NCBI GenBank assembly: GCA_017542245.1
Contig: JAFXXN010000160.1
Location: 1 to 64,000 of the forward strand
Length of the DNA stretch: 64,000 nucleotides
DNA from: Lachnospiraceae bacterium
Lineage (GTDB): Bacteria; Bacillota; Clostridia; Lachnospirales; Lachnospiraceae
Direction of reading: 5' to 3'
Position numbers and translations under genes: made by a program. This document shows, piece after piece, positions 1 through 64,000 of the stretch (the stretch's first letter is position 1; every line of letters begins with the position of its first letter). Under the pieces are notes generated by a model, which was not told where the DNA came from, did no database searches, and worked only from the letters and a program-made list of their open reading frames with translations.

Positions 1-82
1 CATTCATTCCTATTTCATTTCGCAAATATCGTTCTACCAGTTTTACTTTTAATACTGGATCAAACTTACTTTTTCTGGACAT
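1..82 (-). CDS. IS3-type transposase, N-terminal fragment (cut by window edge)
   Basis: Reading the minus strand from the ATG at 82 gives MSRKSKFDPVLKVKLVERYL, continuing RNEIGMN to the window edge. This is the usual start of the helix-turn-helix OrfA-like part of IS3/IS150-group transposases. Only 27 codons are visible, so catalytic residues and intactness cannot be judged. The sequence just upstream (about 83-136) looks like an IS3-type terminus, which supports the call. The identification rests on a short N-terminus plus the terminus and is fairly but not fully secure. Confidence 0.6.
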   Translation of the reverse strand, partial: MSRKSKFDPVLKVKLVERYLRNEIGMN

Positions 83-136
83 AGAAATACCCCCAAGTAG
101 TATTTTTGTATTTCAGTGTCCTACTTGAGGGTATCA
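83..136 (-). mobile_element. Terminus of an IS3-family element
   Basis: On the minus strand the region begins TGATACCCTCAAGTAGGACA (136 back to 117). This has the TG...ACCC..AAGT.GGACA layout typical of IS3-family inverted repeats, and the transposase start lies about 50 bases inside it. The other end lies outside the window. The exact outer boundary (136 or a few bases further out, near 141) cannot be fixed, and no target duplication can be checked. Confidence 0.5.
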
Positions 137-165
137 TATCAAAGGTGGAGGATATTTTCGTTTCA

Positions 166-190
166 GTCGGGGTTAAAGCCCCGACTGAAA
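166..190. terminator. Perfect hairpin downstream of rfbB
   Basis: TTCAGTCGGGG pairs with CCCCGACTGAA around a short loop, 11 GC-rich base pairs, 24 bases after the rfbB stop. A long T run is missing on either strand, so it may be a terminator of rfbB, a barrier to IS transcription, or an mRNA-stabilising hairpin. Confidence 0.45.
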
Positions 191-213
191 ATGAGATGCG
201 GAGCATTGGCTCA

Positions 214-1233
214 TTATCTGTTTCCATACATTTTTTCATAATACTTTGTATACTCACCTGAGATAATGGTTTCCCACCAACTTCTGTTTTCAAGATACCA
301 TTTTATGGTTTTCTTTATGCCGTCTTCAAATTTTGTTTCGGGAAGCCATCCAAGTTCATTATGGATTTTGGTCGGATCGATAGCATAACGCATATCATGT
401 CCTTTACGGTCAGTTACATATGTGATAAGGCTTTCGGGTTTTCCAAGTTCACGGCAGATGATTTTTACAATATCGATATTTTTCATTTCATTATGACCGC
501 CGATATTATAAACTTCGCCGACTCTTCCTTTATGGATAACCAGATCGATAGCTCTGCAGTGATCTTCAACATAGAGCCAGTCACGTACATTTAAACCTTC
601 TCCGTATACAGGAAGAGGCTTGTCATGAAGGGCGTTTACGATCATCAGAGGGATAAGCTTCTCCGGAAAATGATAAGGTCCGTAGTTATTTGAACAACGG
701 CTGATGGAAACAGGAAGGCCGTAAGTTCTGTAGTATGCAAGAACCAAAAGGTCGGCACTTGCTTTTGAAGAACTGTAAGGGCTGCTGGTATGGATAGGAG
801 TAGTTTCCGTAAAGAAAAGGTCGGGCCTGTCGATTGGCAGATCTCCGTAAACCTCATCTGTAGATACTTGATGATATCTGGTTATTCCGTACTTTCTGCA
901 GGCATCCATCAGAACAGCTGTTCCTTCGATATTTGTCTTTAAGAATATTTCCGGATTATCAATGGAACGATCAACATGACTCTCTGCGGCGAAATTAACA
1001 ACGATATCCGGCTTTTCCTCTTCAAAAAGTTTATAAACCGCTGGTCTGTCGGTTATGTCTTCTTTTACGAATCTGAAGTTCGGATTATCCATAACGGATT
1101 CAAGCGTGGACAGATTACCTGCATAAGTGAGGCAGTCCAGACATATAATGCGATAATCAGGGTATTTTTTTAACATATGGAAGATAAAATTACTTCCGAT
1201 AAATCCGGCACCGCCGGTAACTATAACTGTCAT
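214..1233 (-). CDS. rfbB: dTDP-glucose 4,6-dehydratase
   Basis: Converts dTDP-D-glucose to dTDP-4-keto-6-deoxyglucose in the cytosol, the second step towards dTDP-rhamnose for cell-wall polysaccharides. It is an extended short-chain dehydrogenase of 339 residues, the usual family length. The NAD-binding motif TGGAGFIGS is at residues 6-14. The catalytic segment STDEVYGDL (Thr125-Asp126-Glu127) and the Tyr153/Lys157 pair in SPYSSSK are all present; Asp-Glu after Thr is diagnostic for RmlB. The start has a good TAAGGAGG site. The partner genes rfbA, rfbC and rfbD are not in the window, so it stands alone here between an IS end and the agmatine genes. Confidence 0.95.
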   Translation of the reverse strand: MTVIVTGGAGFIGSNFIFHMLKKYPDYRIICLDCLTYAGNLSTLESVMDNPNFRFVKEDITDRPAVYKLFEEEKPDIVVNFAAESHVDRSIDNPEIFLKTNIEGTAVLMDACRKYGITRYHQVSTDEVYGDLPIDRPDLFFTETTPIHTSSPYSSSKASADLLVLAYYRTYGLPVSISRCSNNYGPYHFPEKLIPLMIVNALHDKPLPVYGEGLNVRDWLYVEDHCRAIDLVIHKGRVGEVYNIGGHNEMKNIDIVKIICRELGKPESLITYVTDRKGHDMRYAIDPTKIHNELGWLPETKFEDGIKKTIKWYLENRSWWETIISGEYTKYYEKMYGNR

Positions 1234-1274
1234 AAGTTCCTCCTTATTGTTTTTGAAAAATGATCATTTGTCAG

Positions 1275-1305
1275 TGTAACCTCGAAAACGCCTCCAGCGT
1301 TTTGT
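1275..1305 (-). repeat. Partial copy of dispersed two-hairpin element
   Basis: On the minus strand it reads CAAAACGC, a five-base loop, then GCGTTTTCGAGGT. This is the second hairpin of the element found complete at 6752, 26597 and 27164. The first hairpin is absent. It lies between divergent genes, 40-70 bases upstream of the rfbB start. A separate short hairpin, GTGCCC-taa-GGGCAC, lies near 1330-1345. Apart from these and the promoter at 1454, I see nothing in 1234-1539. Confidence 0.55.
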
Positions 1306-1453
1306 TATATTACAATACAGATAATAATGTGTGCCCTAAGGGCACAGTCAAGTACTTTCTTTAAAATTTAAAAATGCAGCAATAAATGCACACTAAAGAG
1401 CAATATTATGCACATTTTGGCAACTGGTCAATTTTTTAATATATAACCATTTA

Positions 1454-1482
1454 TTGAAATCTTTTCTTAAAAGTGATAAAAT
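1454..1482 (+). promoter_or_regulatory. Promoter of the agmatine operon
   Basis: TTGAAA (1454-1459), a 17-base spacer and TAAAAT (1477-1482), about 58 bases before the ATG of the deiminase gene. Prediction from consensus only. Confidence 0.5.
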
Positions 1483-1539
1483 GATACATACTTTAATCAA
1501 AACTATAAACAAATTAAAAAATCCGGGAGGAACAAATAT

Positions 1540-2652
1540 ATGACCGGTGTTCCTAAGGCTGACAACTTCCGTATGCCGGGAGAATTTGAGCCTCATAGAG
1601 GATGCATAATGATATGGCCTGAGCGGCCGGGTTCGTGGCCATACGGCGCAAAGGCCGCAAGAAAGGCGTTTAAAGAAATCATTTCTGCTATAGCCGAGAG
1701 CGAAGATGTATTTGTGGCTGCAGGAGAAAAGAGCTTCTCTTCTGCACAGGAAGAGCTTAAAAATATAAAAAATGTAACGGTATTTCCTGCGGAGACGGAT
1801 GATGCCTGGGCGAGAGATGTAGCCCCCACATTTATTAAGAATGATAAGGGGATAGTCCGGGCAATAAACTGGGAATTTAATGCATGGGGCGGTAAATATA
1901 ACGGTCTCTATTCTTCATGGGAAAAGGATAATAAATTTGCCCGGTTGTTTGCAGAAAGGGAAGGATATGAGATTTATGATGCTTCTCCTTTTGTATTGGA
2001 AGGCGGTTCTATCCATTCTGACGGGGAAGGCACACTTTTGGTTACGGAAGAGTGTTTATTGAGTCCCGGAAGAAATCCTCATCTCTCAAAAGAAGAGATA
2101 GAAGAGATTTTAAAGGTTTATCTTGGGGTAGAAAAAATCATATGGCTTCCAAATGGGATTTATAATGATGAAACTGACGGTCATATAGATAACATCTGTG
2201 CATTTATAAGACCGAGTGAAGTTGTGCTTGCCTGGACAGATGACGAGACAGATCCCCAATATGCCCTTTCTAAAGCCGATTACGAAATACTTGTTAACGA
2301 AAAAGACGCTAAAGGCAGACCTATCAGGGTACACAAACTTCCAATACCCGAAAAAAAAGTATTTGTAAATGAAGAAGACCTTAAAGGTTATTCTTTTGAA
2401 GAAGGAGAAGATGAAAGGGAAGCAGGTGAAAGGCTTGCAGCTTCTTATGTAAACTTCTACTTCTCTAACGGAGCGGTTGTAATGCCGGCATTCGGTGGAG
2501 ATAATGAAAAAAGCGATATGGAAGCGGCAAGGATATTGGCCGATTTATGTCCAGAAAGAAAAGTAATTCAGATAGCAGCAAGGGATATTCTTCTCGGAGG
2601 AGGAAATATTCATTGTATAACACAGCAGATTCCCTATGGGGAGAGAGAATGA
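1540..2652 (+). CDS. aguA: Agmatine deiminase
   Basis: Hydrolyses agmatine to N-carbamoylputrescine plus ammonia, the first step of the arginine-decarboxylase route to putrescine. Length is 370 residues, as expected for the Porphyromonas-type peptidylarginine deiminase family. The hallmark N-terminal [20 protein letters not shown] segment and the C-terminal [11 protein letters not shown], with the nucleophile Cys359, are intact. A CGGGAGG site lies 8-9 bases before the ATG. The stop overlaps the leader of the next gene, an N-carbamoylputrescine amidase, so the two make a complete two-step module. No arginine decarboxylase gene is in the window. Confidence 0.95.
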
Positions 2653-2665
2653 TAAGAGGAAAAAT

Positions 2666-3541
2666 ATGAGAACGATTACAGTAGCAGCAATTCAAATGCA
2701 GTGCAGTACAGTTGTCGGTGAAAATCTTGACAAGGCGGAGAAAATGATACGGGAGGCAAGAGAAAAAGGAGCAGAGGTTATACTGCTCCCCGAGCTTTTT
2801 GAGAGAGAATATTTCTGCCAGCAGAGACGTTATGATTTTTATGAGTACGCTCTCCCTACGGAAGAAAATCCGGCTGTTAAGATGGGCTGCAGGCTGGCAA
2901 AAGAATTAGAGGTTGTTCTTCCAATAAGTTTCTATGAGAAGGCCGGAAATGTTCTTTATAATTCTCTGGCATGGATAGACGCGGATGGGAGTATACTCGG
3001 AGTTTACAGAAAAACGCATATTCCCGATGATCATTTTTACCAGGAAAAATTCTATTTCACTCCCGGAAATACAGGATTTCAGGTTTATGATACCAGATAC
3101 GGAAGACTTGGGGCAGGCATCTGCTGGGATCAATGGTTCCCGGAAACAGCAAGGGCTCTTTCTTTAAAAGGTGCAGAAATCATATTTTATCCTACTGCTA
3201 TCGGTTCTGAACCTATTCTTGAAACCGACAGCATGCCTCACTGGAGAAGATGCATGCAGGGACATTCCGCAGCAAATATAATTCCGGTTGTTGCAGCTAA
3301 CCGTATCGGAAGGGAAGATGTTGTCCCCTGCAAGGAAAATTCGGAGCAGTCTTCCGCACTTGTATTTTACGGGTCTTCTTTTATAACCGATGAGACAGGA
3401 GAAATTGTCTGCTCGGCATCCCGGGATAAAGAGGAAATACTTATCAGAACCTTTGAGCCGGATATTATCAAAGAAAACAGGCTCGCGTGGGGCATCTTTA
3501 GGGACAGAAGACCTGAGATGTATGGGGAAATTACAAAATAG
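2666..3541 (+). CDS. aguB: N-carbamoylputrescine amidase
   Basis: Nitrilase-superfamily amidase that turns N-carbamoylputrescine into putrescine, CO2 and ammonia. The Glu43-Lys116-Cys153 triad is visible in LPELFEREYF, YRKTHIPDD and GICWDQWFPE. The start is chosen at 2666 (MRTITVAAIQ) because AAGAGGA lies just ahead and because this is the normal nitrilase N-terminus; an in-frame ATG at 2636 would add ten unlikely residues. The gene begins 13 bases after the aguA stop, so the two are co-transcribed. The 3' end is only 5 bases from the end of the convergent MerR-methyltransferase gene. Confidence 0.95.
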   Translation: MRTITVAAIQMQCSTVVGENLDKAEKMIREAREKGAEVILLPELFEREYFCQQRRYDFYEYALPTEENPAVKMGCRLAKELEVVLPISFYEKAGNVLYNSLAWIDADGSILGVYRKTHIPDDHFYQEKFYFTPGNTGFQVYDTRYGRLGAGICWDQWFPETARALSLKGAEIIFYPTAIGSEPILETDSMPHWRRCMQGHSAANIIPVVAANRIGREDVVPCKENSEQSSALVFYGSSFITDETGEIVCSASRDKEEILIRTFEPDIIKENRLAWGIFRDRRPEMYGEITK

Positions 3542-3546
3542 GTGTT

Positions 3547-4719
3547 TTATCTGCAGATAAAGATTCCGGCTTCTTTTGTGACATAAAAACCGGTTCCCAT
3601 TCTGGTTCTTACATAATCCTTAAATTCTTTATAATTGTCAACTATATACTGATTTTGGTTTCCATGACAGGAAACAATATAGTCGGTGAGGTCTTTTTCT
3701 TCTGTTACATAAAGACTGTCTTTATATTCGCACCAATCTACGGAAACAAACTCTTTTTCAAGCAGTTTGTTTCCGTTTGTTTTTCCGAAGATTTCATACA
3801 GGTTTTTAGCGGCCAGCACAATTCTGTCATCAAAACCTCTTGCAAGGTCATTTATTTCCTTCATGTGGTTTGGTCCGTAAGTGCTGCAGATAAATGTTCC
3901 TCCCGGCTTTAAGACACGCTTTATCTCTTTTAAAGTTCCTAATATATCTGAAGCATAGAAAAGCACATGATTTGCAATTACAATATCTACCGATGAATCA
4001 GGAAGTAAGATCTTTTCCATATCCATCAGCATAAAAGAAAACCTGCCGTCATCTTCTGCAAACCGGTTTTTTGTCTCCACAAGCACTCCTTTTGAGTTAT
4101 CGGAAAGCATAATATTCATTTCTTTAGGTAATGCTCTCATATTTTCAATCCAAAAATCACCGTTTCCGCAGCCCAGCTCCAAAACTGTTTGTCCGGGCTT
4201 TACTCCACAGTGTTTAAAGATCCAGGGGAACCATTTTTCTTTGTTTTGTGAATAGAGACTATGAAGCCGTATCCTTACGGAAATATTGGAAGTGTCAACA
4301 TATTGCCTCAGCAGGCTTTCTTTAAGACCGGTTTCTGTTACCTGTTTTAACAGTTCTGTCCAATCGGGCTCGCCGTTTTTGCGTACAACTTCCATAGTAT
4401 CCTGCAGTATTTCTTTTACCAGATTCATCTGTTTTATTTTTTCTTCAAGAAGAATCATCTGCTGTTCAAGCGAGGATATAAGTGACCCCTTTTCCGGCTC
4501 TGTATTTTTAATCTCTTCCAGGGAAAACCCGAGATATTTTAAAAGTAATATTCTCTGGATCCGTTCAAAATCCTTTTCGGAATAAATCCTGCTGCCGTTT
4601 TCACTTATCGCGGAAGGCGTTAAGAATCCGTGTTCGGCATAATATCTTAAGGTTTTTTTTGTAACATGGGCCTTTTTTGCAAAAGCACCTGAAGTATAAG
4701 TTCCGTTATCTTTCATCAA
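3547..4719 (-). CDS. MerR-type regulator fused to an S-adenosylmethionine methyltransferase
   Basis: Residues 8-75 form a MerR DNA-binding domain (TSGAFAKKAHVTKKTLRYYA, then the YLGFSLEEI wing). Residues 80-115 look like the MerR dimerisation coiled coil. From about 150 to 345 there is a class I methyltransferase: motif I VLELGCGNGD at 179-188, an acidic LMDMEK segment, and IANHVLFYA and LKEIKRVLKPGG motifs. MerR proteins normally carry ligand-binding domains, so here the effector domain may itself be enzymatic, or may use SAM or a methylated product as ligand. No target gene is obvious: its neighbours are convergent aguAB and the ribosomal-protein operon. The function is inferred from domains only. 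Confidence 0.8.
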   Translation of the reverse strand: MMKDNGTYTSGAFAKKAHVTKKTLRYYAEHGFLTPSAISENGSRIYSEKDFERIQRILLLKYLGFSLEEIKNTEPEKGSLISSLEQQMILLEEKIKQMNLVKEILQDTMEVVRKNGEPDWTELLKQVTETGLKESLLRQYVDTSNISVRIRLHSLYSQNKEKWFPWIFKHCGVKPGQTVLELGCGNGDFWIENMRALPKEMNIMLSDNSKGVLVETKNRFAEDDGRFSFMLMDMEKILLPDSSVDIVIANHVLFYASDILGTLKEIKRVLKPGGTFICSTYGPNHMKEINDLARGFDDRIVLAAKNLYEIFGKTNGNKLLEKEFVSVDWCEYKDSLYVTEEKDLTDYIVSCHGNQNQYIVDNYKEFKDYVRTRMGTGFYVTKEAGIFICR

Positions 4720-4910
4720 TATTTAGTTCCTCTCACCATGTTTAATTCAGTTTTAACCTTATTTGGCTGATGTGTCAAGTATTTATACGATAATATCTTT
4801 GGGCATTGACGGATTTAATTGATCATTAATAATTGTTCGATAATGTACGGAAAAAATAAACAAAAATAACAAAAAATGCAAAATTATTATGGATAATAAA
4901 AAAAATATAG

Positions 4911-4939
4911 TTGACAACAATGAAAATCCGTGATAGAAT
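4911..4939 (+). promoter_or_regulatory. Promoter of the L10-L7/L12 operon
   Basis: TTGACA (4911-4916), 17-base spacer, TAGAAT (4934-4939), directly ahead of the L10 leader. Near-consensus, as expected for a ribosomal-protein promoter. The rest of 4720-4910 is AT-rich with nothing recognised. Confidence 0.75.
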
Positions 4940-4949
4940 ACATTTCGTT

Positions 4950-5077
4950 GTGAAAACAGCATGACCGAAGACAGCAGGTACTTATGGTGTAAGCTCCTTG
5001 CGACGCCTGCCGAGGGATTGATGTAATTCTTATGATATTTACAGCTTTCCTGATTTTGGTCGGGGAAGCTTTTTTAA
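4950..5077 (+). ncRNA. L10 leader (ribosomal protein autoregulatory RNA)
   Basis: The segment GAAGACAGCAGGTAC ... GCCTGCCGAGGGATTG matches the conserved core of the Firmicute L10 leader, which binds the L10(L12)4 complex and represses the operon when L10 is in excess. It ends in an attenuator-like terminator: AGCTTTCC (5043-5050) pairs with GGGAAGCT (5063-5070), followed by six T residues. The leader makes the upstream in-frame start at 5032 implausible as a protein start. Confidence 0.85.
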
Positions 5078-5118
5078 TAGCTTCCTTCTTAAGCAAAATG
5101 GTAAAGGAGGAAAACAAA

Positions 5119-5610
5119 ATGGCAAAGGTTGAACTTAAGGCTCCCATTATCGAAGAGATAAAGGGCCATGTGTCAGAAGCAAAAGCTGCCGTTATTGTTA
5201 ACTACTGCGGTATCACTGTTGAGCAGGATACTCAGCTCCGTAAGAAGCTCAGAGAAGCAGGTGTTGTTTACAAAGTATACAAGAACACCTTCTTAAAGAG
5301 AGCATTTGAAGGAACTGACTTTGCTCAGCTTGATCAGGTTCTCGACGGACCTACAGCAGTAGCTTTCAGCAGTGAGGACGCAACTGCTCCTGCCAGGATT
5401 CTTGCCGAGGTGATGAAGACCGTTCCCGCACTTACTTTTAAGGCAGGTGTTATTGACGGTACCTACTATGATGAGGCCGGATGCAAGGTTATTGCAACCA
5501 TTCCCTCAAGAGAAGAACTCATCTCCAAGCTGCTCGGCAGCTTACAGGCTCCTATTTCGAACCTGGCTCGCGTTATCAAGCAGATTGCAGAAAAGAACGC
5601 AGAGGCATAA
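5119..5610 (+). CDS. rplJ: 50S ribosomal protein L10
   Basis: Base of the L7/L12 stalk of the large ribosomal subunit, where translation factors are recruited. It has 163 residues, starting MAKVELKAPIIEEIKG; the typical L10 segments VVYKVYKNTFLKRAFEG and PTAVAFSSEDATAPARIL are present. The start at 5119 follows a strong AAAGGAGG site. Extending it upstream to 5032 would translate through the leader terminator. It is co-transcribed with rplL, about 110 bases downstream, and is autoregulated through the preceding L10 leader. Confidence 0.97.
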   Translation: MAKVELKAPIIEEIKGHVSEAKAAVIVNYCGITVEQDTQLRKKLREAGVVYKVYKNTFLKRAFEGTDFAQLDQVLDGPTAVAFSSEDATAPARILAEVMKTVPALTFKAGVIDGTYYDEAGCKVIATIPSREELISKLLGSLQAPISNLARVIKQIAEKNAEA

Positions 5611-5721
5611 TTAAGGAACCGAAAGAAATCTGTCTTAAGGTTGCTTAAGTACAGGTTTGGACACAAGTATTCATGAACAGAAGAATACAAACAGACAATA
5701 GAATAATGGAGGATTTTAAAA

Positions 5722-6084
5722 ATGACTAATCAGGAATTTATCGATGCTATCAAAGGCATGACCGTTTTAGAGCTTAACGATTTAGTAAAGGCTTGTGAAG
5801 AAGAGTTTGGCGTTAGCGCAGCAGCAGGTGTTGCAGTAGTTGCAGCAGGTCCCGCAGCAGCAGCTGAAGAGAAGACAGAATTCAATGTAGAGCTTACTGA
5901 AGTAGGCGCAGATAAGATCAAGGTTATCAAGGTTGTTCGTGAAATGACAGGTCTTGGACTTAAGGAAGCTAAAGAAGCTGTTGAGTCAGCTCCCAAGGTA
6001 CTTAAGGAAGGCGTTTCTAAGGAAGAGGCTGAAGCAGCTAAGAAGCAGCTTGAAGAAGTTGGTGCTAAGGTTACTCTTAAGTAA
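5722..6084 (+). CDS. rplL: 50S ribosomal protein L7/L12
   Basis: Stalk protein present in several copies per ribosome, needed for factor-dependent GTP hydrolysis. The 120 residues divide into an N-terminal dimerisation domain (about 1-33), an alanine-rich hinge (about 34-52, [18 protein letters not shown]) and the C-terminal factor-binding domain with [20 protein letters not shown]. It has a good ATGGAGG site 8 bases or so before the ATG. Second and last gene of the operon; a terminator follows. Confidence 0.97.
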
Positions 6085-6109
6085 TATAATCATTTTGCTT
6101 AAAAATCAC

Positions 6110-6157
6110 AAAGCCCTTGAAAATAGGTCAAAAGCCTTGATTTTGGGGGCTTTTTTT
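6110..6157 (+). terminator. Terminator of rplJ-rplL
   Basis: AAAGCCC (6110-6116) pairs with GGGCTTT (6147-6153) around a longer internal region, and a run of seven T follows. It lies 26 bases after the rplL stop. Confidence 0.75.
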
Positions 6158-6273
6158 ATGCAGTTACAGGTGATCTGAAGGATTTTCTATTTGACATATA
6201 ATAAAAAAAATGAGATAATAAATCCGGATAAAATTCAGACCGCCAGATAATAAGACGGGGAACGGAGAATATA

Positions 6274-6753
6274 ATGGAAATCACTACAGAGCAAAACCTG
6301 CAAATGAAAAATGTACTTTCCTATCGTGGAAATCTTAACAAAGAAGGGCTTGAGGCCAAAAGAGATGAGATTAACGCTTTAATAAAAGAATTCGGAGCAC
6401 ATGCCATACATCCTGCTATTACCACATCTCATGGTATTGAGCAGACAGATAACGGTCCTATTATAGATATGGAGATACTGGTTCCTCTTGACAGAGATGT
6501 ATCGACCGAAGTAATTCGTAAAAAGGCTCCCGGATATCGTTTTAAACCTGTTTTTCAGCTGGTAAACGCTGTAAGGATACATCATACAGGCGGAACCAAT
6601 ATTGAGGACAGCATAAAAGAATTATATAAATATATCAGTGTCAGAAACATGCATCCGATTACAACACTTTACAATATTACCATTAATGACCCTGAGGATC
6701 CTAAGGACCTGATTGTTGATCTTATGATGGGCATAGACCCCAACATATTATAA
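6274..6753 (+). CDS. Small effector-binding-like protein, possibly DUF5085
   Basis: Predicted soluble 159-residue protein without signal or membrane segments. The pattern (NVLSYRGNLNKEGLEAKRDE, a central IIDMEILVPLDRDV strand, then VRIHHTGGTNIEDSIKELYKYI) resembles the GyrI/SOUL-like ligand-binding fold and the Bacillus DUF5085 family. No catalytic residues are evident and the family assignment is weak. It is preceded by GGGGAACGGAGA. Its TAA stop is the first part of the dispersed two-hairpin element. The next genes on the same strand are a small leader-like ORF and a BmrCD-like exporter, so it could be read with them if the element does not terminate transcription. Confidence 0.6.
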   Translation: MEITTEQNLQMKNVLSYRGNLNKEGLEAKRDEINALIKEFGAHAIHPAITTSHGIEQTDNGPIIDMEILVPLDRDVSTEVIRKKAPGYRFKPVFQLVNAVRIHHTGGTNIEDSIKELYKYISVRNMHPITTLYNITINDPEDPKDLIVDLMMGIDPNIL

Positions 6754-6820
6754 CAAAACAGAAGATGCGGAGCATCGTTTTGTTACCGAGGAAACGCAGA
6801 AGGCGTTTTCGAGGTGACAT
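6752..6820 (+). repeat. Dispersed two-hairpin element, copy 1
   Basis: The first hairpin is AACAAAAC + GATGC-gga-GCATC + GTTTTGTT, beginning inside the TAA stop of the preceding gene. The second is ACCGAGGAAACGC-agaag-GCGTTTTCGAGGT. Further copies are at 26597 and 27164 and a partial one at 1275. Outer-stem bases change in pairs between copies (C-G here, T-A in copy 2). Confidence 0.7.
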
Positions 6821-6859
6821 CGATTTAATAATAATAATTACGAAAGGAGGTAAGAACAT

Positions 6860-6958
6860 ATGACTATCAAAAAAGAATTGAATAAGAACATTATAATTAA
6901 ATATATCGTGATTGAATGTGGAATTACCTCGGCTTTCCCTATAGACAGGAATCATTGA
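6860..6958 (+). CDS. Candidate leader peptide of the BmrCD-like exporter (32 aa)
   Basis: Encodes MTIKKELNKNIIIKYIVIEC, continuing GITSAFPIDRNH. The ribosome site is very strong (AAAGGAGG, 6843-6850; 9-base spacing), unusual for random sequence. The stop overlaps a second start (TGATG), from which a 25-codon frame runs to 7035 across the terminator hairpin at 6997-7026. The exporter gene follows that terminator. In Bacillus subtilis, bmrCD is preceded by the translated leader bmrB, which couples antibiotic-stalled translation to terminator read-through. The position here is analogous, but the peptide has no obvious similarity and no antiterminator was worked out. Confidence 0.55.
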   Translation: MTIKKELNKNIIIKYIVIECGITSAFPIDRNH

Positions 6959-6996
6959 TGTTGCTGTGCAATAAAATGAAAAAAGTGTATAGCATA

Positions 6997-7026
6997 CCCC
7001 GGTGTTTTTACATCGGGGCATTTTTT
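6997..7026 (+). terminator. Intrinsic terminator / attenuator before the exporter operon
   Basis: CCCCGGTG (6997-7004) pairs with CATCGGGG (7011-7018; one G-U), followed by CA and six T (7021-7026). It sits between the 32-aa ORF and the ABC exporter genes, so it can act as an attenuator. Confidence 0.8.
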
Positions 7027-7042
7027 GTGCGATAAACGAATG

Positions 7043-7114
7043 CCCACAATGGAAGCTTGCTTCCAGATTGTGGGCTGAGCGAACGGACACTGAGAGAGCT
7101 TGCTCTCGAAGTGT
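7043..7114 (+). repeat. Pair of GCTTGC-loop hairpins in the exporter leader
   Basis: Hairpin 1: CCCACAAT+GGAAGC, loop TT, GCTTCC+ATTGTGGG (7043-7074). Hairpin 2: ACACT+GAGAGC, loop TT, GCTCTC+AGTGT (7087-7114). Neither has a T tail. A diverged relative of the first (ATGCTCATAATGGAAGCTTG) is at 34533. They may be part of the exporter leader or an extragenic palindrome. Confidence 0.6.
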
Positions 7115-7166
7115 GCGATAAGCATCGAGTGGGATGGGCGAGGTTCATATAGGAGTTTATAGAAAA

Positions 7167-8891
7167 ATGAAGAAGAAAAGATATTATTTACTAAAATATT
7201 GGTATTTATACCTTCCTGCGGTACTTGGGCTTTTGATAAGTGAAGTCTTGGACATGGTATCCCCCATGGTAACCAAAGGAATAGTTGATGATGTAATAAT
7301 CGGAGGACAGACCGAATTACTTGTAAAGCTTCTGCTTTTACTTGTAGCAGTAGGAGTAGGAAGATCCGTTTTCGGTTATCTGAAGGAATACACGTTTGAC
7401 AGAACCAGCTTCGGTATAGCGGGTGAAATAAGAAGAACACTGTTTCGTCATATACAGACCCTGTCAGTAGGGTATTTTGATGATACAAATACCGGTGAGA
7501 TAATGGCCCGCTTAAAGGATGATGTGGATAAGATCCAGGCGGCATTCGGCTATATCGGAATGCTGGCGATCCAGATGGTGGTGCATACTATCATGATCCT
7601 TTACTGTATGGCAAGGATCAGCTGGAAACTGACACTTCTTCCCATGGTAGCTCTTCCGATATGCGGCCTGCTTGCAGTCATAATGGAAAGAAGGCTGGAC
7701 AGCGTTTATGATGACATAAGCGAAGAAAATGCACAGATGAACACCGTTGCGGAGGAAAACTTAAGCGGTGTCCGTATTGTAAAGGCTTTTGCAAGGGAAA
7801 AATTTGAAATAAAAAAGTTCTTGGGACATAACCGAAAATATTATGAGCTTAATATGAAGCTCTCCAAAGTCTGGATAAAATATAATCCCATGTTCCAGCT
7901 GATAGGAAGAGCACTAACTATCTTCGCTCTTCTTTGGGGAGGAATACTTGTAATAGACGAAGAACTCACACTTGGAGAGCTTGCGGCTTTTGTTGAATAT
8001 ACCATGAACGCGGTCTGGCCCATGGAAATGCTCGGATGGCTCAGCAATGAGCTTGCTTCAGCATTTGCGTCAGAAAAGAAACTTCAAAAGATATTTAATG
8101 AAAAGGCAAAGGTAACCGATCCGACAGAGGATACAGCTCCGGATACTGTACGTGGCGATATAGCGTTTAAGAAGGTTTCTTTAAATCTTGATAATAAAGA
8201 AATATTAAAGGACATCAGCTTTACGCTTCCTGCCGGAAAAACTTTAGGTATAATGGGAGATACCGGTTCGGGAAAGACAACACTCATAAACATGCTTATG
8301 CGTTTTTATGATCCCGACAGCGGTGAGGTCCAGATAGACGGGATAGATATCAGAAAAATTCCTTTAGCTAAAGTCAGAGGAAATATATCAACAGTTATGC
8401 AGGATGTTTTCCTGTTTTCGGATACTATTGAAGAGAATGTAAAAATGGGAGAAAGATCAATATCCGAAGAGAGGATAGATACTGCTTTAAGATTATCCTG
8501 CGCAGACGAGTTTGTGAATAAGCTTGATGATAAGACGGATACCGTTATAGGTGAAAGAGGCGTCGGTCTTTCGGGCGGACAGAAACAAAGAATAAGTATG
8601 GCAAGGGCAATAGCGAAAAAACGTCCCATTCTGATTTTGGACGATTCGACTTCTGCACTTGACATGGAAACCGAGAAACAGGTTCAAAGAAATCTGAAGG
8701 AACTCGGACAGATAACTAAGATAATCATTGCGCATCGTATATCTTCAGTTGCGGGGGCGGATGAGATTATAGTACTGGATAAAGGAAAAATAATTGAAAG
8801 AGGAACTCACGAGGAGCTTCTTGCAAAGAAAGGATATTATTTCAAAACATATGAGCTCCAGATCGGTTCTGTTATGGAAGAGGTGGTATAA
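7167..8891 (+). CDS. Heterodimeric ABC multidrug exporter, subunit with degenerate ATP site (BmrC-like)
   Basis: Fused membrane and ATPase domains, 574 residues: six-helix exporter domain (about 1-310) then ATPase domain. Walker A is GDTGSGKTT, signature LSGGQ, and the H-loop IIAHR is intact. Walker B reads LILDDSTSALD, with Asp where the catalytic Glu should be. That is the hallmark of the non-hydrolytic site in heterodimeric exporters such as BmrCD, LmrCD and TM287/288. The start at 7167 follows ATAGGAG; the in-frame ATG at 7134 lies in hairpin-rich leader. Its stop overlaps the next start (TAATG), so the two subunits are translationally coupled. Likely expels drugs or lipid-like compounds; substrate unknown. 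Confidence 0.9.
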   Translation: MKKKRYYLLKYWYLYLPAVLGLLISEVLDMVSPMVTKGIVDDVIIGGQTELLVKLLLLLVAVGVGRSVFGYLKEYTFDRTSFGIAGEIRRTLFRHIQTLSVGYFDDTNTGEIMARLKDDVDKIQAAFGYIGMLAIQMVVHTIMILYCMARISWKLTLLPMVALPICGLLAVIMERRLDSVYDDISEENAQMNTVAEENLSGVRIVKAFAREKFEIKKFLGHNRKYYELNMKLSKVWIKYNPMFQLIGRALTIFALLWGGILVIDEELTLGELAAFVEYTMNAVWPMEMLGWLSNELASAFASEKKLQKIFNEKAKVTDPTEDTAPDTVRGDIAFKKVSLNLDNKEILKDISFTLPAGKTLGIMGDTGSGKTTLINMLMRFYDPDSGEVQIDGIDIRKIPLAKVRGNISTVMQDVFLFSDTIEENVKMGERSISEERIDTALRLSCADEFVNKLDDKTDTVIGERGVGLSGGQKQRISMARAIAKKRPILILDDSTSALDMETEKQVQRNLKELGQITKIIIAHRISSVAGADEIIVLDKGKIIERGTHEELLAKKGYYFKTYELQIGSVMEEVV

Positions 8892-10831
8892 TGGCGATGA
8901 ATACTACGAAGCAGGATGAACAGGTGAGGGAAGTAAAAAAGAGTAAAACCTTGATGCGTCTGTTCAGATATCTGCTCGGATATAGAATGAAGATAGTGGC
9001 AGTCTTTCTCATAATGGGAGTGACTACCGGTATCGCTATAGTTAATCCGCTACTGATCGAATATATCATTAACAAGGAGATAGCGGATGGAAATGTAAAA
9101 GGAGTCATAATATTCTGCATACTGGGAGTATTGATGAACATAGTCATGGTACTTCTCATCAAGCTCAGAATGTATATCATGGCACTGGTTTCAAACGATG
9201 TGCTTGTAAAAATCAGGCAGGAACTGTATGAGCATATCCAGACTCTCGGATTTAACTTTTTTGACAGCCGTCCTACAGGAAAGATTCTTTCCCGTATAAT
9301 GGGAGATGTTAATTCCTTAAAGGATGTGCTGATGAACAGCGTAACTACTCTTATTCCTGACGCTGTAACATTAATCGCAGTTGTTGTAATAATGCTGGTT
9401 AAGAATCCGAGACTTGGTGCAGCCTCTCTCTGGAGCCTCCCCATAATGATAGTCGGGATAATGGTTACGGAAAGAAAAGCACATAAATGCTGGCAGACCT
9501 TCAGAAAGAAGAACTCTAACTTAAATGCGTTTATTCATGAGGATGTGGCAGGAATCAGAGTTATTCAGAGTTTCAACGCCGAAAAGGAAACAGAAGAGAC
9601 TTTTGATGAGCTTGTAGATGAGCATAGGACATCATTTAATAAAGCGGTGTTTTTCTCGGATCTTTTCTGGCCGATTGCAGACAGTTCCTGGACCGCAGGA
9701 CTTATAGCAATGTATTTTGTAGGAGTAATGGTAGTAGGAGCTGGTGATGCACCGGTAGGTACACTGATCGCATTTGGGTCTTACATAGGTATGTTCTGGC
9801 AGCCTGTTATGAACCTGAGTAATTATTTTAATCAGATGATCACAAATGTTGCGGGTGCGGAGAGAATTTTTGAGATACTTGATACAAAGCCTGAGATAAG
9901 TGACAGGGATGACGCTATTGTTCCCGAGGATATAAAGGGAGAGGTAACTTTTGAAGATGTCAGTTTTGACTATGATGAAAAACTGCCTGTTGCATCAAAT
10001 ATTGAAGAAGATCCCGACGAAGGAGACGATATAGGCTGGAGTGCCTTAAGAGATCAAGGTAAACACAGCAGTCAAAAGTCTTCCGAAAAGCAGGAAAAAA
10101 CGACAGAAGAAACAACCGGTACCATAATAACCGGAAACGGAATACAGATGTGCAAAGTACTTAATAATGTCAGCTTTAAGGTTAAGGCCGGAGAGACTAT
10201 AGCTCTCGTAGGACCGACCGGTGCCGGTAAGAGTACCATAGTAAACCTCATTGCAAGGTTCTATGATGTATGTTCAGGAAGGATACTGATTGATGGGAAT
10301 GATGTAAGAGACATAAGTTCAGAATTCTTGAGGAGCAGGCTTGGAGTTATGACACAGGACAATTTCCTTTTCACGGGAACAGTCAGGGAAAATATACGGT
10401 ACGGAAGGCTTGATGCAACAGATGAGGAAATCGAGGCAGCAGCCAAAGCAGTCAATGCTCATGAATTCATTATGAAGATGGAAAAGGGATATGATACCGA
10501 ATTAAAAGAGCGCGGTGCCGGATTGTCAGCCGGACAGCGGCAATTACTTGCTTTTGCAAGAACATTTGTATCAAATCCTTCAATACTGATCCTTGATGAA
10601 GCAACATCGAGCATAGATACCCATACCGAACAGCTTGTTCAACAGGGAATAGAGACTTTGCTTAAAGGAAGGACTTCTTTTGTTATCGCTCATCGTCTGT
10701 CAACCGTAAGAAATGCCGACAGGATATTTGTTGTGGATAAAGGCGGTATAGTTGAGTCAGGAACGCCCAAGGAACTAATGGCGCTTAAAGGAGAGTATTA
10801 TGCTCTTCAGAAAGCTCAGATGGCAGTGTAA
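8891..10831 (+). CDS. Heterodimeric ABC multidrug exporter, catalytic subunit (BmrD-like)
   Basis: Partner of the preceding subunit, 646 residues. The exporter membrane domain covers about 1-330 and the ATPase domain follows. Walker A is GPTGAGKST, Walker B LILDEATSSID with the catalytic Glu, and the H-loop VIAHR is present. The signature is LSAGQ instead of LSGGQ. This fits the model in which the degenerate site combines the partner's Asp-containing Walker B with this subunit's altered signature. An extra acidic, polar insert of about 70 residues (EEDPDEGDDIGW ... TTEETTGTI) splits the first ATPase strands, explaining the longer chain, as in B. subtilis BmrD (YheH). Cotranslated with the upstream gene. 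Confidence 0.9.
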   Translation: MAMNTTKQDEQVREVKKSKTLMRLFRYLLGYRMKIVAVFLIMGVTTGIAIVNPLLIEYIINKEIADGNVKGVIIFCILGVLMNIVMVLLIKLRMYIMALVSNDVLVKIRQELYEHIQTLGFNFFDSRPTGKILSRIMGDVNSLKDVLMNSVTTLIPDAVTLIAVVVIMLVKNPRLGAASLWSLPIMIVGIMVTERKAHKCWQTFRKKNSNLNAFIHEDVAGIRVIQSFNAEKETEETFDELVDEHRTSFNKAVFFSDLFWPIADSSWTAGLIAMYFVGVMVVGAGDAPVGTLIAFGSYIGMFWQPVMNLSNYFNQMITNVAGAERIFEILDTKPEISDRDDAIVPEDIKGEVTFEDVSFDYDEKLPVASNIEEDPDEGDDIGWSALRDQGKHSSQKSSEKQEKTTEETTGTIITGNGIQMCKVLNNVSFKVKAGETIALVGPTGAGKSTIVNLIARFYDVCSGRILIDGNDVRDISSEFLRSRLGVMTQDNFLFTGTVRENIRYGRLDATDEEIEAAAKAVNAHEFIMKMEKGYDTELKERGAGLSAGQRQLLAFARTFVSNPSILILDEATSSIDTHTEQLVQQGIETLLKGRTSFVIAHRLSTVRNADRIFVVDKGGIVESGTPKELMALKGEYYALQKAQMAV

Positions 10832-10838
10832 AATCAGC

Positions 10839-10867
10839 TTGCATTAGATAAGGATAAAAAGTATAAT
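10839..10867 (+). promoter_or_regulatory. Promoter of the hybrid kinase gene
   Basis: TTGCAT (10839-10844), 17-base spacer, TATAAT (10862-10867). Transcription would start near 10874, only about five bases before the ATG at 10879, which favours the later start at 10951. Confidence 0.6.
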
Positions 10868-10950
10868 AGAACCTATAAATGATTCCTTTTATTATTGAAA
10901 GGAACAGGAGGGTTTACACGGAGAAACCTCTTTTCTCCGAAAGACAAAAT

Positions 10951-13284
10951 ATGAGATTTAATATAGACTTTGAAATACTCGGAGCATTGGTTACTTTAGC
11001 CATTGCATATAATTTTAAGAGGAATTATGTATCGAGGACCAGGAGTGAAAATACTTTTATAAGGATGGTATATTTTATTCTTGGTTCTCAGATACTTGAC
11101 ATGGTTTCAGCCTATACAATCTGTTTAGAAAAACCTGAACTAAACATATTAAATCATATTCTTACTTCAGGTTATTTTTTGTGTGCCTTCGCGACCTCAG
11201 TTGCTTTTGAAAGATATGTTGTAACATATATAGCTGAAGTCAGCAAGAACAGGGTTTATGATATACTCAGAAAAACAGTGATCATAGCCTATACTGTTTT
11301 CAGTTTACTGAATCCCATAACGGGACTTGCATTCTATTTTGACGATAATGGAATTTATTACCATGGAAGTCTGTATGTCTTAGGATATATAGCTCCTGCA
11401 ATTTTTATGATAGCCTCATTGTTTTTTGTTGTGCAATATCGGAGATGTTTTGCAAAAAAACAGTGGGTATCGAGTGTCTTTTTCATCTTTGTTGTATTTA
11501 TTGCAATGACTCTGCAGATAGCAGTATTAAAAGATCTGTATCTTACTTTCGGAATCATTCCGGTTGCTCTTTTGATGGTGATGTTTTCACTTGAAACTCC
11601 AGACTATAAAAAACTGATGAAAACTTTAGATGAGCTTGAAAAGGCCAAACAGGAGGCTCTTTCTGCCAATAAAGTTAAAAGCGATTTCTTGGCGAACATG
11701 TCTCATGAAATCCGTACTCCTATCAACTCCATACTGGGATTTAACGAAATGATACTTCGCGAAACCGAGGATGATGAGACTTTTGCATATGCTTCGAACA
11801 TCAAAACAAGCGGACAGAATCTTCTTTCTATAGTAAATGATATCCTGGATCTTTCTAAGATTGAAGCCGGAAAGATGGAAATAGTTTCTGTGGAGTATGA
11901 TATTGCCAATGCTATCACATCCCTTATAAAAATGATCATGCCCCGTGCCGAGGAAAAAGGACTTTCTCTGAAATATCAGATAGACAGTAACATTCCGAAA
12001 AAACTTTTTGGTGATGAGGTCAGAGTTTTCCAGGTGCTTACCAACCTTATGACAAATGCGGTAAAATATACCGAAAAGGGAGAAGTTAAGCTCGATATAT
12101 ATGTTAAAAGAGTCCATGGGGATAAGGTGGATTTATACTTTGCAGTTAAAGATACCGGTATCGGTATAAAGCCTGAAAATATTGAAAAACTGTTTTCAGA
12201 ATTCAGCAGGATTGAAGAAAGTGCGCATAAGATAGAGGGTACCGGCCTGGGAATTCCGATAACCATGAAGTGTCTTAACCTTATGGGGAGTAAATTAGAA
12301 GTAGAAAGTATTTTCGGAAAAGGGTCATTATTCTATTTTGTTTTAGAGCAGAAGATTGTTGATAAGGAACCTATCGGAGAGTTTAAAACAGTTCAGCTTG
12401 ATGAATATACGGATGTGGAAGTCTTTAGAGAGGATTTTGTCGCACCGGATGCTCATGTTCTGGTAGTAGATGATGTTGAAATGAACCTGAAAGTATTTAA
12501 GGGGTTGCTGAAATACTCTCGAATGCAGATTGATACCGCGGGCAGCGGAGCTATGGCTATAGAACTTCTAAAAAAGAACAGCTATGATATCGTATTCATG
12601 GATCATCAGATGCCTGAGATGGATGGAATAGAGACTCTGGGTAAGATAAAGGCGGATGAGGTGTTAGGAAACATCAAGGTACCTTTCATAGCCCTTACGG
12701 CCAATGCAATATCGGGAGCGCGGGATATGTATATGAAAAAAGGATTTTCCGATTATCTTACAAAACCCGTGGACGGAAGGAAGCTGTCGGAAATGCTTCG
12801 CAAATGGCTGCCTTCGGATATAATTAGGTTAGAAAAAACTGAAAAGAAAAAGCATGATAAAGAAGAAATAAAAGAACCGGACAACAGTGAGGTCACGGAA
12901 TCTGGGAAGACATCGGATATTTCAGGGCTGACGGAGATCGGACTGGATGTTAAACGTGCGCTGGAGTATTGCATGCAGGACGAAAGCTTTTATGCGGAGA
13001 TTATCCATGATTTTGTTTCAAGTACGGAAAACAACCGGGCAGAAATGTCGGGATATCTTGAGAAGAAAGACTTTAAGAATTTTGGAATCAAAGCCCACGC
13101 TTTAAAAGGACTGGCAAGGACTATAGGAGCGGATGAACTGTCTGAAAAAGCAAAAGCCCTGGAAATGGCGGCAAAAGCCGGAGACGGAGCATTTATTGAA
13201 GAAAATGGGCAGAACCTGCTAGAAGCATATGGTGAACTTTCCGAAAAACTGGACAAATGGTGTGCCATTTACGATAAGAGATAA
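10951..13284 (+). CDS. Membrane-bound hybrid histidine kinase (HisKA-HATPase-REC-Hpt)
   Basis: A 777-residue sensor with its whole phosphorelay in one chain. About seven hydrophobic helices cover 1-210. The phosphoacceptor His252 lies in FLANMSHEIRTP. The ATPase domain has the N box LTNLMTNAVKYT and the G boxes DTGIGIKPE and GTGLGIPI. A receiver follows with Asp551 (VFMDHQMPEMDG), then an Hpt domain with His716 (IKAHALKG). No cognate output regulator lies beside it. The start is uncertain: the ATG at 10879 would sit almost on the transcription start. AGGAGGG (10906-10912) is separated from the ATG at 10951 by a perfect hairpin, CGGAGAAA/TTTCTCCG (10919-10939). Confidence 0.9.
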   Translation: MRFNIDFEILGALVTLAIAYNFKRNYVSRTRSENTFIRMVYFILGSQILDMVSAYTICLEKPELNILNHILTSGYFLCAFATSVAFERYVVTYIAEVSKNRVYDILRKTVIIAYTVFSLLNPITGLAFYFDDNGIYYHGSLYVLGYIAPAIFMIASLFFVVQYRRCFAKKQWVSSVFFIFVVFIAMTLQIAVLKDLYLTFGIIPVALLMVMFSLETPDYKKLMKTLDELEKAKQEALSANKVKSDFLANMSHEIRTPINSILGFNEMILRETEDDETFAYASNIKTSGQNLLSIVNDILDLSKIEAGKMEIVSVEYDIANAITSLIKMIMPRAEEKGLSLKYQIDSNIPKKLFGDEVRVFQVLTNLMTNAVKYTEKGEVKLDIYVKRVHGDKVDLYFAVKDTGIGIKPENIEKLFSEFSRIEESAHKIEGTGLGIPITMKCLNLMGSKLEVESIFGKGSLFYFVLEQKIVDKEPIGEFKTVQLDEYTDVEVFREDFVAPDAHVLVVDDVEMNLKVFKGLLKYSRMQIDTAGSGAMAIELLKKNSYDIVFMDHQMPEMDGIETLGKIKADEVLGNIKVPFIALTANAISGARDMYMKKGFSDYLTKPVDGRKLSEMLRKWLPSDIIRLEKTEKKKHDKEEIKEPDNSEVTESGKTSDISGLTEIGLDVKRALEYCMQDESFYAEIIHDFVSSTENNRAEMSGYLEKKDFKNFGIKAHALKGLARTIGADELSEKAKALEMAAKAGDGAFIEENGQNLLEAYGELSEKLDKWCAIYDKR

Positions 13285-13317
13285 ACAAGTTTTGATATCT
13301 AAAGGAGATACAGCAGG

Positions 13318-15603
13318 ATGAAAAAAAGGAATGGAAAATATGCTTTTGGTTTATCGTTTATGCTGGGGATAATAGCGGTTGCTATTTTAGCGCTGTGTTT
13401 AGTATTGATTTGTGAGGGGTTCGGATGGTTTTCTCTGTTTGGTAATGAAGAGAATTTTTCTGATGCCCTGGCAATAATAGGAATCAGTTTTTCGGTTACA
13501 TTTATTACAACCTCTCTTTTAGGCGGCTTGTCTGATAAATCAGAAAAGATTTACTGGTTAAATTACCCTGAGCACTATCTGATAAACAGTTTTTTGAATT
13601 TTAATGTATTATCAAGTGTGGCATTTACATGTCTGGCTATACAAACCGTTATGGTATTTCTTAAATCGGTTGATCCTAGTATAAGAGAAGCGATATTTCT
13701 TTCGGCTTTTATTATTGATATAGTTTCTATTGTTATACTGACCTATAAGTTTACGGCTGTATTTTTTACAAGGAAAAGATTGTTGAAAAAAGCTGAATTA
13801 AGATTTAAGAAATTGATTGAAACTCCGGAAGAGGAAGAAGAATTATATCAGGCGGTAGTAGGGATATTTAATAATACAATAGAAGCTGCAGGCAGAGAAG
13901 GAAGTGATCTTGAGAGGATAAAGGAAAATATTTCTCTGCTGCTTAAATACGATCAAAAAACAATATGTTCATCCTGGCTGACAAGGCTTATCATCGAGAT
14001 AGGACGTGCAAACCATTTGATACTTATTCAGTTTGTCACACTTACCAAAGATGAAAAATTCCTTTCATATTTTGAAAAAATGGATTTTAAAGAAAACCTT
14101 CCCGATGAAAGCAATGAGATTCTCAAATTTATATATTCATTACGTATAGATGAACTGAAAGGAGAGTTGGAGGAAGGAGATTTTGATCCCGATGATCCTG
14201 ATGCATTGTATGAAAAAGCTAAAAAATGGGAAGTTATTGGTAATAAAGTAAGTATTATTCTGAAAAAAATACCATCAGATTCCAAAGCTAATTGCATATT
14301 CTGGTTAAATCAGCTTATTAAGCTTCCTTATGACTTGTTAAAAAAAGATTACTGCTATAATACGGTAACAATAGGCTGGGATGTAGTTCTTGTTCGCTTT
14401 GAAGACAGCATAAGGAATAAAGATGTAGATGCTTATCAGGCTTTATCTAAGCGGATCTTCGGATTTTTAAGTGAGCATCCTTCGTTCTATTATGACGATG
14501 ACTTTGGCTTTATAAGATATTTTCGTGAACAATTAGGTGAAGAATTAAGTAAAAAAACTGCAGAGCTCATTAACAGTCTGTCAAAAGAGCAATTACCATA
14601 TATGATCGATATGATAGAATCAAAAGAAGAAAAAGACAGATTTCTCGTGTGGATGACGGATCAGATGGCGGAAAAGAATATATCTGAGGAACTGTGGGAA
14701 GCATCAAAAACTGCAGGTTATAACTATACTGGGAAAAAATCATATTCAGGAATATTCTTAAAAGCGATTATTACCGAACTGTATAAAAAAGAAAAAGCAG
14801 TTTCAAAAGAATATGATACATATCGTAAAAATGGAGAGGAAATAAACTATTCGAGAAATATTCCTTTAAGGACATATATAAAATATGTTGAGAAAATGAC
14901 AAAATTGTTGTCACAAGTTAAGAAATATGAGGGGAATAAAAGCGGCTCATCATTAACAGAATTCATAAGAGAAGTTGTGTCACGAGTGGTTGTGGGTGAG
15001 AAGAATACTTTCACTTATGATGAAGAAGAGTATACGGCTACTGGTGTTAAAGAAATAAAAGTTGAAAAAAATATAAATTGCTATACGGTTATCCTTGAGG
15101 CCCTTATGGAGGAGGAAGAAAATGTGGGACTGGAGGATTACAGAGATGCTTTGGCGATTTGGCAAATGGGAATATATAATTATTTCACTAACGAAAAGGA
15201 GAAAAACCAGAAAGAAGCTGAACTTCTGTTTTTCCTTGCAAAGCTAAACAAGGTTATACTTAAAGACGATTTGCCAGAGAAAGACAAAAGAGTTTTTGCA
15301 GAAATCATGGTAAGAATTCTTACCAATCCCTGTTTAATCTCTGCATACAACGGAAACTCAAAAGAGATTAAAAAAAGCTTGAACTATATAAAATCCGATC
15401 AGGCAGCATTGAAAGATGCAAATGATTTTCTGAAAGTACTTGATTATGAAGACGGTTCTTATTCAGATTTAGATGAAATGTATCAGTATAGTAATAACTG
15501 TGAGCAGATTGAAGATATGGATAATGCAGATTATTACAGACAGGCAGCGGAGGATTACGAAAAAGTACTGAAGATATTTAAAAAGCGCATTTCTTCAAAA
15601 TAA
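13318..15603 (+). CDS. Large membrane-anchored protein of unknown function
   Basis: A 761-residue protein I do not recognise. The first 150 residues hold about four hydrophobic helices (AVAILALCLVLICEGF, IIGISFSVTFITTSLL, FLSAFIIDIVSIVILTY and one between). The remaining 600 residues are charged, helix-rich and rich in Glu/Lys, with tetratricopeptide-like stretches near the end (EQIEDMDNADYYRQAAEDYEKVLKIFKKR). It has a good AAAGGAG site. Base composition is clearly AT-richer than that of the exporter and kinase genes upstream, hinting at a separate origin. It follows the hybrid kinase by about 30 bases and precedes a YczE-like gene by 18-30 bases, so all three may be one transcript. Confidence 0.7.
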   Translation: MKKRNGKYAFGLSFMLGIIAVAILALCLVLICEGFGWFSLFGNEENFSDALAIIGISFSVTFITTSLLGGLSDKSEKIYWLNYPEHYLINSFLNFNVLSSVAFTCLAIQTVMVFLKSVDPSIREAIFLSAFIIDIVSIVILTYKFTAVFFTRKRLLKKAELRFKKLIETPEEEEELYQAVVGIFNNTIEAAGREGSDLERIKENISLLLKYDQKTICSSWLTRLIIEIGRANHLILIQFVTLTKDEKFLSYFEKMDFKENLPDESNEILKFIYSLRIDELKGELEEGDFDPDDPDALYEKAKKWEVIGNKVSIILKKIPSDSKANCIFWLNQLIKLPYDLLKKDYCYNTVTIGWDVVLVRFEDSIRNKDVDAYQALSKRIFGFLSEHPSFYYDDDFGFIRYFREQLGEELSKKTAELINSLSKEQLPYMIDMIESKEEKDRFLVWMTDQMAEKNISEELWEASKTAGYNYTGKKSYSGIFLKAIITELYKKEKAVSKEYDTYRKNGEEINYSRNIPLRTYIKYVEKMTKLLSQVKKYEGNKSGSSLTEFIREVVSRVVVGEKNTFTYDEEEYTATGVKEIKVEKNINCYTVILEALMEEEENVGLEDYRDALAIWQMGIYNYFTNEKEKNQKEAELLFFLAKLNKVILKDDLPEKDKRVFAEIMVRILTNPCLISAYNGNSKEIKKSLNYIKSDQAALKDANDFLKVLDYEDGSYSDLDEMYQYSNNCEQIEDMDNADYYRQAAEDYEKVLKIFKKRISSK

Positions 15604-15632
15604 AAAATTGAAACTATGTATTGAGAATGATT

Positions 15633-16301
15633 ATGAAAAAAAAGAAGATTAATTTTCCGAAAAGTTATGATATTCTTTTTGCCCTAATAGGAGTGGCTTT
15701 CTGCGGCATAGGAGCGGGTTTTGCAAACTGTGCTTTACTTGGCATGGACTCGATAGGGATTTTTTATGATGGCATCAGGAATATACTCGGCTTATCTTCT
15801 GAGTCCCTGGGTATAGCAAGTTATATTGTAAATGGAACCATAATTGCATTCCTGTTTATAGTTTCACGGAAATATGTAAATTTTGGGACCTTTGTCCATT
15901 TTGTTGCATATGGTAGTTTTATCACTGTCGGAAATGCAATATTTAATCTGATAGGTAATGATGAATTATATGTAAGGATTATTTTCTGTGTAGTAGGATA
16001 TCTGTTGCTTTATACCGGAGTAAGCCTCTTTGTTGCAATCGATATAGGGGTGGATGCCTTTACCGGACTGGTACTATTCCTGACAGATCTGACACATTTT
16101 AAATTGAAATACGTAAAGATGGTTTTCGACCTGATACTTATAGTGGTAGGATTTGTGCTGGGCGGAGTCTTAGGCGTGGCAACTGTTGTAACCATGGTGG
16201 CGGCCGGTCCGTTTATCGATGTTGTATCAAAGAAATTCCAGTCACTGTACTTTACAGTATTCTTAAAATTTTGGAGAAAAAATGAAAAAGGCAGAAAATA
16301 A
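15633..16301 (+). CDS. YczE/YyaS/YitT-family membrane protein
   Basis: About 222 residues, with five or six hydrophobic helices beginning at DILFALIGVAFCGIGAGFANCALLGMDSIGIFYDGI. The GMDSIG and IDIGVDAFTGL segments are typical of the YczE branch of this family, whose biochemical role is largely unknown. YczE of Bacillus has been linked to lipopeptide production, but nothing here points to that. Start choice is weak: TTG 15621, ATG 15627 and ATG 15633 are in frame, and a GAGA six bases before 15633 favours the last. The stop lies inside a bidirectional terminator. Confidence 0.75.
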   Translation: MKKKKINFPKSYDILFALIGVAFCGIGAGFANCALLGMDSIGIFYDGIRNILGLSSESLGIASYIVNGTIIAFLFIVSRKYVNFGTFVHFVAYGSFITVGNAIFNLIGNDELYVRIIFCVVGYLLLYTGVSLFVAIDIGVDAFTGLVLFLTDLTHFKLKYVKMVFDLILIVVGFVLGGVLGVATVVTMVAAGPFIDVVSKKFQSLYFTVFLKFWRKNEKGRK

Positions 16302-16312
16302 TCTGCCTTTTT
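16285..16312. terminator. Bidirectional terminator overlapping the YczE-like stop
   Basis: AAAAAGGCAGA (16285-16295) pairs with TCTGCCTTTTT (16302-16312). A- and T-runs on both sides serve both convergent genes. The TAA stop of the plus-strand gene is in the loop. Confidence 0.85.
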
Positions 16313-16319
16313 CTTATGA

Positions 16320-16640
16320 TTACTGTTTTATAAACTCAGTTCCGGAAATAATGAGATTTTTACCGTTTTTACTAAAACTGGCTCTCCAAACCTGATCTCC
16401 CAAAATAGGGATTGTGTAAGTGATAACTATTTGAGTATCGTTTAACTCAAATGTTCCGTCAACATTTAATCCGAAAGCTGACATGGTAACAGTATTGTCC
16501 TTAAAAGTAAATTTCTGCTTGGCAGCGTCGTTTGAGATGTATGTTCCGTCAATTCTATCTCCGCTACATGCCGAAAGTGATAAGATCATGACAAGAATCA
16601 TTAGTATAGATAGTATTTTTTTATGGCTGTTTTTTAACAT
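16320..16640 (-). CDS. Small lipoprotein
   Basis: 106 residues. The signal peptide ends in the lipobox LSAC, so the mature protein begins with a lipidated Cys at position 25 and should be anchored to the outer face of the membrane. The 80-residue mature part (GTYISNDAAKQKFTFKDNTVTM ... GTFELNDTQIVITYTI) is a small beta-rich domain resembling the DUF5640/META-like lipoproteins common in clostridia. No catalytic feature is visible. It has its own promoter (16676-16704) and shares a terminator with the convergent gene. Confidence 0.75.
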   Translation of the reverse strand: MLKNSHKKILSILMILVMILSLSACSGDRIDGTYISNDAAKQKFTFKDNTVTMSAFGLNVDGTFELNDTQIVITYTIPILGDQVWRASFSKNGKNLIISGTEFIKQ

Positions 16641-16675
16641 GATAGATTCCTTTCTGTACCCAAAAGCATAGCCAT

Positions 16676-16704
16676 ATTATAGTTTTTTGGGATTTATTTG
16701 TCAA
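16676..16704 (-). promoter_or_regulatory. Promoter of the small lipoprotein gene
   Basis: On the minus strand TTGACA (16704-16699), 17-base spacer, TATAAT (16681-16676). Full consensus at both hexamers. Confidence 0.8.
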
Positions 16705-16733
16705 ACAGAAAAGTTTTCAAAGCATCATGTTGT

Positions 16734-16765
16734 AAAAATGTGTTATATTGTAAAGATACTTTTCT
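16734..16765. repeat. 32-bp repeat, left copy (inverted partner at 25541)
   Basis: The core TTATATTGTAAAGATACTTT occurs here and, reverse-complemented, at 25541-25572. The full 32 bases differ by one position. It lies immediately upstream of the alcohol dehydrogenase promoter (-10 TATAAT at 16794-16799). Confidence 0.7.
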
Positions 16766-16850
16766 TCACTTGTAAAGGGGCGGGAAAACATATTATAATA
16801 CAGGCATAGATAAATGTAACCCGTTGTTTTATTATCAAAAAGGAGAAGAT

Positions 16851-18026
16851 ATGGAAAATTTCAGTTTTTATGCACCTACCTATTTTCAGTTCGGAAAAGA
16901 TGCTGAATATCAGGCAGGAGATCTTGTAAAAAAGTTTGGGGGAACAAAGGTTCTTATTCATTATGGTGGAGGCTCCGTTATAAGATCCGGACTGCTTGAT
17001 CGTGTCAAGGATTCTTTAAAGAGTGCCGGTTTAGATTATGTCGAACTCGGTGGAGTTAAGCCCAATCCCAGAAGCGGACTGGTTTATGAAGGTATAGATC
17101 TGTGTAAAAAAGAAAATGTTGATTTTATTCTTGCTGTAGGAGGCGGAAGTACAATTGACTCTTCCAAGGCGATTGCCGCAGGTGTTGTTTATGACGGAGA
17201 TTTCTGGGATTTCTACTGTGGAAAACCTATCGAGAAAGCTCTTCCTGTAGGAACCGTACTTACCATAGCCGCTGCAGGAAGTGAAGGAAGCCCTGATTCT
17301 GTTATCACTAAAGAAGAAGGAATGTTTAAGCGTGGTGCAAGCGGAAGTGCCATAAGACCAAAATTCAGTATTTTAAATCCCGCTCTTACCCAGACACTTC
17401 CCTCTTATCAGACTGCTGCCGGAATAACTGATATAATGGCTCATCTGTATGAAAGATACCTTACAAATTCTAAAGAAGTTGAAGCTACCGACAGAGTAAT
17501 CGAGGCTCTGATGCTTACAATGATACATGAAGGTCCCAGAGTAATAGCAGATCCCGATAACTATGATGCCCGTGCAAATATCATGTGGGCGGGAATGCTT
17601 GCTCATAATAACTGCTGTGGAGTAGGCAGAAGCCAGGATTGGAACAGCCATAATATCGAACACGAACTCTCAGCTCTTTATGACTGTGCTCACGGAGCGG
17701 GACTTGCGATAACCATGCCCGCTGTCTTTACCTACTGTGTAGATCATGATGTAATGAGATTTGCTCAGGTAGCCGTACGTGTATGGGGATGTCAGATGGA
17801 TTTTGCAAATCCCAAAGCAACTGCTCTTCAGGGAATAACAGCATTAAAGAATTTCCTGTCATCCATAGGAATGCCTGTAAGCTTAAAAGATATCAACGCT
17901 AAGGAAGAAGATATCCCGAAGCTTGTAGAAATTCTCTGCCGTGGCAACGGAAGAAACGGAAGTATTTCCGGATTTGTAACCCTTAATGAAGATGATTGTA
18001 CAAATATCTATAAGATGATGTTTTGA
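16851..18026 (+). CDS. Iron-containing alcohol dehydrogenase (butanol dehydrogenase type)
   Basis: 391-residue cytosolic NAD(P)H-dependent oxidoreductase of the Fe-ADH family, most like the BdhA/YugJ branch that reduces aldehydes to alcohols during fermentation. The dinucleotide-binding AVGGGSTIDSSKAIA is at about 95-110. The metal-site segments GITDIMAHLYERY and NIEHELSALYDCAHGAGLAI supply the Asp and His ligands. Start at 16851 after AAAAGGAG; an in-frame ATG at 16824 has no ribosome site. TATAAT at 16794-16799 is the likely -10, with a weak -35. The beta-helix gene follows 31 bases after the stop and is probably co-transcribed. Confidence 0.9.
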   Translation: MENFSFYAPTYFQFGKDAEYQAGDLVKKFGGTKVLIHYGGGSVIRSGLLDRVKDSLKSAGLDYVELGGVKPNPRSGLVYEGIDLCKKENVDFILAVGGGSTIDSSKAIAAGVVYDGDFWDFYCGKPIEKALPVGTVLTIAAAGSEGSPDSVITKEEGMFKRGASGSAIRPKFSILNPALTQTLPSYQTAAGITDIMAHLYERYLTNSKEVEATDRVIEALMLTMIHEGPRVIADPDNYDARANIMWAGMLAHNNCCGVGRSQDWNSHNIEHELSALYDCAHGAGLAITMPAVFTYCVDHDVMRFAQVAVRVWGCQMDFANPKATALQGITALKNFLSSIGMPVSLKDINAKEEDIPKLVEILCRGNGRNGSISGFVTLNEDDCTNIYKMMF

Positions 18027-18057
18027 AAAACATCCTATACGGAGAAGGAGGATAACA

Positions 18058-20049
18058 ATGATATACTATGTAAAGGCTAACGCTTCACGTGATGGTAACG
18101 GTTCAAAAGATATGCCGTTCCGCCATATTAATGACGCTGCCAAAATTGCAGTTGCCGGTGACGAGATAATAGTTGCTTCCGGAATCTACCGGGAATATGT
18201 TGATCCTGTAAACGGCGGTACAGAGGAAAAAAGGATCATCTATCGTTCAGAGGAAAAGCTCGGAGCTGTGATTACGGGAGCAGAAATACTTAAGAACTGG
18301 GAGAAATATGAGGGAAATGTTTGGAAAGCAGAGGTTGATAACGGGGTTTTCGGAGCATATAATCCATATACCACTTTTGTATGCGGTGACTGGTATTTTG
18401 CACCTACTGTAAGACATACCGGAGCGGTATTCATAAATGATCTCATGATGTACGAGACTGTCTCTCTTGAGGAATGTATCGCAGGAGAACCTGATAAATG
18501 TGCATATAATCAGGAGGAATCCACATATAAATGGTTTACCGAGCAGAAAGATGGAAAAACGGTTCTTTATGCAAATTTCCAAGGAAAAGATCCTAATAAA
18601 GAAAAAGTAGAAATATCTGTTAGAAGAAATTGTTTTATGCCTTCGAAGCCCGGAAAGGGATATATCACTGTATCCGGATTTATTATCACAAAAGGCGCAA
18701 CCACCTGGGCACCTCCCGCTGCATATCAGGACGGCTTGATCGGACCTCATTGGAGCAAGGGCTGGATAATCGAGGACTGTGAAGTATCTAACAGCCGTTG
18801 CTGTGGTATTTCACTCGGAAAATACAGGGATCCGGAAAATGATATGTACTTCTATACAAAGCATGTCAAAAGCCCTACTCAGATGGAACGTGACGCTGTA
18901 TGTCGCGGTCAGTTCCACGGCTGGCTTAAGGAAAAAGTAGGAAGCCATATCATAAGACGCTGTCATGTTCATCATTGCGAACAGACAGGTATTGTGGGAA
19001 GAATGGGCGGAGTATTCTCCATAATAGAGGATTGCCATATTCATCATGTTTGTAACTCGCAGCAATTAGGCGGCGCAGAGACAGCAGGTATAAAACTTCA
19101 TGCAGCAATAGATGTTACGATCAGAAGGAATCATATCCATAACTGTATTATGGGTGTATGGCTTGACTGGGAAGCTCAGGGTGCACGTATTACCCAGAAC
19201 CTTATGCATGACAATTTCCGTCCCGAAGGAAGAGAGCCTGCAAGAGGAGCCATGTTCAGTAACGATATTTTTATTGAAGTCGGACACGGACCTACACTTA
19301 TTGACAATAATATACTGCTTTCAAAGACGTCAGTTGTTATACCAAGCGAGGGCATTGCTTGTGTACACAACCTCATGTTAGGCTCGTTTGCACTTATTAA
19401 TTCCGGAGTTGACTCCATAGTTAACGGACAGCGTGAGCCAAGATATACTCCTTACCACATCCGTCACAGGACAGAGGTGGCAGGTTTTATGACGATTCTC
19501 CATGGTGATGACAGGATATATAACAACATCTTTGTTCAGAATTATCCTATTCTTAACCCTGAGAAGACTGCCAAGGATTGTGACTATGAAGTAGTAGGTA
19601 CAGCTCCCTTTGATATCTTCCCTTCATATGATGAGTGGATAGACCAGTTTATGATGGATAGTGAACCAGATATGGGTGCGCTTGCTAAAGCACATTTCGG
19701 ACATCTTCCGGTATGGGTAAAAGGAAATGCATATTTTAACGGAGCTACCGTCAGCAAGCATGAGCAGGACGGATTTGAAAACTCAAATGACAAGGTTACC
19801 GTTGAACTTGTTGAGCAGGACGGAAAGTACAGTTTAAAGACAAATCTCTATTCTATGTTAAAAGACTTTAAGGATGGAATCATCACCAGTGATATTTTGG
19901 GACGTGCTTTTGAACCTGAACAGCGTTTTGAAAATCCTGACGGAACAGCGATCACATTTGACAAAGATTATTTTGGAAACCATCGTGGAACGGATACTAT
20001 TCCCGGACCGTTCGTAAGTGATGAAGCCGCAACAGAGATATTATGGTAA
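18058..20049 (+). CDS. Right-handed parallel beta-helix protein, candidate carbohydrate-active enzyme
   Basis: 663 residues without signal peptide, so predicted cytosolic. The start (YYVKANASRDGNGSKDMPFRHI ... DEIIVASGIYREYV) is the classic DUF1565/pectate-lyase-like N-terminal segment. Residues about 210-470 hold successive beta-helix coils rich in His (HIIRRCHVHHC, IEDCHIHHVC, IRRNHIHNC). Similar proteins are glycoside hydrolases such as GH141 or polysaccharide lyases acting on pectic or fucosylated glycans; which applies cannot be decided here. It has an AAGGAGGATAACA site and follows an alcohol dehydrogenase. A cytosolic location would suit oligosaccharides that have already been imported. 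Confidence 0.75.
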   Translation: MIYYVKANASRDGNGSKDMPFRHINDAAKIAVAGDEIIVASGIYREYVDPVNGGTEEKRIIYRSEEKLGAVITGAEILKNWEKYEGNVWKAEVDNGVFGAYNPYTTFVCGDWYFAPTVRHTGAVFINDLMMYETVSLEECIAGEPDKCAYNQEESTYKWFTEQKDGKTVLYANFQGKDPNKEKVEISVRRNCFMPSKPGKGYITVSGFIITKGATTWAPPAAYQDGLIGPHWSKGWIIEDCEVSNSRCCGISLGKYRDPENDMYFYTKHVKSPTQMERDAVCRGQFHGWLKEKVGSHIIRRCHVHHCEQTGIVGRMGGVFSIIEDCHIHHVCNSQQLGGAETAGIKLHAAIDVTIRRNHIHNCIMGVWLDWEAQGARITQNLMHDNFRPEGREPARGAMFSNDIFIEVGHGPTLIDNNILLSKTSVVIPSEGIACVHNLMLGSFALINSGVDSIVNGQREPRYTPYHIRHRTEVAGFMTILHGDDRIYNNIFVQNYPILNPEKTAKDCDYEVVGTAPFDIFPSYDEWIDQFMMDSEPDMGALAKAHFGHLPVWVKGNAYFNGATVSKHEQDGFENSNDKVTVELVEQDGKYSLKTNLYSMLKDFKDGIITSDILGRAFEPEQRFENPDGTAITFDKDYFGNHRGTDTIPGPFVSDEAATEILW

Positions 20050-20050
20050 A

Positions 20051-20173
20051 TATAAATTAGATGATACTTCAACTATCCGAAAATTTCGGATAGTTCAGGA
20101 TAGGCTTTTCCAAAGCGATTTTGACAGATTCCTTGAACTGGAGAATTCGGTAAAAGATAAAGAAGAATCGTAG
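20051..20173 (+). pseudogene. Remnant of a RhuM-family protein (C-terminal part)
   Basis: An open frame without start codon, in the +1 frame relative to the preceding gene, reads KLDDTSTIRKFRIVQ then DRLFQSDFDRFLELENSV and stops at TAG 20171-20173. From memory of the family, the second half matches the C-terminal end of virulence RhuM-family proteins (..IVQD..FQSDFD..). The first half (TIRKFRIVQ) resembles a segment near their N-terminus. The piece may be a residue left by an internal deletion at a shared R-x-V-Q sequence. A palindrome, ACTATCCGAAA/TTTCGGATAGT (20073-20094), lies within it. Needs a protein search. Confidence 0.5.
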
Positions 20174-20188
20174 AATATTTACGGCAGA

Positions 20189-20235
20189 AGAACCGACAAA
20201 GATTCCTCAAATGGATTCGGAGTCGGTTCTTTTAT
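20189..20235 (+). terminator. Intrinsic terminator
   Basis: AGAACCGAC (20189-20197) pairs with GTCGGTTCT (20222-20230), then TTTTATT. It serves the beta-helix gene and/or the RhuM remnant. Confidence 0.75.
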
Positions 20236-20293
20236 TATGTGCTAAAAGAAATTTATAGACAAAATATGCTTAAAAATATGTGTCTCGGTAATA

Positions 20294-20305
20294 TGACAAA
20301 TGTCA
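20294..20305. promoter_or_regulatory. Palindrome upstream of the Lnr-type ABC operon
   Basis: TGACAAATGTCA is a perfect TGACA/TGTCA palindrome, 50 bases upstream of a TATAAT (20355-20360) ahead of the ABC genes. It is a possible operator for the LuxR-type regulator encoded at the end of the cluster; this is inference. Confidence 0.35.
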
Positions 20306-20411
20306 CATCACTATCTTACATTTAACACTTACAATCTGAATTAGATATGTGTATTATAATGGTACAAAGTTTGAAAAGCAAAAGTTAAGAAAATGATCAG
20401 GAGGATTAAAA

Positions 20412-21362
20412 ATGTCGGAAACAATAGTAGAAGTTAAAAACCTGGTAAAGAGATATAAAGAGATTATCGCTCTGGATAATTTCAATATGAAGATACAGAA
20501 GGGCGATATTTTCGGATTGCTTGGCCCTAACGGTTCAGGTAAGACTACCACTATCAACTGCATTCTTTCATTATTAAATTATAATAACGGAGAAATTGAA
20601 GTCTTCGGTGAAAAGATGAAAAGTTCAAAATATGACCTAAAGAAAAGAATAGGTGTGGTAATGCAGAACGTAGCTGTATTTGATGAACTTAATGTATATG
20701 AGAACATCGATTACTTCTGTGGGCTTTACATCGAAGATAAGGCGTTACGTAAGCAATATGTTGAAGAAGCCATAAAATTTGTAGGTCTTGAAAATTTTAC
20801 AAAGTTCAAACCCAAGAAACTTTCGGGAGGTTTGCTCAGAAGACTGAATATAGCATGTGGAATAGCACACAAACCCGAGCTTATAATCATGGATGAACCT
20901 ACCGTAGCGGTAGATCCTCAGAGCAGAAACAAGATACTTGAGGGTATTACGGAACTAAACCGTAACGGTGCTACTATTATATATACCAGCCATTACATGG
21001 AAGAAGTTGAACAGATATGTACACACATCCTGATAATGGACAAGGGCAAGAATGTGGCAGAAGGAACTGCGGATGAACTGAAACGCAGCATAAAGAATAC
21101 CGAGAAGGTAATCGTGGATGTTAAGAAACTGGAAGATAAACATATCGATGCATTAGGAAAGCTTAATCATGTATACGATGTAAAATATATGGGTGACAGA
21201 GTAACCATTAAATGTGCCGGGGGCAGACACAATATCTCACATGTTATTGATTATTTTTCAGAGAATGGAATCGATTATGACAGGATATATTCCGAACTTC
21301 CGACATTAAATGATGTATTTTTGGAGATAACAGGTACTTCTCTAAGAGATCAGGAGGCATAA
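20412..21362 (+). CDS. ABC exporter ATPase (LnrL-like)
   Basis: 316-residue cytosolic ATPase of a drug/antibiotic exporter. Walker A is GPNGSGKTTT (about 37-46), signature LSGGLLRRL (L where Q or M is usual), Walker B LIIMDEPTVAVDP, followed by the H-loop YTSHYMEEV. The C-terminal 80 residues match the extension found in DrrA/CcmA-type ATPases. It begins a five-gene set: ATPase, two ABC-2 permeases, NarL-type kinase and LuxR regulator. That content matches the Bacillus linearmycin-resistance locus (lnrLMN with lnrJK). Good CAGGAGG site. Spacing to the next gene is 2 bases. Confidence 0.9.
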   Translation: MSETIVEVKNLVKRYKEIIALDNFNMKIQKGDIFGLLGPNGSGKTTTINCILSLLNYNNGEIEVFGEKMKSSKYDLKKRIGVVMQNVAVFDELNVYENIDYFCGLYIEDKALRKQYVEEAIKFVGLENFTKFKPKKLSGGLLRRLNIACGIAHKPELIIMDEPTVAVDPQSRNKILEGITELNRNGATIIYTSHYMEEVEQICTHILIMDKGKNVAEGTADELKRSIKNTEKVIVDVKKLEDKHIDALGKLNHVYDVKYMGDRVTIKCAGGRHNISHVIDYFSENGIDYDRIYSELPTLNDVFLEITGTSLRDQEA

Positions 21363-21364
21363 AA

Positions 21365-22513
21365 ATGTTTTTTAACTTATTTAAGGTTCAGCTTAAAATA
21401 GGTTTCAGAAGTTTTTCAAATATCTTCTGGACACTTATGTTCCCCATAATACTAAGCACACTGTTTTATGTGGCATTTGGAAATATATACAATGAGTTTT
21501 CCGCAGATCCGATAAAGACAGCAGTTGTATTTGAAACGGATAATGAGACCGTTAAAGAAAATATCAAGGGATTCCTTGAAAGCCTGACTATGAATGATCA
21601 TGCAATGTTAGAGATAACCTACACTGATTATGACAGTGCCAAGAAGCTTCTTGATGACGGAGAAAAGGTTAACGGAATAATCAGGGTACAGGATAACGGG
21701 CTTATGACACTTGACATAAGCAGCAACGGAGTTTTGTCAACGATTCAGGAAAGTGTAATTACGGCATATAATCAAAGCGCAAAGCTTGTTGAAAAAGTAG
21801 GACGTGAGCATCCGGAAAAGCTTCCCGAACTCTTAGCTTCATTATCGGAAAATACTTCTTATGTGGCAGGTAAAAATATGGCGGGTGATAACAAGGATCC
21901 GTATATCACATATTTTTATAATCTGCTTGCCATGACCGCACTGTTTGCTTCACTTAACAGTGTAAGGATAGGAAACAATACTCAGGCAAATATGTCTCCT
22001 TTAGGAGCGAGGGCAAATGCTTCTCCTGCAAGAAGAGCGATACTTCAGCTTTCAAGTTTCCTGGCATCATTTATAGTTCAGACTTTAATTGTTGAAGTCG
22101 GACTTCTGTATATGCTTTTTGTCCTGAAAATAAATTTCGGCGGAGATATCCCGATGATATTTTTAACAACAATATTCGCAACTCTGCTTGGGACATCACT
22201 CGGATTTTTTATCGGTAATATAGGAAGTTTTGGAATAGATAAAAAAGAGAGCATTCTTGTTTGGATATCTCTTCTGGCATGTGCTCTGTCAGGACTTATG
22301 TATGGAGATTTAAAAGTTATAATCACTGAGAAGGCACCGATCATCAACAAGATTAATCCGGCTGCGGTGATCAGCGATTCTTATTACTGCCTGAATATGT
22401 TTGGAACCGGCAGCAGCTTTTTTGAAAAAATTCTGTTTATGATAATTCTTTCTGCAGTATTTATTTCATTAGGAATGTTTTTAGGAAGGAGAAACAGCTA
22501 TGACAGTATTTAA
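21365..22513 (+). CDS. ABC-2 type permease (LnrM-like)
   Basis: 382-residue membrane subunit. One N-terminal helix (about 20-40, NIFWTLMFPIILSTLFYVAF) is followed by a 150-residue extracellular domain and a C-terminal block of five helices ending near 375. This is the ABC-2 membrane layout of LnrM/LnrN and DrrB-like exporters. It starts 2 bases after the ATPase stop and overlaps the next permease by 14 bases, so all three are translated together. Probably forms a heterodimer with the following permease. Substrate unknown; membrane-active polyene or lipid-like antibiotics would fit the family. Confidence 0.85.
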   Translation: MFFNLFKVQLKIGFRSFSNIFWTLMFPIILSTLFYVAFGNIYNEFSADPIKTAVVFETDNETVKENIKGFLESLTMNDHAMLEITYTDYDSAKKLLDDGEKVNGIIRVQDNGLMTLDISSNGVLSTIQESVITAYNQSAKLVEKVGREHPEKLPELLASLSENTSYVAGKNMAGDNKDPYITYFYNLLAMTALFASLNSVRIGNNTQANMSPLGARANASPARRAILQLSSFLASFIVQTLIVEVGLLYMLFVLKINFGGDIPMIFLTTIFATLLGTSLGFFIGNIGSFGIDKKESILVWISLLACALSGLMYGDLKVIITEKAPIINKINPAAVISDSYYCLNMFGTGSSFFEKILFMIILSAVFISLGMFLGRRNSYDSI

Positions 22514-23645
22514 GACTTTCTTTAAAGTTTTAAAGAAGTATTCAGTATCAATCTTAATATATCTGGGAATAGGAGTCTCTCTTATATTTATTCTTTCTTC
22601 TATTAATTCAAAAGGGAATACGGCATATGAGGCTATAGGACACGGAATTGTTATAGTGGATAATGATAAATCTGAAGTTTCAAAAGGACTTGAGGAATAT
22701 CTGGGAAGTATAAATGAGATAAAATCAGGTACTTTTACAAACGAACAGATAATCAATATGCTGTATTACACCAAAATCACCAATTATATTGTGATCCCTT
22801 CAGGGTTTGGAGAGGCATTCCTTTCCGGAAGCAAAGATCTTCCCAGAATAGAAAGCACGAAGGATGAAGCTTCGAGAATGGGCTATAGCATAGAAACCGA
22901 AGTGGAAAGTTATCTTAACCTTACTGCTAATTATATGAAGGGCGGTTATTCATTAGAAGAGGCACAGAAGCTTTCGGCAGAATCTCTTTCAGATGTAAGT
23001 GCGGTAAATATGGTGTCTGAAGTTAAGGTTGAAGACGACAAGATGTATACAGTATTCGCCATGCTTCCATATATAATAATGACGATGCTTCTTTCTGCGA
23101 TCCTTCCTGTAATACTTAGATTCAGCTCGGAACTTATCAGGGTAAGAACAGAAATATCCTCTACATCTTCTTCGAAAAAACAGGTCTGGTTAGCTCTTGC
23201 ATGTTTTATAGTAACCATAGGGATCGTAATATTTTTGATCGTGTTTGCTACACTTATTTCACAGGGTCAGAATGCTTTTACAGACAGATGGTGGCTGGCT
23301 GTGCTTAATGTAGTGATCATGAGCATGACAATTGTTATTCTGATAATAGCATTATCTAATTTTAAGATTAAACCTGAAGTAGCTCCCGGAGTTACCAATG
23401 TCATAGCTCTTTCGTTCTCCTTCCTCGGCGGGATATTTGTTCCGATGGAGGTGCTCGGAGGAACTGCAAAGACAATCGGCCAGTTTCTTCCCACTTACTG
23501 GTATTCGGAAGCTATGCAGAAGATTAAAACAGGCGGCAGCTTCGGTGATATTGCCGTATGTTTAGGAATCCAGCTCCTTTTCGGCATTATGATAATGATC
23601 ATAGGAATGCTGTACGGAAGATATAACTTAAAGAAAGCAGAATAA
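22500..23645 (+). CDS. ABC-2 type permease (LnrN-like)
   Basis: Second 381-residue permease with the same layout as its partner: an N-terminal helix (SILIYLGIGVSLIFILSSI), an extracellular domain of about 150 residues, then five or six helices including FSFLGGIFVPMEVLGG and LGIQLLFGIMIMIIGMLYG. The start overlaps the preceding gene and sits behind AGGAAGGAG. A hairpin terminator follows at 23678-23713, separating the transporter from the kinase-regulator pair, so the latter may be expressed separately or by read-through. Confidence 0.85.
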   Translation: MTVFKTFFKVLKKYSVSILIYLGIGVSLIFILSSINSKGNTAYEAIGHGIVIVDNDKSEVSKGLEEYLGSINEIKSGTFTNEQIINMLYYTKITNYIVIPSGFGEAFLSGSKDLPRIESTKDEASRMGYSIETEVESYLNLTANYMKGGYSLEEAQKLSAESLSDVSAVNMVSEVKVEDDKMYTVFAMLPYIIMTMLLSAILPVILRFSSELIRVRTEISSTSSSKKQVWLALACFIVTIGIVIFLIVFATLISQGQNAFTDRWWLAVLNVVIMSMTIVILIIALSNFKIKPEVAPGVTNVIALSFSFLGGIFVPMEVLGGTAKTIGQFLPTYWYSEAMQKIKTGGSFGDIAVCLGIQLLFGIMIMIIGMLYGRYNLKKAE

Positions 23646-23677
23646 ATAGATTGTTTTCTGAGTAAAATTGAGGTAAA

Positions 23678-23713
23678 ATGTGTCAGGAGGGATATACTCT
23701 TGACACATTTTTT
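23678..23713 (+). terminator. Terminator after the ABC permeases
   Basis: ATGTGTCA (23678-23685) pairs perfectly with TGACACAT (23701-23708), followed by TTTTT. The 15-base loop contains AGGAGG. Confidence 0.8.
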
Positions 23714-23744
23714 AGTATTATGACATAGGGGAACAGGTGAGAAT

Positions 23745-24887
23745 TTGAAGGAGTTTATTGATAAGATTTTTATAATGCTTTTGTCGATATTTATCCTTAT
23801 CGGGATTTATAGCGATTTATTAAAAGTAGCTGTGATATTTGCCCTGATAACTACAGCCGCACTTATGTCATATATGCGGCTGCTTGGGAAGAAGGGGGTT
23901 ATCACCAACAGAATACTTGAATATATTTTTGGGATACTTACGATTTTTTTTCCTGAAGCCGTGATTTTTGTTCCTATAGTTGCATATGAAGTTTTTATTG
24001 ACCGCCAGATTCCGGCAGGTGTTATTATGGCAGCAGGATTTATAAGAACTTCAATGGAAATGGCTTTAGCTGAAAAAATAATATTTCTTGTTATTATAGG
24101 GCTGGCAGTTTTTATGGCATACAGGACACAGAAACTTGGGAAACTGCTTAATGAGAACAGGAAAGTCAGGGATGAAGGCGAGATAAAAAATGAGAAGCTG
24201 AACGAAAGAAACCGCAAGCTTATGGCTGAACAGGATAAAAGTATTTTTACCGCTCAGCTGGCTGAAAGAAACCGTATTGCCCGTGAAATACATGATAATG
24301 TAGGGCATATGCTTAGCCGGTCGCTCCTTCAGGTCGGAGCTATGATGGTTACGCATAAAGGTGAGCCGGTTGCAGATGAACTGAAAAGCCTGCGGGAGAC
24401 ACTTGATACGGCCATGAACAATATCAGGGAAAGCGTTCATGATATAAGGGATGAGGCAATAGATTTAGAGGCAGCCATAAAAGAGATGACACAGCCTTTG
24501 AACGATAAATTCCATCTTTCAGTGGAATTTGACGCAGACCTGGAAAATATAGATAAAGATGTGAAGTATGCTCTGATCAATATCGTGAAAGAAGCGGTTT
24601 CAAATATAATGAAGTACAGTAAAAATGAATATGTGACTATCCGTTTTGATGAGCATCCTTCTATGTATCAGCTGATAATACATGATTTCGGAACCACGAA
24701 TAAAGACGGCGTTAATGATCAGCAGGTATCGGAGTCCAAAACCGATACAAAAACGTGGTGCATAAATAATAACGGAATGGGTTTGGAAAATATCCGTACA
24801 CGTGCCGAACAATTGGGCGGACAGGCGAATTTCTCAAATGATAACGGTTTTAGGGTATTTGTAAGGATACCGAAAAAGCTGAACTGA
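23745..24887 (+). CDS. Sensor histidine kinase, NarL-type (LnrJ-like)
   Basis: 380 residues: about five hydrophobic helices (10-125), a coiled-coil linker (about 130-175, NEKLNERNRKLMAEQD), then the HisKA_3 domain with phosphoacceptor His in RNRIAREIHDNVGHML. An ATPase domain follows with NIVKEAVSNIMKYS and the G box NGMGLENIRTRAEQLGG. A short sensor without an extracellular domain suggests membrane-internal sensing, as in LiaS/LnrJ. The start is a TTG behind AGGTGAG; an alternative ATG is at 23772. The regulator gene follows after 12 bases, and the ABC exporter it probably controls lies just upstream. Confidence 0.88.
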   Translation: MKEFIDKIFIMLLSIFILIGIYSDLLKVAVIFALITTAALMSYMRLLGKKGVITNRILEYIFGILTIFFPEAVIFVPIVAYEVFIDRQIPAGVIMAAGFIRTSMEMALAEKIIFLVIIGLAVFMAYRTQKLGKLLNENRKVRDEGEIKNEKLNERNRKLMAEQDKSIFTAQLAERNRIAREIHDNVGHMLSRSLLQVGAMMVTHKGEPVADELKSLRETLDTAMNNIRESVHDIRDEAIDLEAAIKEMTQPLNDKFHLSVEFDADLENIDKDVKYALINIVKEAVSNIMKYSKNEYVTIRFDEHPSMYQLIIHDFGTTNKDGVNDQQVSESKTDTKTWCINNNGMGLENIRTRAEQLGGQANFSNDNGFRVFVRIPKKLN

Positions 24888-24899
24888 AAGGAGTAGAAT

Positions 24900-25523
24900 A
24901 TGCGGATCTTAATAGTTGATGATGATAATCTGGTGGCTATGAGCCTAAAAACAATACTGTCATCTGATCCTGAAATAGAAGTGATCGGTACAGGAAGTTC
25001 CGGAGCAGAAGCTATCGAACTGTATGATAAAAAGATACCGGATGTACTTCTCATGGATATCAGAATGAATGGAATGACAGGTCTTGAGGCGGGAGCTGAG
25101 ATATTAAAAAAACATAAAGACGCAAGAATACTGTATCTTACTACATTTAATGATGACGAGTATATAATAAAAGCGATTTCGATCGGTGCTAAAGGGTATA
25201 TTATCAAGCAGGATTTTGAGAGTATTATCCCTGCGGTAAAAAGTGTTTTTAACGGACAAAGCGTATTTGGAAATGATATTACGGAAAAACTGCCGGATAT
25301 GATAAACAAAAAGAAAGCTTTTGATTATGAAAAATATGGCATAACCGGACAGGAGAAAGAGATAATCGAAGAAGTTGCAAATGGGCTGTCAAATAAGGAA
25401 ATCGCTGATAAACTATTTTTATCCGAAGGAACTGTCCGGAATTATCTAAGTAATATATTAAGAAAACTGGATTTGCGAGACAGGACAAATCTGGCAATCT
25501 TCTATTATCAAAATAAATCTTAA
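24900..25523 (+). CDS. LuxR/NarL-family response regulator (LnrK-like)
   Basis: 207 residues. The receiver domain (1-120) has the acidic pair DDDN and the phosphoacceptor Asp in DVLLMDIRMNG (about residue 54). A LuxR helix-turn-helix follows at about 145-205 (GLSNKEIADKLFLSEGTVRNYLSNILRKLDLRDRT). It has an AAAGGAG site 12 bases after the kinase. Likely activates the adjacent ABC genes when the kinase senses a membrane-active compound, by analogy with lnrJK-lnrLMN. Confidence 0.92.
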   Translation: MRILIVDDDNLVAMSLKTILSSDPEIEVIGTGSSGAEAIELYDKKIPDVLLMDIRMNGMTGLEAGAEILKKHKDARILYLTTFNDDEYIIKAISIGAKGYIIKQDFESIIPAVKSVFNGQSVFGNDITEKLPDMINKKKAFDYEKYGITGQEKEIIEEVANGLSNKEIADKLFLSEGTVRNYLSNILRKLDLRDRTNLAIFYYQNKS

Positions 25524-25540
25524 TGGCAGTTATAATTTGT

Positions 25541-25572
25541 AGAAAAGTATCTTTACAATATAATACATTTTT
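25541..25572. repeat. 32-bp repeat, right copy (inverted partner at 16734)
   Basis: Reverse complement of the 16734-16765 sequence with one mismatch. It lies 18 bases after the response-regulator stop and about 25 bases before the cysK -35. The two copies enclose 8.8 kb holding the alcohol dehydrogenase, beta-helix and Lnr-type genes. Confidence 0.7.
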
Positions 25573-25597
25573 TATGAAAATTTTTTTATATGCAAGA

Positions 25598-25626
25598 TTG
25601 ATTTAATATTCCGATTATAGTATACT
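25598..25626 (+). promoter_or_regulatory. Promoter of cysK
   Basis: TTGATT (25598-25603), 17-base spacer, TATACT (25621-25626). About 70 bases before the ATG. Confidence 0.6.
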
Positions 25627-25695
25627 GGTAAAACGAGTGTTGTTTTAGAAGATAATCAAAAAAATTTATAGCTATGTTATTTGAGGAGAAAAAAG

Positions 25696-26598
25696 ATGTA
25701 TTACACAAATATACTTGATCTGATTGGAAATACGCCGTTATTAAGCCTGGAACAGACTACAGGGCTTAATGTATTTGCTAAGGCAGAGTTTCTTAATCCC
25801 GGCGGAAGCATTAAGGATAGGATTGCTTTAAATATGATAGAGGATGCGGAGAAGAAAGGAAAACTGAAGAAGGGAATGACTATTATTGAACCGACTTCGG
25901 GAAATACAGGTATAGGACTGGCTCTTTGCGGAGTAAGAAAAGGCTATAAGGTTATAATAGTAATGCCTGAAAATATGAGTGAAGAGAGAAAAAAGATAAT
26001 CAAGGCTTTGGGAGCGGAACTGGTTCTTACCGATCCTAAACTCAGCATAGGAGGTTCTGTTGATAAGGCTCTTGAAATAGCGGCATCTTCAGATGAATAT
26101 TTTGTGCCTCAGCAGTTTACTAATCCTGCAAATCCTGAAATGCACTACAGGACTACGGCAGTTGAGCTTACCGAACAGTTGGGAAAGAAGATAGATGTTT
26201 ATGTATCGGGAATAGGAAGCGGCGGAACTCTTCAGGGAGTGGCAAAATATCTTTTGGAAAAGAATCCTGAATGTAAAATAGTGGCAGTTGAACCTAAAAA
26301 TGTTTCAGCTCTTCTCGGAGATGAACCCGGACTTCATCAGATACAGGGTATAGGAGATGGATTTATCCCGGAGATACTTGATACTAGTATTATAACCGAT
26401 ATAGTGGAAGTAACAGATGATGACGCAATAAATACTGCAAGGGAGCTGGCAAGAGTTCAGGGACTTCTTGTCGGTACATCTTCAGGAGCAAATGTCTGGG
26501 CTGCAAAGCTTATGGCAGAGAAGTACGGAAAGGATAAGATAATAGCTACGGTACTTCCTGACAGAGCCGAAAGATATTTCAGTACTGCGCTCATATAA
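25696..26598 (+). CDS. cysK: Cysteine synthase A (O-acetylserine sulfhydrylase)
   Basis: Pyridoxal-phosphate enzyme joining O-acetylserine and sulfide to make cysteine. 300 residues, normal length. The PLP lysine lies in NPGGSIKDRIA, the substrate loop is EPTSGNTGIGLA, the phosphate-binding glycines are SGIGSGGTLQG, and the C-terminal GTSSGANVWAA and LPDRAERYFS are intact. The start at 25696 sits 7 bases after GAGGAG; the TTG at 25681 would overlap that site. Single gene with its own promoter. Its TAA stop is the beginning of the two-hairpin element, and a terminator follows at 26676. Confidence 0.93.
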   Translation: MYYTNILDLIGNTPLLSLEQTTGLNVFAKAEFLNPGGSIKDRIALNMIEDAEKKGKLKKGMTIIEPTSGNTGIGLALCGVRKGYKVIIVMPENMSEERKKIIKALGAELVLTDPKLSIGGSVDKALEIAASSDEYFVPQQFTNPANPEMHYRTTAVELTEQLGKKIDVYVSGIGSGGTLQGVAKYLLEKNPECKIVAVEPKNVSALLGDEPGLHQIQGIGDGFIPEILDTSIITDIVEVTDDDAINTARELARVQGLLVGTSSGANVWAAKLMAEKYGKDKIIATVLPDRAERYFSTALI

Positions 26599-26666
26599 TA
26601 AAATAGAGAGATGCGGAGCATCATTTTATTACCGAGGAAACGCAGAAGGCGTTTTCGAGGTGACAT
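26597..26666 (+). repeat. Dispersed two-hairpin element, copy 2
   Basis: Hairpin 1 is AATAAAAT + GATGC-gga-GCATC + ATTTTATT, overlapping the cysK stop exactly as copy 1 overlaps its gene. Hairpin 2 is ACCGAGGAAACGC-agaag-GCGTTTTCGAGGT, identical to copy 1. The outer stem has T-A pairs where copy 1 has C-G. Confidence 0.7.
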
Positions 26667-26675
26667 AGAAGAAAA

Positions 26676-26716
26676 AATCCTGCAATGATTCCGATCACTG
26701 CAGGATTAATTTTTTT
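26676..26716. terminator. Terminator between cysK and the convergent flavoprotein gene
   Basis: AATCCTGCA (26676-26684) pairs with TGCAGGATT (26699-26707), then AA and seven T; an A run precedes, so it can serve both strands. Confidence 0.8.
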
Positions 26717-26746
26717 ATCTTAATATCAGGTGTATCAGTGTTTTCT

Positions 26747-27139
26747 TTAGAAGGTTACTGTTTCAGGTGCGCCCCCGAAAGAACTGAAGGTTGCGACGGC
26801 ATTCTTAAAGTAAAATACTTCTGTATTTCCGTCATCAGCATCATACATGCCTTTTAATGAGGGATATGCTTCGAGCATGGCCACTCTTGCTTCGCGTCTG
26901 TCATCTTCGATAAGCTCGCCGGCAACCCTGAGCCATTCGCCCCCCTTAAAAGCACAGATCTCAGCCTTGGGATTGGCATGAAGCTGTTTTGAAACATCTT
27001 TTATCTTTCCGGTCTGGATATAAACCTTACCCTCAAAAACATTTACGGTTCCGAAAGGGCGTACCCTGGGCTGATCCTTATCAACGGTTGCAAGATAATA
27101 AGTTCCGGCTTCTTTTAAAAACTTTACTACACGTTCCAT
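26747..27139 (-). CDS. Pyridoxamine 5'-phosphate oxidase-like flavin-binding protein
   Basis: 130 residues, the size of the single-domain FMN-binding split-barrel family. Typical elements are FLKEAGTYYLATVDKDQPRVRPFGT, KVYIQTGKIKDVSKQLHANPKAEICAF and WLRVAGELIEDD. Members are usually FMN- or F420-dependent oxidoreductases with unknown substrates, and it lacks the residues that would identify a true PNP oxidase. The start at 27139 (MERVVKFLKEAG) has GGAAGG ahead; the upstream in-frame extension to 27235 is just a translation of the two-hairpin element. Convergent with cysK. Confidence 0.82.
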   Translation of the reverse strand: MERVVKFLKEAGTYYLATVDKDQPRVRPFGTVNVFEGKVYIQTGKIKDVSKQLHANPKAEICAFKGGEWLRVAGELIEDDRREARVAMLEAYPSLKGMYDADDGNTEVFYFKNAVATFSSFGGAPETVTF

Positions 27140-27163
27140 ATAAATACCTTCCTTTCTGTTAAT

Positions 27164-27226
27164 CATCTCGAAAACGCTCTCAGCGTTTCCTCGGTAATAA
27201 AACGATGCTTCGCATCGTTTTGCTAC
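27164..27226 (-). repeat. Dispersed two-hairpin element, copy 3
   Basis: On the minus strand: GCAAAAC + GATGC-gaa-GCATC + GTTTTAT, then ACCGAGGAAACGC-tgaga-GCGTTTTCGAGAT. It lies 42 bases after the copA stop and 25 bases before the flavoprotein start, both on the minus strand. The loop sequences differ from copies 1 and 2 while the stems are kept. Confidence 0.7.
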
Positions 27227-27267
27227 ATTATACATTTTTTTCTTTCTTTATGTCAAGAAATTGTTGC

Positions 27268-27471
27268 TTATCCTATATATTCATACCCTTTGTCTTCAAT
27301 CGCAGCTTTAACGGCAGCTTCATCGAAATCACCGTTCAGCTTAAGAACCGCTGTTCCTGCTTCATGACTGACAACGGCCTCTGTAATAAAGGGAAAAGCC
27401 TCAAGAGTTTTCTTAACATTTGCCTCACAGTGTGCACACATCATTCCGTTAATCTTTACTGTTTTTTCCAT
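27268..27471 (-). CDS. copZ: Internal copper chaperone frame within copA (CopZ-like, 67 aa)
   Basis: In frame with copA, the ATG at 27471 is preceded on the minus strand by AGAAAGGAATACTACT. That is a convincing ribosome site placed exactly where the chaperone domain begins. It would yield a free 67-residue CopZ with the CAHC copper site. Two products from one gene are therefore plausible: the fused pump and a soluble chaperone. Alternatively the site is a relic of two genes recently joined by loss of a stop codon. Inference from sequence only. Confidence 0.55.
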   Translation of the reverse strand: MEKTVKINGMMCAHCEANVKKTLEAFPFITEAVVSHEAGTAVLKLNGDFDEAAVKAAIEDKGYEYIG

Positions 27472-29826
27472 AGTAGTATTCCTTTCTTTGATTAGATTAT
27501 TTTTGAAATCGGCCGGGAGTACGGCTGATTTTATTGCGTTCTTTAAAGGTTTGTCTTTGGTGGTACTGTGCAGCTTGAAAAGATTGAGTCTTAAGGCGTT
27601 CATGCATACGGTAAAGCTTGAAAGGCTCATAGCTGCGGCACCTATCATGGGATTCATTTTTAATGAGAAAAGTCCGGCAGCAAGCGGAATGCAGACAATA
27701 TTATAGAAGAATGCCCAAAACAGATTCTCATGGATATTTCTTAATGTTGCCCTGCTTAGACGTATAGCTGCCGCGACATCTGTGATGGAGCTGTTCATAA
27801 GGACTATATCGGCACTGTCTATGGCGACATCGGTTCCGGCACCGATAGCAATCCCGATATCTGCGCGGGTGAGCGCGGGAGCGTCATTGATCCCGTCTCC
27901 GACCATGGCTGTTTTGCCTTTCTCCTGAAGCTGTTTTATAACGTTTTCTTTACCCTCGGGGAGTACTCCTGCCACCCATTCATCAACGCCCGCCTGGATG
28001 CCTATGGCTTCAGCAGTTTTTTCATTGTCTCCGGTAAGCATTACGACTCTTAACCCGAGATTTTTCAGTTGTTTGATACCATCGATTGATTCTTTACGCA
28101 AGGTATCTGCGACCGCTATGATACCAAGGATACATTTATCTTCCGAAAAGAAGAGAGGAGTTTTCCCTTGCTGTGAAAGGCTGTCAGCTTTTTCTGAAAG
28201 TTCTTTTGGAACAGTAAAAAGAGTTTCGATATAGTTTTTGCTTCCTCCACAGAGCTTTTTACCGTTAAGGTAACCTTCTAAACCGTTTCCGGGAAGAATT
28301 TTAAAATTATCCGTTTCCGTAAAGCTGAGGTTTAATTCCTGCGCTTTTAAAACGATAGCTTTTGCAAGAGGGTGTTCGCTTTTTCTTTCGAGTGAATAAG
28401 CTTTTTGCAGAAGCTGCTCGGAGGTGATATTTCCGTAGGGAAAAATGTCTGTTATCACAGGATTTCCGGTGGTGACGGTACCTGTCTTATCTAAAGCTAT
28501 GATGCGGATTTTTCCTGTAGTTTCAAGTGCTTCACTTGTTTTAAAAAGTATTCCGTTTTTTGCACCCAGGCCGTTACCTACCATTATCGCAACGGGGGTA
28601 GCAAGTCCAAGTGCACAAGGGCAGGAAATAACGAGTACCGAAATTCCTCTTGCAAGGGCAAAACTGACAGTTTCTCCTGCAATCAGCCAGCCTATGATAA
28701 CTATAAGGGCTATACCGATGACAGAAGGTACGAATATACCCGATACCTTATCTGCTATTCTTGCAATCGGAGCTTTTGTGGCAGCTGCATCAGAGACCAT
28801 TTTTATTATACCGGCAAGAGTTGTATCCTTTCCTACCCGGGTAGCCTGACATGTAAGAAAACCGGATTGATTTGTTGTAGCCGCGCTTACTTTATCACCG
28901 GCAGCCTTGTCTATCGGTATGGATTCTCCGGTAAGAGCGGATTCATTTACTGCTCCTGAGCCTGAAATGACTATTCCGTCAACAGGAATGTTTTCTCCCG
29001 GGCGTACTACGAAGGTATCTCCTGGGGAAACTTCTTCGATGGGGACCTCGATTTCCTTGTCTTCCCGAAGAAGGATTGCTTTTTGGGGAGCCAGTTTCAT
29101 AAGGCTTTTAAGTGCATTTGTGGTCTTGCCTTTAGACATGGCTTCAAGCATTTTCCCTATGGTTATCAGAGCCGGAATCATAGCTGCCGATTCAAAATAT
29201 AGCTCATCATGGTACATATGCATAAGCTCATGTACTTCGGTACCTGAGGTTATATTCCCAAGCATCCGGTAAAATACAAACAGGCTCCATCCGAATGAAA
29301 CTGAAGACCCGAGCGCAACTAAGGTATCCATATTCGGAGAACCGTGGATGACCGCGTTAAAACCATTTATGAAAAATTTTCGGTTGATCACCATGACGAT
29401 AATGGCTAAAAGCAACTGCGTTAGAGTAAGTGCAGTGTAATTCCCATCAAAATACGAGGGCAAAGGAAATCCTAGCATGTGGACTCCCATAGTTATATAC
29501 ATGAGAAGCGCAAGGAAAAAGGCTGAAAGAATAAGCCGCTTTTTTAATACCGGGGTTTCGTGGTCTTTAAGAGCCTCTTCTTCGGAAGAAAGCCATGTCT
29601 TTTCGGACGGTCCGGTATGGTCCCCTTTAAGACTTGCTCCGTATCCGGCCGCCTTTACGGCAGATATTACAGCAGAAGGATCCGCAGTACCTTCAACACC
29701 CATGGAATTGGTGAGAAGACTTACGGAAACAGAGGATATCCCCGGGACGGAAGATACGGCCTTCTCAACTCTGGCCTGACAGGCTGCACAGCTCATGCCG
29801 GTGACAGTATATTGTTCCATAATCAT
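27268..29826 (-). CDS. copA: Copper-exporting P1B-type ATPase with C-terminal CopZ-like domain
   Basis: 852 residues; pumps Cu(I) out of the cell. The N-terminal heavy-metal domain has GMSCAACQARVEKA. The core has the membrane CPC motif (VISCPCALGLATP), the phosphorylation site DKTGTVTTG and the hinge GDGINDAPALTRAD. After the last membrane helices a linker (DFKNNLIKERNTT) leads to a second heavy-metal domain, MEKTVKINGMMCAHCEANVKK, to the end. A C-terminal metal domain is unusual: it is normally a separate chaperone, CopZ. The joint contains a good internal ribosome site (see 27268-27471). Co-transcribed behind csoR. Confidence 0.93.
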   Translation of the reverse strand: MIMEQYTVTGMSCAACQARVEKAVSSVPGISSVSVSLLTNSMGVEGTADPSAVISAVKAAGYGASLKGDHTGPSEKTWLSSEEEALKDHETPVLKKRLILSAFFLALLMYITMGVHMLGFPLPSYFDGNYTALTLTQLLLAIIVMVINRKFFINGFNAVIHGSPNMDTLVALGSSVSFGWSLFVFYRMLGNITSGTEVHELMHMYHDELYFESAAMIPALITIGKMLEAMSKGKTTNALKSLMKLAPQKAILLREDKEIEVPIEEVSPGDTFVVRPGENIPVDGIVISGSGAVNESALTGESIPIDKAAGDKVSAATTNQSGFLTCQATRVGKDTTLAGIIKMVSDAAATKAPIARIADKVSGIFVPSVIGIALIVIIGWLIAGETVSFALARGISVLVISCPCALGLATPVAIMVGNGLGAKNGILFKTSEALETTGKIRIIALDKTGTVTTGNPVITDIFPYGNITSEQLLQKAYSLERKSEHPLAKAIVLKAQELNLSFTETDNFKILPGNGLEGYLNGKKLCGGSKNYIETLFTVPKELSEKADSLSQQGKTPLFFSEDKCILGIIAVADTLRKESIDGIKQLKNLGLRVVMLTGDNEKTAEAIGIQAGVDEWVAGVLPEGKENVIKQLQEKGKTAMVGDGINDAPALTRADIGIAIGAGTDVAIDSADIVLMNSSITDVAAAIRLSRATLRNIHENLFWAFFYNIVCIPLAAGLFSLKMNPMIGAAAMSLSSFTVCMNALRLNLFKLHSTTKDKPLKNAIKSAVLPADFKNNLIKERNTTMEKTVKINGMMCAHCEANVKKTLEAFPFITEAVVSHEAGTAVLKLNGDFDEAAVKAAIEDKGYEYIG

Positions 29827-29893
29827 TCCTTCTTTATCAGTCTCAAAACCTTCTCAAATAAGTCTGAATGGTTTTTGACTTTTGTTATTAGTA

Positions 29894-30205
29894 TCATTTC
29901 ATGAGTTTCTGAAGAACTTTAACAAAATCATCTATGGCTTCATTATTGCCGGCGCGTATATCATCCGAAACACAGCTCTTTATATGGCAGCCCAAAAGCT
30001 CTTTATTAAAACTGTTAAGAGCTGCGGTGACTGCCGAAACCTGTATAAGGATATCCGGACACCAAGCGTTGTTTTCAACCATGTTCTGGATTCCGCGGAT
30101 TTGCCCTTCGGCAAGTTTTAGCCTTTTCAGCAGATTTTTCTTTTCTTCGGGAGTTCTTTCCTTTTTTCTTTCACTGCAATGAGGGCAAGTCTTTTTATCA
30201 CTCAT
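29894..30205 (-). CDS. csoR: Copper-sensing repressor CsoR
   Basis: 103-residue, all-helical repressor of the CsoR/RcnR family. The Cu(I) ligands are present: Cys in NNAWCPDILIQ and the His-x3-Cys pair in LLGCHIKSC. The N-terminal CPHCSERKK adds a further Cys/His cluster not part of the canonical site. Start at 30205 after GGAGGTTG; an in-frame ATG further up at 30241 has no ribosome site. It heads the csoR-copA operon and presumably represses it by binding the palindrome in its own promoter, releasing the DNA when copper is bound. Confidence 0.93.
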   Translation of the reverse strand: MSDKKTCPHCSERKKERTPEEKKNLLKRLKLAEGQIRGIQNMVENNAWCPDILIQVSAVTAALNSFNKELLGCHIKSCVSDDIRAGNNEAIDDFVKVLQKLMK

Positions 30206-30292
30206 AATCAACCTCCAGCATATATTCATATTCAATATCATTAAGATAATGCAGCCTAACTTAATTGTATTGATTCATACTTGACTGATATC

Positions 30293-30321
30293 ATAATATA
30301 CCCCATGGGGGTATTTGTCAA
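30293..30321 (-). promoter_or_regulatory. csoR-copA promoter with CsoR operator in the spacer
   Basis: Minus strand: TTGACA (30321-30316), 17-base spacer, TATTAT (30298-30293). The spacer is filled by TACCCCCATGGGGTA, the G/C-tract palindrome that CsoR repressors recognise. Binding would directly block polymerase. Confidence 0.85.
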
Positions 30322-30458
30322 GAAATTTTTTATAACTCACATTTTACATTTATGCTACAGGATGTAGTGCTTTTCGAAGACATACACATCATAAATCAGA
30401 AAAAGTTTAGGAAAATATGTTAAACAGAAAAATACGGAAAAAATATATAAAAAATACA

Positions 30459-30487
30459 TTGTGTTTATAAAAACATGATAATATACT
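30459..30487 (+). promoter_or_regulatory. Promoter of the beta-mannosidase gene
   Basis: TTGTGT (30459-30464), 17-base spacer, TATACT (30482-30487), 70 bases before the start. The rest of 30322-30458 is AT-rich with nothing recognised. Confidence 0.5.
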
Positions 30488-30556
30488 GGATATGTAACAA
30501 GTGTACGGAAGTCGATTTTGTTATATAAATAACAGGCCTATCGGGAGGAAAAAAGC

Positions 30557-33049
30557 TTGAAGAGAATAGATTTAAATCAGAAATGGAAAATGAAAATAGC
30601 CGGAGAGACAGAGTATATTGAGGCTAAAGTTCCGGGATCGGTATATAATGATCTGCTTAATGCCGGAAGAATGGAGGATCCTTATTTCCGTGATAATGAA
30701 GGAGCTTCATTGGAACTGATGAAAAATAATTTTGAATATCGCGGAACCTTTGATGCGGACAAGACCGAACTTGATTCAGCCGATGAGGTACTGCTTACAT
30801 TTAACGGTATAGATACTCTGGCAGATATAACTCTTAATGGTACAAGCCTGGGCAGGGTTAACAATATGCATCGTATCTGGGAATATCCGGTAAGAAGTCT
30901 TCTTAAAGAGAAGGATAATGAGATAGTGATCAACTTCTCAAGTCCTGTGAATTTTATAGCTGAGGAATTTGCAGCCGATCCGGCTATACTTGGCACTGAA
31001 GATGCTATGAGGGGATTTCCGAAGATAAGAAAAGGCCATTATATGTTTGGATGGGACTGGGGTCCCAGGCTTCCCGACGCCGGTATCTGGAAGGATGTTG
31101 AACTTTTTAAGGTTAACGGAGCCAGACTGTCAAAGGTATATATAAGCCAGGACTGGAACGAATCTTTTACCGAAGTAAAGATAAGGCTTTCGATTGGAAT
31201 TGAGACAGTAGGAGACGACGGGCTTTCGGAAGAAAGAGGGCTTGGAACCGCTAAGGATGAAAAATATGAGATTAAAATGACGGTGATCTCTCCTGACGGG
31301 AAGAAATTGGCCGACAGAGCGGACGGGATGCAGCCTTTTACTATAGAAAATCCTGAGCTTTGGTGGCCTAACGGATTGGGCTTACAGCCACTCTATACTG
31401 TTATTGCCGAACTGGTAAATAAGGCAGACGGCAGTATTGTTGATTCAAGTACCAAAAGAATAGGACTGCGGAAGCTTGATATTAGCAGGAAAAAGGATGA
31501 ATATGGGGAAGAATTTGCACAAATGGTTAACGGTGTGAAATACTTTGCCATGGGTGCGGACTATATCCCGGAGGATAATATACTTTCAAGGACAGGAGCC
31601 GAAAGGACCAGAAAACTTCTTGAGGACTGTGTTGCAGCGAATTTTAACTCAATTCGAGTATGGGGCGGCGGACTGTATCCGAATGATTATTTCTTTGATA
31701 TATGTGATGAACTCGGACTTGTCGTATGGCAGGATTTTATGTTTGCATGTGCAAATTACAGGCTGACGAGAGAGTTTGAGGATAATATCCTTGCCGAACT
31801 TAAATGTCAGATAAGAAGGCTTTCTCATCATGCAAGTCTTGGACTCTGGTGCGGAAATAACGAGATGGAGATGTTTGTCGGTCAGGGCACATGGGGAGCA
31901 AAGAATGAGATAAAGAGTGATTATGTAAAAATGTATGAATACCTGTTCCCGAGATTGCTGGAGAGCGAAGATCCCGACAGATTCTACTGGCCGGCGAGCC
32001 CTTCATCGGGAGGAGGATTTGATTATCCCAATGATCCTGACAGAGGAGATGTGCACTACTGGGATGTATGGCATGGAAATAAACCATTTACCGAGTATAG
32101 GAAGTTTTTCTTCAGATATCTTTCGGAATTCGGTTTCCAGTCATTCCCTTCTATAAAGACTGTAGAGACATTTACTCTTCCCGAGGACAGAAATGTTTTT
32201 TCATATGTTATGGAGAAACATCAGAGGAATGCTGCATCAAACGGTAAAATAATGAATTATATGGAACAGACCTTCCTGTATCCGAACAGTCTTGACACTC
32301 TTATATATGCTTCACAATTATTACAGGCAGAGGCTATAAGATACGGAGTCGAGCATTTCAGACGTAACCGGGGACGCTGTATGGGAACAGTATATTGGCA
32401 GCTTAATGACTGCTGGCCTGTAGCATCGTGGGCGTCGATAGATTATTACGGAAGATGGAAAGCACTGCATTATTATGCGAAAAGATTTTTTGCTCCGCTT
32501 CTTTTGTCATGTGAAGAAGAAGGACTGCTCAGTCAAAGCATGAATGTGAACGAGGAGCCGTTTGACGTAAAGAAATCGATAAAGCTAAATGTTGCCAATG
32601 AGTCTTTATCAGAAAGAAATACAACAGTTTCATGGCAGCTGAGGGATGCTAAAGGAAATGTTCTTAAGGAAGAAAGGAAGAACGTTATTGTACCTGCTCT
32701 TTCGGCAGTTTGGCTTGAAAAAGAGGATTTTGCGGATGCGAAACTCTATGAGAATTATATAAGCTACAGCCTGCAGGAAGACGGAAAGACAGTTTCTGAA
32801 GGGACAGTACTTTTCTGCCCGGCTAAGCATTTCAGATTTGTTGATCCGGAATTAAAGGTAAGAGCAGAGGGAGATGAAATAGTAGTTACCTCCAAGTATT
32901 TTGCAAAAAGTATTGAAATAAGGAATTCTGAAGATAATCTTATACTTTCCGACAACTTTTTTGACCTTAACGGAGGAGAAAGAAGAGTTAAGATACTTAA
33001 AGGAAAACCTGATGATATCAGCGTAAGAAGTGTGTGGGATATAAGATGA
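30557..33049 (+). CDS. Beta-mannosidase, glycoside hydrolase family 2
   Basis: Removes terminal beta-linked mannose from manno-oligosaccharides or N-glycan cores. 830 residues, cytosolic (no signal peptide), normal for GH2 beta-mannosidases. The N-terminal sugar-binding domain begins KRIDLNQKWKMKIAGE and has FGWDWGPRLPDAGIWK. The catalytic barrel has the acid/base Glu436 in LWCGNNEMEMF and the nucleophile Glu524 in LSEFGFQSFPS. The start codon is TTG, chosen because GGGAGG stands 8 bases before it. The next gene encodes a mannose-isomerase-like protein, so the pair would liberate mannose and channel it to fructose. Confidence 0.92.
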   Translation: MKRIDLNQKWKMKIAGETEYIEAKVPGSVYNDLLNAGRMEDPYFRDNEGASLELMKNNFEYRGTFDADKTELDSADEVLLTFNGIDTLADITLNGTSLGRVNNMHRIWEYPVRSLLKEKDNEIVINFSSPVNFIAEEFAADPAILGTEDAMRGFPKIRKGHYMFGWDWGPRLPDAGIWKDVELFKVNGARLSKVYISQDWNESFTEVKIRLSIGIETVGDDGLSEERGLGTAKDEKYEIKMTVISPDGKKLADRADGMQPFTIENPELWWPNGLGLQPLYTVIAELVNKADGSIVDSSTKRIGLRKLDISRKKDEYGEEFAQMVNGVKYFAMGADYIPEDNILSRTGAERTRKLLEDCVAANFNSIRVWGGGLYPNDYFFDICDELGLVVWQDFMFACANYRLTREFEDNILAELKCQIRRLSHHASLGLWCGNNEMEMFVGQGTWGAKNEIKSDYVKMYEYLFPRLLESEDPDRFYWPASPSSGGGFDYPNDPDRGDVHYWDVWHGNKPFTEYRKFFFRYLSEFGFQSFPSIKTVETFTLPEDRNVFSYVMEKHQRNAASNGKIMNYMEQTFLYPNSLDTLIYASQLLQAEAIRYGVEHFRRNRGRCMGTVYWQLNDCWPVASWASIDYYGRWKALHYYAKRFFAPLLLSCEEEGLLSQSMNVNEEPFDVKKSIKLNVANESLSERNTTVSWQLRDAKGNVLKEERKNVIVPALSAVWLEKEDFADAKLYENYISYSLQEDGKTVSEGTVLFCPAKHFRFVDPELKVRAEGDEIVVTSKYFAKSIEIRNSEDNLILSDNFFDLNGGERRVKILKGKPDDISVRSVWDIR

Positions 33050-33103
33050 TACGGTTTTAGAGACCGGTGTTTAAAGTTTTGGAGAATTTTAGGGTAAAAA
33101 AGC

Positions 33104-34336
33104 ATGGATAAAAAATATATTATAGACACGCCGGAAAATAAGGCGTTTCTGGTAAGTAATTTAGAGGCATTATTGAAGTTTGGAAAAAATTTTCCTTCAC
33201 CTGAAGGCGGAAGCTATTATCTTGGTGATGACGGAACCCCCTGGAAGGACAGGCCGAGGGAGACGTGGATAACCTGCCGTATGGCTCATGTCTACAGTAT
33301 TGGCAAAATGCTGGGCTATGAGGGCTGTGACAAACTTGCGGAAGCAGCCGTAAAAGGACTGTTATGCGGGGAGCTGATTGACAGGGAACATGGCGGGTGG
33401 TATGCCGGAAGAACTGCAGACGGGGGAATACTTCCTTCAAAGCAGTGCTATGCCCATGCATTTGTAATTCTTGCAGCATCCAGTGCTTTCCTTGCAGGGA
33501 TTGACGGAGCAGAGGCTTTACTGAAAGAGGCACTTTCGGTATATGACAGGTTTTTCTGGAACGAGGAGGAAGGTCTTTCCTGTGATACATGGAACACGGA
33601 ATTTACGGTTCTTGATGATTATAGAGGTATTAATGCCAATATGCATACTGTAGAAGCATTCCTTGCAGCAGCAGATGCTCTAAAGGAGGAAAAATACCGT
33701 GTAAGAGCAGGGAGGATCATCAGCCGTGTGACAGAATGGGCAAAAGATAATGACTACCGTATCCCGGAGCACTTTACCGTAGACTGGAAGCCGGACCTTT
33801 TAAAAAATAAGGAAAAGCCGGACGATCCGTTTAAACCTTACGGAGCGACTCCCGGACATGGCATTGAATGGGCAAGACTGATCTCACAGTGGGCAGAGTC
33901 TGACGGAAGTATTTCTGAAACCGATAGGAAAAAATATATTGAAACTGCTTGCAGGTTATACAGGAGGGCTGTAAGCGATGCATGGAATGCCGACGGACAG
34001 AAGGGAATAGTCTATACCACGGATTGGGATGGGACACCTGTTGTACGTGACAGAATGCATTGGACACTTGCGGAGGCTATAAATACTTCGGCGGTTCTTT
34101 TCAGGATAACCGGGGATGAGAGCTATGCTTCTGATTACAGCAGCTTTATGGAATATCTGGATAATACGGTAATAGACCACACTTGTGGTTCGTGGTTCCA
34201 TCAATTGGACGAGAATAATCAAGTAAAAGGAACCGTCTGGCCCGGGAAATCAGATCTCTATCATGCTTTCCAGGCGATGTTGATTCCTTACAGGGATTAT
34301 CGACTGTCAATAGCATCGGGCATTTTTGTAAAATAA
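33104..34336 (+). CDS. AGE-family sugar isomerase, probable D-mannose isomerase
   Basis: 410 residues folding as an (alpha/alpha)6 barrel. Typical segments are EHGGWYAGRT, KQCYAHAFVILAASSA, GINANMHTVEAFLAAADA, PYGATPGHGIEWARL, GIVYTTDWDGTPV and GSWFHQLDENN ... WPGKSDLYHAFQA. These fit the YihS/ManI branch of aldose-ketose isomerases, which convert mannose to fructose, better than N-acylglucosamine 2-epimerase. The placement 54 bases after a beta-mannosidase supports mannose as substrate. Cellobiose or mannobiose 2-epimerase is the main alternative. Its ribosome site is weak (TTAGGG). Confidence 0.83.
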   Translation: MDKKYIIDTPENKAFLVSNLEALLKFGKNFPSPEGGSYYLGDDGTPWKDRPRETWITCRMAHVYSIGKMLGYEGCDKLAEAAVKGLLCGELIDREHGGWYAGRTADGGILPSKQCYAHAFVILAASSAFLAGIDGAEALLKEALSVYDRFFWNEEEGLSCDTWNTEFTVLDDYRGINANMHTVEAFLAAADALKEEKYRVRAGRIISRVTEWAKDNDYRIPEHFTVDWKPDLLKNKEKPDDPFKPYGATPGHGIEWARLISQWAESDGSISETDRKKYIETACRLYRRAVSDAWNADGQKGIVYTTDWDGTPVVRDRMHWTLAEAINTSAVLFRITGDESYASDYSSFMEYLDNTVIDHTCGSWFHQLDENNQVKGTVWPGKSDLYHAFQAMLIPYRDYRLSIASGIFVK

Positions 34337-34345
34337 AAAAAGTGC

Positions 34346-34375
34346 TTGCAATTTACCTTCAACATGTGATACAAT
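34346..34375 (+). promoter_or_regulatory. Promoter of tRNA-Leu(CAG)
   Basis: TTGCAA (34346-34351), 18-base spacer, TACAAT (34370-34375), 21 bases before the tRNA. Confidence 0.55.
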
Positions 34376-34396
34376 ACCCATTGTTGAAAATGGCAT

Positions 34397-34480
34397 GCGG
34401 ATATGGCGGAATTGGCAGACGCGCATGGTTCAGGTCCATGTGAATGCAAGTTCATGCAGGTTCAAGTCCTGTTATCCGCA
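34397..34480 (+). tRNA. tRNA-Leu, anticodon CAG
   Basis: 84 bases. Acceptor stem GCGGATA/TATCCGC with discriminator A; anticodon stem CATGG/CCATG with loop TTCAGGT (CAG at 34431-34433); a long variable arm (class II) and T loop GGTTCAAGTCC. The 3' CCA is not encoded. Followed by a terminator. Confidence 0.95.
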
Positions 34481-34482
34481 TA

Positions 34483-34507
34483 AAAGAGCAGGGAACTGCT
34501 CTTTTTC
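34483..34507 (+). terminator. Terminator of tRNA-Leu(CAG)
   Basis: AAAGAGCAG (34483-34491) pairs with CTGCTCTTT (34496-34504), followed by more T. Between here and 34680 there is only a diverged relative (34533-34553) of the hairpin at 7043. Confidence 0.85.
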
Positions 34508-34679
34508 TTTTTATTCGAAGAGAAAATGCTCATAATGGAAGCTTGTTACATTCGAAAAACTGAGGGCTTACAAACGGGCGGAGGTTAACTTTTTATGGGA
34601 ATTAACCGATATATACATTGTAGTATATTCAAAAATGCGTTTAAACCATGTCAGAACTTTTTATGAAAGGAATATGATT

Positions 34680-36167
34680 ATGAAAAGAAAATGGTCTGAT
34701 ATATTAATTATAGCAATATGCTTATTAGTGGTTGGCGGCTTTTTAATAAAGTCTGTAATAGGAACGGGAAGGGGAATAGTCCGTGCTGAGGCCGCTTTGC
34801 CAAATCCGACGCAGACTGTTGTAGCTACACCTACGCCTACACCTATGAAGCTTGACGCTTCATATACCGGTCCGGCGGTTATAGTCGGGGAGAAATTTGA
34901 TAAAACTTACCTGCTCGTAACGATAACCTATTCTAACGGATTACAGGAAAACGTTACCGATTTTACAGTATCTACAGAAATTGTTCAGAGTACCGGAATG
35001 AATACCATAGTTGTTATATACGGGGAACTTACGGCCAAAGCGTATGTATATGGCAGAAAGCTGACAGGAATATCCGTAACTCCCATAAAGACGGACTACG
35101 GTGTGGGAAATATGCCGGATTCCAAGGATCTTACCGTTACCGGAACATATTCTGACGGAACTGTAGAGGTGATCAAAGGAGAATACGAGATATTCCCTGA
35201 AAAACTTGAAAAATCCGGAAAGAACGAAGTAACCGTAAGATATCAGAATATGGAAGCAAAATGCTATGTATACGCGAAGAACTGGACCAAAGTCGAAGCA
35301 TTGAGTGTTACATATGATAAAAACAATATGGTTACCAATATGAAGATAGACAGGAACGATATTACGGTAATAGCTGTTTACAGTGACCTGTCTTCTGAAC
35401 GTATAACCACATATCAGCTTGAGAAGGAAATTTACTATGATACCGGTAAACAGCCTTTAACAGTAGTCTACGGCGGAGTAAAAAAGACTATTCAGATAGA
35501 AGTTACTGAACGTTATATAGTTGGTCTTGAAGCCGAATATAAGGGCGGCAGCGTTGTTGTAGGCAAGAAGTTCCGCGATTCCGATCTGCACGTTTATCTG
35601 AAATATGTTGACGGAGAACTTGTTGAAACAAACGATTATACCATACATTCAAGGAAAATCAGATATGTCGGAAACAATCCGATAACCATATATTACGGGG
35701 ATAAGTTTTCCGTCCTTGTGAATATTGAGGGAGTGGAGGAATCCCGGCCCGATTTTGATTATGTATCTGAACTTACAGCCGATAACGGGACGGATACAGT
35801 GATCATCAGGACCGCACTTCCAAAGTATCTGAATACTGACTGTATGGTGTCAGAGACGGTGAAGAAATCGTTAATGAAGAAGGCATTTAGGAAGCTTAAT
35901 GTTAAGAAGGGGAAGTACATCGCCTTTACCTATGAGTTTACTAATCAGGACGATGAACTGGAACTTCCGCTTACTGCAAGGATCACCATCCCTGAGAGAT
36001 ATGATATGGATCATACTTTCCTATATTATACACCAAACAGGAAGACCGTTTTGGGCAGGGTCAACAAGACTGTGATCAGTGATACGGTATTTGAGTGTAC
36101 TCTGTTTAAGACAGGAACATATATGCTTGTATATTCTGAAGAACTTGAGGATGAAGATGAAGAATAA
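34680..36167 (+). CDS. Exported protein with repeated bacterial Ig-like domains
   Basis: 495 residues. One N-terminal hydrophobic helix (DILIIAICLLVVGGFLIKSV) acts as signal or anchor, then a Thr/Pro linker (PTQTVVATPTPTPMK). Four Ig-like repeats of about 75 residues follow, each with a 'Y-x-G/D-G' core (ITYSNGLQENVTDF, GTYSDGTVEVIKGE, AVYSDLSSERITTY, LKYVDGELVETNDY) and ending in an 'NxxxVxYG' strand, like Big_3/Big_4 repeats. A distinct C-terminal domain of 125 residues ends in an acidic EELEDEDEE tail. Probably an adhesion or wall-associated protein. The start at 34680 is 9 bases after GAAAGGA. The acidic tail instead of an LPxTG motif argues against sortase anchoring. Confidence 0.8.
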   Translation: MKRKWSDILIIAICLLVVGGFLIKSVIGTGRGIVRAEAALPNPTQTVVATPTPTPMKLDASYTGPAVIVGEKFDKTYLLVTITYSNGLQENVTDFTVSTEIVQSTGMNTIVVIYGELTAKAYVYGRKLTGISVTPIKTDYGVGNMPDSKDLTVTGTYSDGTVEVIKGEYEIFPEKLEKSGKNEVTVRYQNMEAKCYVYAKNWTKVEALSVTYDKNNMVTNMKIDRNDITVIAVYSDLSSERITTYQLEKEIYYDTGKQPLTVVYGGVKKTIQIEVTERYIVGLEAEYKGGSVVVGKKFRDSDLHVYLKYVDGELVETNDYTIHSRKIRYVGNNPITIYYGDKFSVLVNIEGVEESRPDFDYVSELTADNGTDTVIIRTALPKYLNTDCMVSETVKKSLMKKAFRKLNVKKGKYIAFTYEFTNQDDELELPLTARITIPERYDMDHTFLYYTPNRKTVLGRVNKTVISDTVFECTLFKTGTYMLVYSEELEDEDEE

Positions 36168-36220
36168 GGAGCTATTATTCAAAAAATTTAATAATATTTA
36201 TACTTTTTTAAGAAATTTTA

Positions 36221-36249
36221 TTGACAAACATAACTCTTTATAGTAAACT
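36221..36249 (+). promoter_or_regulatory. Promoter of the small membrane-protein pair
   Basis: TTGACA (36221-36226), 17-base spacer, TAAACT (36244-36249). Confidence 0.65.
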
Positions 36250-36301
36250 ATAACAGTGGAGTTGGTAATACTTCAAATATTTTATATTAGGAGGCTATCT
36301 A

Positions 36302-36697
36302 ATGGCTAAAGGTTCAACAATGCTTAAGGTTGTTGGTATCATCATGATCGTATTTGGTGGTATCGGAATCATCATTTCTCTTCTTGCATTTGCAGGAACA
36401 GCTATTCTCAGTGCTGCAGGCGTAAAGATGGGAATCTATTACTTTGCATGTGTAGTAAGCTTGATTGCAGCGGTTGCAGAGCTTGTTACCGGTATTCTTG
36501 GTGTTTCTAATCATAATAAGCCTGAGAAAGCACAGCTTTTACTTATCTGCGGTATAGTAGTTATCGTTCTTGCTTTCCTTGGCGATATTATCCTTCCTAT
36601 TATCGCAGGAACAAGCGCATCAATAGTTTCATTCCTTCTTGCTTGTGTACTTCCCGTTCTGTTCATCATCGGTGCTATGCAGAATAAGAACAGCTGA
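36302..36697 (+). CDS. Small four-helix membrane protein
   Basis: 131 residues, almost entirely hydrophobic: helices at about 8-32 (VVGIIMIVFGGIGIIISLLAF), 42-68, 77-96 (LLLICGIVVIVLAFLGDIIL) and 105-125. No family is recognised with confidence; the pattern is that of short DUF4064/DUF308-like proteins. Codon usage is that of a highly expressed gene (few rare codons), with a good TAGGAGG site and a strong promoter. It is followed 21 bases later by a second small membrane gene; a common terminator closes the pair. Confidence 0.7.
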   Translation: MAKGSTMLKVVGIIMIVFGGIGIIISLLAFAGTAILSAAGVKMGIYYFACVVSLIAAVAELVTGILGVSNHNKPEKAQLLLICGIVVIVLAFLGDIILPIIAGTSASIVSFLLACVLPVLFIIGAMQNKNS

Positions 36698-36718
36698 TCA
36701 GTTTAGGAGGATTTTGAA

Positions 36719-37099
36719 ATGAAAGGTGGAAATGGCGGATTAGCCGTTGCTCTTGGAGTAGTTGGTATTGTAATAAGTATTCTTGGAGGTATCTGCTTTG
36801 GTATCTTCGGTGCGCTTCTTGGTATTGCATCAAGTGTAGGCGGTATCATTCTTGGAATCAATACTCAGAAAGCTACAAACGGTGCACAGGGTAAAGGCGG
36901 ACTTGTTTGCGGTATCATCGGTGCTGCATTTGGCGTTCTTTTCTTTATCGGATGTCTTGCTTGCGATGTGGGCGGATATGGTAAATTCGGCTGTGTAGGC
37001 GGATGTAATTCAGCTGTAAATGACGCAAAGAATAGTGATGCTGATTTCGAGAAGGCTTGGAATGAGTTAGAGAAGGCAGTTAAAGACGCAACGAAATAA
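36719..37099 (+). CDS. Small glycine-rich membrane protein (DUF4190-like)
   Basis: 126 residues with three hydrophobic helices rich in Gly (LAVALGVVGIVISILGGICFGIFGALLGIASSVGGIILGI, then LVCGIIGAAFGVLFFIGCLAC) and a soluble tail. The GFFIGCLAC-type helix followed by a Gly/Cys segment recurs in the zinc-ribbon protein at 38159, so the two share a paralogous membrane domain resembling DUF4190. AGGAGG ribosome site. Function unknown. Confidence 0.72.
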   Translation: MKGGNGGLAVALGVVGIVISILGGICFGIFGALLGIASSVGGIILGINTQKATNGAQGKGGLVCGIIGAAFGVLFFIGCLACDVGGYGKFGCVGGCNSAVNDAKNSDADFEKAWNELEKAVKDATK

Positions 37100-37144
37100 T
37101 GCCTAACAGAAACTGAGAGTTTGTTTAAACTTAGTTTGATTATT

Positions 37145-37174
37145 AAAAGGATTCCGATTTCGGAATCCTTTTTT
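37145..37174 (+). terminator. Strong intrinsic terminator
   Basis: AAAAGGATTCCGA pairs with TCGGAATCCTTTT and continues into a T run. Thirteen base pairs with a two-base loop. Confidence 0.92.
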
Positions 37175-37216
37175 CTAAAGTAATATTTTGGGCTGTTTGG
37201 TTTTTGGAGGAATTTT

Positions 37217-38065
37217 ATGTTTCCGTCGATACATATCGGATCATTTGAATTACCGCTATATGGGATGATGTTCCTGATCGGTTTTTTTCTGGCTATCCTA
37301 ATGATAAGGCGTCTTGCGCCTAAAGTCGGAGTAGGTAAGGATGATGCCTTGTTTGCTGCCATTTATGGCGCCATAGGGCTTTTGATCGGGGCAAAGATAT
37401 TATATTTTATAACAAAGCTTCCAAGTATAATTAAATATTTTGATATATATGTTAAAATGTTTAAAGCAGAAGGATTCGGCGCCTTAAACTATTTTCTGAT
37501 GGAAAATTTCGGCGGCATGGTATTTTACGGAGGTCTTATAGGCTTCTGTCTGGGTGTTCTTAGATATTGCGCACATTTTAAAGTACCCTTGTTTGATATA
37601 GCCGATCTGTATACACCGTTTCTTCCTTTTGCACATGCTTTCGGACGTATCGGCTGTTTCTGTGCAGGATGTTGTTACGGAGTAGAATATCATGGAATAT
37701 TCAGCGTTCAATTCCCTTATAATGAGATCACTCCTGAGCTGAGTGAGGTGCCCAGGCTTCCTGTCCAGCTGATAGAAGCAGGCTTAAACTTTATATGTTT
37801 CGGAGTACTTCTTTATATTATGATGAAGAATGTCCGGCGCAAGGAAGAGGATAGAAAAATCAGGAAAGGTCAGCTTTTAGGGTTTTATCTGGCATATTAT
37901 CTGATAATACGTACTATACTGGAGTTTTTCAGGGGAGACTCGGTGCGGGGAAGCGTGGGATTTTTATCAACTTCACAGATTATCAGTCTGCTGCTTATTC
38001 CGGTTGCAATTTATTTTATTTTGGCAAAAAAGAGAGACAGGATTTTTGCACAAAAAAAATTATAG
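37217..38065 (+). CDS. lgt: Prolipoprotein diacylglyceryl transferase
   Basis: Membrane enzyme that attaches diacylglycerol to the lipobox Cys of prolipoproteins, the first lipoprotein maturation step. 282 residues with seven hydrophobic helices. The Lgt signature HAFGRIGCFCAGCCYGVEY is present, with the essential His and Arg of H-x-F-G-R-I-G. The early IGSFELPLYGMMFLIGF and the late RTILEFFRGD, with its conserved Arg-Glu, also fit. GGAGGAATTTT ribosome site. Several lipoproteins in this window (16320, 42998, 43680, 54713) would be its clients. Confidence 0.95.
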   Translation: MFPSIHIGSFELPLYGMMFLIGFFLAILMIRRLAPKVGVGKDDALFAAIYGAIGLLIGAKILYFITKLPSIIKYFDIYVKMFKAEGFGALNYFLMENFGGMVFYGGLIGFCLGVLRYCAHFKVPLFDIADLYTPFLPFAHAFGRIGCFCAGCCYGVEYHGIFSVQFPYNEITPELSEVPRLPVQLIEAGLNFICFGVLLYIMMKNVRRKEEDRKIRKGQLLGFYLAYYLIIRTILEFFRGDSVRGSVGFLSTSQIISLLLIPVAIYFILAKKRDRIFAQKKL

Positions 38066-38158
38066 AATTTCTGTTGAATTAAGATATGGAATAGGGTATA
38101 ATTTTAATGTATTTTTAGGAATTGGTTGAGTACAACCGGGAGATGAAAGGAGATTATT

Positions 38159-38896
38159 ATGTATTGTAACAATTGTGGGAAGGAGATACCCGATGGAAGT
38201 GTGATATGCCCATCATGTGGAATCAATATAGGAGGGGCTAATCTTGAAAATTCAGGAGTATTTAACGGTTCTGTTCCCGAAGCTCCTGAAGTTCCGCTTA
38301 TGGAACCCGCGCCTCTTGATGCATCGGTTATACCCGGGAACGATAATCAGACTTATTATAATCAGGATTATAGTAATCAGGGTTATAACAATCAGGGTTA
38401 TAACAGTCCTGATAACGGAGTTTATCAGGGAGATTCAGGATATCAGGGAACACAGGGGTATCAGGGAAATCCTTCAGGAAGTTATTATGATGGACTGGGA
38501 ATGGCAACGCCTGAACAGCCCGGAGCAGGACAGCCCGGACAGCCGGGTGGACCTAAGATTCCCGGAGCGGGCGGAGCGCTTGCACTTGGTATCTGCAGTA
38601 TATGTATAGGCTTTTTCTTTGGAATGATGTTTGGCGTTTTCGGAGCTTCAATAGGTGTGGCTCTCGGTGTTGTCGGACTTATTCTGTCAATCAATTTCAG
38701 AAAGCGTCACGGCGGAGGAGCAAGCGGCGGTCTTGTTACTTCCATAATAGGTATTTCATTATCTTTTGTAATGTTTATCGGATGCCTTGCATGTAATACT
38801 GCCAGCTACGGATATGGCTGCTACGGCTGTATAGGCGGAAGCTGTATGGTAGGAAGTGATGTTAACAAAACATATAATAAATATTTCAAATATTGA
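38159..38896 (+). CDS. Zinc-ribbon protein with Gln/Asn/Tyr-rich linker and DUF4190-like membrane domain
   Basis: 245 residues in three parts. Residues 1-22 are a zinc ribbon (Cys3, Cys6, Cys17, Cys20: MYCNNCGKEIPDGSVICPSC). Residues about 60-125 are a low-complexity linker of Tyr-Asn-Gln-Gly repeats (YYNQDYSNQGYNNQGYN) then Pro-Gly-Gln repeats. From 135 two or three Gly-rich helices follow, including MFIGCLAC, matching the paralogue at 36719, and a Gly/Cys/Tyr tail. Such proteins are common in Lachnospiraceae with no assigned role. The linker is expected to be disordered and repeat-prone. AAAGGAG ribosome site. Confidence 0.75.
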   Translation: MYCNNCGKEIPDGSVICPSCGINIGGANLENSGVFNGSVPEAPEVPLMEPAPLDASVIPGNDNQTYYNQDYSNQGYNNQGYNSPDNGVYQGDSGYQGTQGYQGNPSGSYYDGLGMATPEQPGAGQPGQPGGPKIPGAGGALALGICSICIGFFFGMMFGVFGASIGVALGVVGLILSINFRKRHGGGASGGLVTSIIGISLSFVMFIGCLACNTASYGYGCYGCIGGSCMVGSDVNKTYNKYFKY

Positions 38897-38920
38897 AATA
38901 TAAAAAATTAAAAAAAATAG

Positions 38921-38949
38921 TTGACAATTTGTCTTAAGGGTGATATTAT
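38921..38949 (+). promoter_or_regulatory. Promoter of tRNA-Leu(TAA)
   Basis: TTGACA (38921-38926), 17-base spacer, TATTAT (38944-38949). Confidence 0.75.
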
Positions 38950-39003
38950 AATCAAGCGTGCTGAGGTTGCTGATAAAGCATATCGGCGCTGCAAGACAAA
39001 GAT

Positions 39004-39086
39004 GCGGAGTTGCTGGAATTGGCAGACAGGCATGACTAAGGATCATGTATCGCACAGATGTGAGGGTTCAAGTCCCTTACTCCGCA
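39004..39086 (+). tRNA. tRNA-Leu, anticodon TAA
   Basis: 83 bases. Acceptor stem GCGGAGT/ACTCCGC with discriminator A; anticodon stem CATGA/TCATG with loop CTAAGGA (TAA at 39037-39039); a long variable arm and T loop GGTTCAAGTCC. CCA not encoded. Confidence 0.95.
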
Positions 39087-39092
39087 TTAGTT

Positions 39093-39123
39093 AAGTGCTT
39101 CAGGTGACTGGAGCACTTTTTTT
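39093..39123 (+). terminator. Terminator of tRNA-Leu(TAA)
   Basis: AAGTGCT (39093-39099) with inner CAG/CTG pairs with AGCACTT (39112-39118), followed by a T run. Confidence 0.85.
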
Positions 39124-39176
39124 ATGTGCTTTATATTACGTTTTAAAATTCATAAGTACACTATCCTACGAGAATC

Positions 39177-39205
39177 TTGTATTATAGGTAAAAATGGTGT
39201 ATAAT
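39177..39205 (+). promoter_or_regulatory. Promoter of the 39256 gene
   Basis: TTGTAT (39177-39182), 17-base spacer, TATAAT (39200-39205). Confidence 0.6.
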
Positions 39206-39255
39206 ATTTTACGAACAGGAAAAGAAAAATACGGAAAGCCTTGCGGAGGTATCCT

Positions 39256-39579
39256 ATGGTAGAAAAATTGTATTATGAGGACCAGAATAACTGGGATAAG
39301 GATGATTATTTTTACCTTCATAGGGTTCTTCATCGAATCTTTTATTATAATAAGAAGTATTCCGATGAAATAAAGTCTATGGATGTTTCAAGAATGTCAG
39401 ACAGGACTAGGGTATTGATAAACTGTATTGTACGTTATTATGGTTTTGATTATCTTTTTGATGAATATATCAATATTAAAGACATAGGTGAAGTTAGACC
39501 ACTTGCGGAATCATTAGTATTGGATGATGATCCTTTGCCGGAAGATAATGTTTATAGGCAGATGAATATTGTGTATTAA
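39256..39579 (+). CDS. Small acidic hypothetical protein
   Basis: 107 residues, starting MVEKLYYEDQNNWDKDDYFY, with no signal peptide or membrane helix and rich in Tyr and Asp. Two probable helices (about 20-45 and 50-70) and an acidic C-terminus (LVLDDDPLPEDNVYRQMNIVY). I do not recognise the family. The start at 39256 lies 6 bases after GGAGGT and has its own promoter, which supports it being real. It is at the left edge of the accessory stretch, ahead of a secreted unknown protein. Confidence 0.65.
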   Translation: MVEKLYYEDQNNWDKDDYFYLHRVLHRIFYYNKKYSDEIKSMDVSRMSDRTRVLINCIVRYYGFDYLFDEYINIKDIGEVRPLAESLVLDDDPLPEDNVYRQMNIVY

Positions 39580-39686
39580 GAGGTATAAATTTGAAAGGAT
39601 TCTAAATCTAACTAAATAAATTGCGGTTGTCTTGGACTATCAAATATGATATATTAAACATAGTTGTTAATCTGGGAGGTTGAGAT

Positions 39687-40754
39687 ATGTTTCATCATAG
39701 AAAGAAATTTCATAAAGTTTTTGCCTTTTTGCTCGTTATTGTTTTTTCGTATATCTTGTCGGGTATGCAAATTAAAGCAAATGAATTAGATGGGGTTGGA
39801 TATGATATAGATGAATCTTTAAGAGAACAATTAATGGAGAATGCAATTCCTATATATCCTAATCCTAAATCTAAAAGTTTGACTTTAGGATATGCTGCAG
39901 AAAAAATAAAAGAAGCTTTGGAATCTGATGAAAATGCCTATATTGATAGCGAAAGTCATCTTGAGACAGTTGAACAAATTTGGAATCCTGGTCATAAAGT
40001 TCAGTTTATTGGAGGAAACAAACGACAACGCAAAGCATTAAAATGGGCTTTTGATCACAGATTCGTTCGTGATGATATTAATGAAATAAGTCGCTTTGGT
40101 GTTGGTAAGAGTAGAACGATTTTTAATGCTGATCAAATTCTTACAAGAGATCAATTATTTGATTTGCTATCAAGAGTTATGGGATATGGATATGGTGGAA
40201 GAATTCCTTTCCTCAAATGGCTTAGAACTGGACAAGCAGATTTAGAGAATTGGTATGAATCTTGGATGACAAAAACTTATGATCATTCAAGTCTATTAAA
40301 GAGTGTTGGATATATTCCCCAAGGTGAAGATGATTTTTACTGTTTTCATTTAACGAATTGTCATGCTACGAGAGAAGACTTGGATTGTTGTTTAAAAAAC
40401 ATTAAAATACTTGCTGCATCTGATTATACCGCGAAAGTTATATATCGTAAAACGCCTTTAAAGGAATATACAGATGAAGATGCTCAGAATGATACTGAAG
40501 AGATGAAGAAGTTTCTCCTGACTCTTGGTTTAGAATACGAAAAGTATCGTGAGCCTTTTCCTGCTTTTGTTGCAAAATCCATTACAAGTGACAAGAGGCA
40601 TATTAGTGTTTTTGATTTATTTTACTCAGGGTTTAAAACTAGCGTTGGTGTAAATTATGGTTATGGTCCGGAAAAAACCTACGAGACATTTTATGATCCG
40701 CTTAAGGTAGATATAGTTGAAACTTTTAAGGAAATAATTACAAAGAGAGGGTAA
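39687..40754 (+). CDS. Secreted protein of unknown function
   Basis: 355 residues with an N-terminal signal peptide (KKFHKVFAFLLVIVFSYILSG, likely cleavage near IKA-NE) and no lipobox. The mature part is soluble and mixed alpha/beta; recognisable stretches are RQRKALKWAFDHRFVRDD and CHATREDLDCCLKNIKI. No family known to me. Composition is distinctly AT-richer than that of neighbours, with CAA over CAG for Gln and frequent TTA/AGA, which suggests acquisition from another source. A GGGAGG site precedes the ATG; -10-like ATATTAAAC lies upstream. Confidence 0.65.
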   Translation: MFHHRKKFHKVFAFLLVIVFSYILSGMQIKANELDGVGYDIDESLREQLMENAIPIYPNPKSKSLTLGYAAEKIKEALESDENAYIDSESHLETVEQIWNPGHKVQFIGGNKRQRKALKWAFDHRFVRDDINEISRFGVGKSRTIFNADQILTRDQLFDLLSRVMGYGYGGRIPFLKWLRTGQADLENWYESWMTKTYDHSSLLKSVGYIPQGEDDFYCFHLTNCHATREDLDCCLKNIKILAASDYTAKVIYRKTPLKEYTDEDAQNDTEEMKKFLLTLGLEYEKYREPFPAFVAKSITSDKRHISVFDLFYSGFKTSVGVNYGYGPEKTYETFYDPLKVDIVETFKEIITKRG

Positions 40755-40783
40755 AATAATAATATAAATATTCCTGAATAAAA

Positions 40784-40825
40784 AGAGTTGAGAATTTCAC
40801 ATAATTCCCGAATATTCTCAACTCT
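40784..40825. terminator. Terminator between two convergent secreted-protein genes
   Basis: AGAGTTGAGAAT (40784-40795) pairs perfectly with ATTCTCAACTCT (40814-40825). On the minus strand it continues into TTTTTATT, so it mainly serves the minus-strand gene. Confidence 0.8.
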
Positions 40826-40834
40826 ATGTTTCGT

Positions 40835-42034
40835 CTAGTCATTTTTTATTTTTACATATAAAGCAGGTCGGACAGCATCAAAATCATACCTAATATATAT
40901 TCCGCTACTAAGATTACTAACACAAAGGCCACTTAAATCTACACTCCCGTATTTATTTACACAAGATGAAAGATAAGAATAACGTCCGGGAGTCCTTAAC
41001 CACCAATAGCATGCGGGTTCGCCTTCTAATGTGGCAGGAATATCTTGGTCACATTTTGTATTTTTATACCAAGCAAATGTACATCGGCGTTCCATATCAG
41101 GCTGTTCATAAACGTGACTATAGAAACTGCTCGGTTTTTTAAATCCATAGTCAGAATTAACCATATCTATATGTGATAGAAGAAATACCTTATCTTTTGT
41201 TTTATTTCCTGCAAGTGTTTCATAAAATTCATTATCGAAATTATCCAGTCTTTTTGTTATCAGCATCCCTTTTTCAGTCTTATTAAATGCACTTTTTATG
41301 AAATCATTATTTAACCATTTACGGAGAGAACATTCTTCCCATGTAACATCAGTATATTCTTTGTTATATGGCAAACAATCAAGGGCATATTTGCTTAACA
41401 GAAACAATTCATCATCAGTTTTATCTAACACAATCCACTCAATGGGTTCCTTTCCGTTAGTATAGTCCAAATCTTGCTCATATGAGCCAAACTTAACAAT
41501 ATCACCTTTATTTACATTCGAAAAATCATAATCATTTGCATAACCTTTAGTTTTAGATTCCTTAATAGTAAAAGTTTTTTCTTTACTCCATGTACCTAAG
41601 TCATGTCCAGTTTGATATGGACACACCTTTACAGTATACTTTCCTGGTTGAAAGTCATTATAGGTAATTGTTATGTTATTGTTAGAACTATCACAATATG
41701 TTATATCGCCGACTGTATCTCCGGCAACATGATTATCATCTGGTCCAATAAGGTAAAAACTTTCAAAAAATTGGTTTTTCATATTGACATAACCATTATT
41801 GTCTTTGTACTTAAAGTAATCACAGTAATCAGAGTTAGTCGGAATTCCGGTGATATATAATAAATAATCTCCTGCCGGTGAAATAGTAATTTTTACACCG
41901 GTACCTTTTTTAAACGTTTTAACTTTGATTTTCGGAGTAGTTGCTTGACGTGCCATTATCGTAACGTTACCGGAAAGATTAAAGGTCATCACGGAAAGAA
42001 TGAGAATTGCAACTATTTTTTTTACATATGTCAT
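40835..42034 (-). CDS. Secreted DUF6273 protein, paralogue 1
   Basis: 399 residues. A signal peptide (KKIVAILILSVMTFNLSGNVTIMA) is followed by a fibronectin-III-like domain (about 30-155, KIKVKTFKKGTGVKITIS ... GKYTVKVCPYQ). A DUF6273 domain covers about 180-397: GDIVKFGSYEQD, EPIEWIVLDKTDDELFLLSKYALDCLPYN, TWEECSLRKWLNNDFIKSAFN, WWLRTPG, and the final VRPALYVKI. A paralogue with the same layout lies at 45602. The family is common on clostridial surfaces; no catalytic role is established. AAGGAGAT site. Confidence 0.82.
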   Translation of the reverse strand: MTYVKKIVAILILSVMTFNLSGNVTIMARQATTPKIKVKTFKKGTGVKITISPAGDYLLYITGIPTNSDYCDYFKYKDNNGYVNMKNQFFESFYLIGPDDNHVAGDTVGDITYCDSSNNNITITYNDFQPGKYTVKVCPYQTGHDLGTWSKEKTFTIKESKTKGYANDYDFSNVNKGDIVKFGSYEQDLDYTNGKEPIEWIVLDKTDDELFLLSKYALDCLPYNKEYTDVTWEECSLRKWLNNDFIKSAFNKTEKGMLITKRLDNFDNEFYETLAGNKTKDKVFLLSHIDMVNSDYGFKKPSSFYSHVYEQPDMERRCTFAWYKNTKCDQDIPATLEGEPACYWWLRTPGRYSYLSSCVNKYGSVDLSGLCVSNLSSGIYIRYDFDAVRPALYVKIKND

Positions 42035-42107
42035 AATGATTTATCTCCTTTTTATGCAAATGAATGCCATGATATTATACTATCATATCAAAAAATATTA
42101 TTCAAGT

Positions 42108-42868
42108 TTAAATAAATTTATCAAGACTGACACTTTTGCACCCGTTGAAACCGGCAAATCTTTTCAGAGTACTCGTAAGTGCGGCATCCAGTTTTTTTGT
42201 TTGCTTGATATCGGGTTCCCACCAGAGTCCTTTTACATGTAATACTCCATTTTTTCGATCAGGAACCGCTTCAATACGGCCGAAAAATCTATCTCCAAAA
42301 AGAATTGGAAGAGTATAATATCCATACTTACGCTTTACCGCTGGAGTATATATTTCCCATGAATACTGAAAATCCCATAATGCCTTGATAAGGGACTTAT
42401 CCCATAATAACGGATCGAGTGGAGCGATGAAAGACATACGTGGTTTCAGATCTGCACTTTCTTCGATTATCTGCTGCATAAGATCATCGTCTTCCGAGCG
42501 ATAATAAAACATGGTTTTTATCCCCTCAACCATTACAGGTCTGATCTTGTCTGATTTTGTCAGTCTGTCGAGCACATTCTTTCTCTTCTCTGCATTTATA
42601 TCGATACCCAGAAGTGAAGTGCTGTTCTTGTCCCAAAGTAATCCGACAGCTCCTGAAGCATCGTCTTTTTGAAGCCTTTAACACGTGACTGCAGTGTAAG
42701 TTCAGCATTTTTTCCGCATACATCGACCGGGTCATATTGGATACAACCCGCTTGTCGTATATATTGATATGCACCCGGCTTTCCTATAAAACGGTATGTG
42801 CCGATAAGTCCTTGTTTCGCCAGGATAAACTGTCCGGCCTGCTTTTTCGTAATCGTTTTGATCAGCAT
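42108..42868 (-). pseudogene. YcaQ-type winged-helix DNA glycosylase gene with internal deletion and frameshift
   Basis: Minus strand from 42868: MLIKTITKKQAGQFILAKQG ... DPVDVCGKNAELTLQSRVKGFKKTMLQEL, the normal N-terminus of the YcaQ/AlkX-type family, then an early stop at 42596. A second frame supplies the normal C-terminus: ASGAVGLLWDKNSTSLLGID, then APLDPLLWDKSLIKALWDFQ and SWEIYTPAVKRKYGYY, to 42108. Both frames pass over the same bases near 42645-42665. Intact relatives have roughly 350-400 residues, so about 130-170 codons are missing. Probably no longer functional; intact members act on DNA crosslinks or alkylation damage. Confidence 0.8.
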
Positions 42869-42962
42869 ATGATAACCTCTTCTTTTTGTTATGTTATATT
42901 CTACCATATTTTCAGCCGGAACACCATTTTTTTCTAAAAAGAGCCTCTGTTTTTCTTAAATT

Positions 42963-42990
42963 AAAAAAGGACGGCTTACCGTCCCTTTCC
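42963..42990 (-). terminator. Terminator of the 42998 lipoprotein gene
   Basis: On the minus strand GGGACGG-taag-CCGTCC followed by TTTTTTAA. Confidence 0.8.
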
Positions 42991-42997
42991 AACATAG

Positions 42998-43402
42998 TTA
43001 TTTAATATTAAATTCAAGTTCACCGTTTTCACACTCTCCGTCGGTTTCAACTATCACGTAAACGGTTCCTTCATGGAGTTTAAGGATTTCTGAAGTAATC
43101 TCTTCACCTTCCTTTATCGTAAAGAGTTCCTTTTTTGTTCCGTCATCATCATAGTATACGGTGATTTTCCCCTTCTTTAAATTCGCGGAATAATTCAGAA
43201 CTTCTTTTGAAGAGTCCTTACAAACTAACGTATGAACTATAGTTCCGCTAAATTTCCAAAAACTCATAAGTGCATTATTTGGGGTATTTGAGTGAATAAA
43301 AGCCGAAGCACTCCAGCTCGAAGTATATTTTGAGCACCCTGTAAAACATCCCATGACTAATACTAATATAATACAGATAACTGTTACTCTGATTTTTTTC
43401 AT
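42998..43402 (-). CDS. Small lipoprotein of unknown function
   Basis: 134 residues. The signal peptide KKIRVTVICIILVLVMGCFTGC ends in the lipobox FTGC. The mature domain (about 110 residues) is beta-rich: NYSANLKKGKITVYYDDDGTKKELFTI, KLHEGTVYVIVETDGECENGELEFNI. It resembles small clostridial lipoproteins that may bind other surface proteins, but no family is firmly recognised. A pair of operator-like palindromes (43481-43516) lies just upstream of its probable promoter. Confidence 0.72.
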   Translation of the reverse strand: MKKIRVTVICIILVLVMGCFTGCSKYTSSWSASAFIHSNTPNNALMSFWKFSGTIVHTLVCKDSSKEVLNYSANLKKGKITVYYDDDGTKKELFTIKEGEEITSEILKLHEGTVYVIVETDGECENGELEFNIK

Positions 43403-43480
43403 AATCGTTTCCTTTTTCCTTTCTGCAATGGAATATCATTTTTAATGTATTAATAATACATCGGAAAACATTAAAAAACA

Positions 43481-43516
43481 GTGACCGCAGTCACATATAT
43501 GTATGACCGCAGTCAC
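43481..43516. promoter_or_regulatory. Tandem operator-like palindromes
   Basis: TGACCGCAGTCAC occurs at 43482-43494 and 43504-43516, exactly 22 bases apart (two helical turns). Each is a GTGAC/GTCAC inverted repeat. The pair lies between divergent genes: about 42 bases upstream of the -35 of the deacetylase gene and beside the probable -35 of the minus-strand lipoprotein gene. The layout suits a TetR- or MarR-type dimer pair; no such regulator is encoded nearby. Confidence 0.65.
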
Positions 43517-43557
43517 AAAAGCACTTCTAAAGATATCTTAGATACTACATCAGAGTA

Positions 43558-43586
43558 TTGCAAATAATTGTGTAATAAGTTATAAT
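43558..43586 (+). promoter_or_regulatory. Promoter of the polysaccharide deacetylase gene
   Basis: TTGCAA (43558-43563), 17-base spacer, TATAAT (43581-43586). Confidence 0.65.
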
Positions 43587-43679
43587 ATAAGCATGTGGTA
43601 AACATTGGTCAGAGTCTATGTGCCAAAATGACAAGGTTAGACTGATGCTTGAAAAATGAATACGGAATGAGGATATGAG

Positions 43680-44750
43680 ATGAAACGCAAGGGTATTACA
43701 GCTTTAATTATAGGCTCGCTGATTGTATGTATGTCAGCGGGATGCAGTAATAACGATAGTACAAATCTTAAGGATAAGGTGGTTACGGATAAGCCTGTTA
43801 TTATTCCTGCCACAGAGACTGATAAAGACAGGGTTGTTTCCGGGGAGAATACTGAGAGCGAAAACGGGACGTCTGAGGCGGAAAGCAGTAATACCGTGGA
43901 TACTGGAAATACTTCGGAAAGCGGACAGGCAACAGAAATTACTGATGAGCCTGCAGTTACGGAAGAACCTGAGCCTGAAGAAGTGGATGTAATACAAAAA
44001 CTGGAGAACATCCGCAAGAAACTTATCGATAATGCAGATTACTATGATTCGTTAGACAACTCTTCAGACGGAACATGGTGCTTCCAACGTAAGAAGGATC
44101 ATTCACCGTCGGGTACATATGAGTATTTTAAGATAACCGATTATAATGGTTTTTATCTGAATACAAATGTGACCGATGATGATAAGGTCATATATCTGAC
44201 ATTTGACTGCGGATACCCTTCTGATCTGACGGTAAAAATTCTTGATACTTTGGCAAAGCATAATGCAAAAGCAAGCTTTTTTGTAACGAAGATGTACCTT
44301 GAAGAGTGTGCCGATTATGCTATCCGTATGAAGAAGGAAGGGCATGCTGTTTGCAATCATACTGTTTCCCATCTGGATCTGACAAATAAATCGGTGGAGA
44401 AAATAGCTTCTGAGATAATAGATGTTGCGGAATACTATTACCAGGTTACCGGTTATGAATTCGAGCCTTATTTCAGAACGCCCACCGGAGCGTATACCAA
44501 GAGGCTTATGACCATAATAAAAGACGCCGGTTATAAGACTGTTTTCTGGAGTATCGCATACGGCGATTATGATGAAAACAACCAGCCTGCTCCCGGATAC
44601 GTGACCGATCATTTCAGTACATATCACCATAACGGTGCAGTTGCTCTTATGCATAATGATTCCACATCAAATGCTAACGAACTGGATGCGGTTCTTACAT
44701 TGCTTGAGGAAGCAGGATACAGATTCGGCTCTTTAAGTGAGATTCAGTAA
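43680..44750 (+). CDS. Polysaccharide deacetylase lipoprotein (PdaA-like)
   Basis: 356 residues. The lipoprotein signal is MKRKGITALIIGSLIVCMSAGC (lipobox SAGC). A Ser/Thr/Glu-rich linker (about 25-110) is followed by a NodB-type deacetylase domain (about 160-355). Catalytic Asp176 is in YLTFDCGYPSD; metal ligands His227 and His231 are in CNHTVSHLDLT; the FRTPTGAY and ALMHNDS motifs complete the site. TFDCGYP and the 'YEFEPYFRTP' segment resemble PdaA, the N-acetylmuramic acid deacetylase for delta-lactam formation in spore cortex. In a non-sporulating relative it might modify ordinary peptidoglycan. Confidence 0.88.
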   Translation: MKRKGITALIIGSLIVCMSAGCSNNDSTNLKDKVVTDKPVIIPATETDKDRVVSGENTESENGTSEAESSNTVDTGNTSESGQATEITDEPAVTEEPEPEEVDVIQKLENIRKKLIDNADYYDSLDNSSDGTWCFQRKKDHSPSGTYEYFKITDYNGFYLNTNVTDDDKVIYLTFDCGYPSDLTVKILDTLAKHNAKASFFVTKMYLEECADYAIRMKKEGHAVCNHTVSHLDLTNKSVEKIASEIIDVAEYYYQVTGYEFEPYFRTPTGAYTKRLMTIIKDAGYKTVFWSIAYGDYDENNQPAPGYVTDHFSTYHHNGAVALMHNDSTSNANELDAVLTLLEEAGYRFGSLSEIQ

Positions 44751-44803
44751 CATGCCGGAGTGCAATAAAAGAGAGTAAGATAGGAAGGTTTTTGATAATT
44801 TAT

Positions 44804-45502
44804 ATGATAATTGAAGAAATAAGAAAAGAACTGTTGGGATTTTCTGATGAGAAATATCGGGATTTTCAGGCAAAACTGATCCCTACGGTAGAAAAGGATA
44901 CCATTATCGGGGTTAGGACACCCGAATTGAGAGCACTTGCTAAAAATCTGGTTAAACGAGACGATGTTGAGGTGTTTCTTTCCGAACTTCCACACAAATA
45001 TTTTGAGGAAAACCAGTTACATGCATTCATAATTTCGGAAATGAAGGACTACGAGCAGTGTCTTTTAAAACTTGATACTTTTCTGCCCTATGTTGATAAC
45101 TGGGCCACTTGTGACCAGATGTCGCCGAAGATATTTAAAAAGTACCGGGACGAGCTTCTTGTTTATATAAAGAAGTGGATAAAATCTGAAGATACATATT
45201 CCGTACGTTTTGCCGTAAAGATGCTTATGGAGCATTTCCTGGAAGAATCCTATAATATTTCTTACCCCGAAACTGTGGCAGCCATAAGATCAGAGGATTA
45301 TTATGTTAACATGATGATCGCTTGGTATTTTGCAACAGCTCTTTCAAAACAGTATGAATCGGTGCTTTTGTTTATAGAAGAGAAAAGACTTCCGGCGTGG
45401 ACTCATAACAAAGCTATTCAGAAATCTATAGAGAGCTATCGCATAAGCAAGGAACAGAAGGACTTCCTGAGAAGTTTAAAGGTGGAAAATGTACAGGGAT
45501 GA
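44804..45502 (+). CDS. DNA alkylation repair protein (AlkD-like HEAT repeats)
   Basis: 232 residues, all-helical, matching the AlkC/AlkD family of DNA glycosylases that remove positively charged alkylated bases. Typical segments are IGVRTPELRALAKNL, HAFIISEMKDYEQCLLKLDTFLPYVDNWATCDQMSPKIFKKY (with the Trp and Asp of the active cleft) and TYSVRFAVKMLMEHFL. Many clostridial members are of uncertain activity. Start uncertain: TTG 44792 is 3 bases and ATG 44804 is 15 bases after AGGAAGG. Located near a decayed YcaQ glycosylase gene, also a repair protein. Confidence 0.82.
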   Translation: MIIEEIRKELLGFSDEKYRDFQAKLIPTVEKDTIIGVRTPELRALAKNLVKRDDVEVFLSELPHKYFEENQLHAFIISEMKDYEQCLLKLDTFLPYVDNWATCDQMSPKIFKKYRDELLVYIKKWIKSEDTYSVRFAVKMLMEHFLEESYNISYPETVAAIRSEDYYVNMMIAWYFATALSKQYESVLLFIEEKRLPAWTHNKAIQKSIESYRISKEQKDFLRSLKVENVQG

Positions 45503-45601
45503 ATGGACGGAGGGATTTCAACGCAAAAATTGCAAAAAAGTATAGTTGGTGGTAAACTATACAATATTAAATATTCTTATGGAAAGGAAGAAGATTTTAG
45601 A

Positions 45602-46720
45602 ATGAGAAGAAAGAAGAATGTTGTATTATTTTTTGTTATTGTGGCACTTTTTATAACTACAATACCCGTACAGATGATTAAAGCTGCTAACGGACTGGAT
45701 GTTCCTACAATTACATTAAAAGCAATCAATAAGGGAACCGGTGTAAAGATAACCATTGGAAAGACAAAGGGTGCCAGCCGCTACAAAATTTATGTTACAA
45801 AAGTAAAAAATGTTTATAGTAAATATATGAACAACAAAGATGAATATCCGGCAGAATATGCCACTGTTTATGCTAACAACAATAAGACTGTTTATACCAT
45901 AGAAGGATTACCCGAAGGAAAATATACTTTTAAAGTTAAAGCAGAAAAAATTATTGTATCAGAAGAAAAGACCGCCTTTGGATATGAAGAATATGTCGTT
46001 GCCGAAACTTTCAGCAAGAAAAAAAGCATAACTGTTAAAGCAGCTGAGGAGAAAAAAGAAAAAGATAAAAAGTATGATTTTAAAAATGTGAAGGTTGGAG
46101 ATACTATAACCTTTGGAAGATATGAACAAGACGGCAATATGACGAATGGAAAAGAATCTTTAGAATGGACGGTATTATCGAAGGACAAAGACAAAATACT
46201 GGTATTATGTAAAAATTCCATAGATTATCTTTCTTATAACAATACAGAAAAGGAGGTAAGCTGGAAAAACTGTACATTAAGAAAATGGCTTAATAAAGTA
46301 TTTTTCAAATCCGCATTTACAGAAGCAGAACAGAGTAAGATCAAGTCGGTTTCTCTTACAACAAAAATGGAAAACGTTCCCAAAAGTGAATGGAATACCA
46401 AAGATAAAGTCTTTTTACTTTCGAATGAAGATATAGTAAATACCGGGTATGGGTTTGAAACCGAAATTTCTTATGGCGATTACTGTAGTGACGATTTAAA
46501 AAACTCGGGGTGTTATTTTTCACAGTATGCCTCGGTTAATTTTATGCTTAATAATACGGATCCCGATCCGTATATTGAATCAAATTACTGGCTTTTAAGA
46601 TCGGGAGATGCCTGGGGTTATGATCATGAAGCTTTGCATTGGACGCGGTATGATCTTAAGTCGTACAGTGCAGATAACATTGGAGGAATACGTCCGGCAT
46701 TGTATATAAAGATAAAATAG
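45602..46720 (+). CDS. Secreted DUF6273 protein, paralogue 2
   Basis: 372 residues. A signal peptide (NVVLFFVIVALFITTIPVQMIKA) is followed by a fibronectin-III-like domain (about 28-145, TLKAINKGTGVKITIGKTKG ... EGKYTFKVKAEK) and DUF6273 (about 165-370: GDTITFGRYEQDGNMTNGKE, LEWTVLSKDKDKILVLCKNS, CTLRKWLNKVFFKSAF, YWLLRSGD, IRPALYIKIK). Same layout as the gene at 40835, with clear identity in the GKE-P/S-xEW-VL and LRKWLN segments. The start at 45602 follows GAAAGGAAG; the longer in-frame extension from 45503 has no ribosome site and would bury the signal peptide. Confidence 0.82.
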   Translation: MRRKKNVVLFFVIVALFITTIPVQMIKAANGLDVPTITLKAINKGTGVKITIGKTKGASRYKIYVTKVKNVYSKYMNNKDEYPAEYATVYANNNKTVYTIEGLPEGKYTFKVKAEKIIVSEEKTAFGYEEYVVAETFSKKKSITVKAAEEKKEKDKKYDFKNVKVGDTITFGRYEQDGNMTNGKESLEWTVLSKDKDKILVLCKNSIDYLSYNNTEKEVSWKNCTLRKWLNKVFFKSAFTEAEQSKIKSVSLTTKMENVPKSEWNTKDKVFLLSNEDIVNTGYGFETEISYGDYCSDDLKNSGCYFSQYASVNFMLNNTDPDPYIESNYWLLRSGDAWGYDHEALHWTRYDLKSYSADNIGGIRPALYIKIK

Positions 46721-46784
46721 AGGAAAGAAAAAGCCGGTTTATAATATATTTTTGTTACTATAAAAAGTGATTTGAATATTTTTC

Positions 46785-46813
46785 TTGACAAATCCTTTGG
46801 TTAGCGATATACT
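46785..46813 (+). promoter_or_regulatory. Promoter of the aromatic amino-acid operon
   Basis: TTGACA (46785-46790), 17-base spacer, TATACT (46808-46813). A perfect palindrome, ACTCACT/AGTGAGT (46811-46837), covers the end of the -10 and the expected transcription start, so it may be a protein-binding site as well. Confidence 0.75.
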
Positions 46814-46849
46814 CACTCCATGATTTATTAGTGAGTAACGGAGATTAAA

Positions 46850-46918
46850 ATGAAAGAGATATTTACGAATGCATCATTTTATTACTTTTATTACTACTTT
46901 ACCTCTATACAGAAGTAA
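46850..46918 (+). CDS. Phe/Tyr-rich leader peptide (22 aa)
   Basis: Encodes MKEIFTNASFYYFYYYFTSI then QK-stop: nine aromatic codons, eight of them consecutive (FYYFYYYF). It has a GGAGA site at 46840-46844 and stands between the operon promoter and an intrinsic terminator. The bases ATGCATCA (46869-46876), just before the aromatic run, pair with TGATGCAT (46929-46936) after the stop, enclosing the control codons like a 1:2 pause hairpin. This is the layout of a classical ribosome-stalling attenuator responding to Phe and Tyr shortage, matching the downstream DAHP synthase and prephenate dehydrogenase genes. Confidence 0.85.
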   Translation: MKEIFTNASFYYFYYYFTSIQK

Positions 46919-46964
46919 GGTTAGTTTGTGATGCATAAGTCGTGAATAGGGTTCATGGATTTAG

Positions 46965-46996
46965 AGCGGAGCAGGTTGACCTTGCTCCGCTTTTTT
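46965..46996 (+). terminator. Attenuator terminator before aroF
   Basis: AGCGGAGCA (46965-46973) pairs with TGCTCCGCT (46983-46991), followed by TTTTT. 46 bases after the leader-peptide stop and about 100 before aroF. Confidence 0.9.
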
Positions 46997-47061
46997 ACTT
47001 GAAGTTACTATCTGCTGAGTATATGTGTGAAAACCTGGGAAAAATGGAACCCGGAGGTCTG

Positions 47062-47079
47062 ATGGTGGGTAGTTCTTAG
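47062..47079 (+). other. Five-codon upstream ORF with strong ribosome site
   Basis: CCGGAGG at 47051-47057 is followed by ATG GTG GGT AGT TCT TAG (MVGSS). aroF starts 18 bases after its stop and has only a weak site (AAGAAAGTAG). Possible translational coupling; it may also be chance. Confidence 0.35.
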
Positions 47080-47097
47080 TAAAGAAAGTAGTTTAAG

Positions 47098-48100
47098 ATG
47101 ATAGTAGTATTAAGGAAGGATGCAAACAAGGCAAAACAGGATCAGCTGATCGAATGGCTTAAAGGTATGGGACTGGGTATTCATGTATCGGTCGGAGAAT
47201 ATCAGACGATCCTCGGTCTTATCGGAGATACCAGTAAGGTTGATATGGATCTTATCGGAAGTCTTGATATTGTAGATTCGGTTAAGAGAGTAACAGATAC
47301 TTTCAAATGTGTAAACAGACAGTTCCATCCGGATGATACCGTTGTAAATGTAGGAGATGTAAAGATTGGCGGCGGGAATTTTGCTATGATAGCAGGTCCC
47401 TGCTCTGTTGAATCTGAGGAACAGATAGTATTTGTAGCAAAAGCTGTTAAGGAGGCCGGCGCCAATCTGCTGAGAGGCGGTGCATTTAAGCCCCGTACCT
47501 CACCCTATGATTTTCAGGGACTTAAAGGTGAAGGTATCGAACTTTTAAAGATTGCCCGCAAAGAGACCGGACTTCCTATAGTTACCGAGATAATGAGCGT
47601 TTCTGACCTTCCTTTGTTTGAAGACGTGGATGTATTACAGGTCGGAGCAAGAAATATGCAGAATTTTGACCTTCTAAAGGAACTTGGAAGGATTGGGAAA
47701 CCCATTCTATTAAAGAGGGGATTGGCAAATACTTTAAAAGAACTGCTGATGAGCGCAGAATATATTATGGCAAGCGGTAATGAACAGGTAATCCTCTGTG
47801 AAAGAGGTATACGTACTTACAGCGATTATATGAGAAATACTCTTGACCTTTCTGCAGTTCCAATGCTTCATGAACTTTCTCATCTGCCGGTAATAGTAGA
47901 TCCGAGTCATGCAACCGGTATAGCTAGAATGGTTCCGCCCATGGCACTTTCGGCAGCTGCATGCGGCGCAGACGGTCTTATTATCGAAGTCCAATGATCC
48001 GATACATGCTCTTTGTGACGGAGCTCAGTCTCTTCGTCCGGAAGAATATGCGGCACTTGTTAAGAAAGTAAATGCTGTAAGGGAAGCACTTAAGGCTTAA
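47098..48100 (+). pseudogene. aroF: DAHP synthase gene with frameshift near the 3' end
   Basis: First enzyme of the shikimate pathway (type I-beta, with an N-terminal ferredoxin-like regulatory domain, residues 1-70). Metal ligands Cys102 (GPCSVES), His271 (DPSHATG) and Glu297 (IIEVQ) are present. The frame stops at 47995-47997 after 299 residues. The normal C-terminus continues in the +1 frame: NDPIHALCDGAQSLRPEEYA to KALKA-like end VNAVREALKA, stop 48098-48100. Restoring two bases (CACAAT for CAAT after GTC) gives a normal 334-residue enzyme. The truncated form lacks the fourth metal ligand (Asp in CDGAQ). Sequencing error, real mutation and recoding are all open. Confidence 0.85.
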
Positions 48101-48151
48101 GAATTTATTGAAAAATCCTAAGAAATGCGGTTTAAGAAAAGGAGATTTAAA

Positions 48152-48982
48152 ATGATAGCAGGAATAGTCGGACTCGGACTCATCGGAGGGTCATTTGCAA
48201 AAGCATATCATGCTGCAGGACATACGGTACTTGCCAAGGAACTTGACAAACAGGTACTGAGTTTTGCCAGACTCAGTGATGATGTGGATGGTGAACTAAC
48301 CAAAGAGAACATAAAGGAATGTGATATTATCCTTATATGTGTTTATCCGCAGGCGGTAATCGATTTTCTTAATGAAATGGGACCGTTCATAGGCAAACAT
48401 CCTGTTGTTATTGACTGCTGCGGAACAAAGAGAGTTCCGATGTTCGAAGGTGAGAAAATTGCTGAAAAGTACGGATTTCTCTATATAGGCGGGCATCCCA
48501 TGGCAGGAACCCAATTCTCAGGATTTAAATATTCAAAGAAAGAAATGTTTAAAGGGGCACCTATGGTTATCGTGCCGCCTGAATATGATGATATTGTACT
48601 GCTTGAAAAGGTTAAGGAGCTTTTATCTCCTGCAGGATTTAGGAAAATAACGGTGACAACCGCCGAAAAACATGATGAGATGATAGCATTTACCTCTCAG
48701 CTTGCACACATAGTTTCCTCAGCTTATATAAAAAGTCCCACAGCACTTGCTCACAGAGGTTTTTCTGCAGGAAGTTACAGGGATATGACAAGAGTTGCAT
48801 GGTTAAATCCCCAGATGTGGGCAGAATTGTTTTTGGATAACAGTGATTATCTGATAAAGGAGATAGGACTGCTTATAGATAATCTTACTGACTATAAAGA
48901 AGCTATAGAAAAAAGGGATCGTGAAGGTCTGATCAAGCTGCTTGATGAAGGCAGGAAGCGAAAAGAGGAGGTAGATGGCTGA
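48152..48982 (+). CDS. tyrA: Prephenate dehydrogenase
   Basis: Oxidatively decarboxylates prephenate to 4-hydroxyphenylpyruvate for tyrosine. 276 residues: NAD-binding domain with GIVGLGLIGGSFAKA (residues 3-17), then the helical dimerisation domain with GGHPMAGTQFSG, whose His is the conserved catalytic residue, and FTSQLAHIVSSAYI. No ACT regulatory domain, so feedback control must lie elsewhere. The start at 48152 follows AAAAGGAG. The stop overlaps the aroB start (TGATG), so the two are translationally coupled. Confidence 0.93.
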   Translation: MIAGIVGLGLIGGSFAKAYHAAGHTVLAKELDKQVLSFARLSDDVDGELTKENIKECDIILICVYPQAVIDFLNEMGPFIGKHPVVIDCCGTKRVPMFEGEKIAEKYGFLYIGGHPMAGTQFSGFKYSKKEMFKGAPMVIVPPEYDDIVLLEKVKELLSPAGFRKITVTTAEKHDEMIAFTSQLAHIVSSAYIKSPTALAHRGFSAGSYRDMTRVAWLNPQMWAELFLDNSDYLIKEIGLLIDNLTDYKEAIEKRDREGLIKLLDEGRKRKEEVDG

Positions 48983-50106
48983 TGGAAAGGATTTCCGTTA
49001 ACGCATCGGTCGATTATGAAGTTGTAATAGGCAAAGGCCTCATAAGTGAGGCCGGAGCTTATATTGCTGCCGCACTCGAAGGCGAAAGCTATGATCCGGA
49101 AAACCATGAGTTAAAAGACAATGCAGGGACAGGTACCAAGACAGCAGCAGGAAAAACCGCAGTCATAGTTTCCGATGATAATGTATTTCCTCTTTATGGT
49201 GAAATAATAAGAAAAAGTCTGATCGAAGAAGGATTTAAGACATTGGATTTTTATTTTCCGCATGGAGAGAAAAGTAAAAATCTTGCCGTATACGGGGAAC
49301 TTCTGGAGTTTATGTGCGACAATCATGTGAGACGTTCGGATCTGATAGTTGCATTAGGAGGCGGTGTGGTTGGAGATCTTGCCGGATTTGCGGCCGCGAC
49401 ATATCAGCGCGGGATTGACTTTGTGCAGATACCTACGACATTGCTTGCGGCAGTAGATTCATCTGTGGGCGGAAAGACTGCGGTCGATCTTACGAACGGG
49501 AAAAATCAGGTTGGCGCCTTTTATCAGCCAAGGCTTGTTCTATGTGATACAGATACTTTAAAAACTCTTCCTGATGAGGAGTATGCCTGTGGATGTGGAG
49601 AGATTATTAAATATGCCATGCTGGAAAGCGAAGAATTTTTTGATGAAATTCTTGATAAACAGGTAAGAGAACAGTATGAACATGTGATCGCCACATGTGT
49701 AAAAATGAAAAAAGCATATGTTGAAAATGATGAATTCGACAGGGGCTTAAGGATGAAACTTAACCTTGGCCATACAATAGGCCATGCTGTAGAGGCATGC
49801 AGCGGTTACACCATACTTCACGGACAAGCTGTGGCCATGGGAATGGCAGCTGTGACAAGAGCGGCAAACGGAATGGGACTGTGCTCTAAGGAAACACTTG
49901 CAAGACTGTTGGAAATCCTCGATGTATATAAACTTCCTTCAGTAATAGGTTATGATGCAGAGGATCTTTTTGAGATTATAAAGGTTGATAAAAAGAATTC
50001 GGGAACAGTTACGAATCTTATAGTTCCGACAAGTATTGGAAATTGTAAGATAATGAAGATACCTACGGAAAAACTTATTGGCTGGATAGAAGAAGGATGT
50101 ATATGA
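48982..50106 (+). CDS. aroB: 3-dehydroquinate synthase
   Basis: Second shikimate enzyme, converting DAHP to 3-dehydroquinate with NAD and a metal ion. 374 residues. Typical motifs: FPHGEKSKNL, LIVALGGGVVGDLAGFAAAT, QIPTTLLAAVDSSVGGKTAVDL, CGCGEIIKYAM (metal ligand Glu) and LNLGHTIGHAVEA with HGQAVAMGMA (metal ligand His residues). There is an extra 20-residue loop after residue 30 (SYDPENHELKDNAGTGTKTA), which is not usual but lies at the surface of the N-terminal domain. It overlaps tyrA by one base and aroA by four. Confidence 0.95.
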   Translation: MERISVNASVDYEVVIGKGLISEAGAYIAAALEGESYDPENHELKDNAGTGTKTAAGKTAVIVSDDNVFPLYGEIIRKSLIEEGFKTLDFYFPHGEKSKNLAVYGELLEFMCDNHVRRSDLIVALGGGVVGDLAGFAAATYQRGIDFVQIPTTLLAAVDSSVGGKTAVDLTNGKNQVGAFYQPRLVLCDTDTLKTLPDEEYACGCGEIIKYAMLESEEFFDEILDKQVREQYEHVIATCVKMKKAYVENDEFDRGLRMKLNLGHTIGHAVEACSGYTILHGQAVAMGMAAVTRAANGMGLCSKETLARLLEILDVYKLPSVIGYDAEDLFEIIKVDKKNSGTVTNLIVPTSIGNCKIMKIPTEKLIGWIEEGCI

Positions 50107-51392
50107 ATAAAACTATAAACCCTGGCAGCAGATCCGGGATTATTCGGGTTCCGGCTTCAAAATCCTGGGCACACAGGATGATGATCACAGCGGCCTTATC
50201 GGAAAATAGAAGCAGAATATACTGTGATGGTATATCAAAAGACATTGCTGCTACAGCTGCATGTCTGAATGCTATGGGCGCAAAAATAGAGTTCCCCTCA
50301 GAAGAAAAGAATTCTGTGATTGAGATAGAACCTGTTAACAGAACTATTATAGCTGAAAAAGACCATCTTAATGAATTTCATGACCTTTACTGTGGTGAGA
50401 GTGGATCAACTTTGAGATTTCTGATACCTGTGGTAGGAGTTCTGGGTATCAGGGCTGTTTTTCATATGGAGGGAAGGCTTTCGGAAAGACCGCTGGGAAC
50501 ATTGGTCGATGAACTTTTAAAACATGGTATGTGTATCGAGCAGAAGGGAACTCTTCTGTATTGCAGCGGGAAACTCATGCCAGGAGAATTTTATCTTCCG
50601 GGGAATATTTCCTCTCAGTATATTTCAGGACTCTTAATGGCCCTGCCTTTAGCCTCGGGCAAAAGCAGCCTCACCGTAACCGGAAAAGTTGAGTCAGGGG
50701 ATTATATTGAGATGACGGAGAGGGCGGTTAAAGACGCAGGAGCAATATTTGACAAAAATAAGTATACATATATTATAGAAGGCAATCAAAAATATAAGGT
50801 AAAAGACAATTTGTCGGTCGAAAAGGACTGGTCTTCGGCGGCATTTCCGCTGTGTATGGGTGCATTTTCCGAAGAAGGCGTAACAGTATACGGGCTTAAT
50901 CCCGATTCGGGACAGGGTGACAAAGAAATAATCAACATATTGAAGGATTTCGGTGCAGAAGTAATTATAAAAGATATTGAGTCTGAAATAGGGAAAGAAT
51001 GTGCGATAACGGTAAGAAAAGGAGAGCTAAAAGGCCAAATCATAGATGCATCCGGAATACCTGATCTTGTACCTGTCATAAGTGCAGTTGCTTCGGGAGC
51101 AGAAGGGGAGACCAGGATAATACATGCCGAAAGATTACGTTTTAAGGAATCGGACAGACTTATGACAACGTCTTCTATGTTAAGGAGCTTAGGCGCTGAT
51201 ATAGAGGAAACGGAAGATGGGCTGAAAATCCGGGGGAAAGAAAAGCTGATCGGCGGAACGGCGAATTCCTTTAATGATCACAGAATAGCTATGTCAGCAG
51301 CTGTTGCAGCCGGAATATGTACGGAAAAGGTAACCATACTCGATGCCGAATGTACGGATAAATCATTTCCGGGCTTTTGGGATATCTTTTAA
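50103..51392 (+). CDS. aroA: 5-enolpyruvylshikimate-3-phosphate synthase
   Basis: Adds the enolpyruvyl group of PEP to shikimate 3-phosphate. 429 residues with the two-domain EPSP fold. Conserved sites: GIIRVPASKSWAHRMM (Lys of the substrate site), CGESGSTLRFLIPV, ISSQYISGLLMALPLA, DWSSAAFPL, DASGIPDLVPVISAVA, ERLRFKESDRL, FNDHRIAMSAAVA and the final DKSFPGFW. The start at 50103 uses an ATGA overlap with aroB and AGAAGG ahead; the ATG at 50097 is an in-frame alternative. Confidence 0.95.
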   Translation: MNKTINPGSRSGIIRVPASKSWAHRMMITAALSENRSRIYCDGISKDIAATAACLNAMGAKIEFPSEEKNSVIEIEPVNRTIIAEKDHLNEFHDLYCGESGSTLRFLIPVVGVLGIRAVFHMEGRLSERPLGTLVDELLKHGMCIEQKGTLLYCSGKLMPGEFYLPGNISSQYISGLLMALPLASGKSSLTVTGKVESGDYIEMTERAVKDAGAIFDKNKYTYIIEGNQKYKVKDNLSVEKDWSSAAFPLCMGAFSEEGVTVYGLNPDSGQGDKEIINILKDFGAEVIIKDIESEIGKECAITVRKGELKGQIIDASGIPDLVPVISAVASGAEGETRIIHAERLRFKESDRLMTTSSMLRSLGADIEETEDGLKIRGKEKLIGGTANSFNDHRIAMSAAVAAGICTEKVTILDAECTDKSFPGFWDIF

Positions 51393-51432
51393 GTGAAAGA
51401 ATGCATGAAGATTTGAAAAGGAGAAGAAAAGT

Positions 51433-52509
51433 ATGAGCAGCAGTTACGGGAAAAATATAAAAGTGACTATTTTCGGGCAGTCTCATTCAAAGGCAATAGG
51501 AATGACCTTAGAGGGTATACCGGGCGGAAAGAAGATCGATCTTGAAAAACTGTATGCTTTTCTTTCAAGACGCGCTCCGGGAAAGAATGCATTTTCAACA
51601 CCGAGAAAGGAAGCGGATATTCCTGAATTCTTGAGCGGAATGGTAGGGGACATTACATGCGGGACTCCAATTACTGCCGCTATCATGAATACCAATACCA
51701 GATCACAGGATTATGATATATTAAAGGATATACCCCGTCCGGGACATGCGGATTATACGGGTTATATCAAATACGGAGAGAATAGGGATTATACGGGCGG
51801 CGGACATTTTTCGGGAAGGCTTACGGCTCCGCTTTGTATAGCGGGAGGCATTGCACTACAGCTGCTTGAAGAAAGTGGTATAAAAATATATGCACATATT
51901 GCTTCTATAGGAAGTATTAAAGATGATGCTGATTTTTTAAAAACTGTACAAGATAATACATCTTTTTCGATGGAAAGAAAAGATTTTCCTACTGTATCAG
52001 ATGAAAGCGGCAGGAAAATGATGGAATTTATTGCTGAAAAGAAAGCCGAAGGCGATTCTGTAGGGGGAATCGTAGAGTGTGTTATACTCGGCGTTCCGGC
52101 CGGAATCGGAGACCCTATGTTTGACGGGGTTGAGAACCGTATCGCCCAGGCTGTATTCGGTATTCCTGCAGTAAAGGGAATTGAATTCGGCAACGGATTT
52201 GAGGCAGCATGGCTTACAGGCAGCGAAAACAACGATGCTTTCTGTGTTAAAGATGGGAAAATAGTAACTGAAACAAATAACTGCGGAGGAATACTGGGCG
52301 GCATATCTGACGGTATGCCGATAGTTTTTAGGGCAGCTTTTAAACCTACTCCATCCATAGCAAAAGAGCAGAAAAGCGTGCGCCTTGACACTATGGAGGA
52401 AACCACACTTGTGGTCCCGGGAAGACATGATCCATGCATTGTTCCGCGTGCCGTACCGGTTGTTGAAGCAGTGGCAGCTATTGCTCTTTATGATATGCTT
52501 AACGACTGA
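51433..52509 (+). CDS. aroC: Chorismate synthase
   Basis: FMN-dependent enzyme making chorismate from EPSP, last step of the common aromatic pathway. 358 residues. Signatures: TIFGQSHSKAIGMTLEGIPGG, SRRAPGKNAFSTPRKE, RPGHADYTGYIKYG, GGHFSGRLTAPLCIAGGIA, ETNNCGGILGGISDGMPI and the final GRHDPCIVPRAVPVVEA. Good AAAGGAG site 40 bases after aroA. Last gene of the operon; aroD, aroE, aroK and the prephenate dehydratase gene are not in the window. No clear terminator follows. Confidence 0.96.
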   Translation: MSSSYGKNIKVTIFGQSHSKAIGMTLEGIPGGKKIDLEKLYAFLSRRAPGKNAFSTPRKEADIPEFLSGMVGDITCGTPITAAIMNTNTRSQDYDILKDIPRPGHADYTGYIKYGENRDYTGGGHFSGRLTAPLCIAGGIALQLLEESGIKIYAHIASIGSIKDDADFLKTVQDNTSFSMERKDFPTVSDESGRKMMEFIAEKKAEGDSVGGIVECVILGVPAGIGDPMFDGVENRIAQAVFGIPAVKGIEFGNGFEAAWLTGSENNDAFCVKDGKIVTETNNCGGILGGISDGMPIVFRAAFKPTPSIAKEQKSVRLDTMEETTLVVPGRHDPCIVPRAVPVVEAVAAIALYDMLND

Positions 52510-52655
52510 AACAGCCTGCTGAAGCCTTGAAATTACAAGGGATTTTCTTCTAGCAATAACTGTAAGCATTTTTTTGTGATTGAAGATAACAGGACAAAAA
52601 AAGATGTATTATATTGTTCAAAAAAGAAAAAAATAGCAATATTTGTATTTTTTGG

Positions 52656-52684
52656 TTGCATTTTTAAGCAAATAATGATAGAAT
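52656..52684 (+). promoter_or_regulatory. Promoter of the sugar ABC importer operon
   Basis: TTGCAT (52656-52661), 17-base spacer, TAGAAT (52679-52684). Confidence 0.6.
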
Positions 52685-52751
52685 CGCGATAATGATAAAT
52701 TTGCGGTGCAGTACGGGGGGTCTGCGCTGAAATATAAGAAAGGGGTTTATC

Positions 52752-53687
52752 ATGTCAAACGATTCTAATAGCCTCGGTAAGAATGGCTCATTCTGGCAAA
52801 ACATGGTTAGGCACAAAGCGCATATTATTTTGGCGCTTCCGGCGTTTTTAATCATGTTTTTTATTCTTTATGTCCCTATGGTAGGTCTTCTGGTAGCATT
52901 TAAGAACTATACATACTCGGGCGGTATTTTCGGAAGTGAATGGGCAGGACTGGATAACTTCAAGTTTTTGCTGGCATCGAAGGACACCTTCGTAAACATG
53001 ACTCTCAATACCCTCATTTACTATTTCATATTTACAGCTTTGGGAACTTTCTTAAACATTGTTCTTGCCATTGCTATAGATCAGTGTGTATTTAAGAAGT
53101 CAGCTAAAGCTATGCAAACCATAATGATTATCCCGGTTTTCATTTCATATGCTGCAGTTACATTTATCGTTGATGCTTTTATAAGTACCAACACAGGTAT
53201 ACTGAATAAAGCTTTTGGAATGAACACTAAGTTCTATTCGACCAAGGAATACTGGCCTGCAATTCTTACTATAGTAAAGATGTGGAACTCGGTAGGATAT
53301 GGTTCGGTTCTTTATATGTCTGTTTTAGCCGGAATTGATACGGGACTTTATGAGGCCGCACAGATAGACGGTGCTGGTAAATGGAAGCAGATATGGCATA
53401 TTACCCTTCCGGAACTTTTCCCCATGATCACGGTTATGCTTCTGCTTTCAGTCGGTGGTATCATGAGGTCTGATACAGGTCTTTTCTATCAGGTAACGCG
53501 TAACACCGGTATTCTCTATTCAAAAACTCAGGTTATTGACTCCTATGTACTTAATTCTATAACAAAGAGTTCCAATTTCGGATACACTGCAGCGGCGACA
53601 TTGTTCCAGTCCGTGGTGGGTCTTATCATGATGCTTGTAGCAAATGGTGCCGTGCGGAAGCTTGCGCCTGAAAATGCGTTATTCTAA
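52752..53687 (+). CDS. Sugar ABC transporter permease (LplB-like)
   Basis: 311-residue membrane subunit of a CUT1-type importer. About six helices, starting with HIILALPAFLIMFFILYVPMVGLLVAF. The EAA loop that contacts the ATPase reads YEAAQIDGAGKWKQIWHITLP (about 200-220). It is most like LplB/YteP permeases for oligosaccharides such as rhamnogalacturonan fragments. No ATPase gene is in the operon, so a shared MsmX-type ATPase elsewhere is expected, as is usual for this family. Ribosome site AAAGGGG. Confidence 0.9.
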   Translation: MSNDSNSLGKNGSFWQNMVRHKAHIILALPAFLIMFFILYVPMVGLLVAFKNYTYSGGIFGSEWAGLDNFKFLLASKDTFVNMTLNTLIYYFIFTALGTFLNIVLAIAIDQCVFKKSAKAMQTIMIIPVFISYAAVTFIVDAFISTNTGILNKAFGMNTKFYSTKEYWPAILTIVKMWNSVGYGSVLYMSVLAGIDTGLYEAAQIDGAGKWKQIWHITLPELFPMITVMLLLSVGGIMRSDTGLFYQVTRNTGILYSKTQVIDSYVLNSITKSSNFGYTAAATLFQSVVGLIMMLVANGAVRKLAPENALF

Positions 53688-53700
53688 GGGGGGATCGGTT

Positions 53701-54627
53701 ATGGCTAAAAAAGATTTGGACATGGTCTCTTCAGGACGCAGAGAGAAAAAAGGTGTCGGACAGATACTTCTTTTGATAGGACTTATAATATATACGCTGT
53801 TTTGTGCGTTACCCATACTTTTGGTATTTATTTCAGCATTTACCGATGATATGAGTATTACAACCAACGGATACAGCTTTTTCCCCGACAAGTGGTCATT
53901 GGATGGAATGAATGCGGTACTCCGATACGGTAAACAGCTCTTTACATCATATGGAGTAACAATCCTTGTTACCGTTTCCGGAACGGTGATCGGACTTTTG
54001 GTAATGAGTATGTATGCGTATGCAATAAGCAGACCCAGATTCAGATTAAGAAAGTTTTTATCTATCTATCTGATAATCCCCATGCTTTTCCAGGGCGGTC
54101 AGCTTTCAGCATACATTATATTCACAAATGTTTACGGACTTAAGGACAGCCTTTGGCTGCTTATCCTTCCGCTTTGTGTATCTACGATGAATGTAATCAT
54201 TCTCCGTACATTTATTGTAAACGGTATTCCTGCAGAACTTATGGAAGCTGCCAAGATAGACGGAGCAGGCGATTACAGAACATTCTTCCAGATAACGCTT
54301 CCGCTTATGAAACCTTCGCTTGCAGCAGTAGGCTTCATGATGGCAACTGCTTATTGGAATGACTGGCAGAATGCATTTATCTATATCGATTCTGACAGCA
54401 AACGTCCTCTTCAGATGCTTCTTATAAAGATACAGAAGAGTATTGAGTTCCTGCTGAACAATAACAATGTTCCGGCAAACGTCAGAGCGGCTATGGGAGA
54501 TACAATACCTCAGTATTCTTCTACCATGGCAACTGTTATCGTCGTTATAGGACCTATAATGGTTGTATATCCCTTCTTCCAGAAATACTTTATCAAGGGT
54601 CTTACCGTTGGTTCTGTAAAAGGATGA
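53701..54627 (+). CDS. Sugar ABC transporter permease (YtcP/LplC-like)
   Basis: 308-residue second permease, six helices. EAA loop LMEAAKIDGAGDYRTFFQITLP. Forms the membrane channel with the preceding permease. The start at 53701 is 13 bases after that gene and lies behind AAGGGGGGAT; the in-frame ATG at 53644 lies inside the upstream gene and is rejected. A hairpin (54660-54678) separates it from the binding-protein gene. Confidence 0.9.
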   Translation: MAKKDLDMVSSGRREKKGVGQILLLIGLIIYTLFCALPILLVFISAFTDDMSITTNGYSFFPDKWSLDGMNAVLRYGKQLFTSYGVTILVTVSGTVIGLLVMSMYAYAISRPRFRLRKFLSIYLIIPMLFQGGQLSAYIIFTNVYGLKDSLWLLILPLCVSTMNVIILRTFIVNGIPAELMEAAKIDGAGDYRTFFQITLPLMKPSLAAVGFMMATAYWNDWQNAFIYIDSDSKRPLQMLLIKIQKSIEFLLNNNNVPANVRAAMGDTIPQYSSTMATVIVVIGPIMVVYPFFQKYFIKGLTVGSVKG

Positions 54628-54659
54628 TTTTCGGAAAACTTGTTAAATTTTTAGATATC

Positions 54660-54678
54660 AAGCCGGATGGACCGGCTT
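54660..54678 (+). promoter_or_regulatory. Intercistronic hairpin before the binding-protein gene
   Basis: AAGCCGG-atgga-CCGGCTT without a T tail. Such hairpins often stabilise the downstream segment or reduce read-through and help the binding protein to be made in excess over its permeases. Confidence 0.6.
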
Positions 54679-54712
54679 AAGATATACAAACAAATTATAT
54701 ATGGAGGTTTTT

Positions 54713-56266
54713 ATGAAGAAACTCGTAGCACTTCTCTTAGTTGCAGTTATGGCTGTTTCTGTACTTGCCGGCTGTAGCAAAGAGGAAAACAAGGGTAGTG
54801 ATGCAACCACCACACCTGCAACTACCAACAATGACGGCAATTCCGGCAATTCCGGCAATACTTCTACCGGTGCACCTGTAAAGATCAGCCTTTACAGAGA
54901 TACCTTCAATCTTGAGTCTCCTGATTCAGCTCAGTTAAAGAAGGTACAGGATAACATCAACGCTTACATTAAGGATAAGATTAATGTAGAAGTTGAGATC
55001 CATGACATTCCTAACAGTGAGTATCCTGACAAGGCTAATCTTGCACTTGCTAACAACGAGATCAACCTTCTTTGGACAGCATCATGGATGGGAACAATCG
55101 GAACAAATGATCTGATCCCCAAGAATGCATGCTATGATCTTACAGAACTCCTTAAGGGAAGCACACTTTACAGCTCAATGGATGCCGGACAGTGGGAAGC
55201 TACCAAGTATAACGGAAAGAACTATTTCGTTCCCGTATACAAGGACAACGTAGAAGGTTATGACCTTATGTTCCGTCAGGAACTTATTGACAAGCACGGC
55301 TGGAACATTTCTTCTGTTACTAAACTTGCTGATCTTGAGCCCATGCTTGCAGATGCTAAGGCAGACGGCATCAAGTATCCTTTCCTTCTTCAGAAGACAG
55401 CTATGTTCTACAGATACTATCTTGATAAGTTTGATTTCTTCACAGCAGCTTCAGAGTCAAATTTCGTAGCTGTTGACAAGGCTTCAAACCAGGTAGTTAA
55501 CACTATTCAGACTCCTGAATACAAGGAGTATGTAACCCTTATCGCTAAGTGGGCAGAGGCTGGCTACATTTCAGAAGATGAAGTTACAAAGTCAGTTCTT
55601 GATACAACTACTCAGACACAGGATTGGGCTATTTCGTGGTGGACAGACGTTCCTGTAAACGATGAGGCAGACGGCCGTTATAAGCAGGATGTAACCATGC
55701 AGAAGATTACTGACAGATGGGCACATTCAACATCAGCTCTTGGTTCTTGCTACTGTGTAACTGCTAACAGTTCTGCAGAGCAGGCTAAGGCTTGTGTAGA
55801 TTTCCTTGGACTCCTTTATACCGATTCTAAACTTGCTGATATGTATACTTTCGGTGTTGAAGGCGAGGACTTCAATTATGTAACAGACGCAGCAGACGGA
55901 AATGCTAAGAAGGTTAAGCAGGAATCTGATAAGTACAACCACTCTATGTGGGAGTCAGCATCAGCTACAGTTGTTACCCCTGTTGACAACGAGCCCGGTA
56001 ACAAGGCTGATCTTTACAAGACCTTCAACGGTGGCGCTAAGACAAGCCCTGCAGCAGGTTTCCGTTTTGATAAGTCAAAGGTAGAGGCAGAACTTACAGC
56101 TTGCCAGAGTATCTTTGAAGAGTATGGATTCCCGCTTGAGATGGGTGGAGTTGCAGTTGCAGATGTAGATTCTACAATCGCATCGTACCAGGCAGCTCTT
56201 GATGCAGCAGGATACCAGAAAGTTCTTGCTGAGTTCCAGAGCCAGTACAATGCTTGGAAGGGTTGA
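54713..56266 (+). CDS. Extracellular solute-binding lipoprotein of the sugar ABC importer
   Basis: 517 residues. Lipoprotein signal MKKLVALLLVAVMAVSVLAGC with lipid Cys21, then a Thr/Asn/Gly-rich linker (about 25-50, TTTPATTNNDGNSGNSGNTS). The two-lobe family-1 binding domain follows, resembling LplA (NLALANNEINLLWTASW; KNYFVPVYKDNVEGYDLMFRQ). Codon choice is strongly biased, suggesting high expression. The start at 54713 follows GGAGG; a nearby ATG at 54701 overlaps that site. Ligand unknown, probably a plant or host oligosaccharide. Ends in a strong terminator. Confidence 0.9.
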   Translation: MKKLVALLLVAVMAVSVLAGCSKEENKGSDATTTPATTNNDGNSGNSGNTSTGAPVKISLYRDTFNLESPDSAQLKKVQDNINAYIKDKINVEVEIHDIPNSEYPDKANLALANNEINLLWTASWMGTIGTNDLIPKNACYDLTELLKGSTLYSSMDAGQWEATKYNGKNYFVPVYKDNVEGYDLMFRQELIDKHGWNISSVTKLADLEPMLADAKADGIKYPFLLQKTAMFYRYYLDKFDFFTAASESNFVAVDKASNQVVNTIQTPEYKEYVTLIAKWAEAGYISEDEVTKSVLDTTTQTQDWAISWWTDVPVNDEADGRYKQDVTMQKITDRWAHSTSALGSCYCVTANSSAEQAKACVDFLGLLYTDSKLADMYTFGVEGEDFNYVTDAADGNAKKVKQESDKYNHSMWESASATVVTPVDNEPGNKADLYKTFNGGAKTSPAAGFRFDKSKVEAELTACQSIFEEYGFPLEMGGVAVADVDSTIASYQAALDAAGYQKVLAEFQSQYNAWKG

Positions 56267-56312
56267 TAAGTGTAAAGCTGAAAACACTTATAGCTGATAA
56301 ATCCAAAAATAT

Positions 56313-56345
56313 AAAGGGATATGCAAATATGCATATCCCTTTTTG
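56313..56345 (+). terminator. Terminator of the sugar ABC operon
   Basis: AAGGGATATGC pairs with GCATATCCCTT around a short loop, followed by TTTTT. Confidence 0.9.
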
Positions 56346-56354
56346 TTACATTTA

Positions 56355-56876
56355 TTACAGAATGCCCATATCTTTCAGTTGTTTTATGGTTTCGGCTGAG
56401 TCTTTGAAGAGGATCCCGGTACCGCCTATGGCAGTCCATTCCGTTATATTTTTTGCATAATCATCTATAAGGATACAGTCCTTTCCGGTACAGAAATTCT
56501 TTTTCTCTTTACGAAGAACAGTGTTAATTATTATTTTGTCAGATAAGAGTCTTCTGACCCAATTTATCTTATCCTCGGCGGCACAGAAGATTTCCCTTTT
56601 AGGGCTCGGAATTCCGGTCAGTATTTCACAGCGGTCACCGTATTTTTCATAAATCATGTTAAACATTTCTCCTGCTCCGGGCATCATTTCCAGCAGGTCA
56701 TAAAAATGTCCTGCCTTTTTAACTTTGGACCACATTAGGTCTTCCGCTTCTTCATCTTTTTTTTCAGCATTCTGACCAACCGGCTCGGTCTTGCAGATTT
56801 CGCGGATTCCCCTTTCAAAATCAGCCAGTACGCCATCCATATCAAAATATATCTTTTTAACTTCAAATGTCTGCAT
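56355..56876 (-). CDS. HAD-family 5'-nucleotidase-like phosphatase
   Basis: 173 residues. The first HAD motif YFDMDGVLADF gives the nucleophile Asp12 and acid/base Asp14. A cap-like helical insert follows (about 25-70), then motif II in ILTGIPSPKRE (Thr) and the final acidic motif CILIDDYAKNITEW. The DMDGVLADF form and the small cap fit the NT5C/5'(3')-deoxyribonucleotidase group or phage-type nucleotidases; the true substrate is unknown. Convergent with the sugar importer operon, sharing the region of its terminator. Confidence 0.8.
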   Translation of the reverse strand: MQTFEVKKIYFDMDGVLADFERGIREICKTEPVGQNAEKKDEEAEDLMWSKVKKAGHFYDLLEMMPGAGEMFNMIYEKYGDRCEILTGIPSPKREIFCAAEDKINWVRRLLSDKIIINTVLRKEKKNFCTGKDCILIDDYAKNITEWTAIGGTGILFKDSAETIKQLKDMGIL

Positions 56877-57296
56877 GGTGAAATCCTTTCCTGTGTGTTT
56901 GTATGGGTCTATTATACATTCTGCTTATGTGAAAAGCAACCGGAATGTATCCATAAATTACGCAAAATCCTTCCAGACATTTTCGCAAACTGGCAAATCC
57001 GGTCCGCTTAAGAGTGCGAAAAGTCTGCGCGTTGCGAACAGCGTGCGGATAACACTCCGCCCCGTCCATCCTATTCATTTATCAACTTACCCAATCCTTT
57101 ACTCGCTCACTTACCTAATCCTTCACCAACTCCATCAATCATTCACATACATATTCATCCCTCAACATAAGGGTAAACTCTGAAAAAACTTGAAAAAGCA
57201 GATCTAAAAAATGGGGCCGGAAAATAGGCTTATAAAAAAGGTCGGAAAAATAAATTTGAAAAAATAGATTAAAAAAATAGGCTTAAAAATTATATT
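56877..57296. other. Gene-free region with extreme strand composition
   Basis: 57065-57170 holds a single G in 106 bases on the plus strand and contains a near-repeat ACTTACC[C/T]AATCCTT at 57085 and 57109. It is followed by a C-poor, A-tract-rich stretch (57180-57290) with degenerate repeats of AAAATAGGCTTA type. Just before, 57000-57060 is GC-rich with GAGTG/CACTC pairing. No credible ORF. Function unknown; the A-tracts may act as an upstream element for the transketolase promoter. Confidence 0.45.
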
Positions 57297-57324
57297 TGCT
57301 TAAAATCAATTTTTATGCTATGAT
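57296..57324 (+). promoter_or_regulatory. Promoter of transketolase
   Basis: TTGCTT (57296-57301), 17-base spacer, TATGAT (57319-57324). The leader then carries a perfect GTTATAC-tca-GTATAAC hairpin (about 57350-57366). Confidence 0.6.
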
Positions 57325-57396
57325 AATATATAATCAGAGGTATGTGCCGTTATACTCAGTATAACAGCGCGCTCAAATAAAAATCAGGAGGCAGCT

Positions 57397-59382
57397 ATGA
57401 GCAATATTGATGTAATGTCAGCAAATGCCATAAGAGTATTGGCAGCAGATGCTATTCAGAAGGCTAAATCAGGTCATCCGGGACTTCCTCTCGGCTGTGC
57501 AGATATCGCCTATGTTTTATGGGGAAAGGAAATGAACCACAATCCCAAGAACCCTGAGTGGAGAAACAGAGACCGTTTCATTCTTTCGGGCGGACATGGT
57601 TCTACCTTATTATATTCACTTCTTCATTTATTTGGATATGGTCTTAAGAAAGAAGACCTTATGCAGTTTAGACAGATGGATTCTCTTACACCCGGACATC
57701 CCGAGTACAGACATACAAAGGGTGTTGAAGCTACCACAGGCCCTCTTGGACAGGGTATGGCTATGGCAGTCGGCATGGCTATGGCAGAGAAGCACATGGC
57801 TGCTAAGTATAATAAAGATGGTTACAAGGTATTTGATCATTATACATATGTACTCGGCGGAGACGGATGTATGATGGAAGGTATCTCAAGCGAGGCATTC
57901 TCACTTGCAGGAACTTTAGGACTTGGAAAGCTTATCGTTCTTTACGATTCAAATAATATTACTATTGAGGGTTCAACCGATATCGCATTTGCAGAGAATG
58001 TAGAGAAGAGATTTGAAGCATTCGATTTCCAGACCATCGTAGTTGAGAACGGACATGATATGGATGCAATTCAGAAAGCTATCGAGCAGGCAAAGGCTTG
58101 TGAAGATAAGCCCAGCTTCATCATGTTCAAGACCAAGATCGGTAAAGGATGTCCTGCTAAGGAAGGTTCAGCTAAGGCACATGGAGAGCCTCTCGGTGAT
58201 GAGAATGTATTAGCATTAAAGGAGAACATTGGATGGCCTTCAACAGAGCCTTTCTTCGTTCCCGATGAGGTTTATGCTAACTATGAGGCTCTTGCAGCTA
58301 ACGGTGCAAAAGCAGAGGAAGCTTGGAACAAGCTTTACGCTGAGTACTGCGAGAAGTTCCCTGAGCTTAAAGCAGCTATCGAGGCTGATTTCAATCTTGA
58401 TATCGCTAAGGATCTTATCAATAATGAAGAGTACTGGAAGTTTGAGGACAAGGCTGAGGCTACACGTAAGCTTTCAGGTATGGCTCTTAACCGTGTTAAG
58501 GAGTTCGTTCCCGGCTTATTCGGCGGATCAGCAGACTTAGCTCCTTCAAACATTTCAGATATGAAGGGTGAGGCATTCTTCTCCAAGGAGGATGGTACAG
58601 GCAGAAATATCCATTACGGTGTTCGTGAACAGTCAATGGCAGCTATCGCTAATGGTATCACACTTTATGGACTCCGCGGATACGGCGCAACATTCTTCGT
58701 ATTCAGTGATTATACAAAGCCTATGGCAAGACTTGCTTCACTCATGAAGATTCCGACAGCTTTCATCTTTACTCATGACAGTATCGGTGTTGGTGAGGAC
58801 GGACCTACTCATGAGCCTATCGAGCAGGCAGCTATGTGGCGTGCACTTCCTAATTTCCATATGTTCAGACCTTGCGATGCAACTGAGACTCTGGCAGCTT
58901 GGTACAGTGCAGTTACATCTAAGACAACTCCTACAGGACTTGTTCTTACCCGTCAGAATCTTCCTCAGATTGCCGGTTCATCTAAGGATGCTTTAAAGGG
59001 CGGATATGTTATCCAGGATTCTGAAAAGGCAACTCCCGATGCAATCATCATCGCTACCGGTTCAGAGGTTAGCATTTCTGTAAAGGCTAAGGAGCTCTTA
59101 AAGGCAGAAGGCATCGATGTAAGAGTAGTTTCAATGCCTTGCGTTGACCTGTTCGAGGAGCAGAGTGCAGAGTACAAGGAGAGCGTACTTCCTAAGAGCG
59201 TTCGTGCAAGAGTTGCAGTTGAGGCTCTTTCAGACTTTGGCTGGGGCAAGTATGTAGGACTTGACGGTGCTACACTTTGTATGGAAGGCTTTGGTGCTTC
59301 AGCACCTCAGAACCTCTTATTTGAGAAGTTCGGATTCACAGCTGAGAATGTAGCAGCTAAGGTAAAGTCAGTTATTAAATAA
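57397..59382 (+). CDS. tkt: Transketolase
   Basis: Thiamine-diphosphate enzyme of the non-oxidative pentose phosphate pathway, moving two-carbon units between sugar phosphates. 661 residues, full length. Substrate and cofactor motifs: KSGHPGLPLGCADIAYVLW, RDRFILSGGHGSTLLYSLLH, GPLGQGMAMAVGMA, the ThDP motif GDGCMMEGISSEA...SNNITIEG, and the second domain with HYGVREQSMAAIANG and HDSIGVGEDGPTHEPIEQ. AGGAGG site; own promoter. Highly biased codons suggest strong expression. Single-gene unit. Confidence 0.97.
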   Translation: MSNIDVMSANAIRVLAADAIQKAKSGHPGLPLGCADIAYVLWGKEMNHNPKNPEWRNRDRFILSGGHGSTLLYSLLHLFGYGLKKEDLMQFRQMDSLTPGHPEYRHTKGVEATTGPLGQGMAMAVGMAMAEKHMAAKYNKDGYKVFDHYTYVLGGDGCMMEGISSEAFSLAGTLGLGKLIVLYDSNNITIEGSTDIAFAENVEKRFEAFDFQTIVVENGHDMDAIQKAIEQAKACEDKPSFIMFKTKIGKGCPAKEGSAKAHGEPLGDENVLALKENIGWPSTEPFFVPDEVYANYEALAANGAKAEEAWNKLYAEYCEKFPELKAAIEADFNLDIAKDLINNEEYWKFEDKAEATRKLSGMALNRVKEFVPGLFGGSADLAPSNISDMKGEAFFSKEDGTGRNIHYGVREQSMAAIANGITLYGLRGYGATFFVFSDYTKPMARLASLMKIPTAFIFTHDSIGVGEDGPTHEPIEQAAMWRALPNFHMFRPCDATETLAAWYSAVTSKTTPTGLVLTRQNLPQIAGSSKDALKGGYVIQDSEKATPDAIIIATGSEVSISVKAKELLKAEGIDVRVVSMPCVDLFEEQSAEYKESVLPKSVRARVAVEALSDFGWGKYVGLDGATLCMEGFGASAPQNLLFEKFGFTAENVAAKVKSVIK

Positions 59383-59433
59383 GATATTTTGATAACAAGC
59401 ATATATTGTTAATTTATTTTTCAAAAATTATAG

Positions 59434-59466
59434 AAGGCGGGTATTGCAATTACAATATCCGCCTTT
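59434..59466. terminator. Terminator between tkt and the convergent helicase gene
   Basis: AAGGCGGGTATTG pairs with CAATATCCGCCTT, T/A-flanked on both sides. Confidence 0.85.
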
Positions 59467-59471
59467 AAAGT

Positions 59472-62400
59472 TTATTCCCCTAACAGTTTCATTAACTCTT
59501 CTCCTGAAAGAGCAAACAATGACTTACTCTCACCTTCAAGTATGGCATCTGCAAGATCCTTTTTTGCCTCTTGAAGTTCAAGTATTTTTTCTTCTATTGT
59601 ATCCTTCATTATCATCCGATAAACCGTAACTTTGTTTTTCTGCCCTATACGATGTGCTCTGTCAGTGGCCTGATTTTGGGCTGCCAGATTCCACCATGGA
59701 TCATAGTGTATTACCACATCTGCCCCGGTAAGGTTAAGCCCAGTTCCGCCGGCTTTCAGCGAGATTAGGAAAACAGGAACATTTCCATCATTAAACTCAT
59801 GTACCATCTTTATTCTCTGTTCCTTGGGTGTAGCTCCTGTTATTTTGAAATATTCAATCCCCTCACTCTTAAGATCTTTTTCCAACAGTTCCAGCATAGA
59901 TGTAAACTGTGAAAATACCAACATTCTGTGTCCACCGGAGATGGCACTGGTTATCAGATCTAAACATCCCTTTCGTTTTGCACTCTCTCCTTGATAATTT
60001 TCAAAAAGCAGACTCGGATCACAGCAGATTTGTCTTAATTTTGTAAGTTCGGCCAATATTCTTATCTTGTCTTCGTTATTATCATTAGAACTCTCAATAA
60101 TCTGTTTAAGTTTGACAACCTGTCCGTCGTATATCTTTCTCTGTTCATCCTCAAATCTGACGTAACGTACTTCCTCAAGTTTTTCGGGGAGATCCTTTAA
60201 AACCTCTGATTTCAACCTTCTTAAGATAAAAGGCCGTACCATGCTTTTTAGCTTTTCTGCAGCATTCTGATCTTTCATCTTTGCTATCGGTGTCTCAAAC
60301 CTTCCCGCAAACTCTTTGTAATTATATAAAAAACCGGGCATAAGATAATCAAATATACTCCAAAGCTCAGCCAGCCTGTTTTCTATAGGAGTTCCCGTCA
60401 TGGCAAACCTGTGCTGACCGTTAAGAACTTTTACAGCTTTTGTCATACCGGCCTTCTGATTTTTTATATATTGAGCTTCATCAAGTATTAATACGTTAAA
60501 TTTTAAATCTTCGTAAAGTGTGATGTCTTTTCTCAAGCTGTCATAACTGGTTATATAGATGTCCGCAGCCTGAGACGTCTTCTGTTTTGTATCCGATTCT
60601 ACGATTTTAGATAAAGCTTTCTTTCTTTCCGCTGCCGTACCTGACAAGACATACGATTTAAGCTTGGGCGCAAATCGATTGATCTCCTCCTGCCAGTTAT
60701 AACATAGAGAAGCCGGACATACTACCAATGCCGGTGCAATTTCTCCGTCATTCTTTAACGATTCTATAAGCGAAATGGCTTGAAGCGTTTTTCCAAGACC
60801 CATTTCATCAGCAAGTATACCTCCAAAACCGGCGGAAGATAACGTCTTAAGCCACTTAAAGCCATATTTCTGATAAGGTCTGAGTACATCCTTAAAGCCT
60901 TCGGGTTCTTCATAATCCGCGTCTTTTATAGTCTGGAAGCTCTTGATCAACGACCTATATGTCTTATCCCTGTTACTGATAAGTGATTCTCTTTCTTCCA
61001 ACAGCTTATTAAGGTACAATGCCCTAAATGCAGGAAGCTTTGCCCCTTTTGTAATAAGTTCCTCCAATGGCAGGTTCATATTATCAGCAACGTCGGTCAA
61101 AGAATCAAACTGTTCATTCTGTGAAAGCTCAACATAGTCTCCGGATTTAAGCTTGTAGTATTTTTTCTTCAGTTTATAGCTTTCCAAAATACCCAGCAGT
61201 TCTTCAGGGTCAACATCTTTTGATATAACAGATAAATCCATTATACCGCTTTCGACAGAAACACCTACGCTTACTTGAGGCGGACGTTTGATCCTGTTCA
61301 GCTTAAAAGCATCAGTCCCAAGAACCATTCCAAAAGACGAAAGCTTTGTTATACCTTCCGTAAGAATGCTGAACAGATTTTCTTCGGTTGCTTTTGTCAC
61401 AAACATCTTTCTGTTTGGAATATAATCCGGGAAATATTTTTTAAGTGCATCCGTAGCTCTCTTTTCCTGCACTGCGTCTATTCTTTTATCTTTTACTTCA
61501 TTTCTGGGCAGAGTAGTTTCGATACCATCATAGGATACCTTTTCTGTACATGTAAAATAGTCACCGATAGTATCAAATGTAAATGTAAACACAGGTTCCG
61601 GTGGCATAACCAAAGCTGCGGCCTCTGAACAGGTATCCTCGAATTCAATATAAGACTGTTCAGTAATAGTTGGAACAACCCTGTAGTAAAACTCGGTAAG
61701 TTTATCTTTTCCAACATTGAAGCATATATTGCCTTTATCATCTGCAGCTTTCATAAACGGCAAAAGAACATTTTGTTCTTCTTTTGATATTTTGCTTATA
61801 TAATCATCACCGATAATATAACCGTCTACACTACCCATACGTATCATAGGCATTGAACCATAGACTGTTATTCCCAGAAAGTCTCCATTTGCAGCTTTAA
61901 GAGGTTTTGTGCTTATCGTGACCTTCATATTGTGATGACCGATATGCATATGAGGAGACTCTTTTGTTCCTCTGTTCTTTTTCACTACATCACAATCCAT
62001 GCCTTCGGCAATATCATAGAATCTGTCTAAAATTGACCCGCTGAGTTCATCCTTATTATCAGTTTTGATGCTCGGAGTATAGTAATACCAACGGTTTTTT
62101 TGTTCCAGTCTGTTATTTATCTGCCCAGTATCACTTACCTTTTGAAGAATAAAATTAAGCCATGGTTTACTTTCTTTATCAAAATCCTGTTTTGAAAAAT
62201 CAAAAATCACCGTTTTACTTGCTGCAAATGTGCTTTCATCCTGTACCGCAGAAGCAAATTGCTCGATTTTTTTTAGCTGAAGCTGTTTTTGTCCTATATT
62301 ACCTACTTTAAAAGAAAGTATAACCGAAGATCCGTCAATATTAAGCAAAGGTCTAAGCATAACATTGACCGACTTCTTAACTACAGCTTTTTCCTCGTTT

Positions 62401-63302
62401 CCTACAATGGACTGACCAAATGATTCCATTGCCTCAAAAAAAGCCCCAGCCGACCTGTCCGTAGCATCACCCGGATCATTTTCCTCAATATAGTCATATG
62501 CTTTTAAAAGAAGAACCAGCTGATGTGCACACAAAGGCAGACTGTTCTGATAGTATGAATGGTTGCAGAAACAGGATGTATTTATCAATCGGTTTCTCGA
62601 AAAAGTCATATACACGTTCCTACGAAAATCGGAAGCGAGGTCATTGACATACGCATTTATTATAAATTCCTGGTTACCGTACATCCCGTACCTTACTTCA
62701 CTTGTATGGACATCAATCGGATCGTCTGTATTCATTATTGCATCTGCAACATGAACAGCATATAGATTAGTACTATAATCCTTCATTGCGGCTTTTATAT
62801 CAAAATAAGTACCCCCGGTCTGAGGTCGTCTCTCTGACAGGAAGTCGCTAACTTTGACAGATATCGCCTCTTCCTTTTTACGGATTGCTTCCAGCCTTGC
62901 CTTTTCATCTTCCTCCTGTTCCCTCTTCATGCGGGCAGCATACTCTTCATCACTTTCTGTAAATATCCAGGGGCCGTGCTTCTTCTCCCAATAAAAAAGT
63001 GCGGCCGCCATATGTTCACACGGCTGATTATAAAAGTGAGGATAATAACTGCTTCGTCTTTTCGGTCTGCAGGAACATGAAAAATACTGTGTGTTCCAAT
63101 TCATACTGTACGAAAAAGGTGCCCTGTCTATCATAACACTGTAAAATTTTGATGCCGCAATAACAGAAGCCTGCGCCCTTGTGATATCGTGGGCAAAACT
63201 GATTACACCGCCTTTTTCATATATATCCTGTCCATATTTAAGTGTACGGGAATCAAACTCTCCCCGCCAGTCTTTTTGTTCCGTTAATCTGTCCGATGTC
63301 AT
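59472..63302 (-). CDS. SNF2-family helicase with SWIM zinc finger
   Basis: 1276 residues. The N-terminal SWIM finger is C-S-C ... PCEHMAAALF (about 70-100). A second SWIM-like C-F-C ... LCAHQLVLLLKAY follows at about 245-275. After a long middle region (DUF3670-like position) comes the SNF2 ATPase in the C-terminal 500 residues: motif I ILADEMGLGKTLQAISLI, motif II LDEAQYIKN, motif III MTGTPIENRLAELWS, motifs V-VI LKAGGTGLNLTGADVVIHYDPWWN and ATDRAHRIGQ. Bacterial relatives are thought to remodel protein-DNA or RNA polymerase complexes. The start at 63302 follows AAAGGACAG; a GTG at 63335 is in frame but poorly placed. Confidence 0.9.
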   Translation of the reverse strand: MTSDRLTEQKDWRGEFDSRTLKYGQDIYEKGGVISFAHDITRAQASVIAASKFYSVMIDRAPFSYSMNWNTQYFSCSCRPKRRSSYYPHFYNQPCEHMAAALFYWEKKHGPWIFTESDEEYAARMKREQEEDEKARLEAIRKKEEAISVKVSDFLSERRPQTGGTYFDIKAAMKDYSTNLYAVHVADAIMNTDDPIDVHTSEVRYGMYGNQEFIINAYVNDLASDFRRNVYMTFSRNRLINTSCFCNHSYYQNSLPLCAHQLVLLLKAYDYIEENDPGDATDRSAGAFFEAMESFGQSIVGNEEKAVVKKSVNVMLRPLLNIDGSSVILSFKVGNIGQKQLQLKKIEQFASAVQDESTFAASKTVIFDFSKQDFDKESKPWLNFILQKVSDTGQINNRLEQKNRWYYYTPSIKTDNKDELSGSILDRFYDIAEGMDCDVVKKNRGTKESPHMHIGHHNMKVTISTKPLKAANGDFLGITVYGSMPMIRMGSVDGYIIGDDYISKISKEEQNVLLPFMKAADDKGNICFNVGKDKLTEFYYRVVPTITEQSYIEFEDTCSEAAALVMPPEPVFTFTFDTIGDYFTCTEKVSYDGIETTLPRNEVKDKRIDAVQEKRATDALKKYFPDYIPNRKMFVTKATEENLFSILTEGITKLSSFGMVLGTDAFKLNRIKRPPQVSVGVSVESGIMDLSVISKDVDPEELLGILESYKLKKKYYKLKSGDYVELSQNEQFDSLTDVADNMNLPLEELITKGAKLPAFRALYLNKLLEERESLISNRDKTYRSLIKSFQTIKDADYEEPEGFKDVLRPYQKYGFKWLKTLSSAGFGGILADEMGLGKTLQAISLIESLKNDGEIAPALVVCPASLCYNWQEEINRFAPKLKSYVLSGTAAERKKALSKIVESDTKQKTSQAADIYITSYDSLRKDITLYEDLKFNVLILDEAQYIKNQKAGMTKAVKVLNGQHRFAMTGTPIENRLAELWSIFDYLMPGFLYNYKEFAGRFETPIAKMKDQNAAEKLKSMVRPFILRRLKSEVLKDLPEKLEEVRYVRFEDEQRKIYDGQVVKLKQIIESSNDNNEDKIRILAELTKLRQICCDPSLLFENYQGESAKRKGCLDLITSAISGGHRMLVFSQFTSMLELLEKDLKSEGIEYFKITGATPKEQRIKMVHEFNDGNVPVFLISLKAGGTGLNLTGADVVIHYDPWWNLAAQNQATDRAHRIGQKNKVTVYRMIMKDTIEEKILELQEAKKDLADAILEGESKSLFALSGEELMKLLGE

Positions 63303-63411
63303 AAAGTGCTGTCCTTTACTCTCAAATTTTGTCACCTAAATAATCATACTATACTAAAAGTGTTAAATCAACAAAAATAATCCAAACCCATAATGGATAT
63401 CTAAGTAGGAA

Positions 63412-63446
63412 AAAACTTGTTTGTACAACTTGAACAAACAAGTTTT
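63412..63446. promoter_or_regulatory. Perfect 13-bp inverted repeat
   Basis: AAAACTTGTTTGT (63412-63424) and ACAAACAAGTTTT (63434-63446) around a 9-base centre. It ends 25 bases before a TATAAT (63472-63477). Could be an operator or a terminator-like hairpin. Confidence 0.55.
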
Positions 63447-63483
63447 AATAATGGAACACTTTTTTCTGGTGTATAATACGAGG

Positions 63484-63554
63484 AAACGGGATCATATGTT
63501 CCCTCTGCATGACTTTGGTGCATGTCAAGAGTAAACATATTGATCCCGCGTTTT
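63484..63554 (+). ncRNA. Candidate structured small RNA
   Basis: Directly after a TATAAT. AAAC+GGGATCA+TATGTT (63484-63500) pairs with AACATA+TGATCCC+GTTT (63534-63553) with two small bulges, about 17 base pairs. It encloses a 33-base head with two TGCATG copies (TGCATGACTTTGGTGCATG). It ends in GCGTTTT. No known family recognised. The rest of 63555-63660 shows nothing clear. Confidence 0.45.
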
Positions 63555-63667
63555 AATCTAAACAATATGTTATTAATACTTTCGAAGCTACATACAAAGG
63601 TATATTTACAGTTTCCTGTATGACGGCATAGACAGACAAATAAGCTGCGAATCTGATTTCAGCAAAT

Positions 63668-63773
63668 ACAGATTTAACTAGTCTATACAGAAGTTACAGA
63701 TTTACAGATTTTACAGAAATTGAGCAATAATACAGATTTGACAGAAATTAAACAATGATGTATAATTTACAGA
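63668..63773. repeat. Cluster of eight ACAGA direct repeats over a promoter
   Basis: ACAGA starts at 63668, 63687, 63696, 63704, 63713, 63732, 63741 and 63769, mostly as TTACAGATTT or ACAGAAATT, with recurring 8-9 base spacing. The cluster contains the consensus promoter at 63738-63766. Confidence 0.65.
63738..63766 (+). promoter_or_regulatory. Consensus promoter of the AAA ATPase gene
   Basis: TTGACA (63738-63743), 17-base spacer, TATAAT (63761-63766): perfect match at both hexamers. Two ACAGA repeats overlap or touch it. Confidence 0.85.
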
Positions 63774-63820
63774 AAATAGAAAATGACAAATGACAATATA
63801 CATGTGTGGAGGATATAGTT

Positions 63821-64000
63821 ATGTTTGAAAATCCGTTTTCACCTATATTCGGCGGGAAGCCGAATGTGTTCTTCGGACGTGAGGCAATCTTGAAGCTGTT
63901 TGAACATGCTATGATTGATACAGGAAGTGAAGATCGTGCCATGTTTATTACGGGTACACGTGGCAGTGGTAAGACTGCACTTCTTGAACAACTTTCAATC
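63821..64000 (+). CDS. AAA-family ATPase, N-terminal fragment (cut by window edge)
   Basis: Sixty codons are visible: MFENPFSPIFGGKPNVFFGR, EAILKLFEHAMIDTGSEDRA, MFITGTRGSGKTALLEQLSI. The FFGRE element and Walker A GTRGSGKT are typical of AAA_16/ORC-like ATPases, which often carry a C-terminal winged helix. Relatives in Firmicutes and archaea are frequent in mobile or defence contexts, but with the C-terminus missing no role can be given. It has a strong TGGAGG site (63807-63812), a consensus promoter and the ACAGA repeat cluster upstream. Confidence 0.8.
   Translation, partial: MFENPFSPIFGGKPNVFFGREAILKLFEHAMIDTGSEDRAMFITGTRGSGKTALLEQLSI

Follow-up and report, generated by a model that had tools for sequence, protein, structure and literature searches.

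Does the short reading frame crowded with aromatic codons that precedes an aro operon in a Lachnospiraceae genome sense amino acid supply and, if so, is such a device particular to this operon? The locus lies in the window, i.e. the whole stretch of 64,000 nucleotides that was analysed, which is part of a 4.7-Mb assembly (97% complete, 8.6% contaminated). An earlier note on this DNA had described a promoter, a ribosome site, a 22-residue ORF, a hairpin and a terminator before aroF, and all of them were found where it had placed them. It read them as a Phe/Tyr ribosome-stalling attenuator of the aro operon, an interpretation that conservation, covariation and ribosome-position folding strongly support. 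We put the probability that the element is a ribosome-mediated (leader-peptide) transcription attenuator at about 0.88.

Anatomy of the leader and proposed mechanism

The leader spans 46785-46996 on the forward strand. A sigma-70-type promoter, identified by consensus match only (46785-46813), consists of TTGACA at 46785-46790, a 17-nt spacer and TATACT at 46808-46813, and would place the transcription start near 46820. By direct reading of the sequence, a GGAG ribosome site (46840-46843) precedes a leader ORF of 22 codons (46850-46918) that runs from the ATG at 46850 to the TAA at 46916-46918 and encodes MKEIFTNASFYYFYYYFTSIQK. Its codons 10-17 (46877-46900), the sensing codons, read Phe-Tyr-Tyr-Phe-Tyr-Tyr-Tyr-Phe (FYYFYYYF). 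Region 1 (46869-46876), immediately before them, is the 5' base of a pause or anti-antiterminator hairpin and pairs with 46929-46936 over 8 bp (ATGCATCA/TGATGCAT). The hairpin around the aromatic codons described earlier is exact at this base, but in predicted folds it extends further, the last aromatic codons also pairing with the stop-codon region of the leader. Region 2, GGTTAGTTTGTGATGCA (46919-46935), begins at the first base after the stop codon and is the 5' strand of an antiterminator whose 3' strand (46965-46981) includes most of region 3, the terminator 5' arm (46964-46975). Region 4 (46981-46996) comprises the terminator 3' arm, to 46992, and a T6 tract at 46991-46996. The terminator stem (46964-46992) has a folding energy of -20.0 kcal/mol, and the fold of 46820-47000 as a whole has a z-score of -4.9, with none of 200 shuffles equally stable.

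The T tract ends 101 nt before the aroF-tyrA-aroB-aroA-aroC operon. Its first gene, aroF (47098-47997, forward strand), encodes a DAHP synthase that scores above the cut-off of TIGR01361; tyrA, aroB, aroA and aroC follow closely spaced on the same strand (48125-52509). The aroF frame is broken near its 3' end by a frameshift near 47990, and this copy may therefore be damaged or misassembled. The locus thus has the features by which a leader-peptide attenuator is recognised, namely an ORF with a ribosome site, a codon run that matches the operon and an intrinsic terminator.

Classical attenuators of Proteobacteria (trp, pheA, leu, his) combine end-product codons with competing 1:2, 2:3 and 3:4 helices and a terminator before the operon, and the window leader resembles them in its short ORF with end-product codons, its competing helices and its terminator. 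In the mechanism that we propose, the polymerase would transcribe the leader and a ribosome would begin the 22-codon ORF. With ample Phe-tRNA and Tyr-tRNA, it would get to the stop codon and there cover the adjoining region 2 (46919-46935); the terminator (46964-46996) would then form and transcription would end. When charged Phe-tRNA or Tyr-tRNA is scarce, the ribosome would stall on codons 10-17 and break the hairpin that holds region 2, i.e. the 46869-46876/46929-46936 base together with the pairing of the aromatic codons to the stop-codon region. Region 2, once freed, could pair with the terminator 5' arm, and the aro operon would be transcribed. The mixed Phe/Tyr run would in this way act as an OR sensor for two amino acids. 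Unlike in the classical systems, the sensing codons are predicted to pair with a segment adjacent to the strand that frees the terminator arm. Because the terminator hairpin is GC-rich and stable, switching probably depends on kinetics.

Competing helices and conservation before aroF

The earlier note had not made out a clear antiterminator helix by eye. Such a helix was found between 46919-46935 and 46965-46981, where GGTTAGTTTGTGATGCA pairs with AGCGGAGCAGGTTGACC, made of the terminator 5' arm and loop, at 14 of 17 positions. Strand 2 pairs backwards too, its 3' part with ATGCATCA (46869-46876) and the stop-codon bases with the last aromatic codons; it is therefore common to the 1:2 hairpin, which holds the sensing codons, and to the 2:3 antiterminator, while strand 3 is common to the antiterminator and the terminator. 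An alignment of 17 leaders has 95.4% of the antiterminator cells paired against a shuffled mean of 90.8, the covariation score is 0.215 against 0.127 (0 of 500 shuffles as high), and slid versions are just 38-46% paired. Two of the five measures are weak, namely double-sided changes (three pairs against a shuffled mean of 1.7, a number reached by 21 of 500 shuffles) and further pair types, for which 222 of 500 shuffles were as high. In the aligned leaders, terminator pairing is kept in 93.1% of cells. On a broader set, comprising the 27 of 81 loci in which both anchors are present (23 distinct segment pairs), 309 of 391 cells are paired, against a mean of 287 and at most 299 in 1000 permutations. 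The relatedness of the sequences inflates all these covariation tests. Compensatory changes of the telling kind occur nonetheless, as in GGTT/AACC, GGTC/GACC, GGAT/ATCC and GAGT/ACTC. In three leaders (L002, L003, L006), the ORF ends 12 nt later but region 2 retains its RNA sequence, which indicates that conservation acts on the RNA at this point.

The antiterminator thus excludes the terminator and covaries among relatives, but for the window alone the duplex does not differ significantly from shuffles (z -1.2, p 0.13), and p <= 0.05 is reached in just 34 of 73 loci. The stretch from the ORF to region 2 is more stable than its shuffles, with a mean z of -3.2 and values below -2 in 56 of 71 loci. 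A count of the whole 1:2 helix on the alignment used a hand-made pairing string that proved out of register (57.6% paired, with a +2 slide doing better) and supports nothing; the 1:2 hairpin was instead assessed by folding each sequence.

The effect of ribosome position was modelled by masking 27 nt as the ribosome footprint, in an RNA that ends before the terminator 3' arm. The 71 loci folded in this way exclude five leaders without a terminator as well as L119, L023 and L024. The mean antiterminator pairing was 0.28 in the free RNA, 0.56-0.57 with the A site of a stalled ribosome on the aromatic codons and 0.24 with the ribosome at the stop codon, against 0.23, 0.28 and 0.22, respectively, when strand 2 was shuffled. 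The stalled value exceeded the free one by more than 0.05 in 55 of 71 loci and fell below it by more than 0.05 in four; it exceeded the value at the stop by more than 0.05 in 58 and fell below it in six. In the window, pairing was 0.10 free, 0.56 stalled and 0.08 at stop, and four shuffles of region 2 gave means of 0.36, 0.41 and 0.49. The absolute stalled value of the window is thus not special, and the contrast alone is telling. That stalling frees the antiterminator and reaching the stop codon does not is, accordingly, a result of masked folding only.

The earlier note had proposed an alignment of aroF leaders as a check for conserved Phe/Tyr runs. Among 110 upstream regions of aroF homologues, one of them too short to count and two (L042 and L007) from the same genome, an ORF with at least six F/Y in 12 codons was present in 80 of 109; reverse strands gave 8 of 109 and dinucleotide shuffles 27 of 1090. 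When at least seven F/Y were required, the numbers were 75, 1 and 6. At the lower threshold, leader ORFs precede 66 of 80 named close homologues, the top 80 among at least 589 aroF loci in the genome collection, and five ORFs below it have the look of leaders (L056, L061, L078, L084, L085). A terminator follows 74 of 79 leaders, a count made without shuffle control, and 59 of 61 named leaders with a terminator contain at least two Phe and at least two Tyr.

A constitutive intrinsic terminator behind a chance or non-sensing small ORF, whose aromatic run would be a by-product of U-rich sequence, has to be weighed against these data. TWY codons are indeed cheap in T-rich DNA, and bare runs of at least seven F/Y codons are no commoner in the genome of the window than the backward pattern (11 overlapping places compared with 25). 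Two of these 11 places are the window leader itself, and inspection of seven distinct others yielded no plausible leader. As bare runs are not rare there, it is the conserved setting rather than the run alone that exceeds chance. The conservation of the leader, with its shuffle controls, and the covariation of the antiterminator argue against a constitutive terminator, as does the fact that the run differs in amino acid class (Leu, Ile, Phe or Trp) according to the downstream gene, with the RNA core unchanged. We consider this explanation extremely improbable.

The leader is not universal in the genus of the window. Among its 24 genomes, 18 have aroF and 17 have readable upstream DNA, with a leader in 10 of 17 (the window included) and none in the other seven. 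A clade of six members (L012-L017) has no aroF leader and shares TTGACATCAACGCGTTAAAGTG in the promoter, perhaps an operator. On an AroF tree of 107 rows, the leader label is clustered, with 15 changes against 24.9 after shuffling (0 of 500 as low); its labels were partly set by eye (L014 and L045 removed, L022 and L043 added), L018, L020 and L042 were omitted, and bootstrap support is unsettled. Leaders also occur in deep branches (L019, L022, L023, L024), which would fit an old association between leader and aroF, with losses.

Leader-peptide control of aroF has precedents. It was proposed for Escherichia coli and Shewanella (PMC2659441), and a leader peptide with Phe-Tyr-Phe precedes the DAHP synthase gene of Corynebacterium glutamicum (PMC4046766); the latter stands before the same type of gene as the window leader but is actinobacterial and has three aromatic residues (PMC4046766). 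The uORFC-13-1 motif of Acholeplasma aroF, known from 24 sequences of one genus and environmental DNA, likewise has a predicted uORF with at least one Phe codon and a terminator before aroF (PMC8632094). The section describing it mentions no Tyr run, antiterminator or paralogues (PMC8632094).

One RNA core with other codon runs

A covariance model trained on aroF leaders alone (R1) and run on 116 genomes gave 31 places at E <= 1e-6, all within the genus of the window. Ten are aroF leaders, and inspection of the 21 others identified 12 of Leu type (e.g. MRNLSLANLLLLLLFTYKHE) and nine of Ile type (e.g. MMKQSSFAIIIGIIISFIIRKYDKVGL). The expected gene lies behind 20 of the 21; L204 sits at a contig end, and for L175 and L182 the contig holds the first 40 and 62 ligase residues, respectively. 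The core AAGGT...TTTGTGATGC has no mismatch in 20 of these elements and one in L177, and a GC-rich hairpin with a T tract was seen by eye behind the core in all 21. The core pattern occurs at three places in the genome of the window, one per operon (before aroF, before pheA with an acyl-CoA ligase gene, and before a gene for a ligase resembling methylbutyryl-CoA synthetase), and a reversed control gave none in 24 genomes. Unlike in classical attenuators, one RNA core is thus common to operons of different amino acids within one genome. One-mismatch core matches in G002 (two), G004 (one), G015 and G022:C91 have no leader (G004:C299 was left out). Seven further R1 matches have E values between 1e-6 and 0.01, and inspection covered all but G010:C28 and G000:C86. 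One of them (L165) is an aroF leader and another (L166) no leader, while three fall next to a known element or on the strand opposite to it.

The Leu-type leaders precede an 841-residue protein in which a xylose-isomerase-like TIM barrel is fused to an AMP-binding ligase. In G000, the genome of the window, and in G007, the gene next to the leader is pheA, and the leader contains Phe plus Leu codons. The link between the presence of pheA and Phe codons in Leu leaders is just suggestive, since there are two cases and Phe codons also occur without pheA (e.g. L172). The Ile-type leaders precede a 780-residue HTH-cupin-AMP-ligase, the best NCBIfam match of which is the acyl-CoA synthetase MbcS, which we take to be a methylbutyryl-CoA synthetase; at 444.6 bits against a cut-off of 850, the protein is not called a member of that family.

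In all 23 aligned elements the antiterminator pairs at 13-15 of 16 positions. Masked folding gave stalled means of 0.85-0.90 for the aroF, Leu and Leu/Phe types and of 0.80 for the Ile type, and 0.00-0.21 with the ribosome at the stop codon; in 8 of 23 elements the antiterminator is at 0.77 or more even unmasked, and the minimum-energy fold of L173 already contains it. The segment just 5' of strand 2 is adapted to the codon run, with which it pairs in minimum-energy folds of the Leu and Ile types. The Leu codons of seven Leu leaders are mostly CTA, CTC or TTA (48 of 55); in nine genes of the window, CTT makes up 52% of Leu codons and CTA 2%.

To look beyond the genus, we built a model from all three types (R2) and ran it on 397 genomes of the family, obtaining 17 places in 14 genomes at E <= 0.001, 14 of them outside the genome of the window. 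Phe/Tyr leaders precede aroF at L259, L261, L263, L264 and L267, although L259 is identical to L046, a training sequence of the models. Phe leaders precede prephenate dehydratase genes (pheA) at L221, L260, L262, where the ORF is short (184 residues), and L265, which belongs to the same genus as the window. Phe leaders also precede phenylacetate-CoA-ligase-like genes at L266 and L269, which score 500-504 bits with the PaaK model (cut-off 646). A Trp-Trp leader lies before a TrpB-like gene with a model match above the cut-off (L270), a Tyr leader before a sodium:solute symporter gene (L268), and L222, also one of the 14, fits no gene. Hairpin terminators are predicted in the 13 other leaders, with a mean antiterminator duplex z of -1.7, weaker than in the genus of the window; for the pheA leaders L221, L260 and L262, the best duplex comes from a segment upstream of region 2. 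Another R2 search gave 16 matches outside the genome of the window, and of the 11 inspected only L221 and L224 had the look of a leader.

These versions bear on another explanation, namely arrest by the nascent peptide, which would stall the ribosome upon a free aromatic compound rather than upon a shortage of charged tRNA. TnaC is an example of such arrest. The peptides are hydrophobic and some flanking residues recur (e.g. ASYYYFYYYFT), as might be expected of an arrest peptide, but the recurring residues sit in paired RNA. Moreover, the peptides vary widely among genera with their Phe/Tyr content kept, and the Leu, Ile and Trp versions match their downstream genes. Nascent-peptide arrest is thus, in our opinion, very unlikely, and shortage of charged tRNA is the preferred signal for the attenuator.

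T-boxes, ligases and branched acids

The earlier note had remarked that Firmicutes favour T-boxes or TRAP for such genes. The genome of the window indeed has T-boxes, with 12 matches of which 8 are above the gathering score; the leader is, however, no oddity, as it precedes most close aroF homologues examined. All 24 genomes of the genus have T-box matches, above the cut-off in 22. In the genome of the window, T-boxes presumably stand before, among others, TyrS, PheS, TrpB-like and TrpC genes, as recognised from sequence; the T-boxes of the last three score 83-93 bits, below the gathering score of 93. The Tyr and Phe synthetases and the trp genes of this genome are thus served by T-boxes, whereas aroF, needed for both amino acids, has a leader. 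A mixed leader reads two amino acids and a T-box one codon, which may be a reason for the leader at aroF.

Hairpins bound by a ligand or protein (a riboswitch, TRAP-like or T-box-like), with an incidental ORF, could also be imagined, given that the leader is structured and T-boxes are common in the genus. However, no Rfam 15 family matched the window leader at the gathering score, the weak matches having E values of 3.6 or worse, and the T-box model RF00230, with its stem I specifier and T-box sequence, did not match it. No Rfam family was found at E <= 0.01 at three paralogue loci either, and the codon runs track gene function. We regard bound hairpins as very improbable and retain a leader-peptide attenuator.

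The Ile ligase allows the two kinds of sensor to be compared at one gene. Homologues are present in 24 of 24 genomes of the genus (E <= 1e-100), and the comparison covered all but G009, G011, G012, G013 and G020, for which upstream DNA or a close homologue was unavailable. Nine genomes have an Ile leader, and their ligases are 95-100% identical to that of the window's genome. In nine others (G002, G004, G005, G015, G016, G017, G018, G021 and G023), with ligases 73-78% identical, a T-box lies directly 5' of the gene. With the Rfam model these T-boxes have E values of 4e-6 (G016, cut by the contig end) or at most 1e-15 (the others), at 40-90 bits, below the gathering score of 93, and GAGTGGTACCGCGG is present in all nine. 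The specifier, assigned by position, is ATC (Ile) in 8 of the 8 with stem I on the contig; in the alignments of L242 and L244, ATC occupies the position taken by TAC in the T-box of TyrS and by TGG in that of the TrpB-like gene. An Ile leader and an ATC T-box at orthologous ligases mean that two unrelated sensors agree on isoleucine. G014, the sole genome with ilvC, has neither at its Ile ligase. At the Leu ligase, no T-box was found in 11 leaderless relatives.

As for the history of the scaffold, the likeliest order is that copies of an aroF-type scaffold reached the Leu and Ile operons, at the latter displacing the T-box of the Ile ligase, since G004 combines an aroF leader with an Ile T-box and Leu and Ile leaders were found in ten genomes of the window's clade only. 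Replacement of T-boxes by 'regular' leader peptides in Firmicutes was reported in 2010 for His leaders at hisS/hisZ of bacilli (PMC2965389), and again at hisS/hisZ (PMC4833913). These are likewise Firmicute leader peptides in place of a T-box, but they concern one amino acid, and the portions of the report consulted describe no scaffold shared across amino acids (PMC2965389). Our literature search, which covered few subscription journals, found nothing on a scaffold common to several amino acids, nor on one in this bacterial family.

What would the ligases make? An ilvC gene above the cut-off was found in 1 of 24 genomes of the genus (G014), compared with 14 of 14 control genomes; five genomes that are 97-100% complete (G000, G006, G009, G017, G023) have none above the cut-off, G009 having a 20-bit match. 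We do not claim absence of leuA, for which no genome scored above the cut-off, yet weaker homologues occur in 24 of 24. The lack of ilvC in 23 of 24 genomes suggests that Ile and Leu are made from branched acids in this genus. In rumen bacteria, isovalerate, 2-methylbutyrate and phenylacetate are reported precursors of Leu, Ile and Phe, respectively (PMC7356843). Acyl-CoA ligases such as those behind the Ile, Leu and Phe leaders are what a branched-acid or phenylacetate route needs, although their substrates are predicted from sequence.

It is with moderate confidence that we extend this reading to the family. The scaffold would have spread through Lachnospiraceae as a codon-programmable sensor, a ribosome-read counterpart of the T-box, and would have displaced an Ile T-box in the clade of the window. 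The codon runs would label the products of the ligases (Ile for the MbcS-like enzyme, Leu for the TIM-barrel/AMP-ligase fusion, Phe for the PaaK-like one), pointing to a route in which CoA ligation and reductive carboxylation turn 2-methylbutyrate, isovalerate and phenylacetate into Ile, Leu and Phe, respectively. Leaders would in this manner give amino acid labels to ligase genes and name candidate activating enzymes. Leader-peptide attenuators are usually seen as invented anew for each operon; here, a single RNA core serves with different codon runs, both within one genome and in other genera. On its own, the window element appears to be a leader-peptide attenuator of a known type, and what seems new is the single RNA core with swapped codon runs and the like-for-like exchange with a T-box. 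The T-box of the same specificity at one gene in sister species makes sensor replacement directly testable.

The T-box (RF00230) is the closest parallel, being likewise one scaffold with a codon suited to the gene. A T-box reads uncharged tRNA directly through one specifier codon, with no ORF, whereas in the leaders described here a ribosome would read a codon run, which allows two amino acids to be sensed at once. Two genes served by leaders elsewhere have T-boxes: the Ile ligase in sister species, and the TrpB-like gene in the genome of the window. The latter gene is a second case of the two sensors at one gene, across genera: its T-box carries a TGG specifier, and in G589 a Trp leader precedes the gene, the proteins being 81% identical.

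aroF in the window and under other taxon labels

The aroF frame of the window (47098-48100) is broken near 47990, close to its 3' end. The conserved end of the gene (HNDPIHALCDGAQSL...) sits there in a different frame, and the frames of relatives stay open further. Either gene damage or an assembly error might account for this break. Elsewhere in the window, a ribosomal protein L10 leader (RF00557) at 4947-5084 is ordinary.

Six Clostridia-like aroF loci (L044, L060, L067, L077, L083 and L116) lie on contigs labelled Thermoguttaceae, Treponema or Lentisphaerae, and five of them have a predicted Phe/Tyr leader. These contigs may be misbinned, or the genes may have been transferred.

Other sequences upstream of aroF

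The sister clade devoid of the leader (L012-L017) has a common promoter, TTGACATCAACGCGTTAAAGTG.TATAGTG, approximately 100 nt upstream of aroF. TTAAAG-type palindromes resembling it also precede aroF in L026, L027 and L029; perhaps these sequences represent a repressor operator. At a further locus, L021, a T-box-like sequence (GGGTGGTACCGCG) takes the place of the leader.

A distinct leader type is found upstream of aroF in L022, L023 and L024, with a conserved SWG separating the aromatic runs (e.g. FFFSWGYFYFSAG). The DNA sequence TTTTTTAGCTGGGGCT is nearly identical among these three regions, which might respond jointly to Phe, Tyr and Trp or else contain an RNA element.

MbcS-like ligase and symporter loci

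G014 is the sole genome of the genus with ilvC. Upstream of its gene for the MbcS-like acyl-CoA ligase (L245), neither a T-box nor a leader was found; the ligase gene is located downstream of another coding region, which, as read by eye, encodes a class I DAHP synthase. In a different genus, a leader with a Tyr run precedes a sodium:solute symporter gene (PF00474; L268), which suggests that this symporter is a tyrosine importer.
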